A stretch of 64,000 nucleotides of DNA from Streptomyces sp. NBC_01351 (GTDB taxonomy: Bacteria > Actinomycetota > Actinomycetes > Streptomycetales > Streptomycetaceae): positions 2,046,001-2,110,000 of the forward strand of contig NZ_CP108356.1 of assembly GCF_036237315.1 (NCBI RefSeq). The letters are read 5' to 3'. The notes under the pieces are model-generated. The model was not told the DNA's origin. It saw only the letters and a list, made by a program, of their open reading frames with translations, and ran no database searches. The position numbers and the translations under genes were made by a program. Shown piece by piece: positions 1-64,000 of the stretch (position 1 is the stretch's first letter; each line of letters starts with the position of its first letter).

Positions 1-2
1 TC

Positions 3-1436
3 AACGGTCTGGCCCGGAACGCGACGCTTCCCGATGACGTGGTGCTGCGCCTCCTGCCGTACCGCAGGAGCCTCAGCATCGCCTTGCGACGCGAGATCAC
101 GCCGTCGCCGGAGGTGTGCGAGGCGTTCATCGCGGCAGGAGAGGCGGAGGACCTCGCCCTCGCACACCGCCTGCCGGACTCCGTCGCCGCACGCCTCGCG
201 TGCCACCCGGACCCGGACGTCCGGTCCACGCGCGCGAGCCGCGACCATCCGGACGACGGTCGGCACGAACTCTTCCGCGCCGACCCCGACCCGGAGGTCC
301 GGGTGTCCCTCACCCGGAACCCGCTCGTGTCGCAGGAATCGCTCGCCGCACTGGCGGCCGACCCGGACGCCGACGTACGGCGGGCAGCCGCGACCGCCTG
401 GGCCGACCCGCCCGAGGACGCCCTCCGCGCGCTGCTCACCGACCCGGACCCGCGGGTGCGGTCCGCGGCCTGCACCCGGCGACCGCCCGCCGATCTCGGG
501 GCGGCGCTGCTCGCCGACCCGGCCACCCGGCGGTGCGCGGTCGGCCTGCTGGAGCTGGACCCGGAAACCGTCGCCCTCCTGGCCGCCGACCCGGACGAGG
601 AGATGCGCGAGCGCGTGGCACAGCACCCGGACCTCGGGGCGGAGCTGCGCGACGTACTCGCCCGGGACCCGAACCCCACCGTGCGCGGGGCGGTCTTCGC
701 ACGGGCGGACACCCCGCCGAAGCTGCGGGCGGAGATCCACGAGGGGCTACAGCCCGGCTACCTCCGGGCCCACGAGCAGCTGACCGACGCCGCCGAGGAC
801 GAAGACGACTTCCTCTGCTACATCACGGTCGTCGCGTCGCACATGGGCTCGTACCCCTGGGTGGCGGCCGATCCGCTCCCGTACGCGGACTCCCCCTACC
901 TGGGGGTGCGGCGCGCGGCTGCCGACAGCAAGGCCCTGCCCGTCGAGGGGCGCAGGAGGATGCTCGCCGACGAGGACGCGACCGTGCGCTTCCTGGCCTT
1001 CGGCGGGATGCCGGAGAAGGACCTCGCCGTGGCCGAGGACCTGGAAAGGCGGCACGTGCAGGGCAAGTTCCCGGGCCGGCCCGCCGACCGCGTCCGGTTC
1101 CCCGTCGAGACGCTGCGCCGCTTCGGAACCGACCCGTCCCCGCGCCTGCGCGTCCTGGCACTGCGGGATCCGGAGCTGCCGGCCGAGCTCGCCGAGCGGC
1201 TGGCGGCGGACGAGGACACGACCGTCCGCCGCGAGGTCGCCGGCTCCGGGCATCCCCGGCTGCCGCTCGCGGCGCTGCTGCGCCTGCTGGGCGACGCGGA
1301 AGGCGCTGTCGCCGAAGCGGCCGCGTCCTCGCCGATGCTGCCGGAGGCCGTGATGCGGACGCTGGTGGACCTCGCGGACGCGGCGGGCGGCCCTCCCCCG
1401 CCGTACCGGTGCGACTGCGACTGCGACTCCGCCTAG
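3..1436 (+). CDS. Leucine-rich-repeat-variant (LRV/HEAT-like) protein, 5' truncated
   Basis: The frame is open to the left edge, and the first visible residues (LARNATLPDDVVLRLL) already form a repeat unit, so the true start lies outside the window; the GTG at 39 is probably internal. The protein is a run of degenerate 24-29 residue helical units of the form L-x-x-DPDxxVRxxxA (for example LAADPDADVRRAAA and LLTDPDPRVRSAA), typical of LRV or HEAT-like solenoids, which usually bind protein partners. It ends in a short Asp/Cys-rich tail (CDCDCDSA). No signal peptide, membrane segment or catalytic motif is visible. It converges on the GntR gene. The family is clear; the function is unknown. Confidence 0.75.
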   Translation, partial: NGLARNATLPDDVVLRLLPYRRSLSIALRREITPSPEVCEAFIAAGEAEDLALAHRLPDSVAARLACHPDPDVRSTRASRDHPDDGRHELFRADPDPEVRVSLTRNPLVSQESLAALAADPDADVRRAAATAWADPPEDALRALLTDPDPRVRSAACTRRPPADLGAALLADPATRRCAVGLLELDPETVALLAADPDEEMRERVAQHPDLGAELRDVLARDPNPTVRGAVFARADTPPKLRAEIHEGLQPGYLRAHEQLTDAAEDEDDFLCYITVVASHMGSYPWVAADPLPYADSPYLGVRRAAADSKALPVEGRRRMLADEDATVRFLAFGGMPEKDLAVAEDLERRHVQGKFPGRPADRVRFPVETLRRFGTDPSPRLRVLALRDPELPAELAERLAADEDTTVRREVAGSGHPRLPLAALLRLLGDAEGAVAEAAASSPMLPEAVMRTLVDLADAAGGPPPPYRCDCDCDSA

Positions 1437-1452
1437 ACCGTTTTGCGGATCA

Positions 1453-1501
1453 GGCCGGTGCCCGCCGGTCCGGACGGGGCCGGGACGGCACCACACCGGC
1501 C
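1453..1501. terminator. Inverted repeat between convergent genes
   Basis: GGCCGGTG at 1453-1460 pairs exactly with CACCGGCC at 1494-1501, with GC-rich sequence between. It lies between the convergent LRV and GntR genes. A bidirectional terminator is plausible, but the 33-nt loop is long and there is no T tract. Confidence 0.35.
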
Positions 1502-1535
1502 CCGCCCGATCCGAAAGGAACGGCCTGGCCGGGCG

Positions 1536-2246
1536 TCAGATCCCCGAGCCCAGGCGGCCCGGCGTGCGGCCCACCGGTTCGTCGCGGCCCTGGGCCCAGA
1601 GGGAGCGGACGTGGCCGAGGTGGCGGGACATGCACTCCTCGGCCGCCTCCGCGTTGCCGCTGATCATCAGGTCGAGCAGCTCGATGTGCTCCTCGGCCGA
1701 GGAGACCAGCTTGCCGGCCTCGTCCAGCCCGGTCAGACCGTACAGTCGGGACCGCTTGCGCAGGTCGCCGACGGTTTCGACGAGGCGGTCGTTGCCCGCG
1801 AGGCCGAGCAGCGTCAAGTGGAAGCGGCGGTCCGCCTCCAGGTAACCGATGAGGTTGTGCTCGCGCGCGCTGGTGACGATCTCCTCGGCGATCGGTCGCA
1901 GTTCCTCCAGCTGCTCGGGCGTGGCGATCTTCGTGATCCGGCCGATGGTGGGGACCTCGATCATCGTGCGCAGCTCGGTGTACTGGTCCAGGTCGCGCTC
2001 GCTGACCTCGGTGATCCGGAACCCCTTGTTGCGGACGGGCTCCACCAGGCCCTCACGGGCCAGGTCGAGCATCGCCTCGCGCACGGGGGTGGCGGAGACG
2101 CCGAGTTCGGCGGCGAGGCCGGGGGCCGAGTAGACGCTGCCCGGGCGCAGTTCGCCCGCTATCAGGGCCGCCCGGAGGGCGTGGCCGACCTGGTCGCGCA
2201 GCCGTTCCTGGGCCTTGATGAGACTGTGCTGCTTCAGGTCACCCAT
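1536..2246 (-). CDS. GntR-family (FadR/FCD subfamily) transcriptional regulator
   Basis: A 236-residue regulator with an N-terminal winged helix-turn-helix (about residues 10-75, with GVSATPVREAMLDLAREGLV) followed by an all-helical FCD effector domain that contains metal/ligand-type histidines (RRFHLTLLGLAGN and EEHIELL). The ATG at 2246 follows a strong GGAGG; upstream in-frame codons lack one. It is the last gene of the hydroxyproline island, 57 bp after the ornithine-cyclodeaminase-like gene. Regulators of this type commonly control hydroxyproline genes, and the TACAATGTCAC motif just upstream recurs at two other island promoters, which suggests autoregulation and regulon control. The ligand is inferred, not shown. 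Confidence 0.9.
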   Translation of the reverse strand: MGDLKQHSLIKAQERLRDQVGHALRAALIAGELRPGSVYSAPGLAAELGVSATPVREAMLDLAREGLVEPVRNKGFRITEVSERDLDQYTELRTMIEVPTIGRITKIATPEQLEELRPIAEEIVTSAREHNLIGYLEADRRFHLTLLGLAGNDRLVETVGDLRKRSRLYGLTGLDEAGKLVSSAEEHIELLDLMISGNAEAAEECMSRHLGHVRSLWAQGRDEPVGRTPGRLGSGI

Positions 2247-2296
2247 TGCTTTTCCTCCGAGACGCCCGACACCCTCAGTGGGCAGAGGAACAGCGT

Positions 2297-2309
2297 ACAA
2301 TGTCACGTT
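2297..2309. promoter_or_regulatory. Candidate GntR operator, site 1
   Basis: ACAATGTCACGTT lies about 50 bp upstream of the GntR start and overlaps the stop codon of the preceding gene. The core TA(A/C)(A/T)ATGTCAC is shared with sites at 6476-6490 (opposite strand) and 9895-9909. Binding by the adjacent GntR is an inference from this recurrence. Confidence 0.45.
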
Positions 2310-3286
2310 GCGCTGCTCGCCCCGGCAGCCTCGAACAACGCGACCGCCACGGCAAGATCCTCCCAGGCCATGCCCACACTCTTGAAGAGCTGTGGACAAC
2401 TCTGCGACCTTCCCGGCGGCGGCATCCGGCCCGCCACCAGGTCGGCGAGGGTTCCGGTGATGTGACCGGGCCCGATTGTCCCCCAGCTACCGCTGGGGGT
2501 GCCCCCACCCTCCGCCTCCGGGACCAGCAGGTCCCCCGCCTCGCGCAGGGCCGCCGCGCGCGACTCCACGTACACCGCCGCCCGTCGCACGAGGGCGGTG
2601 TCCGTCTCCCGGGCCGTCGGCTCGTGCGAGCCGACGGCGACGACGGTGGCGCCCTGGCCGACGAGGCGCCCGTCGAAGAGCGGCTCGCGGGCGGTGGTGC
2701 AGCAGATGACCAGATCGGCGTCGGCCACGTCCTTCGCGGTGCCGGTACGGGCCCGTGGCCCCAGGCTACGGGCGTGCGCGGCGAGCCGCTCCGCACCCTC
2801 GGCGCCCCGCGCGACCACCACCACCTCGGCCAACTCCCGCACCGCGAGGGTCGCTTCGAGGTGTCCGTAAGCCTGCGGTCCGGAGCCGAAGAGCACCAGC
2901 CGCAGCGGCCGCCCGGCCGGAGCCAGGTGCCGCAGCGCCAGGGCGGAGACCGCCGGGGTGCGCAGGGTGGTCAGGGCCGCGCCGTCGAGCAGGGCGAGCG
3001 GACGCAGCGTCGGCCCGTCGAGCAGCAGGTAGGACCCGGTGATCCGGGGCAGCCCGCGGGCGGGGTTGCCGGGCGCCACCCCGACGATCTTCACCCCCGC
3101 GTACGAGGCGGACGCGGCGGGCATCAGCAACAGTTCGCCGCCGCCGGGTACGGCCAGGGCGCTGCGCTGCGGGCAGTTCTCGGGATCCAGTCCGGCCCGC
3201 AGTACGTCGGCCAAAGCGTCCGCGGTGGCGGCCGGGGTGAGCAGCCTGGCCATGCCCTCTCCGGACAATTGCGGGATTTCAGCCAC
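2303..3286 (-). CDS. Ornithine cyclodeaminase/mu-crystallin family protein, probable delta1-pyrroline-2-carboxylate reductase
   Basis: A 327-residue member of the ornithine cyclodeaminase/mu-crystallin family. The central Rossmann segment (LFGSGPQAYGHLEA) binds NAD(P)H, and the family signature LDGAALTTLRTPAVSALA is intact. In hydroxyproline gene clusters this family usually reduces delta1-pyrroline-2-carboxylate to L-proline, which fits here better than true ornithine cyclodeamination. The start chosen is the GTG at 3286, preceded by AGGGGGG; an internal ATG at 3253 is the alternative. It sits 198 bp after the second epimerase homologue, separated by hairpins, and 57 bp before the GntR gene, so it may form its own transcript with the regulator. 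Confidence 0.8.
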   Translation of the reverse strand: MAEIPQLSGEGMARLLTPAATADALADVLRAGLDPENCPQRSALAVPGGGELLLMPAASASYAGVKIVGVAPGNPARGLPRITGSYLLLDGPTLRPLALLDGAALTTLRTPAVSALALRHLAPAGRPLRLVLFGSGPQAYGHLEATLAVRELAEVVVVARGAEGAERLAAHARSLGPRARTGTAKDVADADLVICCTTAREPLFDGRLVGQGATVVAVGSHEPTARETDTALVRRAAVYVESRAAALREAGDLLVPEAEGGGTPSGSWGTIGPGHITGTLADLVAGRMPPPGRSQSCPQLFKSVGMAWEDLAVAVALFEAAGASSAT

Positions 3287-3417
3287 TGAACACCCCCCTA
3301 GCGTGACGGATCGTAAGCTTCTGACTGCGTAGCGAGAACCAAGCGCGCAAGTGAAGTCCCAGGGCGTGTCGTCCAATCCGGGCTGGTTTCAACCCGGCTG
3401 GCGCTGATCGCAGAAGA

Positions 3418-3442
3418 CTCAATCGTTCGCTGAGCGATTGAG
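3418..3442. terminator. Hairpin downstream of the epimerase genes
   Basis: CTCAATCG and CGATTGAG form a perfect 8-bp stem with a 9-nt loop, in the 198-bp gap (3287-3484) that follows the second epimerase homologue and precedes the ornithine-cyclodeaminase-like gene. It may terminate the epimerase transcript. The rest of the gap is less GC-rich than its surroundings and contains a second weak stem (CCGGG/CCCGG near 3380-3396). No gene was seen in it. Confidence 0.45.
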
Positions 3443-3484
3443 CAGCGTGAGCCAGGAATCCCGTTCCGTGGTGAGCGGGAGGAT

Positions 3485-4504
3485 TCAAAGCCGGAACCCC
3501 GTCCCGAGCGCGTCATTCGGGTCGACGCTAAAGGTGTGCTCACCGGTGCGGTACGCCGCCCCGGTGACCTCCGTGACCCCGTTCGGGAAGATCCGCCCGG
3601 TGAACACCGTGCCCAGCACCGACTCGTGCAGCAGGTCCTCCCCCGGGCCGAGCCGCCCGTCCTCCGCGAGCAGCGCGAGCCGCGTCGAGGTGCCGGAGCC
3701 GCAGGGCGAGCGGTCGATCTGCCCGTCGGCGAAGACGGTGACGTTGCGCTGGTGCGGCCCGAAGGGCGTGTCGGGCAGCTCCTCGTGGAAGATCACCCCG
3801 TAGACCCCGGACAGCAGCGGGCCGTCGGGGTGCCAGGTCGCGGGGTGCGTGGCCAGCGCGGCCCGGATCTCCACCCCGGCCCGTACCAGGTCCGCCAGTG
3901 CGGCGCGGGTGACGTCCAGGCCGAGGTCCCGGGCGCGGACGGACGCGTAACAGGCCCCGGCGTGCGCGATGTCCACCTCGGCGATCCCGAGCGTGGTGGC
4001 GACCGGCACCTTGCGGGCGCTCACCCGGGACGGGACGTTGCGGAAGGTGATGCCGGTGGTGCGCCCGCCGTCCCGGTGCACGGTCGCGGTGACCCGGCCG
4101 GAGGGGACGTCGATGCGCACGGCCACGTCCCCGTCGTCCGGGGCGGCGACCACACCGCTGTCCACGGCCCAGGCCCCGAGGGCCATGGTGCCGTGGCCGC
4201 ACGCGGTGGAGTAGCCGTCCTTGTGCCAGAACAGCACACCGAAGTGAGCGCCGTCGTCGTCGGCCGGGACGACGAACCCGCCGTACATCCCGGCGTGCCC
4301 GCGCGGCTCCTGCACGAGCAGCCGCCGTACGTCGTCCAGCGCGCCCCGGCGCGGAGCGGTCCCGGAGCCTCCCGGGCCGATGGCGGTGGCACAGCGCTCG
4401 GCGACGGTATCCCCGGGGACGGGCGGCAGGCCTTGAGCACGCGCGTCGACGATCCTGAAGGGCTCGCCGGCGGTGTGGTAGTCCACCGTGCGGACGGTGT
4501 TCAC
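3485..4504 (-). CDS. Proline racemase family protein (4-hydroxyproline epimerase-like), second copy
   Basis: A 339-residue proline racemase superfamily protein. Both catalytic cysteine motifs are present: ACGHG (first Cys) and SPCGSGTS (second Cys). A Cys/Cys pair argues for racemisation or epimerisation rather than trans-3-hydroxyproline dehydration, where the second Cys is normally Thr. The GTG start overlaps the stop of the upstream paralogue by 4 bp (GTGA), so the two are translationally coupled. It could be a proline racemase or an epimerase for another hydroxyproline isomer. The sequence alone does not separate these. Confidence 0.85.
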   Translation of the reverse strand: MNTVRTVDYHTAGEPFRIVDARAQGLPPVPGDTVAERCATAIGPGGSGTAPRRGALDDVRRLLVQEPRGHAGMYGGFVVPADDDGAHFGVLFWHKDGYSTACGHGTMALGAWAVDSGVVAAPDDGDVAVRIDVPSGRVTATVHRDGGRTTGITFRNVPSRVSARKVPVATTLGIAEVDIAHAGACYASVRARDLGLDVTRAALADLVRAGVEIRAALATHPATWHPDGPLLSGVYGVIFHEELPDTPFGPHQRNVTVFADGQIDRSPCGSGTSTRLALLAEDGRLGPGEDLLHESVLGTVFTGRIFPNGVTEVTGAAYRTGEHTFSVDPNDALGTGFRL

Positions 4505-5505
4505 AAGAGGAAGCCTCCGGGGAAGGGGTCGGTCGGGTCGAGGAAGTACTGGGCGGTGCCGGTGATCCAGGCCCGGCCGGTGACGGTGGGGACGAGGGCG
4601 GGGAGTCCGCCGACGGTGGTCTCGCCGACGAGCCGGCCGGTGAACTCGGTGCCGATGAAGGACTCGTTGACGAAGTCGGTGTCGAGGTCGAGCAGGCCGC
4701 GGGCGTGCAGCTGGGCCATGCGCGCGCTGGTGCCCGTACCGCAGGGCGAGCGGTCGAACCAGCCGGGGTGGATGGCCATGGCGTGCCGGGAGCGGCGGGC
4801 GTCGGAACCGGGGGCTGCGAGGTAGACGTGCTTGACCCCGGCGATGGAGGGGTTCTCGGGGTGGACGGGGCGGTCGTCGCCCGCGTTGATCGCGTCCATG
4901 ATCGAGAGGCCGGCGGCGATCAGGTCCTCCTTCCGGGCCCGGTCGAAGGGGAGCCCGAGGGCGTCGAGTTCGACGAAGGCGTAGAAGTTGCCTCCGTAGG
5001 CCAGGTCGTAGGTGACCGTGCCGAAGCCGGGGACCTCGGTCTTCAGGTCGAGGCCGACGCTGAAGCAGGGCACGTTGGTGAAGGTGACGGCGGTGGCCGC
5101 CCCGTCCTCGACGCGGACGTCCACGCTCACCAGCCCGGCCGGGGTGTCGAGCCGGACGGTGGTGACCGGCTCGACGGCCGGCACCATGCCCGTCTCGACC
5201 AGGACGGTGGCGACCCCGATGGTGCCGTGCCCGCACATGGGGAGCAGGCCCGACACCTCGATGTAGAGGACGCCGAAGTCGGCGTCCGGGCGGGTGGGGG
5301 GCTGCAGGATGGCGCCGCTCATCGCGGAGTGCCCGCGCGGCTCGTACATGAGCAGGGTCCGGACGTGGTCCATGTGCTCGATGAAGTGGAGCCGCTTCTC
5401 GGCCATGGTGGCGCCGGGGATCACCCCGACTCCCCCGGTGATCACCCGGGTCGGCATTCCCTCGGTGTGCGAGTCCACGGCGTGGTAGATGTGGCGGGTG
5501 CGCAT
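4501..5505 (-). CDS. 4-hydroxyproline 2-epimerase / proline racemase family protein, first copy
   Basis: A 334-residue proline racemase family enzyme that probably converts trans-4-hydroxy-L-proline to cis-4-hydroxy-D-proline. Catalytic motifs are LPMCGHGTIG and SPCGTGTSARMA, giving the paired cysteines of the two-base mechanism. The N-terminal DSHTEGMPTRVI and YEPRGHSAMSG signatures are typical. The ATG at 5505 has a G-rich Shine-Dalgarno (GGGGGGA). It lies 27 bp after the DapA-like gene and overlaps the next paralogue by 4 bp, so these three genes look like one operon. It would supply D-hydroxyproline to the nearby dehydrogenase. Confidence 0.87.
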   Translation of the reverse strand: MRTRHIYHAVDSHTEGMPTRVITGGVGVIPGATMAEKRLHFIEHMDHVRTLLMYEPRGHSAMSGAILQPPTRPDADFGVLYIEVSGLLPMCGHGTIGVATVLVETGMVPAVEPVTTVRLDTPAGLVSVDVRVEDGAATAVTFTNVPCFSVGLDLKTEVPGFGTVTYDLAYGGNFYAFVELDALGLPFDRARKEDLIAAGLSIMDAINAGDDRPVHPENPSIAGVKHVYLAAPGSDARRSRHAMAIHPGWFDRSPCGTGTSARMAQLHARGLLDLDTDFVNESFIGTEFTGRLVGETTVGGLPALVPTVTGRAWITGTAQYFLDPTDPFPGGFLL

Positions 5506-5532
5506 GGGTCCCCCCGGTCGGCTGGTCGTGGG

Positions 5533-6456
5533 TTAGTTGAGGCCCTCGGCGAGGGCCTTCTCGGTGGCGGCGCGGACGGCGGCCTCGATCTCCCCGGTGA
5601 GCGGGAAGCGCGGCGGGCGGGTGGCGCCGCCGGGGCGGCCGGCCAGGTCCATGGAGAGCTTGATGGCCTGGACGAACTCGGTCTTGGAGTCCCAGCGCAG
5701 CAGGGAGTGCAGGGACTTGTAGAGCGGCAGGGCAGTGGTGAGGTCTCCCGCGACGGCGGCCCGGTAGAGGGTGGCGCAGGACTGCGGGAGGGCGTTGGGG
5801 TAGCCGGCGATCCAGCCGACCGCGCCGGCGAGGGCGAGTTCGAGGAGGACGTCGTCGGCGCCGATGAGCAGGTCGAGACCGGGGGCGAGTTCGGCTATCT
5901 CGTAGGCGCGGCGCACGTCGCCGCTGAACTCCTTGACGGCGACAATGGAGCCGTCGGCGTGGAGCCGGGCGAGCAGGGCCGGGGTCAGGTCCACCTTGGT
6001 GTCGATGGGGTTGTTGTACGCGACGACGGGCAGCCCGGCGCCGGCGACCTCGGCGTAGTGGGCGCGTACGGTCTGCTCGTCGGCCCGGAAGGCGTTGGGC
6101 GGCAGGAGGAGGACCGAGCCCGCGCCGGCCTCGGCTGCCTGATCGGCCCAGCGCCGGGCTTCGGCACTGCCGTAGGCGGCGACGCCGGGCATGACGCGGG
6201 CGCCGTCGCCGGCGGCCTCGACGGCGGTACGGACGACGCGCGCCCGCTCCTCGTCGGTGAGGGTCTGGTACTCGCCGAGGGAGCCGTTGGGGACCACGCC
6301 GTCGCAGCCGTTGGCGATCAGCCAGGCCACGTGTTCGGCGTAGGCGTCGTAGTCGACACTGAGGTCCTCGCGCAGGGGAAGCGCGGTGGCGACCATGATG
6401 CCGTGCCAGGGGCGGGTGCGGGGCGGGATGGGCGCGGGGGTGTGCGCGTGGTTCAT
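5533..6456 (-). CDS. Dihydrodipicolinate synthase family protein, probable pyrroline-4-hydroxy-2-carboxylate deaminase
   Basis: A 307-residue DapA/NAL-superfamily TIM barrel. The Schiff-base lysine is in IVAVKEFSGD and the active-site tyrosine in VVAYNNP. In hydroxyproline clusters this family deaminates and dehydrates delta1-pyrroline-4-hydroxy-2-carboxylate to 2-oxoglutarate semialdehyde, the expected role here. I chose the ATG at 6456 because AGGGAG stands 8 nt upstream; an in-frame ATG 30 nt earlier has no such site. It leads the operon with the two epimerase homologues and has a candidate GntR operator about 20 bp upstream. The semialdehyde dehydrogenase needed for the next step is not in the window. 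Confidence 0.85.
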   Translation of the reverse strand: MNHAHTPAPIPPRTRPWHGIMVATALPLREDLSVDYDAYAEHVAWLIANGCDGVVPNGSLGEYQTLTDEERARVVRTAVEAAGDGARVMPGVAAYGSAEARRWADQAAEAGAGSVLLLPPNAFRADEQTVRAHYAEVAGAGLPVVAYNNPIDTKVDLTPALLARLHADGSIVAVKEFSGDVRRAYEIAELAPGLDLLIGADDVLLELALAGAVGWIAGYPNALPQSCATLYRAAVAGDLTTALPLYKSLHSLLRWDSKTEFVQAIKLSMDLAGRPGGATRPPRFPLTGEIEAAVRAATEKALAEGLN

Positions 6457-6475
6457 GGATGAGCTCCCTAGAGTG

Positions 6476-6490
6476 ATGTGTGACATTTTA
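6476..6490. promoter_or_regulatory. Candidate GntR operator, site 2
   Basis: On the minus strand this reads TAAAATGTCACACAT, upstream of the DapA-like gene. It is a near-palindrome (ATGT-GTG-ACAT on the plus strand) and shares TA(A/C)(A/T)ATGTCAC with the sites near 2300 and 9900. Confidence 0.5.
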
Positions 6491-6531
6491 CTAGTGGGTG
6501 TGAGGTGGCCACAAGGGCCCGGCGGGGCGGA

Positions 6532-7944
6532 TCAGCCGTCGGTGGGGGGAAGTTCCGCGAGGTGGCGCAGCGGGACCGGGCAGGAGAAGGGGCGCCGGTC
6601 GGGGGCAGGGTCCTCCCCCGCTAGGGCGGCGACGGCGGGCCCGCACATCCGGCCCTGGCACCAGCCCATGCCGGCCCGGGTGAGGAGTTTGACCGTACGG
6701 GCGTCCCGCGCGCCGAGCTCCTCGGCGGCCTCCCGGATCCGGCCTGCCGGGACCTCCTCGCAGCGGCACACGAGGGCGTCGTCGGGGAGCCACCCGGTCC
6801 AGCCGGCACCCGGGCGGTGGGCGGCGGCCATCGCGTCGGCGAATGCGCGGAGCCGCGCGCGGGCCCGGGTGAGGGCGGCGGGGGCGGGTCGGCCGGCGGC
6901 CGTGTGGGCGGCGATCTCGCCCTCGGTGAGGGCCAGTTGGGCGCCGCCGATGCCGCCGGTCTCCCCTGCGGAGAGGATGCCGGGCACGGAGGTGCGGCCC
7001 GCGGCGTCCAGGTCGAGGGCGACCGTGCCGTCGGGGCTGCGGCGGGTGGCGCAGCCGAGTCCGGTGGCGAGTTCCAGCTGGGGGACGAGCCCGTGGCCGA
7101 CGGCGAGGGCGTCGCAGGGGATCCTGCGGGCGGTGCCGGGCAGCGGACGCCAGTCCCGGTCGAGCCGGGCCACGGTGACGGCCTCGACCCGGTCGGTGCC
7201 GTGCGCCTCGGTCACCGCGTGCCGGGTGAGGAGCCGGACGTGGTGCCGGGCGAGGGCTCCGCCGTGCGTGACGGCCTCGACGAGCTTGCCGGGGTTGCGC
7301 AGCAGGGCGGGGAGGTGGCCGGCGTACGCGGTGTACGCGCCGGCCTCCACCACGGCGGGGACGGTGGCTCCGGCGGCGGAGAGCGAGCCGGCCACGGCGA
7401 GCAGCAGCGGGCCGCTTCCGGCGACGACCACCCGCTTGCCGGGGAGGACGAGCCCGGCCTTGAGCATGGCCTGGGCCCCGCCGGCTCCGACGACCCCGGG
7501 GAGGGTCCAGCCGGGGAAGGGGAGTTGGCGCTCGTAGGCGCCGGTGGCGAGGAGGACGGCGGTGGCGTGGACGGTGGCCGCCGATTCCTCGGGGCCGGCC
7601 ACGGCGTGCAGGGTCCAGGTGTCGCCGCCCGGGACCACCGTCCATACGTGGTGGAGCGGGAGGTACGTGATCCGGCCCGCCGAGATGTGGGCCCGCAGGG
7701 CGGCTTCGCGGCGCGCGAAGTGGCCCCAGCCGTGGTGCAGGGCCTCGGGGCGGGCCGCACCCAGGGCGGGCGCGGGGTGGCGGTAGTACTGGCCGCCGGG
7801 CAGCTCCCCCGCGTCGAGGAGGGTGACGCGCAGGCCCAGGTCGGCGGCGGTGACGGCGGCCGCGAGGCCGGCGGGGCCGGCGCCGACGACGGCGAGGTCG
7901 GCCGGGCCCGCCGGCGCGGGGGACTCAGACAGCGAGGTCGGCAT
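6532..7944 (-). CDS. FAD-dependent oxidoreductase with C-terminal [2Fe-2S] domain (HcnB-like D-hydroxyproline dehydrogenase subunit)
   Basis: A 470-residue flavoprotein. The N-terminal VVGAGPAGLAAAV is a dinucleotide-binding motif and a second one (VVVAGSGPLLLAVAG) follows in the middle. The C-terminal BFD-like region has the cysteine set CRCEE...GMGWCQGRMCG, which binds a [2Fe-2S] cluster. This layout matches HcnB/OoxA-type subunits of cyanide synthase, opine oxidase and D-hydroxyproline dehydrogenase. With the small ferredoxin-like gene that overlaps it by 20 bp and the DadA-like gene upstream, it completes a three-subunit dehydrogenase. The ATG at 7944 has GGAGGG in front. Confidence 0.87.
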   Translation of the reverse strand: MPTSLSESPAPAGPADLAVVGAGPAGLAAAVTAADLGLRVTLLDAGELPGGQYYRHPAPALGAARPEALHHGWGHFARREAALRAHISAGRITYLPLHHVWTVVPGGDTWTLHAVAGPEESAATVHATAVLLATGAYERQLPFPGWTLPGVVGAGGAQAMLKAGLVLPGKRVVVAGSGPLLLAVAGSLSAAGATVPAVVEAGAYTAYAGHLPALLRNPGKLVEAVTHGGALARHHVRLLTRHAVTEAHGTDRVEAVTVARLDRDWRPLPGTARRIPCDALAVGHGLVPQLELATGLGCATRRSPDGTVALDLDAAGRTSVPGILSAGETGGIGGAQLALTEGEIAAHTAAGRPAPAALTRARARLRAFADAMAAAHRPGAGWTGWLPDDALVCRCEEVPAGRIREAAEELGARDARTVKLLTRAGMGWCQGRMCGPAVAALAGEDPAPDRRPFSCPVPLRHLAELPPTDG

Positions 7945-8236
7945 GGCCGGTTCCCTCCTGGGTGGTGACGGAGTCGCCCTCGCGGGCGGGGACCAGGCAG
8001 GCGCGCTGGTTCGGGCGGCCGTTGACGGTGACGAGGCAGTCGTAGCAGCTGCCGATCCCGCAGAAGGCGCCGCGCGGGGCGCCGGTGTCACGGGTGGTCC
8101 GCCAGGCGAGGATGCCGGCCGACCAGAGGACGGCGGCGATGGACTGGCCTGCCTGCGCGGGCAGTTCGCGGCCGTCGAAGCCGATGGTGTAGGCGGCCGA
8201 AGGGGTGCCGCCGACCAGGGAGCGGGGGGTGCGCAT
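7925..8236 (-). CDS. (2Fe-2S)-binding protein (HcnA-like dehydrogenase subunit)
   Basis: A 103-residue ferredoxin-like protein. The cluster ligands appear as CGIGSCYDC followed by a distal RAC, the usual plant-type [2Fe-2S] spacing in HcnA-like subunits. It overlaps the flavoprotein gene downstream by 20 bp, indicating translational coupling. The ATG at 8236 is preceded by GAGGAGG. The open frame runs further upstream through a GC-rich tandem repeat, but that extension is Pro/Gly/Thr-rich, unlike any ferredoxin, and is better read as untranslated leader. It likely passes electrons between the two flavin subunits. Confidence 0.87.
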   Translation of the reverse strand: MRTPRSLVGGTPSAAYTIGFDGRELPAQAGQSIAAVLWSAGILAWRTTRDTGAPRGAFCGIGSCYDCLVTVNGRPNQRACLVPAREGDSVTTQEGTGHADLAV

Positions 8237-8280
8237 CAGGGGGTCCTCCTCGGGGGACTGGAAAGGGGTCGGTGCGGTGT

Positions 8281-8459
8281 CCCTGGCGGGGCTGCGGGTG
8301 GGGGCCGTTCCCCTGGCGGGGGGGGCTGCGGGTGGGGCCGGTGCCGTTCCCCTGGCGGGGGGCTGCGGGTGGGGCCGGTGCCGTTCCCCTGGCGGGGGGC
8401 TGCGGGTGGGGCCGGTGCCGTTCCCCTGGCGGGGGGCTGCGGGTGGGGCCGGTGCCGGG
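8281..8459. repeat. 37-bp tandem repeat, about five copies
   Basis: A GC-rich unit starting CCCCTGGCGGGG and ending GGGGCCGGTGCCGTT repeats head to tail. Copies begin near 8281, 8310, 8349, 8386 and 8423. The last three are spaced exactly 37 bp; the first is truncated and the second has two extra G residues. It lies just upstream of the (2Fe-2S) gene on the minus strand. 37 is not a multiple of 3, so it is unlikely to be coding. There are no spacers, so it is not a CRISPR array. Confidence 0.8.
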
Positions 8460-8730
8460 GTGGGGTGTTGTCCGGGACTCATGATTTATGGCGCCTGGGC
8501 GGGTCTTCGTTGGTGGGGCAGGGTGCCGCGCCACAAATCACGTTTTACGTCCCGGACAACACCCCACCCCGTCCCCGTCCAGGGTGCGCAAAAACCAGCC
8601 CCTCCGGCGTTTGAGGAGCGGGGTACGGGGCGGAGCCCCGGATCTTTGAGCCGCGCCGGCGATTGAGGCGCGGGTCCGGGCAGAGCCCGGTTTCGGGAAG
8701 GGGCGGGGTGGGGGAATGGCCCCGCGCATC
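8451..8730 (+). repeat. Long inverted-repeat element, copy A (palindrome plus Streptomyces intergenic repeat)
   Basis: This block is closely similar to the reverse complement of 49100-49405. Its core is an imperfect palindrome of about 115 bp bounded by perfect 23-bp inverted repeats at 8456-8478 and 8549-8571 (inner end GTTGTCCGGGAC). Inside these, ATGATTTATGGCGC partly pairs with GCGCCACAAATCACG. Downstream comes the family repeat CCAGCCCCTCCGGCGTTTGAG with its GGGGCGGAGCCCC hairpin, then a further block (GCGCCGGCGATTGAGGCGCG). The terminal inverted repeats suggest a MITE-like element or a strongly folded RNA. No target duplication was recognised. With the tandem repeat, it fills the gene-free stretch 8237-8749. 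Confidence 0.7.
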
Positions 8731-8749
8731 GGCACGCCCGCGGCCCGGG

Positions 8750-9889
8750 TCACCCGAAGCGCTCCGGGCGGAAGGGGGCGAGGGGGAGCGCGGGTTCGGC
8801 TCCCGTCAGGGCCGCCGCGATGAGGAGGCCCGTCGCGGGGGCCAGTCCGATGCCCGCGCCCTCGTGGCCGCAGGCGTGCAGGAGCCCGGGTCGGCGGGGG
8901 TCGGGGCCGATCGCCGGGAGGTGGTCGGGGAGGTAGGGGCGGAAGCCGTGGTAGGTGCGCAGGATCCGGGTGTCGGAGAGGACGGGGAAGAGGGCTGCCG
9001 CCTGGGAGGCGAGGCGGCGCAGGGCTTCGGTGGAGAGGGTGCGGTCGAAGCCGACGCGTTCGCGGGTGGCGCCGATCAGGACGGGGCCCGACGGGGTGCC
9101 CTCCACCACCGCCGAGGACTGGAGCGCGGCGGAGCCGCTGGCCACGTCCGCGATGTAGTCGGCGGCGTAGACCTTGTGCCGGACCACGCGGGGCAGCGGT
9201 TCGGTGACCAGGACGAACCCGCGGCGCGGGAGGACGGGGAGCTCGACCCCGGCGAGGGAGGCGATGCGGCCGCCCCAGGTCCCGGCCGCGTTGATCACGG
9301 CGGGGGCGAGGAGTTCGCGGCGCGGGGTGCGGATGCCCCGTACCGCGCCGGTCGCGTCCAGGAGGATGTCGGTGGCCTCCTCGCCCAGGTGGACCTCCGC
9401 GCCCGAGGCGGCCAGCAGGCGGGCCGCCGCCTGGGCGGGCTGGACCTGGGCGTCCTGGGGGTAGAGGAATCCGCCCGCCAGGCCGGGGGCGAGGTGGGGT
9501 TCCAGGTCGTGGAGGGCGTGCGCCGCCACCTCGACCGTCTTGACGCCGGCCTTGTGCTGCCCGGCCGCGAAGCTCCGCAGGGCGTCCACCGCGGCGGGGG
9601 TCGAGGCGACCACCAGGCCGCCCTTGGACTCGTACTCGATCTCCCGGGGGAGGGTGGCGGCGAGTTCGTGCCAGAGGCGGGTGGAGAGCAGGGCCAGGTC
9701 GAGCTCGGGGCCGGCCTCCTTGTCGGAGACCAGCAGGTTGCCCTCGCCGGCGCCGGTCGTACCGCCCGCCACGGGGCCGCGGTCGACGACGGCCACGGCG
9801 AGTCCGGCGCGGGCCGCGTAGTAGGCGCAGGCCGCTCCGACGACGCCGGCGCCGATGATGACGGCGTCCAGGGAGTGTCTCTTGAGCAC
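8750..9889 (-). CDS. FAD-dependent DadA-family oxidase (HcnC-like D-hydroxyproline dehydrogenase catalytic subunit)
   Basis: A 379-residue D-amino-acid-dehydrogenase-type flavoprotein. VIIGAGVVGAACAYYAARAG near the N-terminus is the FAD-binding motif, and the C-terminal GHEGAGIGLAPATG closes the FAD site. In this setting it would oxidise cis-4-hydroxy-D-proline to delta1-pyrroline-4-hydroxy-2-carboxylate. It starts at a GTG with no clear Shine-Dalgarno; TATTAC stands four bases before the GTG, so a leaderless transcript is possible. A candidate GntR site overlaps this region. The inverted-repeat element separates it from its presumed partner subunits. Confidence 0.85.
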   Translation of the reverse strand: MLKRHSLDAVIIGAGVVGAACAYYAARAGLAVAVVDRGPVAGGTTGAGEGNLLVSDKEAGPELDLALLSTRLWHELAATLPREIEYESKGGLVVASTPAAVDALRSFAAGQHKAGVKTVEVAAHALHDLEPHLAPGLAGGFLYPQDAQVQPAQAAARLLAASGAEVHLGEEATDILLDATGAVRGIRTPRRELLAPAVINAAGTWGGRIASLAGVELPVLPRRGFVLVTEPLPRVVRHKVYAADYIADVASGSAALQSSAVVEGTPSGPVLIGATRERVGFDRTLSTEALRRLASQAAALFPVLSDTRILRTYHGFRPYLPDHLPAIGPDPRRPGLLHACGHEGAGIGLAPATGLLIAAALTGAEPALPLAPFRPERFG

Positions 9890-9894
9890 GGCAG

Positions 9895-9909
9895 TAATAT
9901 GTCACATTC
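9895..9909. promoter_or_regulatory. Candidate GntR operator, site 3
   Basis: TAATATGTCACATTC, with the odd palindrome ATGT-G-ACAT on the minus strand, lies 6-20 bp upstream of the DadA-like GTG start. It shares its core with the sites near 2300 and 6480 and would cover the promoter. Confidence 0.5.
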
Positions 9910-9961
9910 TTTAGAGGCTGCCCAGACCGGTCCCGCGGGTGCGGGACCGGTCCGGTGCGGA

Positions 9962-12343
9962 TCAGCTGCGGAGGGGACCCTCACAGTTGTAACTGGAGGT
10001 CCCCGCCACCTTGTTGGTCCAGATCTCCAGCGGGCCGAAGGAGCAGTTCATGTCGGCGAGGTTGTTGGAGGCCGCCCCCGCACGGTCGAGGATGAAGTAG
10101 TCGACCGTCTCGGACATGTCCTTGAAGTTCTGGTCGTCGCTGCGCCAGTTCGAGAGGTTCGCGGTGATGCGCCCGGTACAGGTGAAGCGGCGCTTCCCGG
10201 GCTCCCCGTTCTCCACGCAGTCCGGGGTGTTGTAGGTGGCCGTGGCGAAGGCCGACTTCACCGAGGAGAGCGCCGAGTCGCGCAGCTGCGCGTTGGGGGT
10301 GTAGGCGGTGTTCGGTACGAAGAGCTGGTCGACCTTGGCTATCTGCGCGTCCAGGAAGCGGTCGTAGTCGCGCTGGAGGTAGGTGTCCGCGCCGAGGCGG
10401 TGGCGCCAGGCGTCGTACGCCGCCACGTCGTTGTTGCGGAGGTGGGTGTACATCTCCCGCAGCAGCGAGGGCTTCTCGGTCCACAGGAACTCGAAGAACG
10501 TGCCGGCGTAACTGTAGAAGCGGAAGCCGTCGCCCTCGTAGGTGGCGTTCAGCAGCTGCTCGACGGACATGCGCGGGCCGCCGCCGGAGGTGTCGTTGAT
10601 GATGCTCTTGACCAGGGACTTGCGGACGGCGATGCCGTTGTCGCGGGTGGCGCCGTCGAAGAACTCGGCCGTGCCCTCGTCCATGGCGGTCGTACGGTCG
10701 CCCTCGTACCAGGGGCCCTGGCCGAAGAAGCCGGGGACGGCGAAGCGGCCGTTGAGGTAGTGGACGTACTCGTGGCGGAAGAGCTCCTCGAGGGTGAGCG
10801 AGGAGTCCTGCGGGACGCGGCGCTGGTAGGTGTAGAAGGTGGCGCCGTTCTCGATGTAGATGCCGCCGTTGTTGGTGTCGTAGCCCGTCAGGATCGGGTG
10901 GTAGTTCTCGTAGTCGGCGCGGGAGCCGTACAGCACGATGTTCAGGGTGGCGTTGGGGTCGCCCGCGAGCGGCTGCTCGGTGCCCAGCACGCGGTGGTAC
11001 TGCGCCTTGACCTGCTTGCTCGCGTAGTAGAGCTGGTCGACGGTGGCCCGGTCGAGGCCGGTGCGGACCTTGATGGCTCCGTTGTCGTAGGTGTACGTGT
11101 ACGGGAAGATCTGCTTCTCGATGTCCTCCTTGCAGACCCCGTACGGCTTGCACGCCTCGTAGAAGTTCAGCCAGGAGACGACCTTGGCCCAGGGCTCGGT
11201 GCCGAGGGCGGCCTTCACCGGCTCCAGCATCGCGCCGAGGTCGGCGACGACCTGGTCCCGCAGGCCCGCGACCTGGCCGAACCGGGCGTACTCGCTGAGG
11301 GCGTCGCGCGCCACCCAGGCGTTGTTCGTGCCCTTGAGGTGGGTGTAGTTCGCGAAGGCCTTGAAGGCGGCGCGGTAGGCGGGGTCGGCGGCGACGGCCG
11401 CGTGGAAGGCGGTGTCCTGGTTGCCCGGGTAGACGCCGAGGTAGTTCACGGAGAGGCCCGCGAGGGCGGCGCCCGCCCAGCCGGCGTCGAGGTGGGTGGC
11501 CGGGTGGGCCGGGTCCATGGTGGTCAGGACCTTCGTGATGAGGCCGAGCTGGTGCTGGCGCAGGCCGGGCGCGCTGCCGGCGTAGAGGGCCTCGCGCAGG
11601 GTGCGGGCGTTGGAGGCGGTCACGTCGAAGGTGCGGGCGGCATTGCCGAAGTCGGCGATGGCGCGGCGCATGGCGTCCACGGTCGGCGCGTCGGTGACGT
11701 CGATCTCGGAGCGCCCGTAGTCGTGGTAGGCGACCGCGTGCAGGTACGTGAACATCTCCTCCAGGTGGGAGGAGTTACGGCCGTCGTGCGCGGCGGCCAG
11801 GCTGGATATCCGCCGGGAGACGGCCTGCACGTGCGCGTCCGACATCACCGGGGTGAGGCGGGCGTCCCAGGTCCAGATGAGGCCGCGCAGGCAGCCGTCG
11901 GCGGTGACCGCCGGGTCGGCGAGGAAGTCGGCGAACTGCTCCGGGGAGAGGTTCTTGATCCCGTCGAGGGTGCAGGGGACGCCGGCGGCCACGCTCAGCG
12001 CGGTCGGGGCCGACTGGGCGGTCGCCTTGCGGCTCTTCTCGCTGCGCTCGGAGGCGGCCGCGGCGGCCGTCGAGGCTCCGGGGACCTTCCCGGCGAGCTC
12101 CTGCCCGCCGGGGGCGAGGGCGTCCGCCGGGGTGTCGCGCTTCGCGTTGGCGAGGTGGTCGACCTCGTCGAACGGGTTCGCGGCCGGGGCCCCGCCGGTG
12201 AAGGTGCCGGGCGTCGCGCTGCCGGCGACGGCGGTGGTTCCGCGGTCGGCGGCCTGGGTCACGGCCTGGCCCGCGGAGGCGAGGAGGGTGACCGTCACGG
12301 CGGAGGCGAGAAGGGTCGAACGCACGGTTTTGTGCTGGAACAC
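9962..12343 (-). CDS. Secreted microbial collagenase (peptidase family M9)
   Basis: A 793-residue secreted metalloprotease. The N-terminus is a signal peptide (KTVRSTLLASAVTVTLLASA then AQA-type cleavage). An M9 activator region follows, then the gluzincin catalytic domain with HEYVH at residues 524-528 and the third zinc ligand Glu556 in DEGTAE, 28 residues after the second His, the spacing seen in clostridial collagenases. No PKD or PPC collagen-binding domains are visible. The GTG at 12343 follows GGAG by six bases. It would release Pro/Hyp-rich peptides outside the cell, feeding the adjacent aminopeptidase P and hydroxyproline genes. Confidence 0.92.
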   Translation of the reverse strand: MFQHKTVRSTLLASAVTVTLLASAGQAVTQAADRGTTAVAGSATPGTFTGGAPAANPFDEVDHLANAKRDTPADALAPGGQELAGKVPGASTAAAAASERSEKSRKATAQSAPTALSVAAGVPCTLDGIKNLSPEQFADFLADPAVTADGCLRGLIWTWDARLTPVMSDAHVQAVSRRISSLAAAHDGRNSSHLEEMFTYLHAVAYHDYGRSEIDVTDAPTVDAMRRAIADFGNAARTFDVTASNARTLREALYAGSAPGLRQHQLGLITKVLTTMDPAHPATHLDAGWAGAALAGLSVNYLGVYPGNQDTAFHAAVAADPAYRAAFKAFANYTHLKGTNNAWVARDALSEYARFGQVAGLRDQVVADLGAMLEPVKAALGTEPWAKVVSWLNFYEACKPYGVCKEDIEKQIFPYTYTYDNGAIKVRTGLDRATVDQLYYASKQVKAQYHRVLGTEQPLAGDPNATLNIVLYGSRADYENYHPILTGYDTNNGGIYIENGATFYTYQRRVPQDSSLTLEELFRHEYVHYLNGRFAVPGFFGQGPWYEGDRTTAMDEGTAEFFDGATRDNGIAVRKSLVKSIINDTSGGGPRMSVEQLLNATYEGDGFRFYSYAGTFFEFLWTEKPSLLREMYTHLRNNDVAAYDAWRHRLGADTYLQRDYDRFLDAQIAKVDQLFVPNTAYTPNAQLRDSALSSVKSAFATATYNTPDCVENGEPGKRRFTCTGRITANLSNWRSDDQNFKDMSETVDYFILDRAGAASNNLADMNCSFGPLEIWTNKVAGTSSYNCEGPLRS

Positions 12344-12380
12344 CGAAAACTCCTGGTTGGAGAGGGTGAGGTGGGGGGTG

Positions 12381-12414
12381 GTGCGTGAACTGCCCTGGTG
12401 CGTGAACTGCCCTG
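12381..12414. repeat. Perfect 17-bp tandem direct repeat upstream of the collagenase
   Basis: GTGCGTGAACTGCCCTG occurs twice with no gap, 38-72 bp upstream of the collagenase start. Its position suggests a regulator site or a promoter slippage feature. No coding role is evident. Confidence 0.6.
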
Positions 12415-12465
12415 GGTCACACGGCGTTTGACGGGGATTAACGTGCCGCGGTGTGAGCTGTAACA

Positions 12466-12480
12466 TAGTAATGTGAAATT
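12466..12480. promoter_or_regulatory. Degenerate operator-like sequence in the divergent collagenase/aminopeptidase promoter
   Basis: TAGTAATGTGAAATT resembles the AGTAATATGTCACATT of site 3 with two bases missing. It lies between the divergently transcribed collagenase and aminopeptidase P genes. This is a weak match. Confidence 0.25.
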
Positions 12481-12533
12481 GCACTGACAAGACCTGCGCG
12501 CCCATCAGTTCGCATCTTCTTGAGGGAGCCCCC

Positions 12534-13904
12534 GTGACCGACACCCCCTCCCGCCTCAACACGGGCAGCCACGACCTGCCCGTATCAGCCGAGTTGTCCC
12601 GATTCATGGCGGACAACTGGGCCCCGACCCCGCTGCCCGGCTCCACGCGCGTCCCCTCGTACGCCGTCACGCCCGCCCGCCGGGCCCGGCTCTCGGCGCT
12701 CTTCCCGGGCGAGCGGCTGATCGTCCCGGCCGGTGAGCTGAAGGTCCGCACCAACGACTGCGACCACCGCTTCCGCCCGCACAGCGCGTACGCCTGGCTG
12801 ACCGGCCTGACGGGCGAGGACCAGGTCGGCCACGTCCTGGTCATGGAGCCCTCGGGCCCGCACGGGCACGAGGCGGTCCTGTACCTGCGGCCGCGCTCGC
12901 CGCGGGCGGACGGGAACGAGGAGTTCTACCGGGACCGCCGCTACGGGGAGTTCTGGGTGGGCCGCCGCCCCGACCTGGCCGAAGCCGAGCGCCTCACCGG
13001 CATGCGCTGCGCCCACCTGGACGCCCTGGGCTCGCCGGCGGGCCGCGACGCGTCCCGCGACTCCGGACTCGCCACCGCCCTGTCGGAGCTGCGCCTGGTG
13101 AAGGACGCGTGGGAGGTGGAGCAGCTCCAACTGGCGGTGGACCACACGACCGCCGGGTTCGAGGACGTCGTACGGGCCCTGCCGCGCGCCCTCGTCCACC
13201 CGCGCGGGGAGCGCTGGATCGAGGGGGTCTTCGGCCTGCGCGCACGGGCCGAGGGCAACGGCACGGGGTACGACACGATCGCGGCGTCGGGCGCCCACGC
13301 GTGCGTCCTGCACTGGATCCGCAACGACGGCCGGCTGAACGGGGACGAACTGCTCCTCCTGGACGCGGGCGTCGAGACCGACACCCTCTATACCGCGGAC
13401 ATCACCCGCACCCTTCCCCTCTCCGGACGCTTCTCCCCCGTCCAGCGCCAGGTCTACGAGCTGGTCCTGGCCGCCCAGGACGCGGGCATGGCGGCGCTGC
13501 GCCCCGGGGCGAGCTTCCGCGACTTCCACCGGGCCGGGATGCGGGTGATCGCGGAGGGCCTCGCGGACTGGGGCGTGCTCAAGGACGCGGAGGGCGACCT
13601 GCACCGCCGCTACACGCTCTGCAGCAGCGGCCACATGCTCGGCCTGGACGTCCACGACTGCGCGAAGGCCCGGTCGGAGGCCTACCTGGACGGCGTCCTG
13701 GAGGAGGGCCAGGTCCTCACGGTGGAGCCCGGCCTGTACCTCCAGCCGGACGACGAGACCCTCCCGGCGGAACTGCGCGGCATCGGCGTCCGCATCGAGG
13801 ACGACCTGGTCATCACCTCGGACGGCGCCCGCCTGATGTCGGGGGCGCTGCCGCGCACGGTCGCCGGCATCGAGGAGTGGATGGGCCGTCTACTGGACTC
13901 CTAA
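12534..13904 (+). CDS. Xaa-Pro aminopeptidase (aminopeptidase P, family M24B)
   Basis: A 456-residue cytosolic dinuclear metallopeptidase that removes an N-terminal residue preceding proline. The N-terminal creatinase-like domain spans about residues 1-190, then the pita-bread domain follows. Metal ligands are all visible: LLLDAGVE and YTADITRT (two Asp), SSGHMLGLDVHD (His), VEPGLYL (Glu) and GVRIEDD (Glu). The GTG at 12534 follows GAGGGAG. It is divergent from the collagenase and the pairing is logical, because collagen peptides are rich in X-Pro bonds. Its stop overlaps the stop of the convergent LysR gene by 4 bp. Confidence 0.93.
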   Translation: MTDTPSRLNTGSHDLPVSAELSRFMADNWAPTPLPGSTRVPSYAVTPARRARLSALFPGERLIVPAGELKVRTNDCDHRFRPHSAYAWLTGLTGEDQVGHVLVMEPSGPHGHEAVLYLRPRSPRADGNEEFYRDRRYGEFWVGRRPDLAEAERLTGMRCAHLDALGSPAGRDASRDSGLATALSELRLVKDAWEVEQLQLAVDHTTAGFEDVVRALPRALVHPRGERWIEGVFGLRARAEGNGTGYDTIAASGAHACVLHWIRNDGRLNGDELLLLDAGVETDTLYTADITRTLPLSGRFSPVQRQVYELVLAAQDAGMAALRPGASFRDFHRAGMRVIAEGLADWGVLKDAEGDLHRRYTLCSSGHMLGLDVHDCAKARSEAYLDGVLEEGQVLTVEPGLYLQPDDETLPAELRGIGVRIEDDLVITSDGARLMSGALPRTVAGIEEWMGRLLDS

Positions 13905-14809
13905 CGGGCGCGGGGAGCTTCGAGACACCCCACGAGCTCCTCGACGAACACCTCCAGATGGGGCGGGAGTTCACCCGTTCTCGTCGCGCAGAACCAGGTC
14001 CGGGTCAGCGGCTTCGCACCGATCTGCACCAGCGCCAGTCCGTGCGAGGCCGCGTACGGGGCGGCCACCCAGTTGGGCAGTACCGTCACTCCCTGGCCGC
14101 CCGCCACCATCTCGACGACCAGGTCGGTCACCACGGGCATCGTGGTGATCCGGCCGGGCCGGGCCCCGACGGGGATCGGCAGCGGCAGCGACGGGATGCG
14201 CTTCTGGTCGTAGAAGTCGTACAGCACCAGATCGGCACCGTCGAAATCCCGGGCGGTCAGGTGCTTGCGGCTGGCCCACGCATGCCCCGCCGGGACCACG
14301 GCCACCATCTCGTCGTCGAACAGCCGGGTCAGGGACACCCGTTCCATCTGCACGTCCGGTTTGGTGACGAGCGCGACGTCGACCAGGTCGGCGAGGAGTG
14401 CCGGGACCGGAGCGTCGTCGGCGACGGTCTCGATGCGCACGTCGATGCCCGGCTCGCGCTCGCGGAAGGCGCGCAGCACCGGCGGAAGCCAGGGGAAGGT
14501 GGTGCTGCACTGCGCGGTGAAGCGGACCCGCCGGTCGCGCCCGTCGCGGATCTCTCGCAGGTCGCGGGTGGCCGACTCCAGTTCGCCGAGCACATGGCGG
14601 GCGGCGACCAACAGCCGCCTGCCCGCGGCGTTCGGCACCAGCCGGCGGCCCTCCCGGTCGAACAGGAGCATGCCGAGCCGGGCTTCGAGCCGGGTCAGCC
14701 GCTGACTGAGGGCGGGCTGGCTGACGTAGAGCCGCTCGGCGGCGGCGGTCAGCGAGCCGGCTTCGGCGGTGGCGTTGAGCAGCTCCAGGTCACGCAGATC
14801 CACGTCCAT
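13901..14809 (-). CDS. LysR-family transcriptional regulator
   Basis: A 302-residue LysR protein. The N-terminal winged helix (LLNATAEAGSLTAAAERLYV then SQPALSQRLTRLEARLG) is canonical, followed by a periplasmic-binding-protein-like effector domain. It is divergent from an SDR and tautomerase pair, which are its likely targets. A 19-bp dyad with T-N11-A character overlaps its own ATG and implies autorepression. The inducer is unknown. Confidence 0.92.
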   Translation of the reverse strand: MDVDLRDLELLNATAEAGSLTAAAERLYVSQPALSQRLTRLEARLGMLLFDREGRRLVPNAAGRRLLVAARHVLGELESATRDLREIRDGRDRRVRFTAQCSTTFPWLPPVLRAFREREPGIDVRIETVADDAPVPALLADLVDVALVTKPDVQMERVSLTRLFDDEMVAVVPAGHAWASRKHLTARDFDGADLVLYDFYDQKRIPSLPLPIPVGARPGRITTMPVVTDLVVEMVAGGQGVTVLPNWVAAPYAASHGLALVQIGAKPLTRTWFCATRTGELPPHLEVFVEELVGCLEAPRAR

Positions 14810-14824
14810 AACGCTGGATTATGG
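14806..14824. promoter_or_regulatory. LysR-type dyad
   Basis: CCATAA and TTATGG form perfect 6-bp arms around CGCTGGA, overlapping the LysR start codon. A further TTATGG half-site lies near 14846, towards the SDR promoter. The form is typical of LysR binding sites. Confidence 0.5.
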
Positions 14825-14914
14825 CATGCTCCATTTCTCGTCGTGGTGTTATGGGTTGAGGGCTCGTAGGTTCTGGGTGTCAGCCGATCGACCACCTGGG
14901 AAAGGCACACGCCC

Positions 14915-15649
14915 ATGACCACCACTGCTCTCATCACCGGATCCTCCAGCGGCATCGGTCTGGACATCGCCCGGGCCTTCCTGGCGGACGGCGCGAACGT
15001 CGTCCTGAACGGCCGGGACGCCGACCGCCTCGCCAAGGCCGCCGCCGGCCTCGGCCATCCGGAGCGGACCGCGTGGGTCGCGGGCAGCATCGCCGACCCC
15101 GCGACCGGCGAGGCGCTCGTCCGTACGGCGCTGGAGCGCTTCGGCCGCATCGACGTCCTGGTCAACAACGCGGGCACCTTCGCCTCCAAGCCCTTCACGG
15201 AGGTCACCGAGGCCGAACTCGACGGCTTCCTGACGGGCAACCTCAAGGGCACCTACCTCACCACCCAGGCCGTGGTGCGGGCGCTGCGCGCGCAGGGCGA
15301 GGGCGGCAGCATCGTCAACATCGGCACCGTCCTGGTGGACCACGGCCTGGCCGGCTTCCCGGCGAGCGCACCCGTGGCCAGCAAGGCGGGCGTTCACGGC
15401 CTCACCACGAGCCTGGCCGCCGAACTGGCGGCCGACGGCATCCGCGTCAACCTGGTCTCCCCCGGCATCATCCGCACCCCGCTGCACGAGGGCTCCGACG
15501 TGGACTCCTTCGGCGGACTCGCCCTGCTGAACCGGGTCGGCGAGGCCTCGGAGATCGCCGAGGCGGTCCTCTACCTCGCGGGCGCCGGCTTCGTGACGGG
15601 CCACGCCCTGCGCGTGGACGGCGGCCACGTCACCGGCCGCACGGTCTGA
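14915..15649 (+). CDS. Short-chain dehydrogenase/reductase family protein lacking the catalytic Tyr
   Basis: A 244-residue classical-SDR fold protein. The cofactor site is present (TGSSSGIG near residue 9, and NNAG). At the active site the usual YxxxK is PVASK: codon CCC gives Pro where Tyr is expected, with Lys kept, and the usual Ser is replaced within NIGTVLVDHG. Either it uses a non-standard mechanism or it is a binding or scaffold protein. It is divergent from LysR and followed 12 bp later by a tautomerase homologue, so the two probably form an operon. No substrate can be named. Confidence 0.85.
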   Translation: MTTTALITGSSSGIGLDIARAFLADGANVVLNGRDADRLAKAAAGLGHPERTAWVAGSIADPATGEALVRTALERFGRIDVLVNNAGTFASKPFTEVTEAELDGFLTGNLKGTYLTTQAVVRALRAQGEGGSIVNIGTVLVDHGLAGFPASAPVASKAGVHGLTTSLAAELAADGIRVNLVSPGIIRTPLHEGSDVDSFGGLALLNRVGEASEIAEAVLYLAGAGFVTGHALRVDGGHVTGRTV

Positions 15650-15661
15650 GGGGCCGCCGCC

Positions 15662-15889
15662 ATGCCGTACGTCAACGTCAAGATCACCCGAGAGGGCGCG
15701 ACCGCCGCCCAGAAGGCCGAGATCATCGCCGGAATCACGGACCTCCTGGTCAAGGTCCTGAACAAGGACCCGTCCACCACGTTCGTCCTCATCGACGAGG
15801 TCCCCCTGGAGGACTGGGGCATCGGAGGCCTCCCGGCGGACGAATACCGCCGCCGCCGGGGCACACCGGACCGGTCCCCCACGGCATGA
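15662..15889 (+). CDS. 4-oxalocrotonate tautomerase family protein
   Basis: A 75-residue tautomerase-fold protein. Met is followed by Pro, the catalytic N-terminal base of this superfamily after Met removal, and the strand PYVNVKITREG and the IDEVPLEDWGIGG segment fit the family. It lies 12 bp after the SDR gene and probably shares its transcript. The reaction is probably a keto-enol tautomerisation, with unknown substrate. The following 169 bp (15890-16058) hold no gene and no clear terminator. Confidence 0.88.
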   Translation: MPYVNVKITREGATAAQKAEIIAGITDLLVKVLNKDPSTTFVLIDEVPLEDWGIGGLPADEYRRRRGTPDRSPTA

Positions 15890-16058
15890 GTCCCGCGCCC
15901 TCGCGGCGGCGCCCCGGAACCGGTCCGTCCGGGGGGCGCAGGCGGCGACGGCGATCGACCTCGGCCCGTTCCGGACGGAGCACAGGATCCACTGGCCGCG
16001 ACCCCGCGGGGGCCGACGCGGGCCCGGGCACCGACCGCCCGCGCCGGCCCCCGCCTCG

Positions 16059-16457
16059 TTACGGGAGCACCGCCAGGCCGTCCAGTTCCACCAGGGCCTC
16101 CTCGTCCCACAGGCGGACCACGCCGATGACCGCCATCGCGGGGTAGTCGCGGCCCGCCAACCGGCGCCAGATCCGGCCCAGTTCGGCGGCGTGCACGCGA
16201 TACGCCGCCACGTCCACCGCGTACACCGTCACCCTCGCCAGGTCCGCCGGGGCGCCCCCGGCCCCGGCGAGGGCCGCCAGCAGGTTCGTCAGGGCCACCT
16301 CGAACTGCTCCACCAGGCCCTCCCCCACCACCTTCCCCGCGCCGTCCAGCGCGGTCTGCCCGGCCAGGAGAACCAGCCGCGAGCCGGTGGCCACCACCGC
16401 GTGGGAGAAGCCCGTCGCCGGCGACAGTTCCGCCGGGTTGATCCGGTCGAGGCTCAT
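16059..16457 (-). CDS. RidA/YjgF family protein
   Basis: A 132-residue Rid-fold protein. The archetypal arginine that grips the imine carboxylate is not found at the expected place (YPAMAVIGVVRLWDEEALVE where RidA has PART-like sequence), so it belongs to a divergent Rid subgroup. It overlaps the acyl-CoA dehydrogenase gene by 4 bp. In the anthranilate-CoA setting it could hydrolyse enamine/imine intermediates left after ring dearomatisation of 2-aminobenzoyl-CoA. That role is inference from context. Confidence 0.85.
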   Translation of the reverse strand: MSLDRINPAELSPATGFSHAVVATGSRLVLLAGQTALDGAGKVVGEGLVEQFEVALTNLLAALAGAGGAPADLARVTVYAVDVAAYRVHAAELGRIWRRLAGRDYPAMAVIGVVRLWDEEALVELDGLAVLP

Positions 16458-17581
16458 CCGGCCGCCGCCTCCCGGTACAGCTCCTTCGCGATGATCGAAC
16501 GCTGCACTTCACTCGCCCCTTCGTAGATCCTCGGCGCCCGCACCTCCCGGTAGAGGTGTTCCAGCAGGTGCCCCCGCTGGAGGGCGACCGCGCCGTGCAG
16601 CTGGACCGCGTGGTCCACCACGTACTGGGCGGTCTCCGTGGCCAGCAGCTTCGCCATCGCCGCCCGGCGCGGCACGTCCGGCGAGCCGGCGTCGTGCGCA
16701 CCCGCCGCCGCGTACACGAGCAGCCGGGCGGCCTCCGTGCGGGTGGCCATCTCCGCCACCCGGTGCCCGACCGCCTGGAGGTCGCTCAGCGTCCCGCCGA
16801 AGGCGCTCCGGACCGCCGTGTACGCCAGCGTGGCGTCCAGCGCCGCCCGGGCCATGCCGACCGCGAAGGCGCCGACGCTGGGGCGGAAGAGGTTCAGGGT
16901 GTCCATCGCGACGCGGAAGCCCCGCCCGGGCTCGCCCAGCAGGTCCGCCGGGCCGACCGGGACAGCGTCGAAGGCGAGGGCGCCGATGGGGTGCGGGGAG
17001 AGCATGTCGAGCGGTTCGCCGGTGAGTCCGGGCCGGTCCGCCGGGACGAGGAAGGCGGAGACGCCCTTCGCGCCGGGCCCCTCACCCGTCCGGGCGAAGA
17101 CGGTGTAGAAATCGGCCTCCGGGGCGTTGGAGATCCAGCGCTTGCGGCCGGTCAGCAGCCAGCCGCCGCCCGGTGCCGGCGCGGCCGCCAGTTCCAGGGC
17201 CGCCGCGTCCGAGCCCGCCCCCGGCTCGCTCAGCGCGAACGCCGCCACCGCCCGCCCCGCGCGCACCCCGGGCAGCCACCGCTCGCGCTGCTCCGCGCTG
17301 CCCGCCCGCAGTACGGGGTAGGCCCCCAGCCCCTGCAGGGCGAGCGCCGTCTCGGCCTCCGTGCAACCGTAGGCGAGGGACTCCCGCAGCAGGCACAGCT
17401 CCAGCGCGCCCGCCGTGAACACCCGTTCCAGCAGGCCGAGCTCCCCCAGTGCCGCGAGCAGCGGCCGGTTGACCCGGCCCGGCTCCCCCTTCTCGGCCAG
17501 TGGCCGCAGCCGGTCGGCCGACAGCGCGCGCAACTGCCCGCACCACGTCTCCTGGTCCACCCCGAGCGCGAATCCGTTCAT
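16454..17581 (-). CDS. Acyl-CoA dehydrogenase
   Basis: A 375-residue acyl-CoA dehydrogenase with the family signatures FALSEPGAGSDAAAL (FAD/substrate region), KRWISNAPEADFY, and the C-terminal QLHGAVALQRGHLLEHLYREVRAP and IYEGASEVQ segments. It is coupled to the RidA gene by a 4-bp overlap. Together with the ligase, hydratase and monooxygenase nearby it suggests beta-oxidation-like steps on the ring-derived CoA thioester. It is transcribed divergently from the CoA ligase across a 120-bp gap (17582-17701). Confidence 0.88.
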   Translation of the reverse strand: MNGFALGVDQETWCGQLRALSADRLRPLAEKGEPGRVNRPLLAALGELGLLERVFTAGALELCLLRESLAYGCTEAETALALQGLGAYPVLRAGSAEQRERWLPGVRAGRAVAAFALSEPGAGSDAAALELAAAPAPGGGWLLTGRKRWISNAPEADFYTVFARTGEGPGAKGVSAFLVPADRPGLTGEPLDMLSPHPIGALAFDAVPVGPADLLGEPGRGFRVAMDTLNLFRPSVGAFAVGMARAALDATLAYTAVRSAFGGTLSDLQAVGHRVAEMATRTEAARLLVYAAAGAHDAGSPDVPRRAAMAKLLATETAQYVVDHAVQLHGAVALQRGHLLEHLYREVRAPRIYEGASEVQRSIIAKELYREAAAG

Positions 17582-17701
17582 CCGAACATCCCCGCTTCTA
17601 TCGCGTCCTGTTGACTGCCGTCACCATCACGATACGCTCGTGAAGGGGCACTCCCCCAGCCTCCGGCCGGGGGGGGACCCCACCCAGCTGCAGCCGGGGG
17701 T

Positions 17702-19393
17702 GTGACCGCACGGCCCGCTCCACCCCACCCGGGACCGTCGCAAGGGGGCGAACCCGCCTTGGACCTGAAGCCTTCCGCTCACACCGACACTTTTGCCCGC
17801 GACCATCTGCCACCCGCGGACGCCTGGCCGGAACTCCTCTTCGAGCTGCCCGAACTGGCCTACCCGGACCGCCTCAACTGCGGGTCCGAGCTGCTCGACG
17901 CCACCATCGCCCGGTTCGGGCCCGAGGGCCCGGACCGCCCCGCCTTCCGCAGCGGGAGCGGCGAGGTGTGGACGTACGGGGACCTGCGCGAGCGCGTGGA
18001 CCGGCTCGCCCACGTGCTCACCGCCGACCTCGGCGTCGTCCCCGGCAACCGGGTGCTGCTGCGCGGCCCCACCGGCCCCTGGCTCGCCGCCTGCTGGCTC
18101 GCGGTGATGAAGGCGGGCGCGGTGGCGGTGACCGTACTGCCGCAACAGCGCGCGCAGGAGCTGGCCACGGTCTGCGCGATGGCCCGGGTACGGCACGCCG
18201 TGTGCCACGTGGACGTCCTGGACGACCTGGCGAAGGCCGAGGTGCCGGGGTTGCGGATCACCGCGTACGGGGGCGGCGCGGAGGACGATCTGCTCCGGCT
18301 CGCCGAGAGCGAGAGACACGCCCGGCCCTTCGAGGCCGCCCCGACCTCCGCCGACGACGTCGCGCTGATCGCCTTCACCTCCGGCACCACCGGACAGCCG
18401 AAGGGATGCATGCACTTCCACCGCGACCTGCTCGCCGTGGCCGACACCTTCTCCCGCGGCGTGCTGCGCCCGCGCCCGGACGACGTCTTCGCGGGTAGCC
18501 CGCCGCTCGGCTTCACCTTCGGCCTCGGCGGGCTGGTGGTCTTCCCGCTGCGGGCCGGGGCGTCCGCGCTGCTGCTGGAGGAGGCGGTGCCGCGCCGGCT
18601 GCTGCCGGCCCTCGCGCAGCACCGGGTGACGGTGCTGTTCACGGCGCCCACCGCGTACCGGGCGATGCTGGACGCCCTGGGCCCGTACGACGTGGGCATG
18701 TACGACCTCTCCGCCCTGCGCCGCTGCGTGTCGGCCGGGGAGAACCTGCCCGCCACCACCTGGCAGGCCTGGTACGAGCGCACGGGCCTGCGGATCATCA
18801 ACGGCATCGGGGCTACGGAGCTGCTGCACATCTTCATCTCCGCCGCCGACGAGGACATCCGGCCCGGCACGACCGGCCGCGTGGTCCCGGGCTGGCAGGC
18901 GCGGGTGGTCGACGCCTCCGGCCGCCCGGTCGCGGACAACGAGCCGGGGCTGCTGGCCGTGCGCGGCCCGGTGGGCTGCCGCTACCTGGCCGATCCGCGG
19001 CAGCGGGAGTACGTACAGGGCGGCTGGAACCTGACGGGCGACACCTACGTCCGGGACCCGGAGGGCTACTTCCGCTACGTCGCCCGCGCCGACGACATGA
19101 TCATCTCGTCGGGTTACAACATCGCGGGCCCGGAGGTGGAGGAAGCCCTGATGCGCCACCCGGACGTGGTGGAGGCCGCCGTGGTGGGCCGCCCGGACGA
19201 GCGACGCGGGCAGATCGTGGTGGCGTACACCGTCCCGCGGCAGGGAGCGGTGCTCACGGAGGAGGCGCTGCGCGCCTTCATGCGGGCCGAGCTGGCCCCG
19301 CACAAGTGCCCGCGCTCCTTCGTCTTCCTGCCGGCGCTGCCCCGTACCGCGACGGGCAAGCTGCAACGCTTCCGGCTACGGGACCTAGAGTGA
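17702..19393 (+). CDS. AMP-dependent CoA ligase, benzoate/2-aminobenzoate-CoA ligase type
   Basis: A 563-residue adenylate-forming enzyme. Motifs are the P-loop-like FTSGTTGQPKGC, the A5-type NGIGATELLHIF, the hinge region GYFRYVARADDMI, and the C-terminal catalytic lysine in PRTATGKLQR. The overall pattern is that of benzoate or 2-aminobenzoate-CoA ligases, and the linked monooxygenase-reductase fusion favours anthranilate. The start is uncertain: GTG at 17702 is used here, but TTG at 17759, 12 bases after AAGGGGG, is a reasonable alternative. The PaaX-type regulator follows 4 bp downstream. Confidence 0.88.
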   Translation: MTARPAPPHPGPSQGGEPALDLKPSAHTDTFARDHLPPADAWPELLFELPELAYPDRLNCGSELLDATIARFGPEGPDRPAFRSGSGEVWTYGDLRERVDRLAHVLTADLGVVPGNRVLLRGPTGPWLAACWLAVMKAGAVAVTVLPQQRAQELATVCAMARVRHAVCHVDVLDDLAKAEVPGLRITAYGGGAEDDLLRLAESERHARPFEAAPTSADDVALIAFTSGTTGQPKGCMHFHRDLLAVADTFSRGVLRPRPDDVFAGSPPLGFTFGLGGLVVFPLRAGASALLLEEAVPRRLLPALAQHRVTVLFTAPTAYRAMLDALGPYDVGMYDLSALRRCVSAGENLPATTWQAWYERTGLRIINGIGATELLHIFISAADEDIRPGTTGRVVPGWQARVVDASGRPVADNEPGLLAVRGPVGCRYLADPRQREYVQGGWNLTGDTYVRDPEGYFRYVARADDMIISSGYNIAGPEVEEALMRHPDVVEAAVVGRPDERRGQIVVAYTVPRQGAVLTEEALRAFMRAELAPHKCPRSFVFLPALPRTATGKLQRFRLRDLE

Positions 19394-19397
19394 AACC

Positions 19398-20198
19398 GTG
19401 GTCGAACAGCACACTCCGCGATCTTTGATCGTCACGTTCTACGGCGCCTACGGGCGCGCCTACGAGGGCCCGGTCCCGGTGTCCGCGCTGATCCGCCTGC
19501 TGGGCGCGGCCGGCGTGGACGCCCCGTCGGTCCGCTCGTCGGTGTCCCGGCTGAAGCGGCGCGGCTTCCTGGTGCCCGGGCGCGCGGCGGACGGCTCGGC
19601 CGCGTACGGGCTCTCCGAGGAGGCGCGGCAGCTGCTGGACGACGGCGACCGGCGGATCTACGGCAGCCCGGAGCTGACGGACGAGTGGCTGGTGGCGGTG
19701 TTCTCCGTCCCGGAGCAGGAGCGCAGCAAGCGGCACCTGCTGCGCTCGCGGCTGTCCCGGCTCGGTTTCGGCACGGTGGCGCCGGGCGTGTGGATCGCCC
19801 CGGCCAGGCTCGCGGACGAGGCCTCGCACACGCTGGACCGGCTGCGGCTGACCCCGTACGTGGAGCTGTTCCGCGGCGCCCACCTCGGTTTCGCCCCCAC
19901 GGCGGAGGCGGTGGCCCGATGGTGGGACCTGGCGGCCCTGGCCAAGCAGCACGAGGAGTTCCTCGACCTGCACGAACCTGCCTTGCGCGCCCTCCAGTCG
20001 GGCCCGGAGCCGACTCCGGAGGAGGCCTACCGCGGCTACCTCCTCGCCCTGGACAGCTGGCGCCGCCTCCCCTACGCGGACCCGGGCCTGCCCCGCGACC
20101 TGCTCCCGGCGGACTGGCCGGGCGACCGCGCGGCGGCCGTCTTCGCCGAGCTCCACGCACGCCTCCGGGAGCGGGGCACGCGGTTCGCGCAACCGTGA
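19398..20198 (+). CDS. PaaX-family transcriptional regulator
   Basis: A 266-residue PaaX-type repressor. The N-terminal winged helix (SALIRLLGAAGVDAPSVRSSVSRLKRRGFL) is followed by the PaaX central and C-terminal domains. PaaX proteins sense aryl-CoA thioesters such as phenylacetyl-CoA, so a response to 2-aminobenzoyl-CoA or a related thioester is plausible here. It starts 4 bp after the CoA ligase stop, consistent with co-transcription. Confidence 0.9.
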   Translation: MVEQHTPRSLIVTFYGAYGRAYEGPVPVSALIRLLGAAGVDAPSVRSSVSRLKRRGFLVPGRAADGSAAYGLSEEARQLLDDGDRRIYGSPELTDEWLVAVFSVPEQERSKRHLLRSRLSRLGFGTVAPGVWIAPARLADEASHTLDRLRLTPYVELFRGAHLGFAPTAEAVARWWDLAALAKQHEEFLDLHEPALRALQSGPEPTPEEAYRGYLLALDSWRRLPYADPGLPRDLLPADWPGDRAAAVFAELHARLRERGTRFAQP

Positions 20199-20262
20199 AC
20201 GTGACCGTAGCCCTGAGCGCGACCGTGGCCGTGGCCGTGGCCGCAACCGTGACCGGGCGGCA
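20195..20262. repeat. Degenerate hexamer repeat
   Basis: After the PaaX stop, (G/A)ACCGT and GGCCGT hexamers repeat about ten times with variation. The run is too short and irregular to classify and has no evident coding function. Confidence 0.4.
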
Positions 20263-20278
20263 GGCGTCGTAGCGGGGT

Positions 20279-20674
20279 ATGACGCCCCGCGCTGCGCGCC
20301 CCTCCCCGAAGAAACGTTTCCTGACCTTGGTCCCGGCGGCTCTCGCCGGAATCGCGGCGGGTTGCGCGGCCATCTCCCTGGCCGCCCGCGCCCGCGAGTA
20401 CTGCGACGCGGGCGCGGAGCCCGGCGGCCGTCTCGAACTGGGCCTCACCCTGCTGCCGCTGACCATGGCCTTCGGCGTCGTGGCCCTGCTGGTGGCCTTC
20501 CTCCTGGACCGGCAGCCCGTGGCGCTGCAGCTGGGCACGGTCCTGCTCGTGCTGGCCGGTCTGACGGTGCTGTACTTCTCCGTCCGGGGCACCCTCGACG
20601 GGTATCCGGGGAACCCGGAGAAGTGCGGGCCCGACAACGTGCCGCCGTGGTGGCCGGGGTGGCTGCCCGCGTGA
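20279..20674 (+). CDS. Small membrane protein of unknown function
   Basis: A 131-residue protein with a basic N-terminus (RPSPKKR) and three hydrophobic segments at about residues 16-35, 55-75 and 82-100, followed by a short Pro/Trp-rich tail (PPWWPGWLPA). Two cysteines (AREYCDAG and PEKCGPDN) may lie on the outer face. There is no family I recognise. It sits between the PaaX gene and a GNAT gene in the same direction but with its own gap. Confidence 0.7.
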   Translation: MTPRAARPSPKKRFLTLVPAALAGIAAGCAAISLAARAREYCDAGAEPGGRLELGLTLLPLTMAFGVVALLVAFLLDRQPVALQLGTVLLVLAGLTVLYFSVRGTLDGYPGNPEKCGPDNVPPWWPGWLPA

Positions 20675-20728
20675 ATCCGGGTCGGAAATCCGGGTGCGTG
20701 CGGGCCCGGCACCGCGCCAGGATGTGCC

Positions 20729-21568
20729 ATGACCTGGACCTTCACCTCTGACCTGGCCGCCTATCTGACCGCGACGGGCCCGGCCGTGGCCGCGGAGCCC
20801 GTCTCCAACACCGTCCTGCTGACCGTGACCGACGGACTGGCACGGCGCGGGACTTCCGCGTTCGGGTCCGACGCGCCCTTCTTCGGCTGGTGGACCGACG
20901 CCGGCGGGGCCGTCACCGGGGCCCTGCTGTGCACGCCGCCGTTCCCGCTGCTGCTCAGCGTGGTACCGGAGGAGGCGGTCCGGGCGCTGGGGGACGCGCT
21001 GGCCACCGAGCCGCTGCTCGCCGGGCTGCACGGGATCAACGCCCGCCGCCCCGACGCGGAGGCGCTGGCGAAGGCCTGGGGCAGGCCCACCCGGTTCGCC
21101 GAGGAGATCCGGCTCTACCGGCTGGCCGGACTGGTCGCCCCGGATCCCGCCCCGGCCGGGCGGGCCCGGCTCGCCACCGAGGCGGACCTGCCGCTGCTGC
21201 TGGAATGGATCGCGGCCTTCCACCTGGAGGCGGGCGTCCCGGGTCCGGTCTCCGAGGACCTGCTGCGCGACCGGATCTCGTACGGCGGGATCCTGCTCTG
21301 GGAGGATGCCGGGGTGCCCGTCGCGCTCGCCTCCTGCTCGCGCACCATCGGCTCGGCCGCCCGCGTCGGCCCCGTCTACACCCCGCCCGCGTCCCGCCGC
21401 CGCGGGTACGCCGCCGGGGTCACGCACGCGGCGAGCGAAGCGGCGTACGCGGCCGGCGCCTCGGAGGTGCTCCTCTTCACGGACCTGGCCAACGACACCA
21501 GCAACGGCGTCTACCTGCGCCTGGGCTACGTCCCCGTCGAGGACCGTGCGGAGGTCGTCGCCGTATGA
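20729..21568 (+). CDS. GNAT-family N-acetyltransferase
   Basis: A 279-residue acetyltransferase. The C-terminal half carries the acetyl-CoA pyrophosphate-binding motif (PPASRRRGYAAGVTHAAS, the R/Q-x-x-G-x-G/A loop) and the terminal YLRLGYVPVED typical of GNAT folds. The N-terminal 130 residues look like a degenerate first GNAT half. The acceptor is unknown. Its stop overlaps the next gene by ATGA. Confidence 0.85.
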   Translation: MTWTFTSDLAAYLTATGPAVAAEPVSNTVLLTVTDGLARRGTSAFGSDAPFFGWWTDAGGAVTGALLCTPPFPLLLSVVPEEAVRALGDALATEPLLAGLHGINARRPDAEALAKAWGRPTRFAEEIRLYRLAGLVAPDPAPAGRARLATEADLPLLLEWIAAFHLEAGVPGPVSEDLLRDRISYGGILLWEDAGVPVALASCSRTIGSAARVGPVYTPPASRRRGYAAGVTHAASEAAYAAGASEVLLFTDLANDTSNGVYLRLGYVPVEDRAEVVAV

Positions 21569-21999
21569 CCGCGCCGGGGAAAACACCGGAGCCCGTCTGG
21601 TCGATCGCCGCGAACGTGGTCCTGTGGCGCCGCCACGGCGAGGGCGGCCAAGCCCTGCGCCCGGGGACCAGGCGCTTCAAGGGCGGCGCCAAGGTGTACG
21701 TCTGCTCGTGGACCGGCGAGCGCACCCGCTGCACGGTCGCCGGGCGGCCCCGCGGGACCTCCCGCTACGCCGAGGCGTACGTGGCCACCCGCGACCTGCA
21801 CGGCTTCCGGCCGCGCCTGGTGCACGGGCCGGCCCTGGTCCCGCTCGTCTCGGCCTCGCCCTTCGAGGACCGGGCGCACGCGGCGGCCGTGGCGGCCGAA
21901 CTGGAGCGGTACGCCCGGGAGTACCGCTCCGGGGCCTGGCCTAGCCGGCCGCACCCGGAGCCCTGCCTGTGCCACGAGTGCCTCAACCCCGACCGGTAG
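21565..21999 (+). CDS. Conserved-looking hypothetical protein
   Basis: A 144-residue protein, coupled to the GNAT gene by an ATGA overlap. It has the segments SIAANVVLWRRHGEGG, FKGGAKVYVCSW and a C-terminal CLCHECLN cysteine group that could bind a metal. I do not recognise a family. Its end overlaps the 3' end of the convergent monooxygenase gene by 17 bp. Confidence 0.7.
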   Translation: MTAPGKTPEPVWSIAANVVLWRRHGEGGQALRPGTRRFKGGAKVYVCSWTGERTRCTVAGRPRGTSRYAEAYVATRDLHGFRPRLVHGPALVPLVSASPFEDRAHAAAVAAELERYAREYRSGAWPSRPHPEPCLCHECLNPDR

Positions 22000-24250
22000 G
22001 CGGCGGCCGGCTCCCCGCGCGGTACGGGGCGGGCCAGGGCGCGGCCGGGCCCTCGTAGGACTGCTCGGCGGCCGCGTGCAGGGTCCAGTGCGGGTCGTAG
22101 AGGTGGGGGCGGCCGACGGCGCACAGGTCGGCGCGGCCCGCCAGGAGCAGGGAGTTGACGTCGTCCCAGGAGGAGATGGCGCCGACGGCGATGACGGGGA
22201 CGCCGAGGGCGCCCCGGATCCGGTCGGCGTACGGGGTCTGGTACGAACGCCCGTACTCGGGGGCCTCGTCCGCGACGACCTGGCCGGTGGAGACGTCGAT
22301 GGCGTCGGCGCCGTGTTCCGCGAAGGCGGCCGCGATCCGCACCGACTCCTCGGGCGTGGTGCCGCCGGGCGCCCAGTCGGTGGCGGAGAGCCGGACCGTC
22401 ATCGGGCGGTCCTCGGGCCAGACGGCGCGGACCGCGTCGAAGACCTCCAGCGGGAAGCGCAGGCGGTTCTCCAGCGGGCCGCCGTAGGCGTCGTCGCGCT
22501 GGTTGGTCAGCGGGGAGAGGAAGCCGGAGAGCAGGTAGCCGTGCGCGCAGTGCAGTTCCAGCAGGTCGAATCCGCTGTCGGCGGCGCGGACGGCGGCGGC
22601 CGCGAACTCGGAGCGCAGCGCGGCCAGATCCTCCCGTTCGAGGGCGCGCGGGACGGCCGAGACGCCCGGCCGGTAGGGCAGCGCGGAGGCGGCGACCAGC
22701 GGCCAGTTGCCCTCGGGGAGGGGGTCGTCCATGCCCTCCCACATCACCCGGGTGGAGCCCTTGCGGCCCGCGTGTCCGAGCTGGACGCCCAGCGCGGTGC
22801 CGGGGGCGGAGGTGTGGACGAAGTCGGCGATGCGCTTCCAGGCGGCGGCCTGTTCCCGGGTGTAGAGGCCGGCGCAGCCGGGGGTGATCCGGCCCTCCTC
22901 GCTGACGCAGACCATCTCGGTCATCACCAGCCCCGCCCCGCCGAGCGCCCGCGCGCCGAGGTGGACGAGGTGGAAGTCCCCGGGCACGCCCTCCTCGGCC
23001 GAGTACATGTCCATCGGGGAGACGACGACCCGGTTGCGCAGGGTCAGGCCGCGCAGGGTGAAGGGGGTGAACATCGGCGGGGTGGCCCCGTCCGGGCAGC
23101 CGAAGTCCCGCTCCACCGCCCGCGTGAACCGCTCGTCGCGCAGCCGCAGGTTGTCGTGGGTGACCCGGCGGCTGCGGGTGAGGAGGTTGAAGGCGAACTG
23201 CCGGGCCGGCTGCTCGAGGTACCCCTCGATCTCCTCGAACCAGCGCATGCTCGCGGCGGCCGCCCGCTGGGTGCTGGCGACGGCCGGGCGCCGCGCGGCC
23301 TCGTAGGCGGCGAGGGCGGCCGGTACGTCGCCGTCCGCGCCGCCCACCGCTTCGGCGAGGGCGAGGGCGTCCTCCACGGCGAGTTTGGTGCCGGAGCCGA
23401 TGGAGAAGTGCGCGGTGTGGGCGGCGTCGCCGATGAGGACCACGTTGCCGTGCGACCAGCGTTCGTTGACGACGGTACGGAACTGCGTCCACGCGGAGCG
23501 GTTCCCGCGCAGCGGCCGTCCGCGCAGGGCCTCGCTGAAGGTCTTGGCGCAGCGGGCGGCGGACTCGGTCTCGTCGCACAGGTCGAAGCCGGCCGCCCGC
23601 CACACCTCTTCGCGCATCTCGACGATCACCGTGGAGGCGTCCGCCGCGTAGGGGTAGGCGTGCAGCTGCACGACCCCGTGCTCGGTCTCGGCGATCTCGA
23701 AGCGGAAGGCCTCGAAGGCGAAGTCGGCGGCGAGCCAGATGTACCGGCAGCGCCCGGGCGTCACGGTCGGCCGGTAGTGCTCGGCGCCGGCCTCGCGGAT
23801 GGTGCTGTGCACCCCGTCGGCCGCGACGACCAGGTCGTACGAGGCGGAGAGCGCCCGCGGGTCGGGGGCCTCCGAGCGGAACCGGAGCCGGACGCCCAGG
23901 CCCGCGCAGCGCTCGTGCAGGATCTCCAGCAGCCGGCGCCGGCCGATGGCGGCGAAGCCGTGGCCGCCGGAGGTCAGCAGCCGGCCGCGGTGCACGACGT
24001 CCACGTCGTCCCAGCGGACGAACTCCGCCCCGAGGGCGGTGTGGACGACGGTGTCCGCCCGTTCGATGCCGCCGAGGGTCTCGTCGGAGAGCACCACGCC
24101 GAAGCCGAAGGTGTCGTCGGGGGCGCCCCGTTCCCAGACCTCGACGGCGTGCCCCTGCCGGGCCAGCAGCGCGGCGGTGTACAGGCCGCCCGGTCCCCCG
24201 CCGACGACGGCCACCCGCATGGCTCCCGCAGACATCCGGCCCGCAGACAT
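21983..24250 (-). CDS. Monooxygenase-Old Yellow Enzyme fusion: probable 2-aminobenzoyl-CoA monooxygenase/reductase
   Basis: A 755-residue bifunctional flavoprotein. Residues about 10-370 are a class A FAD monooxygenase (VAVVGGGPGGLYTA at the start, LIGDAAHTAHFSIGSG later). From about 385 onwards is an Old Yellow Enzyme TIM barrel (FTPFTLRGLTLRNRVVVSPM, QLGHAGRKGS, ELHCAHGYLLSGFLSP). This domain order is that of 2-aminobenzoyl-CoA monooxygenase/reductase and of proteins annotated salicylyl-CoA 5-hydroxylase. The nearby CoA ligase and RidA favour the aminobenzoyl assignment. Starts at codons 1, 6 or 11 are all possible. The enoyl-CoA hydratase gene ends 4 bp upstream. Confidence 0.9.
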   Translation of the reverse strand: MSAGRMSAGAMRVAVVGGGPGGLYTAALLARQGHAVEVWERGAPDDTFGFGVVLSDETLGGIERADTVVHTALGAEFVRWDDVDVVHRGRLLTSGGHGFAAIGRRRLLEILHERCAGLGVRLRFRSEAPDPRALSASYDLVVAADGVHSTIREAGAEHYRPTVTPGRCRYIWLAADFAFEAFRFEIAETEHGVVQLHAYPYAADASTVIVEMREEVWRAAGFDLCDETESAARCAKTFSEALRGRPLRGNRSAWTQFRTVVNERWSHGNVVLIGDAAHTAHFSIGSGTKLAVEDALALAEAVGGADGDVPAALAAYEAARRPAVASTQRAAAASMRWFEEIEGYLEQPARQFAFNLLTRSRRVTHDNLRLRDERFTRAVERDFGCPDGATPPMFTPFTLRGLTLRNRVVVSPMDMYSAEEGVPGDFHLVHLGARALGGAGLVMTEMVCVSEEGRITPGCAGLYTREQAAAWKRIADFVHTSAPGTALGVQLGHAGRKGSTRVMWEGMDDPLPEGNWPLVAASALPYRPGVSAVPRALEREDLAALRSEFAAAAVRAADSGFDLLELHCAHGYLLSGFLSPLTNQRDDAYGGPLENRLRFPLEVFDAVRAVWPEDRPMTVRLSATDWAPGGTTPEESVRIAAAFAEHGADAIDVSTGQVVADEAPEYGRSYQTPYADRIRGALGVPVIAVGAISSWDDVNSLLLAGRADLCAVGRPHLYDPHWTLHAAAEQSYEGPAAPWPAPYRAGSRPPPTGRG

Positions 24251-24254
24251 CGGA

Positions 24255-25082
24255 CTACCTGCCCTTCCATTCCGGCGGTCGCTTCCCGGTGAATGCGGCG
24301 TGGAACTCGCGGTAGTCCTGGCCGTTCATCAGCAGGGCCTGGGTGGCGGCGTCCAGCTCCACGGAGGCGGCCAGCGGCATGTCGAGCTCGGCGGTGAGCA
24401 GGGCCTTGGTCTGCGCGTACGCGAGCACGGGCCCGGCGGCCAGGTGCGCGGCGAGCTCGGTGGCCCGGACGAGCGACTTGCCCTCCTCCGTGAGCTCGCT
24501 GAGCAGGCCGATCCGCTCGGCCTCGGCCGCGCGTACGGGCTCTCCGAGCATCAGCAGCCGGGTGGCGTGGCCGAGGCCGACGACCCGGGGCAGCAGGTAG
24601 GCGGCGCCCATGTCCCCGCCGGAGAGGCCGACGCGGGTGAAGAGGAAGGCGAAGCGGGCGGTGGGGTCGGCGATGCGGAAGTCGGCGGCGAGCGCGAGGA
24701 CGGCTCCGGCCCCGGCGGCGACCCCGTGGACGGCGGCGATCACCGGGAAGGGGCATTCGCGGATGGCGCGCACGACCTGGCCGGTCATCCGGTTGAAGTC
24801 GAGGAGCTGGGCGGTGTCCATGGCGAGGGTGGCGCCGATGATCTCGTCCACGTCTCCGCCGGAGCAGAAGCCGCGGCCCTCGCCGCCGAGCACGAGGGCC
24901 CGTACGGAACGGTCGCGGGAGAGTTCGGCGAGCAGATCGCGCAGGTCGGCGTAGGCGCCGAAGGTGAGCGCGTTCAGCTTCTCGGGGCGGTCGAAGGTGA
25001 CGGTGGCGACGCCGTCCTGCCGGGTCAGCCGGAGGTGGTGCCACCGTTCGGTCGCTGCTGTGGAACCGGTGAAGGGGCTCAC
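24255..25082 (-). CDS. Enoyl-CoA hydratase/isomerase family protein
   Basis: A 275-residue crotonase-fold protein. The oxyanion-hole segments are GEGRGFCSGGDVDE and AVHGVAAGAGAVLALAADFRIA, and the acidic catalytic position falls in FTRVGLSGGDMGAAYLLPRVVG. It starts at GTG 25082 and is followed after 4 bp by the monooxygenase-reductase. It likely hydrates an unsaturated CoA intermediate of the same pathway. Confidence 0.9.
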   Translation of the reverse strand: MSPFTGSTAATERWHHLRLTRQDGVATVTFDRPEKLNALTFGAYADLRDLLAELSRDRSVRALVLGGEGRGFCSGGDVDEIIGATLAMDTAQLLDFNRMTGQVVRAIRECPFPVIAAVHGVAAGAGAVLALAADFRIADPTARFAFLFTRVGLSGGDMGAAYLLPRVVGLGHATRLLMLGEPVRAAEAERIGLLSELTEEGKSLVRATELAAHLAAGPVLAYAQTKALLTAELDMPLAASVELDAATQALLMNGQDYREFHAAFTGKRPPEWKGR

Positions 25083-25160
25083 ACCATCGACGGTATCACC
25101 GGATCCTGACCGCCGTCACAGAACCGCAACAACTTCGCCCGACCGGACGCCACACCCGCC

Positions 25161-25176
25161 AATGGTCCAGACCTCT
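25161..25176. promoter_or_regulatory. DasR dre-like site
   Basis: AATGGTCCAGACCTCT differs from the commonly cited dre core TGGTCTAGACCA at two positions and keeps the GGTC-x2-GACC dyad. DasR is the GntR regulator of N-acetylglucosamine and chitin metabolism in Streptomyces. The site lies upstream of the HATPase gene and about 80 bp upstream of the divergent hydratase gene. Confidence 0.5.
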
Positions 25177-25208
25177 TGCCGCCCATGGTCCCTTGCGGTT
25201 CCGTCGGG

Positions 25209-25760
25209 GTGCCCTACAGGAAGGTATTTCGACTTCGTATCGTTGAATCCAGGATTTCCCGATACGGGCCCTACGTCACGACGCACCCTCAGCACCACGA
25301 GCACCCCCAGCACCACCACCCCCACCACCACGGAACGGACGGTCCTGCCTTGCCCGACGCCTCCGCCTGGCGGATCGCCCTGCCCCACACGGCGGCCGCC
25401 GTACCCATGGCCCGCGCCCTCGTCCGTACCGCGCTGGCCGAGATCGAAACGCCCGCCGACAGCGACACGGCGGAGCTGCTGACCGCGGAACTGGTCGCCA
25501 ACGCCGTGGAGCACACCCCCGGCGACGCCCCGATCGAGCTGGTCGTGGAGCTCCTGGCGAACGGCTGCCAGGTCGAGGTCCACGACGGGGATCCGCAGCC
25601 GCCCGGCGACCTGACGGCGTGCCGGGACGACGCCCACCCCGACCCCTGGCAGGAGCACGGCCGCGGCCTGCTGCTGATCCGCGCCCTCAGCTCCGCCTGC
25701 GGACACCGCCCCACCGCGCACGGCAAGGCGGTGTGGTTCACCCTGCCCGCGCGCGCATGA
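25209..25760 (+). CDS. ATP-binding protein, anti-sigma-factor/HATPase type, with a His-rich N-terminus
   Basis: The C-terminal 130 residues form a small GHKL ATPase domain like RsbW-type regulators: the N box LLTAELVANAVEHT, then VEVHDGD (G1) and EHGRGLLLIRALS (G2). Before it is a His/Pro/Gln-rich stretch (HPQHHEHPQHHHPHHHGTDG) that could bind metal. The start is uncertain. I use the GTG at 25209, but ATG 25185, TTG 25176 and an internal TTG near 25349 are in frame, and the last would omit the His run. A dre-like site precedes it. Partner sigma or anti-anti-sigma factors are not in the window. Confidence 0.75.
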   Translation: MPYRKVFRLRIVESRISRYGPYVTTHPQHHEHPQHHHPHHHGTDGPALPDASAWRIALPHTAAAVPMARALVRTALAEIETPADSDTAELLTAELVANAVEHTPGDAPIELVVELLANGCQVEVHDGDPQPPGDLTACRDDAHPDPWQEHGRGLLLIRALSSACGHRPTAHGKAVWFTLPARA

Positions 25761-25785
25761 CTCCGCGCGCGCTCCGCGCGTATGA

Positions 25786-26796
25786 CTATGCGACAGGTCG
25801 TGCCAGCGTCGCGACGAGCACGGCCTTGATGGTGTGCAGCCGGTTCTCCGCCTCGTCGAAGACGATGGAGTACTCCGACTCGAAGACCTCGTCCGCCACT
25901 TCGAGCGATTCCAGCCCGTGGCTCTCGTGGATCTCGCGGCCCACCTTGGTGCCGAGGTCGTGGAAGGCCGGCAGGCAGTGCATGAACTTCACGTCCGGGT
26001 TGCCGGTGGCCCGCAGCACGTCCATGGTGACGGCGTACGGGGACAGGGCCGCGATCCGCTCGTCCCAGACCTCCTTGGGCTCGCCCATCGACACCCAGAT
26101 GTCCGTCACGACGAAGTCGGCCTGCGCGACGCCCTCCGCGATCTCCTCGGTCAGCGTGATCCGCGCACCGCTCTCCGCCGCGAGCCTGCGCGCCGCGGCC
26201 ACCACCGGCTCGGCCGGCCAGTAGGCCCGGGGCGCGACGATGCGTACGTCCATGCCCAGCAGCGCGCCCGTCACCAGGTACGAGTTGCCCATGTTGAAGC
26301 GGGCGTCGCCGAGGTACGCGAAGGCGATCCGCTCCAGCGGCTTGGCGCTGTGCTCGGTCATGGTGAGGACGTCGGCCAGCATCTGGGTGGGGTGCCAGTC
26401 GTCGGTGAGGCCGTTGAAGACGGGTACGCCGGCGAAGGCGGCGAGCCCCTCCACGGTCTCCTGGCTGTCGCCGCGGTACTCGATCCCGTCGAACATCCGG
26501 CCGAGCACCCGGGCGGTGTCCTTGACCGACTCCTTGTGGCCCATCTGCGAGCCGGAGGGGTCGAGATAGGTGGTGTGCGCACCCTGGTCCGCGGCGGCGA
26601 CCTCGAAGGCGCAGCGGGTGCGCGTCGAGGTCTTCTCGAAGATCAGGGCGATGTTCCTGCCCTGGAGCTGGCGCTGCTCGATCCCGGCCTTCTTGGCCGC
26701 CTTCAGGTCGGCGGCGAGCTCGATCAGGCCGCGGAACTCGGCGGCGGTGAAGTCGAGCTCCTTGAGGAAACTGCGGCCTGTGAGGTCGGTGGCCAT
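25786..26796 (-). CDS. arcB: Ornithine carbamoyltransferase
   Basis: A 336-residue transcarbamylase. FEKTSTRTR binds carbamoyl phosphate, HPTQ is present, [13 protein letters not shown] is the ornithine-loop region, and [10 protein letters not shown] completes the active site. It is adjacent to arginine deiminase, so the catabolic direction (citrulline phosphorolysis) is likely, hence arcB rather than argF. Carbamate kinase is not in the window. The 99 bp upstream (26797-26895) include an AT-richer patch around 26838-26870 that might carry an operator, but no clean dyad was found. Confidence 0.93.
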
Positions 26797-26895
26797 GGGG
26801 TCGCTCCAGCGTCACGGTGACAGGGGATGATGGAAGTCTATACGATCCTCTGCATTGATATACGGAACGGTGACCGCCCCGCGCACCGGCCCCGC

Positions 26896-28125
26896 TCAGG
26901 CCACGGCGTCGCGCTCGACCGGACAGCTCATGCAGCGCGGCCCGCCGCGGCCCCGGCCCAGCTCGCTGCCCGGGATCTCGATGACCTCGATGCCCTCCTT
27001 GCGCAGGTGGGTGTTGGTCGTCACGTTCCGTTCGTACGCGACCACCACCCCCGGCTCCACGGCCAGCACGTTGCACCCGTCGTCCCACTGCTCGCGCTCC
27101 GCCGAGTGCACGTCCTGCGTCGCGGTGAGCACCCGGATCGAGTCCAGGCCGAGCGCCGCCGAGATCGCCCGGTGCATGTGCTCCGGCGGATGGTCGGTCA
27201 CCTTCAGCTCGGAGGCCCCGTCGCCCGGCTCGATCGTGTAGGAGCGGAGCATGCCGAGCCCCGCGTACTGGGTGAAGGTGTCCCCGTCGACCATCGTCAT
27301 CACGGTGTCCAGGTGCATGAAGGCCCGCCGCTTCGGCATGTCGAGGGCCACGATGCTGCTCGCCGACCCGGCGGCGAACAGGCCCCGCGCCAGCATCTCC
27401 ACCGCCTGCGGGGTGGTCCGCTCGCTCATCCCGATCAGCACCGCGCCGTTGCCGATGACGAGCACGTCGCCGCCCTCGATGGTCGAGGGGTAGTCCACCT
27501 GCCCCTGCGACCAGTAGTGGAAGGCCCCGGAGGAGGTGAAGAGCGGGTGGTGCTTGTAGATCGCCTCGAAGTGGACGGTCTCGCGCTGCCGGGCCGGCCA
27601 GCGCATCGCGTTGATCGACACCCCGTCGTAGATCCAGGCGGAGGTGTCCCGGGTGAAGAGGTGGTTGGGCAGCGGCCCCAGCAGGAAGCCGTCCAGCTCC
27701 AGGGCGTGGAACCGCACCGACACCGGTTCGGCGTGCCGCTCCAGGTACTCGCGCTTGGTCATCCCGCCGACCAGCGCCTCCGCCAGCTCGGCCGAGGGCA
27801 GCCCGTCGAACACCGAACGCAGGTGGTCGGTGGCGAGCGGCCCGTACTCCTTCTCGTCGAAGACCCGGTCCAGTACGAGGTGTCTCGCCTCCGGGATGTC
27901 GAGCGCCTCGCAGAGCAGGTCGCCGAAGAGGTGGACCTCCACGCCCCGGTCGCGCAGCACGTCCGCGAAGCCGTCGTGCTCCTGGCGGGCCCGGCGCACC
28001 CACAGGACGTCGTCGAAGAGGAGCGCGTCCTTGTTGCTCGGTGTGAGCCGCTTCAGCTCCAGGTCGGGCCGGTGGAGGATGACGCGGCGGAGCCGCCCGG
28101 TCTCGGAGTCGACATGGAATCCCAT
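26896..28125 (-). CDS. arcA: Arginine deiminase
   Basis: A 409-residue guanidine-modifying enzyme that converts L-arginine to citrulline and ammonia. Family motifs are [24 protein letters not shown], the catalytic-His segment [13 protein letters not shown] and the nucleophile Cys398 in PRCMSCP near the C-terminus. I chose the ATG at 28125; a GTG nine bases further upstream is an alternative. With arcB downstream it forms the first two steps of the arginine deiminase pathway. Confidence 0.93.
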
Positions 28126-28171
28126 GCCGTACACGTTCCCAGACCGGGCGGCTTTTTGACCTGGCGTCGGC

Positions 28172-28684
28172 TCAGTGGAGCGGGGCGAGGCCGAGAATCG
28201 CCGTCGGCGTGCCGACGACCTTCGGCAGGACCACACCCGCCGCGGGGAGGGTGACGTCCGGCAGACCGTAGTTGGCGGCGTTCGGCATCGTCAGCGGGGA
28301 GCCGAGGACCGCACCGGGGGTACCGGCGAGCATCGTCGTGGCGGGCGAGGTCAGGGAGCCCTCGCCGTCCGTCGCCGGCTCGCCCAGCAGGTTCGGCAGC
28401 GGCGAGGAGACGAGCGTGTTGCCGAGCTCGGTGCTCACCGGGACCGTCGGGAGCAGCGGGGTCGGGAGCATGTCCCCCTTGTGGAAGCGGGGCGCCTCGG
28501 GCGCTCCGACGACCGGCACCGGCACGCCGGTGGCCACGCGCGGGGTGTCCACGCCCAGCGTGGTCTTCACTGCGTCGAGGGGGACACCGACCGGCACCGC
28601 GTCGGCCACGGCCGGGGTGGCCGCGCCGGCCGCGGCCATACAGGTCATGAGCGCCGCAATGCTTCCGCGCGCGGTCATCTTCAT
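28172..28684 (-). CDS. Secreted Pro/Val-rich protein of unknown function
   Basis: A 170-residue protein with a signal peptide (basic MKMTARGS, hydrophobic core, AVADA cleavage region near residue 28). The mature part is low in charge and rich in Val, Pro, Leu, Gly and Thr, with repeated short LPxVxxPxAxLGxPL-like phrases. There are no cysteines, sortase motif or membrane anchor. Secreted proteins of this composition are common in Streptomyces and mostly uncharacterised. It is transcribed toward arcA and has its own upstream gap. Confidence 0.75.
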
Positions 28685-28794
28685 AGGTGACGTTCCGTCC
28701 TTCCAGGGGTCGCGGACATTCCGCTGCCCTGGATGAACGATCCCGCCTGGTCGTTTCCCGGCGTTCTCGACGAAAGTTCCCCCATACGACCTAA

Positions 28795-28841
28795 AGAGCG
28801 GCCGCCCGGGGTCGGCGGCTTGACGCCCCGGGCGGCTCTCT
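28795..28841. terminator. Terminator hairpin downstream of pnkp
   Basis: AGAGCGGCCGCCCGGGG pairs with CCCCGGGCGGCTCTCT across a 14-nt loop. It lies 19 bp beyond the 3' end of pnkp and upstream of the secreted-protein gene, so it probably ends the Hen1-Pnkp transcript. Confidence 0.65.
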
Positions 28842-28859
28842 TCGTACGCGGGTGGACCC

Positions 28860-31496
28860 TCAGAGCCGGGGGTCGACCGGCTCCGACTCCAGGGCGAGCA
28901 CCGCGAAGACCGCCTCGTGGACCCGCCACAGCGGCTCCTCCGCGGCCAGCCGGTCCAGCGCCTCCAGTCCGAGCGCGTACTCGCGCAGGGCGAGGGAGCG
29001 CTTGTGCCCGAGGAAGCGCTGGCGCAGCCGCTCCAGGTGGTCCGGACGCGTGTACTCCGGGCCGTAGATGATCCGCAGGTACTCGCGCCCGCGCACCTTG
29101 ACCCCGGGCTGGACCAGCCGGCCCTTGCCGTCCCGGGCGTACGCCTGGAGCGGCTTGACGACCATGCCCTCGCCGCCGGCGGCCGTCAGTTCCAGCCACC
29201 AGTCGGTCCCGGCCCGTACGGAGTCCTCGTCGGCGGGGTCCACGAGGATCCGGCCGGTGCGGCGCAGCAGCCCGGTGCCCGCCGCCTCGTCGGCCGCGAC
29301 CAGTCGGTCCAGCCAGAACAGCTGCTCGTCGTGGGGTACGGCGGCCAGCGACCGCCCGGCCGCCGCCAGCAGCTGGAACGGCGCGAACCGTACGCCGTCC
29401 AGCCCGTCGGTGGTCCAGCAGTAGCGCCGGTACGCCTCGGTGAACGCGGCCGCGTCGGTGGCCCGGCCCTTCTGGCGTTCCAGCAGCTCGCCTGTGTCGA
29501 TGCCCCGGGCTGCGGCCGCCTCCAGGGCGGCGATGGCATCCGGGAAGACGGCGCCGGAGGCCGCGCCCACTGCGGCGTACTGGTTGCGCAGCAGGCCGGT
29601 GGACTTCAGCGACCAGGGCAGCAGTTCCCCGTCGATCAGCAGCCAGTCCGTGCCGAGCTCCTCCCACAGCCCGGCGTCGGTGACCGCCGAGCGGAGCCGG
29701 GTCAGGACCTCCTCGGTGACCTCGGGGTCCTTGAAGAAGGGCCGCCCGGTGCGGGTGTAGACGGAGCCGGTGGGCCCGTCGACGCCGAACCGCTCGCGGG
29801 CCGCGTCGGCGTCCTTGCAGACCAGGACGGTGGCGCGGGAGCCCATGTGCTTCTCCTCGCACACGACCTGGGCGATGCCGTCCTTGCGGTACTGGGCGAA
29901 GGCCTCGGCCGGGTGCTCCAGGTAGCCCTCATCAGCGGCTCCGCCGCGGGCGTCCTCGGTGGAGGTGGCGGTCGGCGCCATGGTCGGCGGCAGGTAAGGA
30001 ACCAGCCGCGGGTCCACCGCGAAGCGGCTCATGACCTCCAGGGCGGCGGCCGCGTTCTCCTCGCGGACGTTGACGTTGCCCAGGTGCCGGGTCTCGACGA
30101 TCCGGCGCCCGTGCACGTCGGCCAGGTCGAGCGGGCGTCCATCGTGACCGCCCGGCGCCTCGGCGGCGAGCGGGCGCGTGGGCTCGTACCAGACCTTCTC
30201 GGCCGGTACGTCGACCAGTTCACGCTCGGGCCAGCGCAGGGCGGTCATCTTCCCGCCGAAGACGGCTCCGGTGTCCAGGCAGATGGTGTTGTTGATCCAC
30301 GCGGTGTTCGGCACCGGGGTGTGGCCGTAGACCACGACGGCCTTGCCGCGGTAGTCCTCGGCCCACGGGTAGCGCACGGGCAGGCCGAACTCGTCCGTCT
30401 CGCCGGTGGTGTCCCCGTACAGGGCGTGCGAGCGGACCCGGCCGGAGGTGCGGCCGTGGTACTTCTCGGGCAGGCCGGCGTGGCAGACCACCAGCTTGCC
30501 GCCGTCGAGCACGTAGTGGCTGACGAGCCCGCGGATGAACTCCCGTACCTCCCGGACGAACTCCTCCGGCTCGCCTTCCAGCTGCTCGATGGTCTCGGCG
30601 AGGCCGTGGGTCCGCTGGACCTTGGAGCCCTTGAGGTAACGGCCGAGCTTGTTCTCGTGGTTCCCGGGCACGCACAGGGCGTTGCCGGACTTCACCATGC
30701 CCATGACGCGGCGCAGGACGCCCGGGCTGTCGGGGCCGCGGTCGACGAGGTCGCCGACGAAGACGGCGGTGCGGCCGTCGGGGTGGACGCCGTCCTCGTA
30801 GCCGAGCTTGGCGAGCAGGGCCTCCAGTTCGGAGGAGCAGCCGTGGATGTCACCGACGATGTCGAAGGGGCCGGTGAGGTGGGTGAGGTCGTTGAAGCGC
30901 TTCTCCAGGACCACCTCGGCGCGCTCTGCCTCCTCGACGGAGCGCAGCACGTGCACCTTGCGGAAGCCCTCGCGCTCCAGCCCGCGCAGGGAACGCCGCA
31001 GGTCGCGGCGGTGGCGCTGGATGACGGCACGCGGCAGTTTGGCCCGGTCGGGGCGGGCCGCGTTGCGCTCGGCGCAGACCTCTTCGGGCATGTCGAGCAC
31101 GATGGCGATGGGCAGGACGTCGTGCTCGCGGGCGAGCTGGATCAGGCCCCGGCGGGCGTCGGCCTGGACGCTGGTCGCGTCGACGACGGTGAGCCGGCCC
31201 GCGGCCAGTCTCTTGCCGGCGATGAAGTGCAGCACTTCGAAGGCGTCCCGGCTGACGCTCTGGTCGTTCTCGTCGTCGGAGACGAGGCCTCGGCAGTAGT
31301 CGGAGGAGAGGACCTCGGTCGCCTTGAAGTGCTTGCGGGCGAACGTGGACTTGCCGGATCCGGTGGCCCCGATCAGGACGACGAGGGACAGGTCGGTGAC
31401 GGGAAGTACACGGTGCTTCTCGGTCTCGGTCGTGATCTCGGTCGTGATCTCGGCCGTGATCTCGGTCTCGGTCTCGGTCTTGGTCTCGCTGGTCAT
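28860..31496 (-). CDS. pnkp: Polynucleotide kinase-phosphatase-ligase (bacterial Pnkp)
   Basis: An 878-residue three-domain RNA repair enzyme. The kinase P-loop is GATGSGKST (residues 43-51). The central metallophosphoesterase has DIHGC, GDLVDRGPDS and GNHENKL. The C-terminal nucleotidyltransferase has the adenylated lysine in CEEKHMGSRA, plus DGELLPW and EGMVVKP. Together with Hen1 it heals and seals tRNAs cut by ribotoxins. The first 26 residues are an unusual Thr/Glu/Ile repeat encoded by a GATCTCGGTC-type DNA repeat. Its ATG overlaps the hen1 stop (ATGA). The frame stays open upstream inside hen1, but that part is antisense shadow. Confidence 0.95.
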   Translation of the reverse strand: MTSETKTETETEITAEITTEITTETEKHRVLPVTDLSLVVLIGATGSGKSTFARKHFKATEVLSSDYCRGLVSDDENDQSVSRDAFEVLHFIAGKRLAAGRLTVVDATSVQADARRGLIQLAREHDVLPIAIVLDMPEEVCAERNAARPDRAKLPRAVIQRHRRDLRRSLRGLEREGFRKVHVLRSVEEAERAEVVLEKRFNDLTHLTGPFDIVGDIHGCSSELEALLAKLGYEDGVHPDGRTAVFVGDLVDRGPDSPGVLRRVMGMVKSGNALCVPGNHENKLGRYLKGSKVQRTHGLAETIEQLEGEPEEFVREVREFIRGLVSHYVLDGGKLVVCHAGLPEKYHGRTSGRVRSHALYGDTTGETDEFGLPVRYPWAEDYRGKAVVVYGHTPVPNTAWINNTICLDTGAVFGGKMTALRWPERELVDVPAEKVWYEPTRPLAAEAPGGHDGRPLDLADVHGRRIVETRHLGNVNVREENAAAALEVMSRFAVDPRLVPYLPPTMAPTATSTEDARGGAADEGYLEHPAEAFAQYRKDGIAQVVCEEKHMGSRATVLVCKDADAARERFGVDGPTGSVYTRTGRPFFKDPEVTEEVLTRLRSAVTDAGLWEELGTDWLLIDGELLPWSLKSTGLLRNQYAAVGAASGAVFPDAIAALEAAAARGIDTGELLERQKGRATDAAAFTEAYRRYCWTTDGLDGVRFAPFQLLAAAGRSLAAVPHDEQLFWLDRLVAADEAAGTGLLRRTGRILVDPADEDSVRAGTDWWLELTAAGGEGMVVKPLQAYARDGKGRLVQPGVKVRGREYLRIIYGPEYTRPDHLERLRQRFLGHKRSLALREYALGLEALDRLAAEEPLWRVHEAVFAVLALESEPVDPRL

Positions 31497-32971
31497 GCTG
31501 CCTCGCCCTCCTTCGGGGTGTCGGTGGTGCTCTCGGTCTGGATGAAGACGGCCATCTGGGTCGGCGGCCCCACCTCGGGGTCGTCGTCTCCCACGGCGAC
31601 GAACTCGACGGCGTAGCCGTGCCGGTTCGCGACGCCGTCGGCCCAGGCGCGGAACTCCTCGCGGGTCCACTCGAAGCGGTGGTCGCCGTGGCGGACGTGC
31701 CCGGCGGGCAGGGTCTCCCAGCGGACGTTGTACTCGACGTTCGGGGTGGTGACGAGGACCGTACGGGGGCGGGCCGAACCGAACACCGCGTACTCCAGGG
31801 CGGGCAGCCGCTCCACGTCCAGGTGCTCGATGACCTCGCTGAGCACGGCCGCGTCGTAGCCGGCCAGCCGCTTGTCGGTGTAGGCGAGCGAACCCTGCAG
31901 GAGCGTGACGCGGGAGCTCTGCCGCTCTCCCATCCGCTCCAGGCGCAGCCGCTTGGCCGCCAGGTTCAGGGCCCGCATGGACACGTCCATGCCGACGATC
32001 TCGGTGAAGGACACCTCCTTGAGGAGGGCCTGCACCAACTGTCCCTGCCCGCAGCCGAGGTCGAGCACGCGTGCGGCGCCGGCGGCGCGCAGGGCGGCGA
32101 GGATGGCCTCGCGCCGCTGCACCGCGAGCGGCACGGGCCGCTCCTCGGTATCGCGGTCCTCGTCCACGGCGTTGTCCAGCTCCTCGACCTCGCTGCCGTC
32201 GGCCTCGGCGAGGCGGACCAGCTCCAGACGCTCCAGGGCGTCCTGGGTCAGCCGCTTGTGGCGGGCCAGGTAACGGGAGCTGATCAGCCCGTTCTCGGGG
32301 TGGGAGGCGAGCCAGCCGTCTCCGGCGCGCAGCAGCTTGTCGACCTCGTCGGGGGCGACCCAGTAGTGCTTGGCGTCGTCGAGGACGGGCAGCAGCACGT
32401 ACAACTGTCGCAGTGCGTCGGCGAGCCGCAGCTCGCCCTCCAGCACCAGGCGCACGTACCGGGAGTCCCCCCACTCGGGGAACCGCTCGTCGAGCGGTAC
32501 GGGCTCCACGTCCACGAGCGCCCAGCCCAGCGGGTCGAACAGCCGGTGTACGAGCTCCACCCCGCCGCGTGCGGGCAGCGCGGGAATCTCGACGCGCAGC
32601 GGACGCGCCTCCTCGGGCAGCTCCGGCCGTGCGACGCACTGACCCTTCAGCGCGCTGCGGAACACCCCGCTGAGCGCGACGGCGAGCAGGGAGGAAGCGG
32701 CATACGGCCGGTCGTTGACGTACTGGGCGAGCGCGGCATCGGGAGCCCCGCCCCGGCCCTTGCCCTGACCACGCCGCACGAGTGCGACGGGATCCACCTC
32801 CAGCATCAGGGCCGCCGTGCACCGCTCGGCCGAGGCCTCGGGGTAGAACACGTGGGCGGTGCCGTGGGAGGTGGAGAACGCCTGCGTCTTGTCGGGATGC
32901 TTGTGCAGCAGAAAGCCCAGGTCGGTCGCGGGTCGTTCAGGGGAGCCGGTGGTGGAGATCGTCAGGAACAC
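31493..32971 (-). CDS. hen1: 3' terminal RNA ribose 2'-O-methyltransferase Hen1
   Basis: A 492-residue protein. The N-terminal half (to about 250) is the bacterial Hen1 N domain that contacts the Pnkp ligase. The C-terminal methyltransferase has the SAM motif VLDLGCGQGQL and the metal-binding set EVIEHLD and RHGDHRFEWTREEF. It methylates the 2'-OH at the break so that the repaired RNA resists repeat cleavage. The chosen start is the GTG at 32971; the Shine-Dalgarno is weak. It is translationally coupled to pnkp by a 4-bp overlap. Confidence 0.95.
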   Translation of the reverse strand: MFLTISTTGSPERPATDLGFLLHKHPDKTQAFSTSHGTAHVFYPEASAERCTAALMLEVDPVALVRRGQGKGRGGAPDAALAQYVNDRPYAASSLLAVALSGVFRSALKGQCVARPELPEEARPLRVEIPALPARGGVELVHRLFDPLGWALVDVEPVPLDERFPEWGDSRYVRLVLEGELRLADALRQLYVLLPVLDDAKHYWVAPDEVDKLLRAGDGWLASHPENGLISSRYLARHKRLTQDALERLELVRLAEADGSEVEELDNAVDEDRDTEERPVPLAVQRREAILAALRAAGAARVLDLGCGQGQLVQALLKEVSFTEIVGMDVSMRALNLAAKRLRLERMGERQSSRVTLLQGSLAYTDKRLAGYDAAVLSEVIEHLDVERLPALEYAVFGSARPRTVLVTTPNVEYNVRWETLPAGHVRHGDHRFEWTREEFRAWADGVANRHGYAVEFVAVGDDDPEVGPPTQMAVFIQTESTTDTPKEGEAA

Positions 32972-33093
32972 ACGACCGAGTATGGGTCGGGGCGGCCTTC
33001 CGGACCACCGCGTTTTCGCCGGTGCGGCGACGGACCGGCGGCCGGCGCCCGATGGGCGACAAAGGTGAACCTTCACGTTTTCCATACAAGAGC

Positions 33094-33146
33094 TGTCACA
33101 CTTTGACACTCTGCTCTGGTTTGGACACCGAACACCGATGGTGTTC
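33094..33146. promoter_or_regulatory. Two palindromes in the divergent hen1/PASTA-Excalibur promoter
   Basis: TGTCACACTTTGACA (33094-33108) has 5-bp arms, and GAACACCGATGGTGTTC (33130-33146) has perfect 7-bp arms. The second ends 20 bp before the GTG at 33166. Both lie in the 194-bp divergent region 32972-33165. They are candidate operators for an unidentified regulator. Confidence 0.45.
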
Positions 33147-33165
33147 CCGTGCATCCTGGAGCTCC

Positions 33166-33936
33166 GTGTACCCTCCGCCTCACGCCCACACGCCCTGGCA
33201 GCCGATACGCCCCTGGTGGCAGCACCCGGCGTTGATCATCACCTCTCTCATCCTTCTCCCCCCGGCGGGGATCGCACTGGCCTGGATGAGCCGCTGGGAC
33301 CAGAAGAAGAAGATCATCGCGACGGTCCTGTCGGGCCTCTGGTTCCTCGTGATCTTCCTGTCCCCGGATTCGTCGAAGAAGACGGGCGACGACGCCAAGT
33401 CCCCGACCGCCGCCACGGCGACGGCCACGCCCCAGTCCTCGGCTCCGGCGGCCGCGGCTCCGCCGCCGGCCCCCGCCGCCGTGATGCCCTCGGTCGTCGG
33501 CACTCCCTTCGCCGGGGCCGAGAAGGCCGTGGAGGCCCTGCTCGACACCGAGTTGACCGCCCTGAGCGCCTACGAGGACGTGACGCTGCCGGCCGACCAC
33601 ACGAAGTCGGTCGTGTGCTTCCAGGAGCCCGCGGCGGGCGCTCCGCTCGCGTCGAAGTCCGTCCCGGCGAGCGTCCACCTCGTCGCGGCCGGTACGAAGT
33701 GCCCGGCCGAGAAGGGCACGAACCTGCGCCCGAAGTCCACGCCCAAGCCCACCCCCACGCCCACCCCCAAGCCGACGGTGGACGAGGACGACTCGGGCAG
33801 CGGCGGCGGAGGCAGCGTCTCCTACCGCAATTGCAGTGCGGTGAAGGCCGCTGGCAAAGCCCCCATCCGCCGCGGCGACCCGGGCTATGGCCAGCACCTC
33901 GACCGCGACGGCGACGGCATCGCCTGCGAACGCTAG
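33166..33936 (+). CDS. Membrane protein with PASTA-like and Excalibur calcium-binding domains
   Basis: A 256-residue protein. Two membrane segments lie at about residues 20-40 and 50-66. An Ala/Pro linker follows, then a PASTA-like domain (PSVVGTPFAGAEKAVEALL to VPASVHLVAAG), a (TP)n(KP) spacer, and a C-terminal Excalibur domain (YRNCSAVKAAGKAP...DRDGDGIACE) whose Asp residues form an EF-hand-like calcium loop. The extracellular part could sense cell-wall fragments or calcium. GGAG stands five bases before the GTG. The short gap after it (33937-34008) has no clear terminator. Confidence 0.85.
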   Translation: MYPPPHAHTPWQPIRPWWQHPALIITSLILLPPAGIALAWMSRWDQKKKIIATVLSGLWFLVIFLSPDSSKKTGDDAKSPTAATATATPQSSAPAAAAPPPAPAAVMPSVVGTPFAGAEKAVEALLDTELTALSAYEDVTLPADHTKSVVCFQEPAAGAPLASKSVPASVHLVAAGTKCPAEKGTNLRPKSTPKPTPTPTPKPTVDEDDSGSGGGGSVSYRNCSAVKAAGKAPIRRGDPGYGQHLDRDGDGIACER

Positions 33937-34008
33937 CGGGGTCAGCGGGGCCAGGCGGGGACCCGGGCATGGCGCCGATGGCCGGGTTGCAGTCTCCGAC
34001 TGGAGTCG

Positions 34009-34914
34009 TTAGCCGAGGACGTCCGCGCCCAACTCCGCGATGCGGGCGGGGCCGATGCGGCAGCAGCCGCCGATGAGGCGGGCCCCGGCGCGGCGCCAGG
34101 CGCCGGTGGGCCAGGGCGCCTCGGTGGCGGGCGCGTGCCAGGTGCCGGCGGCGGAGTCCCAGACCGAGCCGTCGTTCGGGTAGGCCAGGAGCGGCTTGGC
34201 GGTGGTGGCGGCCGCGGCGTCGAGGGCGGGCAGGACCTCCTGTGGGTCGCAGCAGTTGACGCCGAGGGCGATGACCTGCGGGGACTGCGCGGCGAGGGCG
34301 AAGGCCTCGGCGAGCGGGGCGCCGGACCGGGTGCGGCCGCCGGCGACCGTGTAGCCGAGCCAGGCCTGCGCCCCCGTGCGGGCCAGGACGGTCAGCAGGG
34401 CCTCGGCCTCGTCCGGGTCGGGGATGGTCTCCAGGGCGAGCACGTCCGGGCCCGCGTCGAGCAGGGCCTCGATGCGGGGCTGGTGGAAGGCGACGAGCTC
34501 GCGCACGCTCAGCCCGTACCGGCCGCGGTACTCGGAACCGTCCGCGAGCACCGCCCCGTACGGGCCCACCGAGGCGGCCACCCAGACCTCGTGCCCGGCG
34601 GCCTCGGCGGCGCGGGCCGCCAGGTCGACGCTGCGGCGCAGCAGCGCGGAGGTCTCCGCGCGGTCGTGGCCGCGGGCGGCGAGGGCCTCGTACCCGACCT
34701 GGTAGCTCGCGGTGATCAGCACCTCGGCCCCGGCCCCTACGTACGCGGTGTGCGCGGCCAGTACCTGCTCCGGCCGCTCGATGAGCACCCGGCCCGACCA
34801 GAGGCCGCCGGACAGGTCGCAGCCCTGGGCGGTGAGCTGGTTGCTCAGCCCTCCGTCGAGAAGGACGACCCTGCGGCCCAGGGCTTCGGAGAGCGGGCCG
34901 GACGCGCGTGGCAC
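34009..34914 (-). CDS. mmuM: Homocysteine S-methyltransferase
   Basis: A 301-residue zinc enzyme that transfers a methyl group from S-methylmethionine or SAM to homocysteine. The zinc cysteines are in GVNCCDP and the C-terminal IGGCCRIGP. The N-terminal VVLLDGGLSNQL and central ETIPDPDEAEALL also fit. The GTG at 34914 has GAGGT upstream; a longer open frame continues to 35463 but changes to low-complexity Arg-rich sequence. No transporter is adjacent. Confidence 0.92.
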   Translation of the reverse strand: MPRASGPLSEALGRRVVLLDGGLSNQLTAQGCDLSGGLWSGRVLIERPEQVLAAHTAYVGAGAEVLITASYQVGYEALAARGHDRAETSALLRRSVDLAARAAEAAGHEVWVAASVGPYGAVLADGSEYRGRYGLSVRELVAFHQPRIEALLDAGPDVLALETIPDPDEAEALLTVLARTGAQAWLGYTVAGGRTRSGAPLAEAFALAAQSPQVIALGVNCCDPQEVLPALDAAAATTAKPLLAYPNDGSVWDSAAGTWHAPATEAPWPTGAWRRAGARLIGGCCRIGPARIAELGADVLG

Positions 34915-34998
34915 CGGGGCTACCTCATTCCGCGTTCGAGCCCGGTGCTCCACGCGCACCCGGCCGGGCCAACCTGCTGGACACGCTACCGATTCAGG

Positions 34999-35018
34999 GG
35001 AGGCGTCGAAACGTCTCC
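34999..35018. terminator. Small stem-loop in the 34915-35211 gap
   Basis: GGAGGCG and CGTCTCC form a 7-bp stem with one G-T pair and a 6-nt loop. The 297-bp gap between mmuM and the next gene holds both promoters and otherwise shows nothing I can identify; no riboswitch fold was recognised. Confidence 0.3.
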
Positions 35019-35211
35019 CGCCCCGACCACCCCGGCCGAGTGAATCTTCGTCAACCGGATGTGTCCACCGTCGGCCCCGCCAGTGACCAGCCCGGACGGG
35101 GATCGTTTCTCGGACGGAGCCGGACCGCCCGGCCCGCGCGCCGGCGGCCCTTGCGTCGGTGCGTCCACCGCACCCTTCCGCCTCGGGAGGGCCAGGGCCG
35201 AGGAGGCCGCC

Positions 35212-35475
35212 ATGTCCCACGAGTCCGTGCCGGAGCCGGATCGACACACCGGCGAGACCGCACAGACCGGACAGGCAGCGCACGACCGGGTACGCCAGGA
35301 GTCCGCGGTACCCGCCCAGGGCGGTGCGCCGAAGGGTCTGCTCCAGCAGATGGAAGAGCTGATGGCGGCACTGAACGCCGACCTCTCGCAGCTCGACGCC
35401 GAACTTCAGTCCTCCACGGAGCGCGCGCCGGCCGCCGGCTCCGAGAGCGAGCGCCCGTCCCACCGGTCGTACTGA
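35212..35475 (+). CDS. Small hydrophilic protein with a predicted coiled coil
   Basis: An 87-residue acidic, Gln/Glu-rich protein. The ATG at 35212 has an excellent AGGAGG five bases upstream, which favours it over the longer open frame. Residues about 45-66 (LLQQMEELMAALNADLSQLDAEL) follow a heptad pattern and may form a short coiled coil. There is no signal peptide and no recognised family. It converges with the next gene. Confidence 0.65.
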   Translation: MSHESVPEPDRHTGETAQTGQAAHDRVRQESAVPAQGGAPKGLLQQMEELMAALNADLSQLDAELQSSTERAPAAGSESERPSHRSY

Positions 35476-35519
35476 CCGTGCGGGTCCCGTCGCGCGCGGC
35501 GGGACCCGTGGACGCCCCG

Positions 35520-36005
35520 TCAGGCCACGCCCGAGGCTGATCCCCGCTCGCGGACCGCCATGCGCCGCAGCAGCGCCCGTACCCGGTCGCTCGACTCGTC
35601 AGCCGCGTCGATCGACTCTATGCACTGCCAGTACAAGGTCTCGTCGTCCGTCCCGCAGGCCACTCCGACCAGGGCTATGCCCACCTCGCCGAGCAGCGCC
35701 TGGAGCCCGAGCAGCGCCTGCCGGACATCCGACACCTCGCTCAACTGCGCCGCTCTCGGCGGGCGTTCGGGCGCTCTGCCCTCTCCGCGCAGGGCCGCCC
35801 TGTCGAGCACCCCGCACCCCCTGCTTCCCGCCTCCCCCAGCCCCCGCGCCTCCGATCTCAGCTCCTGCGGCCCGGTGACCGCCAGGTAGCCTCCGATGCC
35901 CTGAGCGAGCGCCTGGGCCTGCCAGGCCTCGCCCACGATGTCCCACGCAGCCCCGCTCTGTGCCAGCGCGTGCCGGCCGGCCGCGATGAGCCGTACCGCA
36001 TCCAT
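35520..36005 (-). CDS. Uncharacterised Streptomyces-type protein (possibly DUF6099)
   Basis: A 161-residue, mainly helical protein beginning MDAVRLIAAGRHALAQS, an opening I associate with the DUF6099 family, though I cannot verify this. A second helical part (VRQALLGLQALLGEVGIALVGVACGTDDETLYWQCIE) follows. The ATG at 36005 has GGGGA upstream. There are no catalytic motifs or membrane segments. The convergent small gene ends 45 bp away. Confidence 0.65.
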   Translation of the reverse strand: MDAVRLIAAGRHALAQSGAAWDIVGEAWQAQALAQGIGGYLAVTGPQELRSEARGLGEAGSRGCGVLDRAALRGEGRAPERPPRAAQLSEVSDVRQALLGLQALLGEVGIALVGVACGTDDETLYWQCIESIDAADESSDRVRALLRRMAVRERGSASGVA

Positions 36006-36128
36006 ATGCCGTCCCCCGTCCGCACGACATCCCGCCGTCCTCACCACTACCCAGAGTGAGGGCAACTGGTCAGTAAAGCCAGGGGTATTCGGAAAATGTG
36101 GACAGAATCGTGATTGTGGATGAGCCCA

Positions 36129-36515
36129 TCACTCCGAAGAGTGACGATTCGGTGTCGGAGGACCCGCCACGGGGAAGCGGAGCTCGTTCCTCTCGATCTT
36201 CGCGGCGAGCGCATCCAGCACGTCCACCCCCAGGACCTCACAGAACTGCAGCAGGTACGCGAGCACGTCGGCCACCTCATCGGCCACGCGGTGGGCGGAT
36301 TCCGGTTTCTCCATGACCTTCGCGGACTGTTCCGGTGTCAGCCACTGGAAGATCTCGACCAGTTCGGCCGCCTCCACGCTCAGCGCCACCGCCAGGTTCT
36401 TGGGCGTGTGGTACGGCTCCCAGCCGCGCGCGGCCGCGAACTCCGCGAGCCGGCGCTGGAGCAGGGCCAGCCGTTGGTCGGGCCGCCGCTCGGCGGGCCC
36501 CTGCGTCTCGTTCAT
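36129..36515 (-). CDS. MazG-like nucleotide pyrophosphohydrolase
   Basis: A 128-residue protein of the MazG/RS21-C6 (dCTPase-like) group. The metal-binding acidic residues appear as SVEAAELVEIF and, 25-30 residues on, DEVADVLAYLL, the ExxE...ExxD pattern. It probably hydrolyses non-canonical or excess NTPs as housecleaning. Its ATG overlaps the stop of the AAA ATPase gene by 4 bp, so the two are coupled. Confidence 0.88.
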   Translation of the reverse strand: MNETQGPAERRPDQRLALLQRRLAEFAAARGWEPYHTPKNLAVALSVEAAELVEIFQWLTPEQSAKVMEKPESAHRVADEVADVLAYLLQFCEVLGVDVLDALAAKIERNELRFPVAGPPTPNRHSSE

Positions 36516-38206
36516 GCGGTCAGGTCTACCACCGTGACGCCGGGGAGGCGGCGGGCGGTGTCGGCCGTCGCCTCCCCGACCGCCGCCGCCAGCCGGATGT
36601 GCCCGCGGCCGCAGGAGAGCAGGGCCAGGCGCAGCAGCTCCGCGCTCTGGTGGCGGTCGAGGCCGCGGTCGAAGCCGTCGGCCAGGACGGTCAGCACCTG
36701 TCGCGCGGCGGGCAGTTCGGCGGCCGGGTCCATCGCGAGCACGCCCGGTCCGGTCAGCAGGACGAGTGCCAGCGCGAGGAAGCGCAGCTCGCCGGCGCCG
36801 AGGCGGGCCAGTTCGGTGGCGGGCCGGCCGGGGCCTCGGTCCAGTACGGCGGTGACGGGGGCACGGGGGTCGCCGTCGGCGGGAAGCCGTACGTCCAGCC
36901 CCGCGACGGTGCCCGCGCAGCCGGTCCGGGCCGCCTCGGTCAGCAGCGCGTGGCGGGTGCCGCACTCGTGGCGGGTCCGGCGCAGTACGTCGGCCAGGTT
37001 GGCGCAGTCCCGCAGCAGGCGGCCCTCCCCTGGCGGGACGGGGGCGCGCATCCCGTCGGGGCGGGGGTCGCAGGGGAACACCGAGCGCAGCGCCACCACC
37101 ACTTGCTCGGCCGCGGCCAGCACCTGCCGCTGCCCGGCGGTGGATCCCGCGACGCGCAGCGGGAGCAGGGCGGTGCCGAGCCGGTCGTCGGGCAGCGGGG
37201 CCCTGGTCACCCCGACGGAGCCGCCGGTCAGCCAGGCGGCCTGCACCGAGCGGCGGCCGGGGTCGCGCAGGGCGGTGGCGAGCAGGATCTGCCCGCCCTG
37301 CGAGAGCCGTTCGCCGACGATCCGGAGCGTGGGCTCGGCCTGCACGGCGAGGTCGAGCCGGACCGGCCCGGCGGGGCCGTCGACCGTACAGCCGAGGCGG
37401 AAGCCGCGGCGGCGCTCCGCGTCGGGGACGGCCCGGTCGGGGATGCGGGCGCGCGCGTCGGGGAAGGCCTCCTCCAGCGTGGCCCCGGAACCCAGCGCGG
37501 CCAGGGCCTCGTAGGCGTCCAGGACCTGGGACTTCCCGCTGCCGCTGGGCCCGGCGAAGAGGGTGACGGGCCCGATCGGGAACACCGCGGCCCGGTGCGA
37601 CCCGAAGGCGGAGAGCCGCACCTCGGTGATCACGGCCCGCGGATACCGCTGCGCGGGCCCGGCCGGATCGGCGACGCCGGCGCGGCGGACCCGCCCGGCT
37701 GCGGCCGAGGCCCCGCCGGGCCCGGCCTGCGCGGGGACCCCGGACTCGGCTTGGGCAGGGACCCCGGACCCGGCCTGAGCAGGGGCCCCTGACCCGGCCT
37801 GCACGGAGACCCCGGACTCGGCCTGCACGGGGACCCCGGACTCGGGCTGCACGGAGACGCCGGACTCGGGCTGCACGGAGACCCCGGCCCCGGCCTGGGC
37901 AGGGACCCCAGGCTCGGCCTGCACGGAGACCCCGCGCTCGGCCTGCACGGAGACCCCGGACCCGGCCTGCGCGGAGACCCCGGGCTCAGCAAATTCCACG
38001 GAGCCGCCGGCGCCGACCCGCGCTTGCGCGGCTCCCTCGGCCGCGGCCGGAAGTGCGCCCGGCGCAGCCGGGGCGGATGGGTCCGCCGGGGAAGGCGGCG
38101 CGGTCAGCCGGACCGCGGGCTGCGCTCCGGCCGGGCGCGGGAGGGCATCGGCTAACGCGGCGACAGGGGCGGGGCGGGGCGTTGCCGCAGGCAAGGTGGC
38201 GTCCAT
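36512..38206 (-). CDS. AAA/SMC-like ATPase with an N-terminal octapeptide repeat
   Basis: A 564-residue protein. Residues 192-564 are a compact RecF/AAA_21-like ATPase starting VITEVRLSAFGSH, with Walker A GPSGSGKSQ at 219-227 and a C-terminal signature-like region ELARLGAGELRFLALALVLLTG followed by VLAMDP, the likely Walker B. Residues 75-162 are eleven copies of an 8-residue unit (x-G-V-S/P-V/A-Q-A/P-E/G). A GTG at 37633 would start the protein exactly at the ATPase domain, so the repeat could instead be untranslated; the 24-bp period keeps frame, which favours coding. It is coupled to the MazG-like gene. Confidence 0.75.
   Translation of the reverse strand: MDATLPAATPRPAPVAALADALPRPAGAQPAVRLTAPPSPADPSAPAAPGALPAAAEGAAQARVGAGGSVEFAEPGVSAQAGSGVSVQAERGVSVQAEPGVPAQAGAGVSVQPESGVSVQPESGVPVQAESGVSVQAGSGAPAQAGSGVPAQAESGVPAQAGPGGASAAAGRVRRAGVADPAGPAQRYPRAVITEVRLSAFGSHRAAVFPIGPVTLFAGPSGSGKSQVLDAYEALAALGSGATLEEAFPDARARIPDRAVPDAERRRGFRLGCTVDGPAGPVRLDLAVQAEPTLRIVGERLSQGGQILLATALRDPGRRSVQAAWLTGGSVGVTRAPLPDDRLGTALLPLRVAGSTAGQRQVLAAAEQVVVALRSVFPCDPRPDGMRAPVPPGEGRLLRDCANLADVLRRTRHECGTRHALLTEAARTGCAGTVAGLDVRLPADGDPRAPVTAVLDRGPGRPATELARLGAGELRFLALALVLLTGPGVLAMDPAAELPAARQVLTVLADGFDRGLDRHQSAELLRLALLSCGRGHIRLAAAVGEATADTARRLPGVTVVDLTA
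37721..37984 (-). repeat. 24-bp tandem repeat inside the ATPase gene, eleven copies
   Basis: Eleven units of 24 bp with about 70-95 percent mutual similarity, reading GVSVQAES-like octapeptides in frame. The length is divisible by three, and substitutions mostly swap S/P, V/A and E/G. Copy number may vary between strains. Confidence 0.85.
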
Positions 38207-38273
38207 GCGGCGGACGGTACGGGCCGCCGGGCACCCCGTGGGCCCGGCGAACCGTTACCTCGCGCGGACCTTC

Positions 38274-38669
38274 CTACGATCGGGGGACGGCCGCGGCCGC
38301 GATCCCCTCGACCTCGGTGCCAACCGGCGCCAGCAGGAAGACGTTCCGGTCGACCCGGTGCATTCCGCTGCCCAGCCCGAAGACGACGCCGCTGCTGAAG
38401 TCCAGGATCCTCTTGGCCACTTCGCTGTCCGCGCCGGTGAGGTCGAGCAGCACCGGGATCTGCGCGATCAGGTACTCCGCCACCTCCCGGGCGTCCGCGA
38501 AGATCTGAACCCGGATCACCACGAAGCGCCGCTGCTCCGCCGCGGACGCCCCGGGCGCCGTGGGGACCGTGCGGTGATCGACCCGCGAGGGCCATTCGTT
38601 GCGGCTGCGCAGGGGGACCACCTGCGCGAGCCCCTCCCACTGTTCGTCGGTGACGTCGTACCTGCTCAC
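38274..38669 (-). CDS. SepF paralogue (cell division protein SepF-like)
   Basis: A 131-residue protein whose residues about 48-125 form the SepF/DUF552 fold (RFVVIRVQIFADAREVAEYLIAQIPVLLDLTGADSEVAKRILDFSSGVVFGLG). The N-terminal membrane-binding amphipathic helix of true SepF is not obvious. It is away from any ftsZ or ylmE cluster, so it is more likely one of the extra SepF-like proteins of Streptomyces than the main Z-ring anchor. The GTG start at 38669 is followed by SRYDVTDEQWEGL. Confidence 0.88.
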   Translation of the reverse strand: MSRYDVTDEQWEGLAQVVPLRSRNEWPSRVDHRTVPTAPGASAAEQRRFVVIRVQIFADAREVAEYLIAQIPVLLDLTGADSEVAKRILDFSSGVVFGLGSGMHRVDRNVFLLAPVGTEVEGIAAAAVPRS

Positions 38670-38781
38670 CGGGCCGCCTCGGCCGTGCGCTTCTTGTGCA
38701 TCCCCCCATCCTCTCGCGTTTCACCCGTTCAGCCCAACACCGACACGAGCCACCCCGGCTACTCAGACGGAGACGAATGAG

Positions 38782-38800
38782 TTAGGTTAGGCATACCTTA
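38782..38800. promoter_or_regulatory. Iron box (DmdR/IdeR-type operator)
   Basis: TTAGGTTAGGCATACCTTA matches the actinobacterial iron box (TTAGGTTAGGCTAACCTAA) at 16 of 19 positions. It ends 25 bp before the DUF2470 gene start and should repress it when iron is sufficient. The 156-bp gap (38670-38825) also serves the divergent SepF-like gene. Confidence 0.85.
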
Positions 38801-38825
38801 CTTCCATGGATGATGGAGAGAGCCG

Positions 38826-39521
38826 ATGCGCATGTCCGGCGCCCGTTCCGCCCCCACCGACGCCGAGCTGGTCCGCTCCGTCCTGGCCGCAGCCCACTCC
38901 ATGACCGTGGTCACCGACGGGCTGCACAGCGAGGTCCGCCACCTCGACGGCGGCGACCCGATGGGCCGCCTCCACCTGCACCCCGCCGAACCCGGCGGCG
39001 ACCACGAGCACCGGCCCGCGATCCGGCTGGAGTTCACCGACATCGCCCCCACCCCCGTACGGGACCGGGTGCGCGCCCGCGTCACCCTGCTGGGCCGGCT
39101 GCTCACCCCCTACTCCGACGAGTCCGCCGACTCCACCTGCATGGAGTTCGGCCGGGCCGTCCTGCAGACCGCGCGCGGAATCTCGTACATCGGCCTCGAC
39201 GAGCTGGACGCCGCCGCCCCCGACCCGCTCGCCCCGTACGAGGCGGGCATGCTCACGCACCTCCTCGACGACCACGCCGACCTGGTCACCCTGCTGCTGC
39301 GCCTGGTCCGGCCCATGCCCACCGCCGCCGTCGCCCGCGCGCTGCCGGTGGCCATGGACCGGTACGGGATCACCCTGCGACTGGAGGAGCAGCGGGGCCA
39401 CCGCGACGTGCGGCTGCCCTTCCCCTCCCCCCTCGACCACGTCGACCAGTCCGGCGCACAGATCCAGGCGCTCTTCAGCGCGGCGCGCCGGCGCTCGCAC
39501 CGCAACACGCTGCCGGCCTGA
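38826..39521 (+). CDS. DUF2470-domain protein, iron-regulated
   Basis: A 231-residue protein with the DUF2470/HugZ-like C-terminal fold (residues about 140-215: YEAGMLTHLLDDHADLVTLLLRLV to DRYGITLRLEEQRGHRDVRLPF). The N-terminal half resembles the split-barrel of pyridoxamine-oxidase-like heme utilisation proteins. The iron box directly upstream supports a role in iron or heme-iron acquisition. ATG at 38832 is an alternative start. No siderophore genes are adjacent. Confidence 0.82.
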   Translation: MRMSGARSAPTDAELVRSVLAAAHSMTVVTDGLHSEVRHLDGGDPMGRLHLHPAEPGGDHEHRPAIRLEFTDIAPTPVRDRVRARVTLLGRLLTPYSDESADSTCMEFGRAVLQTARGISYIGLDELDAAAPDPLAPYEAGMLTHLLDDHADLVTLLLRLVRPMPTAAVARALPVAMDRYGITLRLEEQRGHRDVRLPFPSPLDHVDQSGAQIQALFSAARRRSHRNTLPA

Positions 39522-39577
39522 GGGAGCGGAAGGCGAAGAAGAGGAATAGGCGCGCGGGGCCTCCCGTTGGGCTGATC

Positions 39578-40498
39578 ATGAAGGCAATCACGTACGACGC
39601 TTACGGAACTCCCGGCTCCCTCACGCTCGTTGACGTACCGCAGCCCAAGGTGGGGCCGGGTGAGGTGCTGATCCGCGTCAAGGCGGCCGGCGTCAACCCG
39701 GTGGACTGGAAGCTCGCCGCCGGATACCTCGACCCGATCCTCGAAGTCCGCTACCCCGTGATACCCGGCTGGGACGTCGCCGGAGTCGTCGAGGCGATCG
39801 GCCCCGACACCTTCGACTACGCCGTCGGCGACGAGGTGTTCGGCTACGTCCGCAAGGAGTGGGTGGAGCTCGGCACCTACGCCGAACTGGTCAGCGCCCC
39901 GGTCCGCACGCTCGCGCGCAAGCCCCGCGAGCTGACCTTCGAGCAGGCCGCCGGCATTCCGCTGGCCGGCCTGACCGCCTACCAGTCCCTCACCCGCGTG
40001 GGCCTCAAGGCGGGCGAGACGGTCGTGATCCACTCCGCGGCCGGCGGCACCGGCTCCCTCGGCGTGCAGATCGCCGTCGCGCTCGGCCTGCGGGTCATCG
40101 GCACGGCCGGCGCGCACAACCACGACTACCTGCGCTCGCTCGGTGCCGAGCCCGTCCTGTACGGGGAGGGGCTGGCGGACCGGATCCGCGAGCTGGCACC
40201 CGAGGGCATCGACGCGGGGCTGGACTTCTACGGGGACGGCGCCGTCGACATCCTCCAGTCGCTGGTCAAGGAGCGCGGGCGGGTGGTCTCCATCGCCGAC
40301 TACGAGGCCGCCGCCAAGGGTGCGCACCAGCTGTGGGTGCGCCCCGACACCGCCGACCTGACCTTCCTGGCCGAGCTGGCCGACGCCGGCAGACTCACGG
40401 TCAACGTGGAGCACGCGCTGCCGCTCGCCGAGGCCGCCAAGGCTTGGGAGTTGAGCGCCGCGGGCCGCACCCGCGGCAAGATCGTCCTGACGGTCTGA
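39578..40498 (+). CDS. NADP-dependent oxidoreductase, MDR/quinone reductase type
   Basis: A 306-residue medium-chain dehydrogenase. Cofactor-binding segments are AGVNPVDWKLAAG, GWDVAGVVEAIGP and VIHSAAGGTGSLGVQIA. The zinc ligands of alcohol dehydrogenases are absent, as in the zeta-crystallin group, so it probably reduces quinones or activated alkenes. It follows the DUF2470 gene by 56 bp; no good Shine-Dalgarno is visible. A strong terminator follows. Confidence 0.88.
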   Translation: MKAITYDAYGTPGSLTLVDVPQPKVGPGEVLIRVKAAGVNPVDWKLAAGYLDPILEVRYPVIPGWDVAGVVEAIGPDTFDYAVGDEVFGYVRKEWVELGTYAELVSAPVRTLARKPRELTFEQAAGIPLAGLTAYQSLTRVGLKAGETVVIHSAAGGTGSLGVQIAVALGLRVIGTAGAHNHDYLRSLGAEPVLYGEGLADRIRELAPEGIDAGLDFYGDGAVDILQSLVKERGRVVSIADYEAAAKGAHQLWVRPDTADLTFLAELADAGRLTVNVEHALPLAEAAKAWELSAAGRTRGKIVLTV

Positions 40499-40568
40499 CG
40501 CTCCGGTGGTCTGACGTCCGACGTTCGACGTCCGACGCTCTGCCGGTCTGCCGATCCGACGGCACGGC

Positions 40569-40600
40569 GAAGGGGCGGCCCGCCGGCGGGCCGCCCCTTC
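40569..40600. terminator. Strong bidirectional terminator
   Basis: GAAGGGGCGGCCCGCC is followed immediately by its exact reverse complement, giving 16-bp perfect arms. It sits between the convergent oxidoreductase and ferredoxin genes. Just before it, GACGTCCGACG-type short direct repeats occur at 40513-40540. Confidence 0.85.
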
Positions 40601-40606
40601 GCGCGC

Positions 40607-40960
40607 TCAGGAGGTGATGGGCTGCGCCGCCTGCCCCAGCGGCGGCCCGATCGCCCGAAGCGCCCCCGGCGTGCGCCCCTCGCCCCAGCCGATCTCCCGC
40701 CGGTAGCTGCCGAGCAGCCCCCGGCCGGCCAGCCCCGCCTCGTCCCGTACGGCGGGATCCTCGGGGACCGGCCGGGTCAGCGGGGACACGTACAGCGCGT
40801 CCACCGGGCAGTTGGCCTCGCAGAGGAAGCAGGTCTGGCAGTCCTCCTGCCGGGCGAGCAGCGGGATCCCCGCGGGCCCCCGCTCGAAGACGTCCGTCGG
40901 GCACACCTCGATGCACTTGTCGCAGGTGATGCAGCGATCCGCCGAGACCAGTTCGATCAC
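40607..40960 (-). CDS. 4Fe-4S ferredoxin-type subunit
   Basis: A 117-residue protein with two ferredoxin clusters: CITCDKCIEVCPTDVF and CQTCFLCEANCPVDALY. The C-terminal 50 residues form a tail that may dock on the flavoprotein. Its GTG overlaps the flavoprotein stop by 4 bp, so they are subunits of one enzyme. The pair resembles AprA/AprB in outline but sits in a sulfonate cluster, where its substrate is unknown. Confidence 0.88.
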   Translation of the reverse strand: MIELVSADRCITCDKCIEVCPTDVFERGPAGIPLLARQEDCQTCFLCEANCPVDALYVSPLTRPVPEDPAVRDEAGLAGRGLLGSYRREIGWGEGRTPGALRAIGPPLGQAAQPITS

Positions 40961-42534
40961 GCCGCCGCCTCCGCTCTCGTCCACACCCGGTCCAGCCCGC
41001 CCACCGTGATCCGGTGGTGGAGCCCCGGGTCCTGCTCCGGGTGGTCCAGTCGCCTGGCCATGCCGCGGGATTCGGGCCGGGCGAGCGCGGCGGCGTACAT
41101 CCACCGCGCGTGGGCCGTCATCGCCGCCGCCTGCCGGGCCTTGACCAGGTCGGCGCCCTCCCCGTGCAGGGAGCCGCGCAGTTCGTCCCAGGCGCCGTCG
41201 AGGGTGCGCAGGGAGTCGCCGAGCACGTCTCCGCGGCGCAGGTAGTTCTTGTCGTACGGGAGCACGTGCGCCTGTACGAGTTCCACGGCCTCCCGGTGTC
41301 CCCCGGCCGGGCCGGGAGCCCCCGTCGGGCGCAGGCCCGCTCCCCCGGCGCCGGTCACGGGGCGGTGGGCGGCCCGCCCGGAGCCGAGGGAGAGGGCGTG
41401 CGCGGCGGCGCCCCGGCCGGCCCAGCTGCCCGAGGAGATGGCCCAGGCCGCGTTGTGACTGCCGCCTCCGGTGAAACCCCCGCAGATATCCTCGCGGGTG
41501 GCCGCGTCCCCGGCGGCGTACAGGCCGGGCACCGCGGTGGCGCAGTCGTCGCCGGTGATCCGGATGCCGCCGGTGCCGCGGACCGTGCCCTCGGCCAGCA
41601 GGGTGACGGCGAAGCGCTCGGTGAAGGGGTCGATGCCGAGGCGGTCGAAGGTGAGGAAGAAGTTGGGCTGTGCCAGGCGCATCGCGGCCTGCGCGGTGGG
41701 GTCCGCCCGGTCCAGGCGGGCGTACACCTTGGCCCCGGTGAGCAGTTCGCGGGCGATGGCCGAGCGGCCGCCCTGGCTCGCGGCGCCCTCCAGGACCTCG
41801 CCGTCCTCCCGGTAGAAGGTGGCGAAGGAGTAGAAGGCGGTCTTCGTGACGGAGGTGCCCTCGGGGGCGATCCCGTAGGCGTTGGAGAACTCCATCCCCG
41901 ACAGCTCCGCCCCCGCCTCGGCCGCGAAGAGCGCCCCGTCACCGGTGTTGGTGTTGGTGCCGAGCGCCCCGCTGAGGAAGGCGCAGCCCCCAGTGGCGAG
42001 GACCACGGCGCCGGCCCGGACCCGGTAGTGCTCGCGGGCCTGGCGCCGGTATCCGGCGGCGCCGGCGACGGCGCCGTCCGCGTCGGTGAGCAGCTCGGTG
42101 ACCGGGCTGTGGTCCAGGACCCGGACCCCGGCCCGGCGGACCCGGATGCGCATCCGCCGCATGTACTCGGGCCCCTGGAGGCCGTTGCGCAGCGGTCGCC
42201 CGTCCGGGCCGGTGGGGAAGGGGTAACGCCCTTCCGTGGCCAGCTCGTTGATTGCTCCGTACGTCTCGTCGAGGACCCGGGTCATCCAGCGGCGGTCGGC
42301 GAGGTAGCCGCCGAGTCCCTCCCGGGAGGCCATGGCGGCCTCCCGGGCGGCGGGCTCGGGCGGGACGTACCAGACGCCGGTGCCGCCGGCGGCCGTGGAG
42401 CCGCTCGTACCGCAGTAGCCCTTGTCGGCGAGGACCACCGAGGCGCCGGCCCGGGCCGCCTTGAGGGCGGCCCAGGTGGCGGCCGGGCCGCCGCCGACGA
42501 CGAGGACGTCGGTGACGTGCTCGTGCCCTGTCAT
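40957..42534 (-). CDS. FAD-binding fumarate reductase/succinate dehydrogenase-type flavoprotein
   Basis: A 525-residue flavoprotein. VLVVGGGPAATWAALKAA binds FAD, and GTSGSTAAGGTGVWYVPP, ATGGCAFLSGALGTNTNTGDG and GLYAAGDAATREDICGG are typical of the fumarate-reductase/aspartate-oxidase/AprA superfamily. It is coupled on both sides by 4-bp overlaps (LLM monooxygenase upstream, ferredoxin downstream). In sulfur acquisition operons of actinobacteria such pairs recur, but the reaction is not established to my knowledge. Confidence 0.87.
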   Translation of the reverse strand: MTGHEHVTDVLVVGGGPAATWAALKAARAGASVVLADKGYCGTSGSTAAGGTGVWYVPPEPAAREAAMASREGLGGYLADRRWMTRVLDETYGAINELATEGRYPFPTGPDGRPLRNGLQGPEYMRRMRIRVRRAGVRVLDHSPVTELLTDADGAVAGAAGYRRQAREHYRVRAGAVVLATGGCAFLSGALGTNTNTGDGALFAAEAGAELSGMEFSNAYGIAPEGTSVTKTAFYSFATFYREDGEVLEGAASQGGRSAIARELLTGAKVYARLDRADPTAQAAMRLAQPNFFLTFDRLGIDPFTERFAVTLLAEGTVRGTGGIRITGDDCATAVPGLYAAGDAATREDICGGFTGGGSHNAAWAISSGSWAGRGAAAHALSLGSGRAAHRPVTGAGGAGLRPTGAPGPAGGHREAVELVQAHVLPYDKNYLRRGDVLGDSLRTLDGAWDELRGSLHGEGADLVKARQAAAMTAHARWMYAAALARPESRGMARRLDHPEQDPGLHHRITVGGLDRVWTRAEAAA

Positions 42535-43862
42535 ACGGCCTCTCTCGCGTAGCGGTTGGCCGGGCGCGGCAGGCCGTAGTTCTCGCGGAGGGTGCGGCCG
42601 GTGTACTCGGTGCGGAAGAGGCCGCGGCGCTGGAGGATCGGCACGACCTGGTCGACGAAGTCGGTCAGGCCGGTCGGCAGCACGGGGGCCATGATGTTGA
42701 AGCCGTCGGCCGCCCCCTGCGTGAACCACTCCTCCAGCTGGTCCGCGATCTGCTCGGGGGTGCCGGCGAAGGTGCGGTGGCCGCGGCCGGCGCCGAGGCG
42801 GGCGATCAGCTCGCGCAGGGTGAGCCCGTCGCGGCGGGCGAGCTCGGCGACGAGGGTGAAGCGGCTCTTGTTGCCGTTGACGTCCCGCTCCTCGGGGAGG
42901 TCGGGCAGCGGGCCGTCGAGGGGCAGGCCGGTGAGGTCCACGTTCAGCATGCCGGAGAGCTGGGCGAGGCCGTACTCCGGGACCTGGAGGTCGGTGAGCT
43001 GCTGTTCGAGGGCCTTCGCCTCGGCCTCGGTGGAGCCGATGACGGGGGCGATGCCGGGCAGGACGAGCAGGTCGCTCTCGGCCCGGCCGTGGCGGGCGAG
43101 CCGCGACTTCAGGTCCTTGTAGAAGGTCTGGCCGTCGGCGAGGGTCTGCTGGGCGGTGAACACGGCCTCCGCGTACTGGGCGGCGAACTCCTTGCCTGCC
43201 TCGGAGGAGCCGGCCTGCACGAGCAGCGGGTAGCCCTGCGGGGAGCGCGGCACGTTGAGCGGTCCGGCGACCCCGAAGTACTCGCCGCGGTGGGCGGCGG
43301 GGTGGAGCTTGTCGGTGTCGGCGTAGATGCCGCGCTCCTTGTCGAGGACGATCGCGTCGTCCTCCCAGCTGTCCCAGAGCTTGGTGGCGACGTCGAGGAA
43401 CTCGCGGGCGCGGTCGTAGCGCAGGCCGTGCTCCAGGTGCTCCTCCCGGTTGAAGTTGCGGGCCTCGTCGAGCGTGCCGGAGGTGACGATGTTCCAGCCG
43501 GCGCGGCCGCCGCTGATGTGGTCGAGGGAGGCGAACTTCCGGGCCAGGTTGTAGGGCTCGTTGAAGGTGGTGGAGACGGTGGCGATGAGCCCGATGTGCT
43601 CGGTGACGGCGGCGATCGCGGAGAGCAGGGTGAGCGGTTCGAAGCCGCCGAGGGCGTTGTGGCGGGCCTTGCCCCAGAGGGCGACCCCGTCGGCGAAGAA
43701 GATCGAGTCGAGCTTGCCGCGCTCGGCGGTGCGGGCCAGCTCCTGGAAGTAGCGCAGGTCGGTGGCGCGTTCGGGACTGCTGTCGGGGTGGCGCCAGGCG
43801 GCGTCGTGGTGCCCTGCGTTCATGAGGAACGCGTTGAGGTGCAGGGTGCGGGGTGTGGTCAT
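42531..43862 (-). CDS. LLM-class FMN-dependent monooxygenase (NtaA/SnaA/DszA family)
   Basis: A 443-residue FMNH2-dependent monooxygenase. LHLNAFLMNAGHHDAAWRHP at the N-terminus, FFADGVALWG, and GGRAGWNIVTSGT are family landmarks. It would use FMNH2 from the SsuE-like reductase in the same cluster to cleave an organosulfur or similar compound. AGGA precedes the ATG at 43862. The 190-bp gap upstream (43863-44052) is GC-rich with short GGCGGTGA repeats and no gene. Confidence 0.9.
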   Translation of the reverse strand: MTTPRTLHLNAFLMNAGHHDAAWRHPDSSPERATDLRYFQELARTAERGKLDSIFFADGVALWGKARHNALGGFEPLTLLSAIAAVTEHIGLIATVSTTFNEPYNLARKFASLDHISGGRAGWNIVTSGTLDEARNFNREEHLEHGLRYDRAREFLDVATKLWDSWEDDAIVLDKERGIYADTDKLHPAAHRGEYFGVAGPLNVPRSPQGYPLLVQAGSSEAGKEFAAQYAEAVFTAQQTLADGQTFYKDLKSRLARHGRAESDLLVLPGIAPVIGSTEAEAKALEQQLTDLQVPEYGLAQLSGMLNVDLTGLPLDGPLPDLPEERDVNGNKSRFTLVAELARRDGLTLRELIARLGAGRGHRTFAGTPEQIADQLEEWFTQGAADGFNIMAPVLPTGLTDFVDQVVPILQRRGLFRTEYTGRTLRENYGLPRPANRYAREAV

Positions 43863-44052
43863 GGCTGGTCCTGGGGTTTCGGCGGCGGGGCGGTGACTTG
43901 GGGGCGGTGACTTCGCGGGGAGCGTGTGACCGGCGGTGAGCGGTGGGCCGTGGCGGTGAGCGGCGGCGGTGAGCCGGCCGCGGACTCGGAGCGGGAGGCC
44001 GGGGCTGCGGGCCGCGCTGTCGACCGCCACCCGCGCCGGGAGGCGGGCGGCG

Positions 44053-45180
44053 TCAGGCGGGGACGCGCCAGAGGCTGAGCCGGCGTTCGATCGTGACCAG
44101 CAGCTGGTTGAAGGCCACGCCGATGGCGGAGATGGTGATGATGCCCGCGTACATCTGCGGGATGGCGAAGTTGAACTGCGAGGCGTTGATCAGGTAGCCG
44201 AGGCCCGCCTTGGCGCCGATCATCTCCGCGGCCACGAGGACCAGGATGGAGACGGCCCCGGCGAGCCGGATGCCGGTGAAGATGGCCGGTACGGAGGCCG
44301 GAAGGATCACCTTCTGGAAGAGCCTCGGGGTGGACAGGTCCATCGAGCGGGCCAGTCTGACGAGGGTGGGGTCGGCGTTGCCGACGGCGCTGATGGTGTT
44401 CAGCAGGATCGGCCACAGGCAGGCGTAGACGACGATGGACACCTTCGACGTCTCCCCGATGCCGAGCAGCAGGACGAAGACCGGCAGCAGGGCGAGGGCG
44501 GCGGTGTTGCGGAACACCTCCAGCAGCGGCCCGAGGAGCGCGGCGACGGGCCGGTACCAGCCGATGAGCAGGCCGAGCGGCACGGCGACGGCCACGGCGA
44601 TCGCGAAGCCGCCGAAGGAGCGGGTGAGGCTGGCCGAGGTGTGCTGGGCGAGCTGGCCGTTGCCCAGCAGCTCCCACCAGGCCTGGCCGACCACGCTGAC
44701 GGGCGGCAGGAAGGTGGCGTCGACCAAGCCGAGCCGGGGTGCGGTCTCCCATACGGCGAGCAGCGCGAGCAGCGCGGCCGACCGCAGTCCGACGGCCTTC
44801 AGCCCCCGCGCGATGGCCCTGCCGGGGTGGCGGGCGGTTCGGGACGCCGGTGACCCGGCCCCGGTACGGCCGGCCGCGGGGGCCTCCGCTGGGCCGGAGC
44901 CGCGTACCGCTCCTCCGGCCGGCGCCGGGCCCGTGGCCGTGGCCCCGTCTGCCTGGCCGACGGGCGGGGGGGCGGAGCCCCGTACGTCTCCCTCTGCGCG
45001 CGCCGGGCCCGCGGCCTCGACCGCGTGATCAGCGGGCTCGGGGTCGCGGCCGGCGGCCGGGGCCCCCCGCGATCCCGCCCCCTCGGGAGCCGGGGTCCGT
45101 ACGACCTTCCCGGGCTCGGGCGGGCGCACCTCGCCCTCGGGCCCCGCCAGGACTTCGGCGGTGGTGGTGTCGGTGCTCAT
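44053..45180 (-). CDS. ABC transporter permease (SsuC/TauC type) with a long N-terminal extension
   Basis: A 375-residue inner-membrane permease. The binding-protein-dependent transport domain has about six helices from residue 133 on, and the EAA loop is DLSTPRLFQKVILPASVPAIFTGIRLA. About 120 residues before the first helix are a Pro/Ala/Gly-rich, probably disordered, cytoplasmic extension not normal for SsuC or TauC. The ATG at 45180 overlaps the ATPase gene stop by 4 bp, so this start is well supported. Confidence 0.9.
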   Translation of the reverse strand: MSTDTTTAEVLAGPEGEVRPPEPGKVVRTPAPEGAGSRGAPAAGRDPEPADHAVEAAGPARAEGDVRGSAPPPVGQADGATATGPAPAGGAVRGSGPAEAPAAGRTGAGSPASRTARHPGRAIARGLKAVGLRSAALLALLAVWETAPRLGLVDATFLPPVSVVGQAWWELLGNGQLAQHTSASLTRSFGGFAIAVAVAVPLGLLIGWYRPVAALLGPLLEVFRNTAALALLPVFVLLLGIGETSKVSIVVYACLWPILLNTISAVGNADPTLVRLARSMDLSTPRLFQKVILPASVPAIFTGIRLAGAVSILVLVAAEMIGAKAGLGYLINASQFNFAIPQMYAGIITISAIGVAFNQLLVTIERRLSLWRVPA

Positions 45181-46001
45181 ACGGTGGCCTCCTCCTTCTC
45201 CAGTTGCTGCGCGCGCGCCACCTCGTCGTGGAGCAGGGTCCATATCTCGTGGCGGTAGCGGGCGAACTCCGGGCTCGATCGCAGGTCCTCGCCCTGGAGT
45301 CCGGAGGTGCGGGCCTCGCCGAAGGTGATGGGGACGACTTCCTTGACGCGCCCCGGGCGGGAGGTCATGACGGCCACCTTCTGACCGAGGTAGACCGCCT
45401 CCTCGATGCCGTGCGTGATGAAGACGACCGTCTTCCCCGTCCGCTGCCAGATGCGGCGCAGCTCGTCCTGGAGGGACTCCCGGGTCTGCGCGTCGAGCGC
45501 GGCGAACGGCTCGTCCATCAGCAGCACGTCCGGGTCGTACGCCAGTGATCGGGCGATCGCGACGCGCTGGCGCATGCCTCCGGAGAGCTCGTGCGGGTGC
45601 CGGTCCTCGAATCCGGTGAGTCCGACCAGGTCCAGGAACTCCCGTGCCCGGTCAGGCCGTTGACGTCGCGGTACGCCCGTCGCCTCCAGTCCGAATTCGA
45701 CGTTCCCGAGCGCCGTCCGCCAGGGCAGCAGGGCGTACTGCTGGAAGACGATGCCCCGGTCCAGTCCCGGCCCGGTCACCGGCTTGCCGTCGAGCAGGAT
45801 CCGGCCGGACGTCGGCCGGGAAAGACCCCCGAGGAGGTCCAGCAGCGTGGACTTGCCGCAGCCGCTGGGGCCCACGACGACCACGAACTCCCCCGCCTCG
45901 ATCTCCAGGTCGATGCTGTCGAGGGCGGTGAACTCCTCTTTGTTCTTCCTCCCCTTGGCCGGGAAGGTCTTGGTCACCGCCTCGAACACGATCTTCGCCA
46001 T
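45177..46001 (-). CDS. ABC transporter ATPase (SsuB/TauB type)
   Basis: A 274-residue ATPase with Walker A GPSGCGKSTLL, the Q-loop in IVFQQYALLPW, signature LSGGMRQRVAIARSLA, Walker B VLLMDEPFAALDA and the H-loop THGIEEA. The ALLPW and DEPFAALD style is typical of sulfonate, taurine and nitrate importers. It is coupled to the permease by overlap, and the binding-protein gene lies 6 bp upstream. Confidence 0.93.
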   Translation of the reverse strand: MAKIVFEAVTKTFPAKGRKNKEEFTALDSIDLEIEAGEFVVVVGPSGCGKSTLLDLLGGLSRPTSGRILLDGKPVTGPGLDRGIVFQQYALLPWRTALGNVEFGLEATGVPRRQRPDRAREFLDLVGLTGFEDRHPHELSGGMRQRVAIARSLAYDPDVLLMDEPFAALDAQTRESLQDELRRIWQRTGKTVVFITHGIEEAVYLGQKVAVMTSRPGRVKEVVPITFGEARTSGLQGEDLRSSPEFARYRHEIWTLLHDEVARAQQLEKEEATV

Positions 46002-46007
46002 GGCGGG

Positions 46008-47054
46008 TCAGCCCTTCCCGTAGCCGTTGAACTCGTTGGTGTAGAGGTCGGAGGGCTTCAGCTGCCCCTTCTTGATCTCGCCGCGTTCGCCGAGCCAGTC
46101 CAGCCAGAGCTGGAACTCCTTGTCGGCGATCCGGCCGCCCGTCTCGGCGACGCCGTAGGAGCGCCAGTACTGGAGGGTGGCGGCGTCCTCGTTGCGGCCG
46201 CGCTTCTTGACGATCTCCGTCATCCGCGCGACGACCTCGTCGCGCGGGGTGGTGCGGGAGTATTCGATTGCCTTGGCGACACCGGTGGTGAACGTCCGTA
46301 CCGTGTCCGGGTTCTGCTTGATGAAGCGCTCGGTCATGATGTAGGTGCCCGCGCTGAACGAGCCGAGCAGGTCGGTGTCGCTGAACAGCGGGCGGATGCC
46401 GCCGGTGGCGAGGGCCTTGTCGCGCAGGACGCCGCTGAGCACGCCGACCTCGATCTGCTTCTGGCGCAGCGCCTGTTCGGTGTTGACGGGCGGCACGACG
46501 AGGGGTTCGACCTTGGCCGCGTCCGCCTTGGAGAGGCCGCCGCGGCTCAGGTAGATGTCGAGGATGGCCTGGTAGTGCGCGCCCAGGGTGTTCATGCCGA
46601 CCTTCTTGCCGATGAGGTCGCGGGCGGAGCGGATCGGGCTGTCCTCCAGGACGTAGTAGCCGCCGTAGGAGTACTGGTCGGAGCCGTAGGAGGAGATGAC
46701 GGCCTTGATCGGTGCGTTGCCGGAGGCGAGCTTGATGACCGCGCCGTTGAAGGCGCTGCCGAAGTGGGTCTGGCCGGTGGCGGCGGACTGGATGTCCTGC
46801 GGGCCGCTGATGGTGTTGCCGACCCATTCGAGCTTGACGTCCTCGAAGTAGCCCAGGTCCGCGGCGAGTTCGGGAAGGGAGACGTGCCCGACGGCTCCCT
46901 GGTACTTCAGGGTCTTGATCTGCGATCCGGATCCGGAGCCCGAGCCGCCGCCGTTGGCGGTGGCCGTGCCGCAGCTCACCGCGGCCGCCGAGATGCCGAG
47001 CAGGGTGAGGAACTGGCGACGGGAGGTGGTGGTCGAGGTGAAGGCTGCGGCCAT
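46008..47054 (-). CDS. ABC transporter substrate-binding lipoprotein (aliphatic sulfonate/nitrate type)
   Basis: A 348-residue SsuA/NMT1-type binding protein. The N-terminus has a Tat-like SRRQFL followed by a hydrophobic segment and lipobox AVSC, so it is a Tat-exported lipoprotein. A Gly/Ser linker precedes the binding domain (VGHVSLPELAADLGYF, GKKVGMNTLGAHYQAIL). The substrate is probably a sulfonate or related oxyanion compound, judged from the TauD and SsuE-like neighbours. Confidence 0.9.
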   Translation of the reverse strand: MAAAFTSTTTSRRQFLTLLGISAAAVSCGTATANGGGSGSGSGSQIKTLKYQGAVGHVSLPELAADLGYFEDVKLEWVGNTISGPQDIQSAATGQTHFGSAFNGAVIKLASGNAPIKAVISSYGSDQYSYGGYYVLEDSPIRSARDLIGKKVGMNTLGAHYQAILDIYLSRGGLSKADAAKVEPLVVPPVNTEQALRQKQIEVGVLSGVLRDKALATGGIRPLFSDTDLLGSFSAGTYIMTERFIKQNPDTVRTFTTGVAKAIEYSRTTPRDEVVARMTEIVKKRGRNEDAATLQYWRSYGVAETGGRIADKEFQLWLDWLGERGEIKKGQLKPSDLYTNEFNGYGKG

Positions 47055-47077
47055 GACGGTTCCTTGTCGGTACGGGG

Positions 47078-47635
47078 TTACGGGGTGGTGGTGAGCGCGG
47101 CGACGGGGGCCGAGCGCAGGGCGTCGGCGAACTCGTCGACGGCCTGGTAGAGGTCCAGCTCCGCCTCGGGCCGCAGCCGGTCGGGGCCGCTGCCGCGCTC
47201 GACGGAGGAGTCGAGGACGAACCGGCCGGCGGTGACGTGCCGGGCGCCGAGGGCGGAGAGCACGGGCCGCAGGGCGTAGTCGATGGTCAGGACGTGGGCG
47301 AGGCTGCCGCCGGTGGCCAGCGGCAGGATCGTTTTGCCGGCCAGCCCGTCCTGCGGGAGCAGGTCGAGGAAGGCCTTGAGCAGGCCGGTGTACGAGGCCT
47401 TGTAGACCGGGGTCGCGATGACCAGGCCGTCGGCCTCGGCAACGGCTTCGAGCGCCCGGCGGATCTCCGGCTCGCCGCGACGGGCGGCGAGCAGGTCGGC
47501 GGCGGGCAGGTCGCGTACGGAGAGGTGCGCGGTCTCGTGTCCGGAGTGCGCCAGGCGGCGCAGCACGTGGTTGGAGACGACGGCGGTACGGGAGTGGGCG
47601 GAGGGGCTGCCGGTGATGGCGAGCAGGCTGGGCAC
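47078..47635 (-). CDS. NAD(P)H-dependent FMN reductase (SsuE-like)
   Basis: A 185-residue flavodoxin-fold reductase. LAITGSPSAHSRT is the FMN phosphate loop and ATPVYKASYTGLLKAFLDLLP the second FMN-binding segment, characteristic of SsuE. It supplies reduced FMN to the LLM monooxygenase encoded downstream. The GTG at 47635 follows AAGGAG. It lies between the binding protein and the dioxygenase in the same direction. Confidence 0.92.
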   Translation of the reverse strand: MPSLLAITGSPSAHSRTAVVSNHVLRRLAHSGHETAHLSVRDLPAADLLAARRGEPEIRRALEAVAEADGLVIATPVYKASYTGLLKAFLDLLPQDGLAGKTILPLATGGSLAHVLTIDYALRPVLSALGARHVTAGRFVLDSSVERGSGPDRLRPEAELDLYQAVDEFADALRSAPVAALTTTP

Positions 47636-47655
47636 GAAAGCTCCTTGCGGGACGG

Positions 47656-48588
47656 TCAGGCGGCGGTCGAGGCGCCGGAGGCGATGCCGAAGCCGGGGTC
47701 CGGGACGGTCTCGGGGCTGATCAGGCGGGACGGCACCCCGTCGGGCCCGACCGGAACGTCCCCGTCGACCGTCACGCGGCGCAGGGTGCGCTCGTGGTCG
47801 TCGGAGTCGTCCACGCCGTAGTGCTGGGTGGCGCGGTTGTCCCAGATCGCGACGTCACCGGCCCGCCACTGCCAGCGCACCGTGTTTTCGGGGCTCTCGA
47901 TGTGGGACTGGAAGAGGTCCAGCAGGGCGCGTGAGTCACGGCCGCCCAGCCCGTCGATGCGCTGGACGAAGTTGCCGAGCAGCAGGGTGCGTTCGCCGGT
48001 CTCGGGGTGGACACGGACCACCGGGTGCTCGGTGAGGAACTTGGTGGAGGTGAACACCTCGCGGTACTGCGCCAGGGCCTCGGGCAGCGCGTCGGGCTTG
48101 AGGGCCGCGTAGTCGTACTCGTTGGAGTGAAGGGCGCGCAGGCTGTCGGCGAGCACCCGGAGGGGCTCGGGAAGGCCGGCGTAGGCGGTAGCCGTGTTGG
48201 CCCAGAGGGTGTTGCCGCCGTACGGGGGCACGGTGACGGCGCGGAGGATGGAGAAGGCGGGGTAGGCGGGGACGAAGGTGACGTCGGTGTGCCACTGGTT
48301 GGCGCGGGCGCCGTGGTGGGAGTCGATGCCGAGGGCGTAACGCCCGTCCGCGGAGGGGACGGTGGGGTGTGCGACGGGCGCGCCGAGCAGTTGGGCGAAG
48401 GCCTCGTGGCCGGCCTCGTCGAGGTGGTCCTGATCGCGGAAGAAGACGACCTTGTGGGCGAGCAGCGCGGCCCGGACCTCGGCGACGGTCTCCGCGGGGA
48501 GGTCGCCGCCGAGGCGGACGCCGCCGATCTCGGCGCCGATGCGGCCGCCGATCCTGGTGACGGTGGTGTGGGTGGTGGCAGTGGTCAT
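47656..48588 (-). CDS. TauD/TfdA-family 2-oxoglutarate-dependent dioxygenase
   Basis: A 310-residue Fe(II)/2-oxoglutarate dioxygenase. The facial triad is His100-Thr-Asp102 (WHTDVTF) with the distal His in NRATQHYGV, and the 2-oxoglutarate arginine lies in [11 protein letters not shown]. It probably oxidises taurine or an alkyl sulfonate/sulfate to release sulfite or sulfate. It is the first full gene of the sulfur operon. GGGGAG precedes the ATG. Confidence 0.92.
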
Positions 48589-48613
48589 GGGTGCTCCCCG
48601 GGGAGGGCTGCGG

Positions 48614-48639
48614 TATTTATTTCCGCAGCGGAAGAAATA
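48614..48639. promoter_or_regulatory. AT-rich palindrome upstream of the TauD-like gene
   Basis: A 26-bp near-palindrome, TATTTATTTCCG on one side and CGGAAGAAATA on the other around a CAG centre, strikingly AT-rich for this genome. The nested CTGCGG/CCGCAG could also form a short hairpin. It lies 26-51 bp upstream of the ATG and is a good candidate operator or attenuator for sulfur control. Confidence 0.55.
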
Positions 48640-48814
48640 GGGCCACGGGTGATACGGCCTGCTGCGCGGTGCGGGGGAAGGCGGTACGGAACGGGGCTCG
48701 GGCCCCGGAGCCGCTCGGTTCAGCGGGATGCTGCGGCGTCACGCGACTGCGGGCGCACCGGGGCGGCGGGCCGACGGGCGGCTGCGGGCTCGGCGGCCCG
48801 TCAGGCGGCCGGGA

Positions 48815-48904
48815 TCAGGCCGGACAGCGGCCCGGACACGCGCCCGGCGCGGTACAGGGGCCGGGGGTGTGGAGCCGCGGGACGAGGAGTTCGTTCGCGG
48901 ACAT
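48815..48904 (-). CDS. Possible Cys-rich leader peptide of the sulfur operon
   Basis: A 29-codon open frame, ATG at 48904 to TGA at 48815, about 225 bp upstream of the TauD-like gene and in the same direction. It reads MSANELLVPRLH then TPGPCTAPGACPGRCPA: three Cys codons in its last 13 residues. Short upstream frames ending in Cys codons control sulfur genes in some actinobacteria by ribosome stalling. The Shine-Dalgarno is weak (GGGA), so this is a hypothesis. The gap 48589-49507 holds otherwise only the palindrome and the repeat element. Confidence 0.35.
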   Translation of the reverse strand: MSANELLVPRLHTPGPCTAPGACPGRCPA

Positions 48905-49099
48905 GTCCCGGAGCGTGTCAGCACCCCCACCCCCGGTCAACCCCCGACGAGACCCGCCCCTGCGGCCCCGCCGCACCCCGGCACACCCGGGCTGACCTGG
49001 ACTTTCCCGGTTCCCGCTGCTGCCTGCGGCGGCCGAAAAGCGTGGCCGGATTTCACGGTCCCGCAACGCCACCGCCACGCGCCCGGCCCCCCGCTGCAC

Positions 49100-49405
49100 G
49101 GAGCCACTCCCCGCCCCGCCCTTCCTTCGTTCCCCGAGCGCCGCCCGGGCCCGCGCCTCAATCGCCGGCGCGGCTCAAAGATCCGGGGCTCCGCCCCGTA
49201 CTCTCCCCCCAGACTCCGTCCGGGGGGACCCCCACTCCTCAAACGCCGGAGGGGCTGGATTTCACGCGCCCAGGACGGGGACGGGGTGGGGTGTTGTCCG
49301 GGACGTAAAACGTGATGTGTGGCGCGGCACCCACCCGTCACCATCAAAGACCCGCCCAGGCGCCATAAATCATGAGTCCCGGACAACACCCCACCCCGGC
49401 ACCGG
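49100..49405 (-). repeat. Long inverted-repeat element, copy B
   Basis: This is the reverse complement of the block at 8451-8730. The perfect 23-bp inverted repeats are at 49282-49304 and 49376-49398. The core has only scattered changes from copy A, mostly in the loop (TTCGTTGGTGGGG against TTTGATGGTGACG). The adjoining intergenic repeat carries about 30 extra bases, a GGGGGGACCCCC-type hairpin, around 49205-49240. It lies between the sulfur operon promoter and the ROK gene. Confidence 0.7.
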
Positions 49406-49507
49406 CCCCCACACGCTGCCCCCGCGCCCGGTCACCACCCCACCCGCCAAGCCCCCGGCACGGGAACCGGCATGATCGGGGGACGCCCCCACCCCCAAGG
49501 AGCCCCC

Positions 49508-50692
49508 GTGACCCCCATGGCCGGCGACAGCCGGGCCGCCGCGAATGCCGCCACCGTGCTGCGCACGGTCCTCGCGCACGGCCCCGTCGCGCGCAGCGCC
49601 ATCGCCCCGCTGTGCGGGCTCAGCCCCGCCGCCGTGTCCCGGCAGGCCACCGGCCTGCTCCGCAGCGGGCTGCTGCGCGAGCTCCCCGGGCCGGCGGCCT
49701 CCGGCGCGGGACGGCCGCGGATCCCGCTCGACCTGCACACCGGCCCCGTCGGCGGACCCGTCGCCGCCGGGCTGCACATCGGCGTGCCCGCCGCCACCTT
49801 CAGCCTCGTCGACCTCCGCGGCACACTCCTCGCCCGCCGCACCTCACCCCACCACGCCCCCGGCCCCGGCCCCGGCCCCGCCGGCATCGGCGACATCGCC
49901 GACCGACTCGCCGCCTTCCTCCGCGAGTTCGACACCGGCCGCCCCCTCCTCGGCGTCGGCGTCGCCCTCGGCGGCTGGGTCCGCCCCGGCGACGGGACCG
50001 TCGTCCGCCACGACGCGCTCGGCTGGCGGGACCGCCCCCTCGGCGCCGAGCTCGCCGAGCGGCTCCGTCTGCCCGTCTCCGTCGACAACCACGCCCGCGC
50101 CGTCGCCCACGCCGAGATCCTCTTCGGCCGGCCCGAGGCCCGCCGCAGCCTCGTCCACCTCTTCATCGGCAATGTCGTCGACGCCGCGTTCGGCATCGAG
50201 GGCACCGTCCACCAGGGCCCGGGCGCGGCAGCCGGTGACGTGGCCCACCTCCCGGTGCCCGGGTCCCGGAAGACCTGCCCCTGCGGACGCACCGGCTGCC
50301 TCCAGGCCACCGCCTCCGACTCCGTGCTCGGCGCCGAAGCCGTCCGTCGCGGCATCGTCCCGGAGCCGTCCGTCAACCTGCTGGTGGACGCGGCGGCGAC
50401 CGGCGACCCCCGCGCGGACCGGCTGCTGCGTGAGCGGGCCCGCGCCGTCGGCGGAGCGGCGGCCGTCCTCCTGGACGTCTTCAACCCGGCCGTCATGGTG
50501 GTCACCGAACTGTCGAGCGTGCTGCACGACGGCTACCTGGAGGAGATTCGCGACGCCGCGGCCGCGATCTCGCGGACCGGGAGCGCCCCCGGCCGCATCG
50601 TGAGCCCGCACGCGGGGCCCGCCGTACTCCCAGGGGCGGCGGCGACCGTCCTGCTCGGGCCGCTCTTTCGTGACCCCTCCCATCTCAATTGA
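49508..50692 (+). CDS. ROK-family transcriptional regulator
   Basis: A 394-residue ROK protein with an N-terminal winged helix (RSAIAPLCGLSPAAVSRQATGLLRSGLL) and a sugar-kinase-like domain. The structural zinc site is CPCGRTGCLQ. The ATP/phosphate segment GVGVALGGWV is kept but the kinase DxGG motif is degraded, which is normal for ROK repressors. The GTG at 49508 follows AAGGAG. It is divergent from the sulfur operon across the repeat element, which it might regulate. Confidence 0.88.
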   Translation: MTPMAGDSRAAANAATVLRTVLAHGPVARSAIAPLCGLSPAAVSRQATGLLRSGLLRELPGPAASGAGRPRIPLDLHTGPVGGPVAAGLHIGVPAATFSLVDLRGTLLARRTSPHHAPGPGPGPAGIGDIADRLAAFLREFDTGRPLLGVGVALGGWVRPGDGTVVRHDALGWRDRPLGAELAERLRLPVSVDNHARAVAHAEILFGRPEARRSLVHLFIGNVVDAAFGIEGTVHQGPGAAAGDVAHLPVPGSRKTCPCGRTGCLQATASDSVLGAEAVRRGIVPEPSVNLLVDAAATGDPRADRLLRERARAVGGAAAVLLDVFNPAVMVVTELSSVLHDGYLEEIRDAAAAISRTGSAPGRIVSPHAGPAVLPGAAATVLLGPLFRDPSHLN

Positions 50693-50694
50693 GA
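50683..50694. promoter_or_regulatory. Perfect 12-bp palindrome at the ROK stop codon
   Basis: TCTCAATTGAGA spans the ROK stop codon, flanked by CCCCTCC and GGGGGAG that extend the dyad. It could be a terminator stem or an operator for the mutase operon that begins about 60 bp downstream. Confidence 0.35.
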
Positions 50695-50754
50695 GGGGGA
50701 GATCACACCCTGTTGTTATTGGTCGTTCACAGACGCCCCCCTAGCATTCGAGCC

Positions 50755-52622
50755 ATGACGGTCCTGCCTGACGACGGGCTCTCCTTGGCCGCCGAGTTCC
50801 CTGACGCGACGCATGAGCAGTGGCAGCGCCTGGTAGAAGGCGTGCTGCGCAAGTCGGGCAAGGAAGTATCCGGCGAGGCCGCAGAAGATGCGTTGTCCAC
50901 GAAGCTCCAGGACGGGCTCACCACCCGCCCGCTGTACACAGCGCCCGAACCCGGAGCCACGGGCGCCACCGGCGCCGACGGGTTCCCCGGGTTCGCCCCC
51001 TTCGTCCGCGGAGGTACGGCCGAGGGGAACGCCGCGAGCGGCTGGGACGTGCGCCAGCGCCACCTCGGCACCGATCCGGTACGGGTCAACGAGGCGGTCC
51101 TCGCCGACCTGGAGAACGGGGTCACCTCCCTCTGGCTGACCGTCGGCCAGGGCGGCATCCCGGTGGACGGCCTCGCCCGCGCCCTGGACGGGGTCTACCT
51201 GGACCTCGCGCCGGTCTCCCTGGACCCCGGAGCCGAGTTCGCCGACGCGGCACGGGCGTTCCTCGCCCTGTGCGCCGAGCGCGGGATCAAGCCCGAGGAC
51301 GTCCGGGCCAGCCTCGGCGCCGACCCCCTGGGCCACGAGGCCCGTACCGGCGAGGCGCTCGACGTCTCCGCCGTCGTCGAGCCGGCCAAGGCCGCAGCCG
51401 GCTACCCCCACGTCCGCGCCCTGACCGTGGACGCCCTGCCCTACCACGAGGCCGGTGCCAGCGCCGCCGAAGAGCTCGGCCTCTCCCTCGCCACCGGCGT
51501 CGCCTACCTGCGCGCCCTCACCGACGGCGGGCTCAGCGTCGAAGCGGCCCTCGGGCAGCTGGAGTTCCGCTACGCCGCCACCGCCGACCAGTTCCTCACC
51601 ATCTGCAAGCTCCGCGCGGCCCGCCGCCTGTGGGCCCGTGTCGCCGAGGCCTCGGGGGCCCCGGCCGCGGGCGCGCAGCGCCAGCACGTGGTGACCTCGC
51701 CGGTGATGATGACCCGCCGCGACCCGTGGGTGAACATGCTCCGCACCACCGTGGCCTGCATGGCCGCGGGCGTGGGCGGGGCGGACTCGGTCACCGTGCT
51801 CCCCTTCGACCACGAGCTGGGCCTGCCCGACGCCTTCGCGCGCCGCATCGCCCGCAACACCTCCACCATCCTCCTGGAGGAATCGCACCTGGCCCGGGTC
51901 ATCGACCCGGCCGGCGGCTCGTACTACGTGGAACGCCTCACCGACGAACTCGCCCACGCGGCCTGGTCGTTCTTCCAGACCGTCGAGAAGGCCGGCGGCC
52001 AGGCCGCCGCCCTGCGCTCCGGCCTCGTCGCCGACCGCATCGCCGCCACCTGGGCCGAACGTTCCAAGCAGCTGGCCAAGCGCCGCGAACCGATCACCGG
52101 GGTCAGCGAGTTCCCGCTGCTCTCCGAGAAGCCCGTCGTACGCGAGCCCGCGCCCGCCGGACCCACCGGCGGGCTGCCCCGCGTACGGCGCGACGAGACC
52201 TACGAGGCCCTGCGCGCCCGCAGCGACGCACACCTGGCCGCGACCGGCGCCCGGCCGAGGATCTTCCTCGCCGCGCTCGGCCCGGCGGCCGCGCACACCG
52301 CCCGCGCCACCTTCGCCTCGAACCTGTTCCAGGCGGGCGGCGTCGAGCCGGTGCACGACCCGGTGTCCGTCGACCCGGCCACCGCCGCCGAGGCGTACGC
52401 CGCGAGCGGCGCGGACGGCATCGCCGTGCTCTGCTCCAGCGACGCGCTGTACGAGGAGCAGGCCGAGGCGGTGGCCGCGGCCCTGCGCTCGGCGGGCGCC
52501 ACGACCGTGTACCTCGCGGGCAGGCCCGGTACCGCCGAGTCGGCCGTGGACGCGTACGTCTTCGCCGGCTGCGACGCGGTCGCCGTGCTGTCCTCCGTAC
52601 TCGACCGAATGGGAGTCGCGGA

Positions 52623-52626
<4 letters not shown>
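50755..52626 (+). CDS. mutA: Methylmalonyl-CoA mutase small (beta) subunit
   Basis: A 623-residue mutase subunit with the TIM-barrel half ([19 protein letters not shown] region, [22 protein letters not shown] core). In the C-terminal cobalamin-like domain the B12 motif DxHxxG is missing ([14 protein letters not shown]), as expected for the non-catalytic subunit. The ATG at 50755 is the usual N-terminus ([12 protein letters not shown]). Its stop overlaps the mutB start by ATGA. Confidence 0.93.
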
Positions 52627-54839
<2,213 letters not shown>

Positions 54840-54849
54840 GCGGGGGCCG

Positions 54850-55833
54850 GTGCCGAAGATCGACATCGAGGCCTACGCGAAGGGGGTGCTCGACGGGAAG
54901 CGCGCGTTCATCGCGCGCGCGATCACCCTCGTCGAGTCCACCCTGCCCGCTCACCGGGTGCTGGCGCAGGGCCTGTTGACGGAGCTCCTCCCGCACGCGG
55001 GCAACGCGCGCCGGATAGGCATCAGCGGAGTCCCGGGCGTCGGCAAATCGACCTTCATCGACGCCTTCGGCACGATGCTGACGGGACTGGGCCACAAGGT
55101 CGCGGTCCTCGCCGTCGACCCCTCCTCCACGCGCACGGGCGGCTCGATCCTCGGCGACAAGACCAGGATGGAACGCCTCGCCGTCGACCCGGCGGCCTTC
55201 GTCCGCCCCTCCCCCTCCGCCGGAACCCTCGGCGGGGTCGCGAAGGCCACCCGCGAATCCATGATCGTGATGGAGGCAGCCGGCTACGACGTCGTCCTCG
55301 TCGAAACGGTCGGCGTCGGCCAGTCGGAGACCACCGTCGCCGGCATGGTCGACTCCTTCCTCCTCCTCTCCCTGGCCCGCACCGGCGACCAGCTCCAGGG
55401 CATCAAGAAGGGCGTCCTCGAACTCGCCGACGTCCTGGCGGTGAACAAGGCGGACGGCCCGCACGAGCGCGACGCGAAGGCCGCCGCCCGCGAACTGGCG
55501 GGCGCCCTGCGCCTGATGCACCCGGCCGATGCCGCGTGGACCCCACCCGTCCTCACCTGCAGCGCCCGCGAATCGGCCGGTCTGGACGAGGTCTGGAACC
55601 GCCTGGAACAACACCGCACCCTGCTGGACGCGGGCGGCCGCCTGACGGCGAAGCGGGCCGCGCAACAGGTCGAGTGGACCTGGTCGATGGTCCGCGAGGC
55701 CCTGCTGGAACGCCTCCGCGCGAACCCGGCGGTCCGGGACCTCGCGCCGGGGCTGGAGGAAGCGGTCCGGGCGGGCGCCACGACCGCGACCTCGGCCGCG
55801 GACCAGATCCTGGCGGCGTTCGGCCGGTCCTGA
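54850..55833 (+). CDS. meaB: Methylmalonyl-CoA mutase-associated GTPase MeaB
   Basis: A 327-residue G3E-family GTPase that protects and reloads the mutase cofactor. The P-loop is GVPGVGKST, with [29 protein letters not shown] (G3) and NKAD (G4) following. The GTG at 54850 is 10 bp after mutB. Its 3' end is 13 bp from the convergent NACHT gene. Confidence 0.95.
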
Positions 55834-55846
55834 CCACGGGCTCCCG

Positions 55847-58800
55847 TCAGTCGTGGCGCAGCCTCACCGACGGCGGGAGCAGGTCGGCGCCGCGGATCCG
55901 GTCCCGGCTCCCCCCGACGTACACGTTCCGGAATCGGGGCAGCCCGGCCAACGGTGCGAGGTCGATCTCCTCGTCGGCGGCGAGCTCCGTGAAGTAACAC
56001 GTCCTCAGATCGGGGAAGGCCTCGGGCAGTCGCTGGACAGCCGACTGCAGAGACCATGTCGCGTCGCCCGCGATGAGGCTCAGTGTAGAGACGCCGGAGA
56101 GCACCGATCCCGGCGGAAGGAACTCCAGCGAAGCGGCGGACACGCGCAGGGTGGCCAGCCCCTCCAGATCACCGACCTCCTGCCAGTCCCGGGGCCGGGC
56201 AGGACTGGAGGCGGTGTTGAGTGCGAGCTCCCGGAGACCGTTCAACCGGCCAAGCCCTTCGAGTCCGTGCGCGGCGCCCATGTCACCGGACACCGTCAGG
56301 ATCTCAAGGCATGCGTCCACGGCCAGCGCCCGCAGGGACCATGTCGTGTCCTCCGGACCGCTGAACGACACGGCCTCCAGTCGCGTGAGCCGAAGGAGGG
56401 GCCGCAGATCGAGGGACAGCCGCTCACTCGCGATGTCCAGCCGCCGGATCGGCAGGCCTTCGATGCCGGTCAGGTCCGTCAGCTCGGGGCACGGTCCGAT
56501 GACGAGCGTGTCCAGTTCCGACTGCCCCGCCAGGAAGCGCAGATCGGGCACCGCTACGTTCGAGAGCCTGATGTCCACGAGATCGGACCGGCTCACGTGC
56601 GCCGCCAGTGCGTCGGGGGACACCCCTCCCCTGACGTCCAGCCGGTCCGGCCGCAGTCCGAGCCGGTCCAGTTGGCGTAGCTGCTCGTCGGACTGCACGG
56701 TGTAGAGGAGATCGGTCGGGTCCAGCGGGACGATGACCTCGTCCGCGTAGCGCGCGCAGTCGAACCGCGACCACGCCCACATGAGCTGGGAACGGATCGG
56801 CAGGAACGGATGGTCCGCGAAGTGGGCGAGGAAGGAGACGGCCTCCTCCGACCTCACGTGGGAGGCCGCGATGACCACGTGGTAGGCGTCCCATTCATCG
56901 GAGTTCTCCGTGGGGAGGAGGCCCAGGATCAGCGGGCCCACTTCCGCCAGGGCGCGGGCCTGGTCGTCGTTGCGCGGGGGAATGAGAGTGGCGGTGCGCG
57001 TCTCGACGGCCTCGCGCACCTCGGGGGCGAGGCTCGTGGCGTGGTCGAGGCAAGCGGCGGCCAGCAAGTAGACGCGGGCCTGGACCCGTTCGTCCGCAGC
57101 ACGGTCTCCCCGGGCGATCAGGTCCTCGATGATCTCGACGCGCTCCTTGGGCCGGGCCTGGGCGACGGCCATCCTGATGACGTCCTCCCACTGGTCGTCG
57201 CCCGCGTGGCCGGTGAGCAGTCCGAAGTCGCTGTCCTCCACGGCGGCCCGTGCGCCGAGGAAGTCCTGGAAGGTGCGGTGGATGAACTCCACGGTGTCGG
57301 GGCCCGGCGCCCGCAGGAGTCCGCTGCGCTGGAGGAAATGCGCGAAGACCGCCGGCGCTTCGCCCAGGGCCGCCGCTTCCGGGACCGAGGGCAGGGCCCG
57401 GGCGATGATGTCCACGGCCTGCGAACGGTCCATTTCCGTACGGCCGTTCTTGATGAGCCAGTAGGCGAGCCGCTGGAGGATGTCGAGCTGCGGCTCCTCG
57501 CGGAGATCCGGGACCGCCATGTCGCGTTCGCGGTCGCGGCGGCTGAGCAGCATGGAGAGCGCGGCCTCGTAGAGGTCCCTGCGCCCGAGCGGGAGGAAGC
57601 CCCGCCGGTCCCGGTGGAGGGCGCAGATCAGCCCGCACATCAGGGGGTTGGTGGCGAGCCGTCCGAGGTCGGGCTTGGTGCGGACGGCCGTCAGGAGCTG
57701 GGTCTCGTACATCTGGAGCGCGGCATCGTCCTCGGTGCCGGTGTGGGCCGCCTTGTGCCACCGCTTGATGAACGTGGCGATGTCGGCGGGGCGCATGGCG
57801 GCCAGCGTCAGCTCGGTGAACCCGTCCTCGGCCAGCCAGTCCGCTCCCACGGCGGAGGGGCGCGAGGTGACGAGCCAGCGGTTGTCGCCGTCGTACACGG
57901 CCATCAGCTCGCGCAGCCAGCGCCGGGCCCGCTCCCGCTCCCGGTCCGGAATCTCGTCGATGCCGTCGACCAGGACCAGGCCGCGCCCGGCGGAAAGGAC
58001 CCGGTGCGCCCAGCCGTTCGGCTGGACTCCCCTGATCGGACAGCCGACGGCGGCCAGGAAGCTCTGGGGGTCGGGGAGCTGCTCGCCGTGACGCGTCAGC
58101 GTGCGCAGCGGCAGGACGAACGGGATGCGGTCGTAGAGGTACTCCATCTGCGGGGTGAGTTCCTGGCGGGCTGCGGTGACGGCCAGCCACTGCACGAGGG
58201 TGCTCTTGCCGGACCCGGCTTCGCCCCGGAGCAGGACGCGGTGACTGCCGGCCAGAGCCTGGTCGGCGGGCTGCGGACTGGAAGCCGCGCGCACCAATTC
58301 CGCGAGGAATCCGCCCGCGACGGCCCGCGTGAGGGAGGACTGGTCGGGCGACGATGTCATCGCGATGCCGCGCACACGAATGAGAGCCATCGTGGCAGCG
58401 TCCGGGGTGGGGGGCTCCGCTGTCCCCATCGCATGAAAGAGCTTGCCGGCATCGCGCAGCCAACGCTCCATGTCCCGCGGCAGTGCGGTCGCCTCCAGGC
58501 TCAGGTACGCCGCGTCCAGCGGCCACCGCGTCGGCGAGTTGCTCAGGTCGATCCCGTAGATCGTCAACCGGCCGTGCGTCTTCGCCACGTACGGCAGGTA
58601 CTGCTGCTCGAACGCCGCGTCCTCCGCCCCCGGGAGCGGATCGCGGCGAATCAACTCGTCGACCTTGGAGGTCAGTTCGGCCATGTCACGGGTCTGCTCC
58701 ACCAGCGCGTGCGCGACGAAGGTCGAGCGCTGCGTGAAGAAGTGCAGGATGTGCAGGCAAGCGGTTTCGAGCAGCCGCTCGTAGAAGTACGTGGCGTCGG

Positions 58801-59188
58801 CGCCGAGTTCCCGCTCGGGCCCACCGCTGACGCGGCGCAGCTCCCGGGCGAACTCCGCGGAGCCGAGCCGGACGGCGTCCATGTCGGTCATCGTGACCTC
58901 GCCGAGGGCGGACAGCGTCGTCGCGAGGACGTCGACGACCGCCTGTTCCTCGTCGGCGGGGACGGGGCGCTCGCCCGTGCGGAGCGCCTGCTTCACCAGC
59001 TTGGCGGCCAGGGATTGCAGATCGGCGTTCGTGAGCGAGCGCTTCTCGCCCTTGAAGGACACGTATCCGGAGATCCGGACCGGCTTGTCGACGAGCCCGG
59101 CCCCGCCGCCCTCGGCGACGAACAACTTCCTGACGAGTGGCCCGATGGCCGCCGAGGCCAGTCGGACTCCGATCATCCCGGGCTCCAT
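55847..59188 (-). CDS. NACHT-domain NTPase, bacterial NLR-like (candidate antiphage defence protein)
   Basis: A 1113-residue STAND NTPase. Residues 1-300 are a helical N-terminal domain of the type found before bacterial NACHT modules (YGIDLSNSPTRWPLDAAYLSLE is conserved-looking). The NACHT core has Walker A GEAGSGKST (322-330) and Walker B GLVLVDGIDE (403-412) with TSRP (sensor 1). After a helical section, about 850-1113 is a leucine-rich-repeat-like sensor (VDIRLSNVAVPDLRFL, LDTLVIGPCPELTDLTGIEGL). No nuclease or protease effector is fused. Related bacterial NACHT proteins protect against phage; that role here is inferred. Genes around it are metabolic. Confidence 0.85.
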   Translation of the reverse strand: MEPGMIGVRLASAAIGPLVRKLFVAEGGGAGLVDKPVRISGYVSFKGEKRSLTNADLQSLAAKLVKQALRTGERPVPADEEQAVVDVLATTLSALGEVTMTDMDAVRLGSAEFARELRRVSGGPERELGADATYFYERLLETACLHILHFFTQRSTFVAHALVEQTRDMAELTSKVDELIRRDPLPGAEDAAFEQQYLPYVAKTHGRLTIYGIDLSNSPTRWPLDAAYLSLEATALPRDMERWLRDAGKLFHAMGTAEPPTPDAATMALIRVRGIAMTSSPDQSSLTRAVAGGFLAELVRAASSPQPADQALAGSHRVLLRGEAGSGKSTLVQWLAVTAARQELTPQMEYLYDRIPFVLPLRTLTRHGEQLPDPQSFLAAVGCPIRGVQPNGWAHRVLSAGRGLVLVDGIDEIPDRERERARRWLRELMAVYDGDNRWLVTSRPSAVGADWLAEDGFTELTLAAMRPADIATFIKRWHKAAHTGTEDDAALQMYETQLLTAVRTKPDLGRLATNPLMCGLICALHRDRRGFLPLGRRDLYEAALSMLLSRRDRERDMAVPDLREEPQLDILQRLAYWLIKNGRTEMDRSQAVDIIARALPSVPEAAALGEAPAVFAHFLQRSGLLRAPGPDTVEFIHRTFQDFLGARAAVEDSDFGLLTGHAGDDQWEDVIRMAVAQARPKERVEIIEDLIARGDRAADERVQARVYLLAAACLDHATSLAPEVREAVETRTATLIPPRNDDQARALAEVGPLILGLLPTENSDEWDAYHVVIAASHVRSEEAVSFLAHFADHPFLPIRSQLMWAWSRFDCARYADEVIVPLDPTDLLYTVQSDEQLRQLDRLGLRPDRLDVRGGVSPDALAAHVSRSDLVDIRLSNVAVPDLRFLAGQSELDTLVIGPCPELTDLTGIEGLPIRRLDIASERLSLDLRPLLRLTRLEAVSFSGPEDTTWSLRALAVDACLEILTVSGDMGAAHGLEGLGRLNGLRELALNTASSPARPRDWQEVGDLEGLATLRVSAASLEFLPPGSVLSGVSTLSLIAGDATWSLQSAVQRLPEAFPDLRTCYFTELAADEEIDLAPLAGLPRFRNVYVGGSRDRIRGADLLPPSVRLRHD

Positions 59189-59284
59189 GCAACCCCCCGC
59201 TGCGTCAGGACCGTTGCCCGAATCCTAGGCCCCCCGAATCCTCCGCAACACCGACCAACCCCAGCCGAGCCGGACAGCGCACCT

Positions 59285-59440
59285 CAGCAAAATCCAGCCT
59301 CGCCGGCGTTTGAGGCGCGGGGCCCGGGGCGGAGCCCCGAATCCTTCAGCCGCACCAAACAGCGGACCTCAGCCCAAACCCAGCCCCGCCCGCGTTTGAG
59401 GCGCGGGGTCCGGGGCGGAGCCCCGGAAGCCGGCCCGCAG
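59285..59440 (+). repeat. Two tandem copies of the Streptomyces intergenic repeat
   Basis: AATCCAGCCTCGCCGGCG and AACCCAGCCCCGCCCGCG each begin a copy, continuing GTTTGAGGCGCGGGG(C/T)CCGGGGCGGAGCCCC. They belong to the same family as the blocks near 8593 and 49240. The GGGGCGGAGCCCC part folds into a hairpin, so the pair may act as a terminator. Together with flanks it fills the gap 59189-59442. Confidence 0.75.
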
Positions 59441-59442
59441 GG

Positions 59443-60444
59443 CTACGCCCCGACCAGCACCGGCCCCGTCGCACCCAGCGTCTCGCGCAGGATCCTGACC
59501 TGCTCAGCCCCATCGCCGGAGGCGAGCAACGCGGACAGCACCGCGATCCGCGCCTGCCCCGCCCGCAGCGTCCCCGTCGGTACGGCCCCCGCCGCCACGA
59601 GGTCCACCGCACCCCCGTGCGTGTAGATCTCGGTGACCGGCCCGGCCATCACGCGCGTGGTCAGCGCGACGAGCACGCCGCCCGCGACGGCCGCCCGGAC
59701 CGCCTCCACGATCTCCGGCGTCGCGTTGCCCGCGCCCGTACCGGCCAGCACGATGCCCCGCGCCCCCGCCGCGATGGCGGCGTTCAGCAGCACGGCGTCC
59801 CCGTCGGCGTGGTGCACCACCACGTCCACGCGCGGCGGCAGCTCCGGCATCGCCGGCAACGGCAGGGCCTCCGGACGCTGCGGGGTGCGCAGGATGGTGA
59901 CCTTGCCGAAGCCGATCTTCCCGAGCAGTTCCTTCGACGGGTCGGCGAACGCGTCCAGCGCCACCGCCTGCGTCTTCACCGTGCCCCGCGCGGCGTGCAC
60001 CCGCCCCGCGAAGGCGATGAGCACGCCGAGCCCGCGCGTGTTGGCGGCGGTGAGCAGGGCGTCGTACAGGTTCTCCGGGCCGTCACCGTCCGCGGTGCCC
60101 ATGGGCCGCTGCGAGCCGGTGAACACCACGGAGCGCGCGTCGTGGTGGTGGAGGTCGACGAGGAAGGCCGACTCCTCCAGGGTGTCGGTGCCGTGAGTGA
60201 CGACGATGCCGTCGACACCCGGGTCCGCGAGCACCTCGTGCACGGTGCGCAGCAGGGTCAGCTGGTGGGCGGTGGTGAGCCGCGGGCTGTTCACGCTGAA
60301 CAGGTCGACCACCTCGACGGTGATCCCCTCGGGGAGCGGCGCGGTCGCGATGACCTCGTTCCCGTCCGCGTCCGCCGCGAAGCCGGAACCCTGCCAGCGG
60401 CTGGCTATCGTTCCGCCGGTGCTGATGACGACGATCCGTCCCAT
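59443..60444 (-). CDS. L-asparaginase
   Basis: A 333-residue type I/II asparaginase. The two catalytic threonine motifs are VISTGGTIAS (near residue 10) and GIVVTHGTDTLEES (near 88), and the TGSQRP and NLYDAL segments also fit. There is no signal peptide, so it is cytosolic. It hydrolyses asparagine to aspartate. It is divergent from an Lrp/AsnC regulator, its likely controller. Confidence 0.93.
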   Translation of the reverse strand: MGRIVVISTGGTIASRWQGSGFAADADGNEVIATAPLPEGITVEVVDLFSVNSPRLTTAHQLTLLRTVHEVLADPGVDGIVVTHGTDTLEESAFLVDLHHHDARSVVFTGSQRPMGTADGDGPENLYDALLTAANTRGLGVLIAFAGRVHAARGTVKTQAVALDAFADPSKELLGKIGFGKVTILRTPQRPEALPLPAMPELPPRVDVVVHHADGDAVLLNAAIAAGARGIVLAGTGAGNATPEIVEAVRAAVAGGVLVALTTRVMAGPVTEIYTHGGAVDLVAAGAVPTGTLRAGQARIAVLSALLASGDGAEQVRILRETLGATGPVLVGA

Positions 60445-60531
60445 GGCCGTTGGCCGCCCTTCCCTCGAAACCTCGAAGCCTCAAAGGCTCGCACATGTGT
60501 ACCCAAAGCAGCAATGATAGGTCGATCTACG

Positions 60532-60546
60532 CGCAATGCGATTGCG
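60532..60546. promoter_or_regulatory. Lrp/AsnC-type palindrome
   Basis: CGCAATGCGATTGCG has perfect 6-bp arms (CGCAAT/ATTGCG) around GCG, in the asparaginase-lrp divergent promoter (60445-60571). A further ATTGCG half-site lies near 60582. It is a candidate site for the adjacent regulator. Confidence 0.5.
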
Positions 60547-60571
60547 GATTCGACCCGCCGCGTAACACCCG

Positions 60572-61045
60572 ATGGCGGATAATTGCGCCATGGACGCCAT
60601 TGACCGAGATATCTTGCGCGAGCTCCAGGCAGACGGACGGCTGAGTAACCAGGAGCTCGCCCAGCGCGTGGGCCTCACTCCCTCCCCCTGCATGCGCCGC
60701 GTGCGCCAGCTCGAAGAGGACGGGGTGATCCAGGGCTACCGCGCCGTGATCTCCCCCGAGGCGGTGGGCCGCGGCTTCGAGGTGCTCGTCTCGGTCGAGG
60801 TGCGCCGCGACCGCGAGGCCGTCGAGGCCTTCGAAGCGGCCCTCCAGGACATCCCCGACGTGATCGAGGCCTACCGCCTCTTCGGCAGCCCCGGCTGCCT
60901 CCTGCGCATCGCCGTCGCGGACCTGCGCGCGTACGAACGCCTCTGGATCGAGAAGCTGACGGCCCTCTCGGGCGTCACCGAGGTCAACTCGCAGATCATC
61001 ATGAAGCGCATCAAGGAACCGACCGGCCTGCCCGTCGAACGCTGA
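60572..61045 (+). CDS. Lrp/AsnC-family transcriptional regulator
   Basis: A 157-residue feast/famine regulator. The helix-turn-helix is in ILRELQADGRLSNQELAQRVGLTPSPCMRRVRQLEEDGVI and the RAM ligand domain follows. ATG 60572 is used; ATG 60590 (MDAIDRDIL) matches the typical Lrp N-terminus and may be the real start. The divergent asparaginase suggests control by asparagine or another amino acid. Confidence 0.92.
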   Translation: MADNCAMDAIDRDILRELQADGRLSNQELAQRVGLTPSPCMRRVRQLEEDGVIQGYRAVISPEAVGRGFEVLVSVEVRRDREAVEAFEAALQDIPDVIEAYRLFGSPGCLLRIAVADLRAYERLWIEKLTALSGVTEVNSQIIMKRIKEPTGLPVER

Positions 61046-61087
61046 CGGCCGACCGCCACCCGAACCGAACAGGAAGCAGCACCGCAC

Positions 61088-63199
61088 ATGGAACCCCTCG
61101 GCGCCGGAGATCCCATCCGGCTCGGCCCGTACCGCATCCTCGGCGTCCTCGGCGCGGGCGGCATGGGCAAGGTCTACTTCGGCCGGGACAACACCGGCCG
61201 GACCGCCGCCGTGAAGGTGCTGCTGCCGGAGCTCGCGCACGACCCGCACCTCGCGCAGCGCTTCCTGCGCGAGGCGCACACCGCCCAGGCGGTGACCAGC
61301 GGCGGCGTCGCCCGCGTTCTGGACGCGCGCATCGACGGCGACGACAGCCGGCCCTGGATCGCGACCGAGTTCCTGTCCGGGCCCACCCTCGACGACGCCG
61401 TCCGCGCGTACGGGCCCTTCGGCGCCGACGGCGTCCGCGCGCTCGCCGCCTCCCTCGCCGCGACCCTGAGCGACATCCACGCGGCGGGGCTGGTGCACCG
61501 CGACCTGAAGCCGCCGAACATCGTGCTCACCGCCACGGGCCCGCGCGTCATCGACTTCGGCATCGCCCGCCCCGAGCACGGGATGACGCTCACGACCACC
61601 GGCCAGGTGCCGGTCACCCCCGGTTACGGGGCTCCCGAGCAGGTGCTCGGTCAGCGGGTCGGTCCGGCCGCGGACGTCTTCTCGCTCGGCGCGGTACTGG
61701 CCTACGCGGCCACCGGCCGGCGCACCTTCGACGGCACCCACGTCGCGGCGGTCCAGTACGAGGTCGTGCACGGGGAGCCCCGACTCGACGACGTGCCCGC
61801 CGAGTTGCGCCACCTGATATCCCCCTGCCTCGCCAAGGACCCGGCCCACCGCCCGACCCCCGAGCAGATCGCGGGCGCCTTCGCCCCACCGCAGGGGGCC
61901 GACCGGATCTGGCGTACGGGCCCGCTCGCCAAGGACATCGCACGCCGCGGCGCCGAAGCCGCGCGCCAGGCCACGCTCGTCGGCCGGGAGCCCGGATCCG
62001 GGCCGTCCCGCAGGCGGCTCCTGCGGGCCTCGCTCGCCGCGGGCGCGGTGGTGGCGGCCGGCGGTGGCGCCGGGGCCTGGTGGCTGCTGCGCGAGGAACC
62101 TCGTACGCCCGTCGAATCGGGACTGGCCAGCGGCGCGAAGCTGCTCCCCCGCTCCACCGCACAGTCCGGCAAGGCTCCCAAACCCCTGTGGGGACCGCTG
62201 CCGGTCGCGGCGAAGCCCGTGGACGGCCTGGTCCCCGCCCCCCTGTCGCTGCGCGACGTGGTCGTCTTCGCCGCCAAGGACGGCGGCTTGGCGGCCCACT
62301 TCACACGCGACGGCAAGGAGAAGTGGCGCCTGCCCGACGTCACCCCCGCGGCCGGCCTCCACCCCCTCACGGAGCAGCTGTTCGCGGCCGCCGGCACCTC
62401 CGGTGCGCTCCGCGTCCACGACGCCTCCACCGCCAAGCTCCAGTGGGAACTGCCGGACGCCGACGTCGGCCGCTTCCTGACGATGGACGACGAGAACCTC
62501 TACGCCGTCACCCGGGGCGGCCAACTGCTCGCGGTGGACCTCACGATGCAGTCGATCCGCTGGACGAAGCCGCTGCCCACGTACGCCGTGCGCGGCGCGG
62601 GGCCCCGGGCCGCCGTGGCAGGCGTCACCCTCGTCCTCTTCGGCGACGACGGCGCCGTCCGCGCGTTCTCGACGATCAGGGGGCTGGACATGTGGACCAT
62701 CGAGGGACAGGGGAAGTCCGGCTCCGCCATCGCTCCGGCCGTCGTGAAGCGCAAGGATTCCAACGGCACCTCCTACACCGTCTTCCTGGGCGGCCGCACG
62801 CTGAAGGCCCTGAAGTTCCCGGGCGGCAACGAGGTGTGGAAGGCCGGGCCCCCGCAGAACGGCACCGACAGCTGGGGCGCCCCGCTCGTCCACGGCGACA
62901 CCGTGATCGCGACGAACGGGACGACCCTGGCCGCGTACGACCTCGACGGCAGACAACTCCCCCTGAACGGACGCGCAGCCCGGGGCCCGCTCCCGGCCAC
63001 GCCCCTAGTCCGGCAGGGCGAGGCGCTGTGGGCGGTCGAGGCGGACGGACGAGGGGTCTCGGCCTACTCCACCACGGACGGCGCACGGCTGTGGACCTGG
63101 TCGGCGGAGTCCCGCGGACCCTGGGGCATGTCCGGCGCCGGAAACCGCGTCTTCCTGGTCAACGACGGCAAGCTCACGGCGATGCCCACCGTCGGCTGA
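61088..63199 (+). CDS. Membrane Ser/Thr protein kinase with a PQQ-like beta-propeller
   Basis: A 703-residue kinase. The kinase domain (about 10-270) is complete: glycine loop LGAGGMGKVY, Lys43 in AAVKVL, HRDLKPPN, DFGIA and the GYGAPEQ activation-loop end. One transmembrane helix lies around residues 312-335. The extracellular part (about 370-703) has repeated WxxxLPD/AVxxGGxLxAxDL units of a PQQ-like propeller, probably a ligand sensor. It starts 42 bp after the lrp gene. Its targets are unknown. Confidence 0.93.
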   Translation: MEPLGAGDPIRLGPYRILGVLGAGGMGKVYFGRDNTGRTAAVKVLLPELAHDPHLAQRFLREAHTAQAVTSGGVARVLDARIDGDDSRPWIATEFLSGPTLDDAVRAYGPFGADGVRALAASLAATLSDIHAAGLVHRDLKPPNIVLTATGPRVIDFGIARPEHGMTLTTTGQVPVTPGYGAPEQVLGQRVGPAADVFSLGAVLAYAATGRRTFDGTHVAAVQYEVVHGEPRLDDVPAELRHLISPCLAKDPAHRPTPEQIAGAFAPPQGADRIWRTGPLAKDIARRGAEAARQATLVGREPGSGPSRRRLLRASLAAGAVVAAGGGAGAWWLLREEPRTPVESGLASGAKLLPRSTAQSGKAPKPLWGPLPVAAKPVDGLVPAPLSLRDVVVFAAKDGGLAAHFTRDGKEKWRLPDVTPAAGLHPLTEQLFAAAGTSGALRVHDASTAKLQWELPDADVGRFLTMDDENLYAVTRGGQLLAVDLTMQSIRWTKPLPTYAVRGAGPRAAVAGVTLVLFGDDGAVRAFSTIRGLDMWTIEGQGKSGSAIAPAVVKRKDSNGTSYTVFLGGRTLKALKFPGGNEVWKAGPPQNGTDSWGAPLVHGDTVIATNGTTLAAYDLDGRQLPLNGRAARGPLPATPLVRQGEALWAVEADGRGVSAYSTTDGARLWTWSAESRGPWGMSGAGNRVFLVNDGKLTAMPTVG

Positions 63200-63273
63200 C
63201 CCCGTACCAAGGCCCCGGACGATCACCACTTAGGCTCGGGGCCGGACAACCGAGGACCCGGGAGAGCGCGCGC

Positions 63274-64000
63274 ATGGAACGCCTACGCCACGACGACCCG
63301 ACCCGGATCGGGCCGTACGCGACCCTGGCGCGGCTCGACTCCGAATCCGCCGAGCGCACCGTCCCCGAACGCCGCTACCTCGCCCGCACCGCCCCCGACG
63401 GGGAGCGCACCGCCCTGGTGTGCGTGCCCCGGGTCGGCGCCGATCCCTCCCGGTGGGCGATCGAGGCCGAGGGCGCCCGGCGGCTGTCCGTGCCCGGCTT
63501 CCTGACGATCGCGGAGGTCGGGGGCTCGGCCGGTTTCCCCTGGTACACGGCCCCGTACACGCCCGTGCTGCCGCTCCCCGCCGCCCTCGCGGCGTACGGC
63601 GGCCCGCTGCCGGAGGACACCGTACGCAGTCTGGGCGCGGCCCTCGCCCGGACACTGGCGGCCGCCCACGCCCATGGGGCGACGCACGCGGGCCTCTCCC
63701 CGGCCGCGGTCCTGCTCACGCCCACCGGCCCCCTCCTCGCATCCTTCGGGGCCACCCGAGCCGAACTCACCGGGCACGCCCCGGGCTGCCTGCCCCCGGA
63801 ACGGTCGACGGGCACGCCCCCCGACCCCGCCGGGGACATCTACGCCCTCGGCGCCGTACTCGCGTACGCGGCGACCGGCCACACCGTGCCGGACCACACC
63901 GAACTGCCGCCGGGACTCCGCCACCTGACGGCCGCATGCCTGGCCCGCGACCCCGCGAACCGGCCGGCTTCGGCACACGACGTCCTGCGCGAACTCGCGA
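63274..64000 (+). CDS. Protein-kinase-like protein with degraded catalytic motifs (pseudokinase), 3' truncated
   Basis: An open frame of at least 242 codons that runs off the right edge. GGAG precedes the ATG. It aligns in outline with the neighbouring kinase (N-terminal DDPTRIGPYATLARL, C-terminal CLARDPANRPAS), but the glycine loop is lost (LDSESAERTVPE), the ATP lysine is absent (TALVCVPRV), HRD reads HAG (THAGLSPAAVLL) and DFG reads SFG (LLASFGATRAE). It is therefore probably a pseudokinase regulating or binding the active kinase upstream. Whether it has a membrane helix and sensor cannot be seen. Confidence 0.75.
   Translation, partial: MERLRHDDPTRIGPYATLARLDSESAERTVPERRYLARTAPDGERTALVCVPRVGADPSRWAIEAEGARRLSVPGFLTIAEVGGSAGFPWYTAPYTPVLPLPAALAAYGGPLPEDTVRSLGAALARTLAAAHAHGATHAGLSPAAVLLTPTGPLLASFGATRAELTGHAPGCLPPERSTGTPPDPAGDIYALGAVLAYAATGHTVPDHTELPPGLRHLTAACLARDPANRPASAHDVLRELA

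Follow-up and report, generated by a model that had tools for sequence, protein, structure and literature searches.

The window, which is the whole stretch of 64,000 nucleotides from Streptomyces sp. NBC_01351 that was analysed here, contains two copies of a hairpin element, each located in a gap between genes and each adjoining a generic repeat. The genes and features are as follows.

7925 to 8236, minus strand: 2Fe-2S protein gene (Fer2_4), which flanks copy 1 together with the gene at 8750 to 9889
8456 to 8571, no strand assigned: hairpin element copy 1, in orientation A on the plus strand, with the best-folding strand B on the minus strand; perfect 23-bp arms; included in alignments A2 and A4
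8456 to 8478, plus strand: left outer arm of copy 1
8479 to 8495, plus strand: left conserved inner core of copy 1, TCATGATTTATGGCGCC, the same in 7 of 7 copies of its own genome
8496 to 8527 (approximate limits), no strand assigned: variable apical loop of copy 1, with a mean pairwise identity of 72% among the 7 own copies (58% for shuffled loops)
8528 to 8548, plus strand: right conserved inner core of copy 1, GCGCCACAAATCACGTTTTAC; the internal loop GTAAA is at 8544-8548 on the minus strand
8549 to 8571, plus strand: right outer arm of copy 1
8595 to 8690, plus strand: generic Streptomyces repeat that begins with CCAGCCCCTCCGGCGTTTGAGG and forms a family of its own, found without the hairpin at dozens of sites across the host genome
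8750 to 9889, minus strand: FAD-dependent oxidoreductase gene (DAO), next to copy 1 on its upstream side
47656 to 48588, minus strand: TauD-family dioxygenase gene, to the left of copy 2, which lies in a divergent gap
49134 to 49258, minus strand: generic CCAGCCCCTCCGGCGTTTGAGG repeat adjoining copy 2, of the same family as 8595 to 8690
49282 to 49398, no strand assigned: hairpin element copy 2, in orientation B on the plus strand; arms at 49282-49304 and 49376-49398; internal loop GTAAA at 49305-49309
49508 to 50692, plus strand: ROK-family gene, right neighbour of copy 2

The two copies belong to blocks that lie in opposite orientation about 40.4 kb apart, as a sequence-only reading of the window had noticed: positions 8445-8690 match 49134-49409 in stretches of 71, 103 and 68 nt that are 93-97% complementary. 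The palindrome of about 115 bp with perfect 23-bp arms and a partly paired interior, described by the same reading, is found in both copies, with a length of 116 bp in copy 1 and 117 bp in copy 2 and an interior of 70-71 nt between the arms. The two hairpins agree in 109 of 117 columns of an alignment that stops one base short of the end of copy 2. Perfect 23-bp inverted repeats (loop ≤120) occur twice in the window and not once in five order-1 Markov controls, and the inverted repeats of the window copies are not a product of chance. The RNA folds of copy 1 yield z-scores of -8.96 for the minus strand and -4.76 for the plus strand (200 shuffles each), and both RNA and DNA folds of a window copy favour strand B over strand A.

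What had been described as a 280-bp element with 23-bp terminal inverted repeats is a mosaic of the hairpin and the CCAGCCCCTCCGGCGTTTGAGG repeat side by side. The arms are real and mark the ends of the 116/117-bp hairpin, not those of the 280-bp unit. Among 94 matches listed for the host genome (40 of 330 candidates scored), 7 places carry the hairpin part and dozens carry the CCAGCCCCTCCGGCGTTTGAGG part only; therefore, two unrelated repeats have been joined. The proposal that the palindrome is joined to a common Streptomyces repeat holds for both copies. The generic repeat frequently occurs in opposed pairs in the host genome and may itself be a second dispersed hairpin family. Tandem G-rich repeats of the GGCGGGGGGCTGCGGGTGGGGCCGGTGCCGTTCCCCT type occupy 8290-8450 in the same gap as copy 1, and a CTGCGGGTGGGG-like stretch is also found to the left of several elements in a relative, G173; the gap is therefore a mosaic of repeats.

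The host genome (G000) contains 7 hairpin copies, as determined by sequence match, by an arm 15-mer and by a family covariance model built from 30 sequences. With at most one mismatch, the 15-mer marks both arms of the 7 elements and 5 lone places, and the covariance model recovers the same number of elements, each of which is weakly matched on the other strand as well. Genome scans detect 32 copies in G173 and 32 in G225, where they form 8 head-to-head pairs, 195-198 bp apart, and 16 singles. Relatives were identified by blastn in 14 of 150 genomes of the genus. The covariance model yields matches in 51 of 295 genomes of the genus at a lenient E≤0.01 (a count that includes weak genomes such as G218 and was inspected in part), 24 of 147 genomes of an order sample at E≤0.001, and 3 of 197 genomes of a class sample at E≤0.0001, all three of the same genus and thus from 1 of 90 genera. 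A right-core pattern has at least 109 matches in genome contigs, with 90 of those 109 being the full element; the matches listed include S. lavendulae, S. virginiae, S. goshikiensis, S. jumonjinensis, S. flavidovirens and S. narbonensis, and the 19 without the full element include all 13 non-Streptomyces records among the matches listed. One copy resides on a linear plasmid and shares 80% identity with the window copy. Phages gave no family match, six exact pattern matches in viral contigs all lack the left core, and a search of Rfam with 15 loci returned nothing at the gathering score and only three sub-threshold microRNA matches. The family is best explained as one of non-autonomous dispersed palindromic repeats of approximately 115-145 bp that occur in multiple copies in Streptomyces. 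A local duplication with no other copies and no covariation, which the sequence-only reading had named as the outcome against it, is not what was found, given a multi-copy family with 32 copies in each of two relatives and strong covariation.

This covariation is evident in a structural alignment (A4) of 77 members below approximately 86% identity, which represent 77 of 78 representatives of 226 finds; the one dropped, L196, is a loose match from Desulfobacterales. (Rows L042, L055 and L060 were dropped from alignment A2.) Standard pairs occupy 87.0% of 2990 cells, compared with 75.0% in shuffles. Two-sided changes are observed at 28 of 39 base pairs, versus 20.5 in shuffles and 17-24 in slid controls, and in 324 cells, versus 105.5 in shuffles. 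The covariation score is 0.304, compared with 0.118 for shuffles and at most 0.110 for slid controls. The covariance analysis of the arms, suggested at the outset as a check, is therefore positive, and the two-sided changes affect 21 of 23 pairs of the outer helix and 7 of 16 pairs of the inner helix. They are also found at 20 of 37 pairs in the 30-sequence set, versus 10.0 in shuffles.

The near-constant letters are internal and constitute the GUARA internal loop and the UGAUUUG/YAAAUCA stem. On strand B, the internal loop G-U-A-R-A is followed by CGUGAUUUG, and the opposite side reads YAAAUCAUGC, such that the loop is asymmetric, with GUARA against A. The U of the internal loop is constant in 77 of 77 members, and the loop reads GTAAA at the DNA level, with G as the fourth letter in 14 of 77. 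Core length ranges from 65 to 74 nt, and the spacing of the half-sites varies accordingly. Two pairs are G.U on strand B in 75 and 73 of the 77 members and A.C mismatches on the opposite strand. Wobble cells number 263 on strand B versus 65 on strand A, and 154 versus 68 in a set of 118 distinct arm pairs; counted by sequences, with the two constant pairs and pair 34-113 excluded, the bias is 45 versus 10. By alignment columns, the counts are 16 versus 11 (P = 0.44), and the copies are not independent. In the set of 118 arm pairs, the strand-B excess is equal (31 versus 15) with either strand B or strand A as the sense strand of the neighbouring genes. Strand B is the probable recognised strand. 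Relatives of approximately 100 nt in G218 (L318 and L320) retain a GTAAG/A internal loop together with the outer stem but lack the TGATTT inner stem, which suggests that the internal loop is the core signature of the family. A diverged subfamily in G404 and G368 (L324-L326) has an upper inner stem that is altered around unchanged GATTTA/AAATC letters.

Why do the two arms of these dispersed hairpins stay alike, while the 30-nt loop between them does not? Within genomes, the arms are 95-99% identical and the arms plus cores 95-100%, whereas the apical loops are 72-76% identical (54-58% when shuffled) and the flanks 59-72%. These values come from 31 of the 32 copies of G173, 7 of G000 and 11 type I copies of G225, and the early observation that the arms are conserved and the loop varies is true in all three genomes. 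In G225, the loop identity of 73% comes close to the flank identity of 69-72%, a point against the proposal made below. Between genomes, arm changes are matched in the partner arm. At a site common to G004 and G162, the right flanks are 97% identical and the arms are separated by three paired double changes. Gene conversion alone could homogenise the arms but would not maintain the asymmetric loop across the genus. Templated arm correction would perfect the palindrome and erase the asymmetric loop, and yet the loop persists; therefore, selection on the internal loop is likely.

Eleven sites are common to at least two genomes, including the copy 1 junction (G000 and G173), and the element is in opposite orientation at 3 of the 11: G074/G257 versus G004/G162, G143 versus G224/G268, and AP-93 at the copy 1 junction, where the element is also present in G173 and the orientations in G173 and AP-93 are opposite. 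L114/L112 was rejected as a flipped site, since only a distant gene in reversed order is common to both. Of 29 relatives, 25 were scorable at the copy 1 junction, and all 25 have a gap of 0-105 bp with no core, compared with 513 bp in the host; the oxidoreductase gene is the neighbour at this short junction in 11 of the 11 genomes covered by both searches. In species with common sites, the flanks are mostly 80-97% alike, and such sites are explained equally well by slow vertical descent and by movement. Some G173 copies at different loci have a common left or right flank, and the arms in G173 extend to the limits of the shared sequence. No transposition event was seen, and no target-site duplication was noticed by eye in the 32 G173 copies, the empty sites being too diverged for duplications to be read; near-identical empty sites that give the exact insertion ends were not obtained. 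Recombination between the two window copies had been predicted to invert the intervening segment. Only relatives with both marker genes 38-50 kb apart on one contig are informative for such an event, and no inversion of the 40-kb segment is seen in the three that qualify (G173, G257 and G074), because the mutase gene, which lies outside the segment, and the oxidoreductase gene within it keep their relative direction.

The placement of the family relative to genes is markedly uneven. The count starts from 181 copies and excludes 14 edge cases, 5 copies that overlap a called gene and 11 whose loci are shorter than 2.5 kb. The remaining 151 copies with both neighbours, in which two-copy gaps and common sites are counted more than once, occupy 67 convergent, 73 co-directional (38 + 35) and 11 divergent gaps; with each gap counted once (n = 140), the numbers are 63, 67 and 10. 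As background, the 8-kb loci contain 157 gaps of 100 bp or more without an element, of which 13 are convergent, 74 co-directional and 70 divergent. Copies are thus rare in divergent, promoter-bearing gaps, copy 2 being among the few, and 140 of 151 lie behind at least one gene. Their direction shows no preference relative to co-directional genes (38 versus 35). No theme emerges among the neighbours: 94 of 99 representative flanking proteins match 134 Pfam families, none with more than 3 members (25 of 134 viewed). The right flank of L114 (G225:C1, approximately 5.015 Mb) harbours a CRISPR-like array of twelve GCTCCCCGCGCGTGCGGGGGTGTTCCC, mostly 61 bp apart, that starts approximately 130 bp from the element.

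A search for a mobiliser by Y1_Tnp, by RVT_1 and at the loci around the copies found none. Y1_Tnp is present in 8 of 17 element-bearing and 3 of 15 element-free genomes (32 genomes; Fisher P = 0.15). It is absent from the other 9 element-bearing genomes, including G173 and G225 with 32 copies each, and none of 25 Y1 loci has an element within 1.5 kb. A Y1/RAYT transposase was accordingly rejected as an obligatory partner, the excess being weak and non-significant, although a past link to Y1 may exist. RVT_1 occurs in 9 of 20 element-bearing and 7 of 15 element-free genomes (35 genomes), and some copy-rich genomes lack it; a reverse transcriptase partner was likewise rejected for lack of association. 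Inspection by eye of the genes between paired copies at five loci recognised no mobile gene.

Small repeats of palindromic form are well known from proteobacteria. The Streptomyces element resembles REPINs and REP sequences in being an extragenic hairpin with conserved inverted halves, a variable spacer, compensatory changes and within-genome families, as described in PMC3116915, according to which REPINs are thought to be recognised as a folded single strand by RAYT transposases. Unlike them, it has no unpaired GTAG/CGTC tag at the hairpin foot; its stem continues outside the GTAAA loop and is much longer, its fixed letters are located mid-stem, and no Y1 transposase match is found in the two 32-copy genomes. 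The idea that the GTAAA internal loop is the counterpart of the REP tag is a lead only. ERIC/IRU, a 127-bp intergenic repeat, likewise forms one long stem-loop, but it has TA ends and target-site duplications and occurs in enterobacteria and Vibrio (PMC2229807 and PMC2267715; compared by description), and the asymmetric internal loop is a feature of the Streptomyces element. YPAL/RU-2 of Yersinia and Erwinia is palindromic, approximately 168 bp long, not A+T-rich and without TA ends, and the Streptomyces element also has no TA ends and is not A+T-rich. YPAL/RU-2 differs in its internal inverted repeats and its target-site duplications of 3-26 bp (PMC2229807; compared by description), whereas the arms reach the ends of the Streptomyces element in G173. 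CGTC-tagged REPs are palindromic and seemingly lack a dedicated transposase, but they are 20-40 bp long and bear an unpaired CGTC at one end (PMC3733652). Streptomyces is unmentioned in the accessible portions of PMC3733652, PMC2267715 and PMC10969869, and the words 'repeat' and 'palindrom' are absent from that of PMC3765725, on Streptomyces non-coding RNA. Text searches of open-licence listings gave no description of this hairpin family or of small palindromic repeats in Streptomyces, and an older subscription paper may exist.

We propose, with slightly better than even confidence, that the element is a dispersed miniature repeat of the REPIN/ERIC/YPAL kind that is recognised as a hairpin by a trans-acting factor. 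Recognition of a folded single strand is suggested because the interior is fixed and the exterior is free but paired. The recognised form would be strand B, as RNA or ssDNA, folded into a single-stranded hairpin, 5'-stem-GUARA-RCGUGAUUUGYGG...loop...YAAAUCAUGCA-stem-3'. The trans-acting factor would read the asymmetric internal loop (GUARA versus A) and the adjoining stem, thereby fixing the letters there, whereas pairing alone would suffice in the outer stem and in the upper part of the inner stem, and the apical loop would be free. The same factor may copy or convert the elements, giving rise to the likeness of arms within a genome. Gaps at 3' ends would tolerate the insert and promoter gaps would not, and mRNA ends would be affected only secondarily, if at all. 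Among the options offered by the sequence-only reading (a MITE-like element, a structured RNA or a DNA-binding site), the best match is a miniature element that is dispersed and has a hairpin under selection. A plain double-stranded DNA binding site is a poor match, given that pairing survives letter changes and that the distance between half-sites varies.

A rival view is that the host selects the hairpin as a bidirectional terminator or 3'-end stabiliser of mRNAs from the preceding genes. We consider it unlikely, although it accounts for the position of most copies behind a gene, the strong preference for convergent gaps and the stability predicted for RNA folds of the two window copies (-78.5 to -84.4 kcal/mol). 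Streptomyces terminators may be without T-runs. A T-run-based scan of 8200-8800, covering one copy, detected no terminator-like site at the hairpin; its single site falls in the generic repeat (expectation from shuffles, 0.5). Moreover, a terminator needs no fixed GUARA loop, fixed inner stem or preferred folding strand, and it would not be expected in a minority of genomes and in random direction relative to genes, nor where copy 1 separates same-direction genes that have a short junction in relatives and copy 2 occupies a divergent gap. The conserved internal loop, the near-constant G.U pairs and the covariation would suit a structured RNA that acts in trans, or a set of decoys that capture a host RNA-binding protein, encoded in many near-identical copies. 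This alternative is quite improbable, since no promoter-like site was found (one copy scanned, sigma-70-type sites only), identity within genomes is as low as 59-72% in the flanks past the hairpin, and up to 32 copies in random direction are unusual for a regulatory RNA.

Two further explanations were considered. A classical MITE, an internally deleted DNA transposon whose terminal inverted repeats are bound by a DDE transposase, would agree with the size, the inverted arms, the copy number and the element-free junctions. It is a poor match, since the interior holds the fixed letters and drift affects the outer arms; no longer relative appeared in a partial look (gene lists of five loci, 25 of 134 neighbour Pfam families) and no target-site duplication was noticed by eye in the G173 copies. 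We regard this origin as very unlikely. The hairpin may resemble attC, a site that an integron integrase reads through its R and L boxes. By this analogy, the element might be a folded single-strand recombination site that a tyrosine recombinase flips in place, in keeping with both orientations at 3 of 11 common sites, the asymmetric internal loop and the variable apical part. The flips are, however, explicable by recombination between the inverted arms with no special enzyme, and such a role appears extremely unlikely.

The proposed dispersed repeat recognised as a hairpin leads to a more daring, distinctly doubtful version, in which a mobile hairpin is spread and homogenised within genomes by an enzyme class not yet tied to small repeats, neither a Y1 HUH transposase nor a reverse transcriptase. 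Such an enzyme would read an internal GUARA/A loop within a long single-stranded hairpin stem, where other positions would be free if paired, and the arms would be converted in concert while the apical loops diversify. The motif may be fixed enough to fish out a putative binding protein, and the family, whose structural signature is clear, provides a marker that can be counted in a genus of linear, recombining chromosomes.
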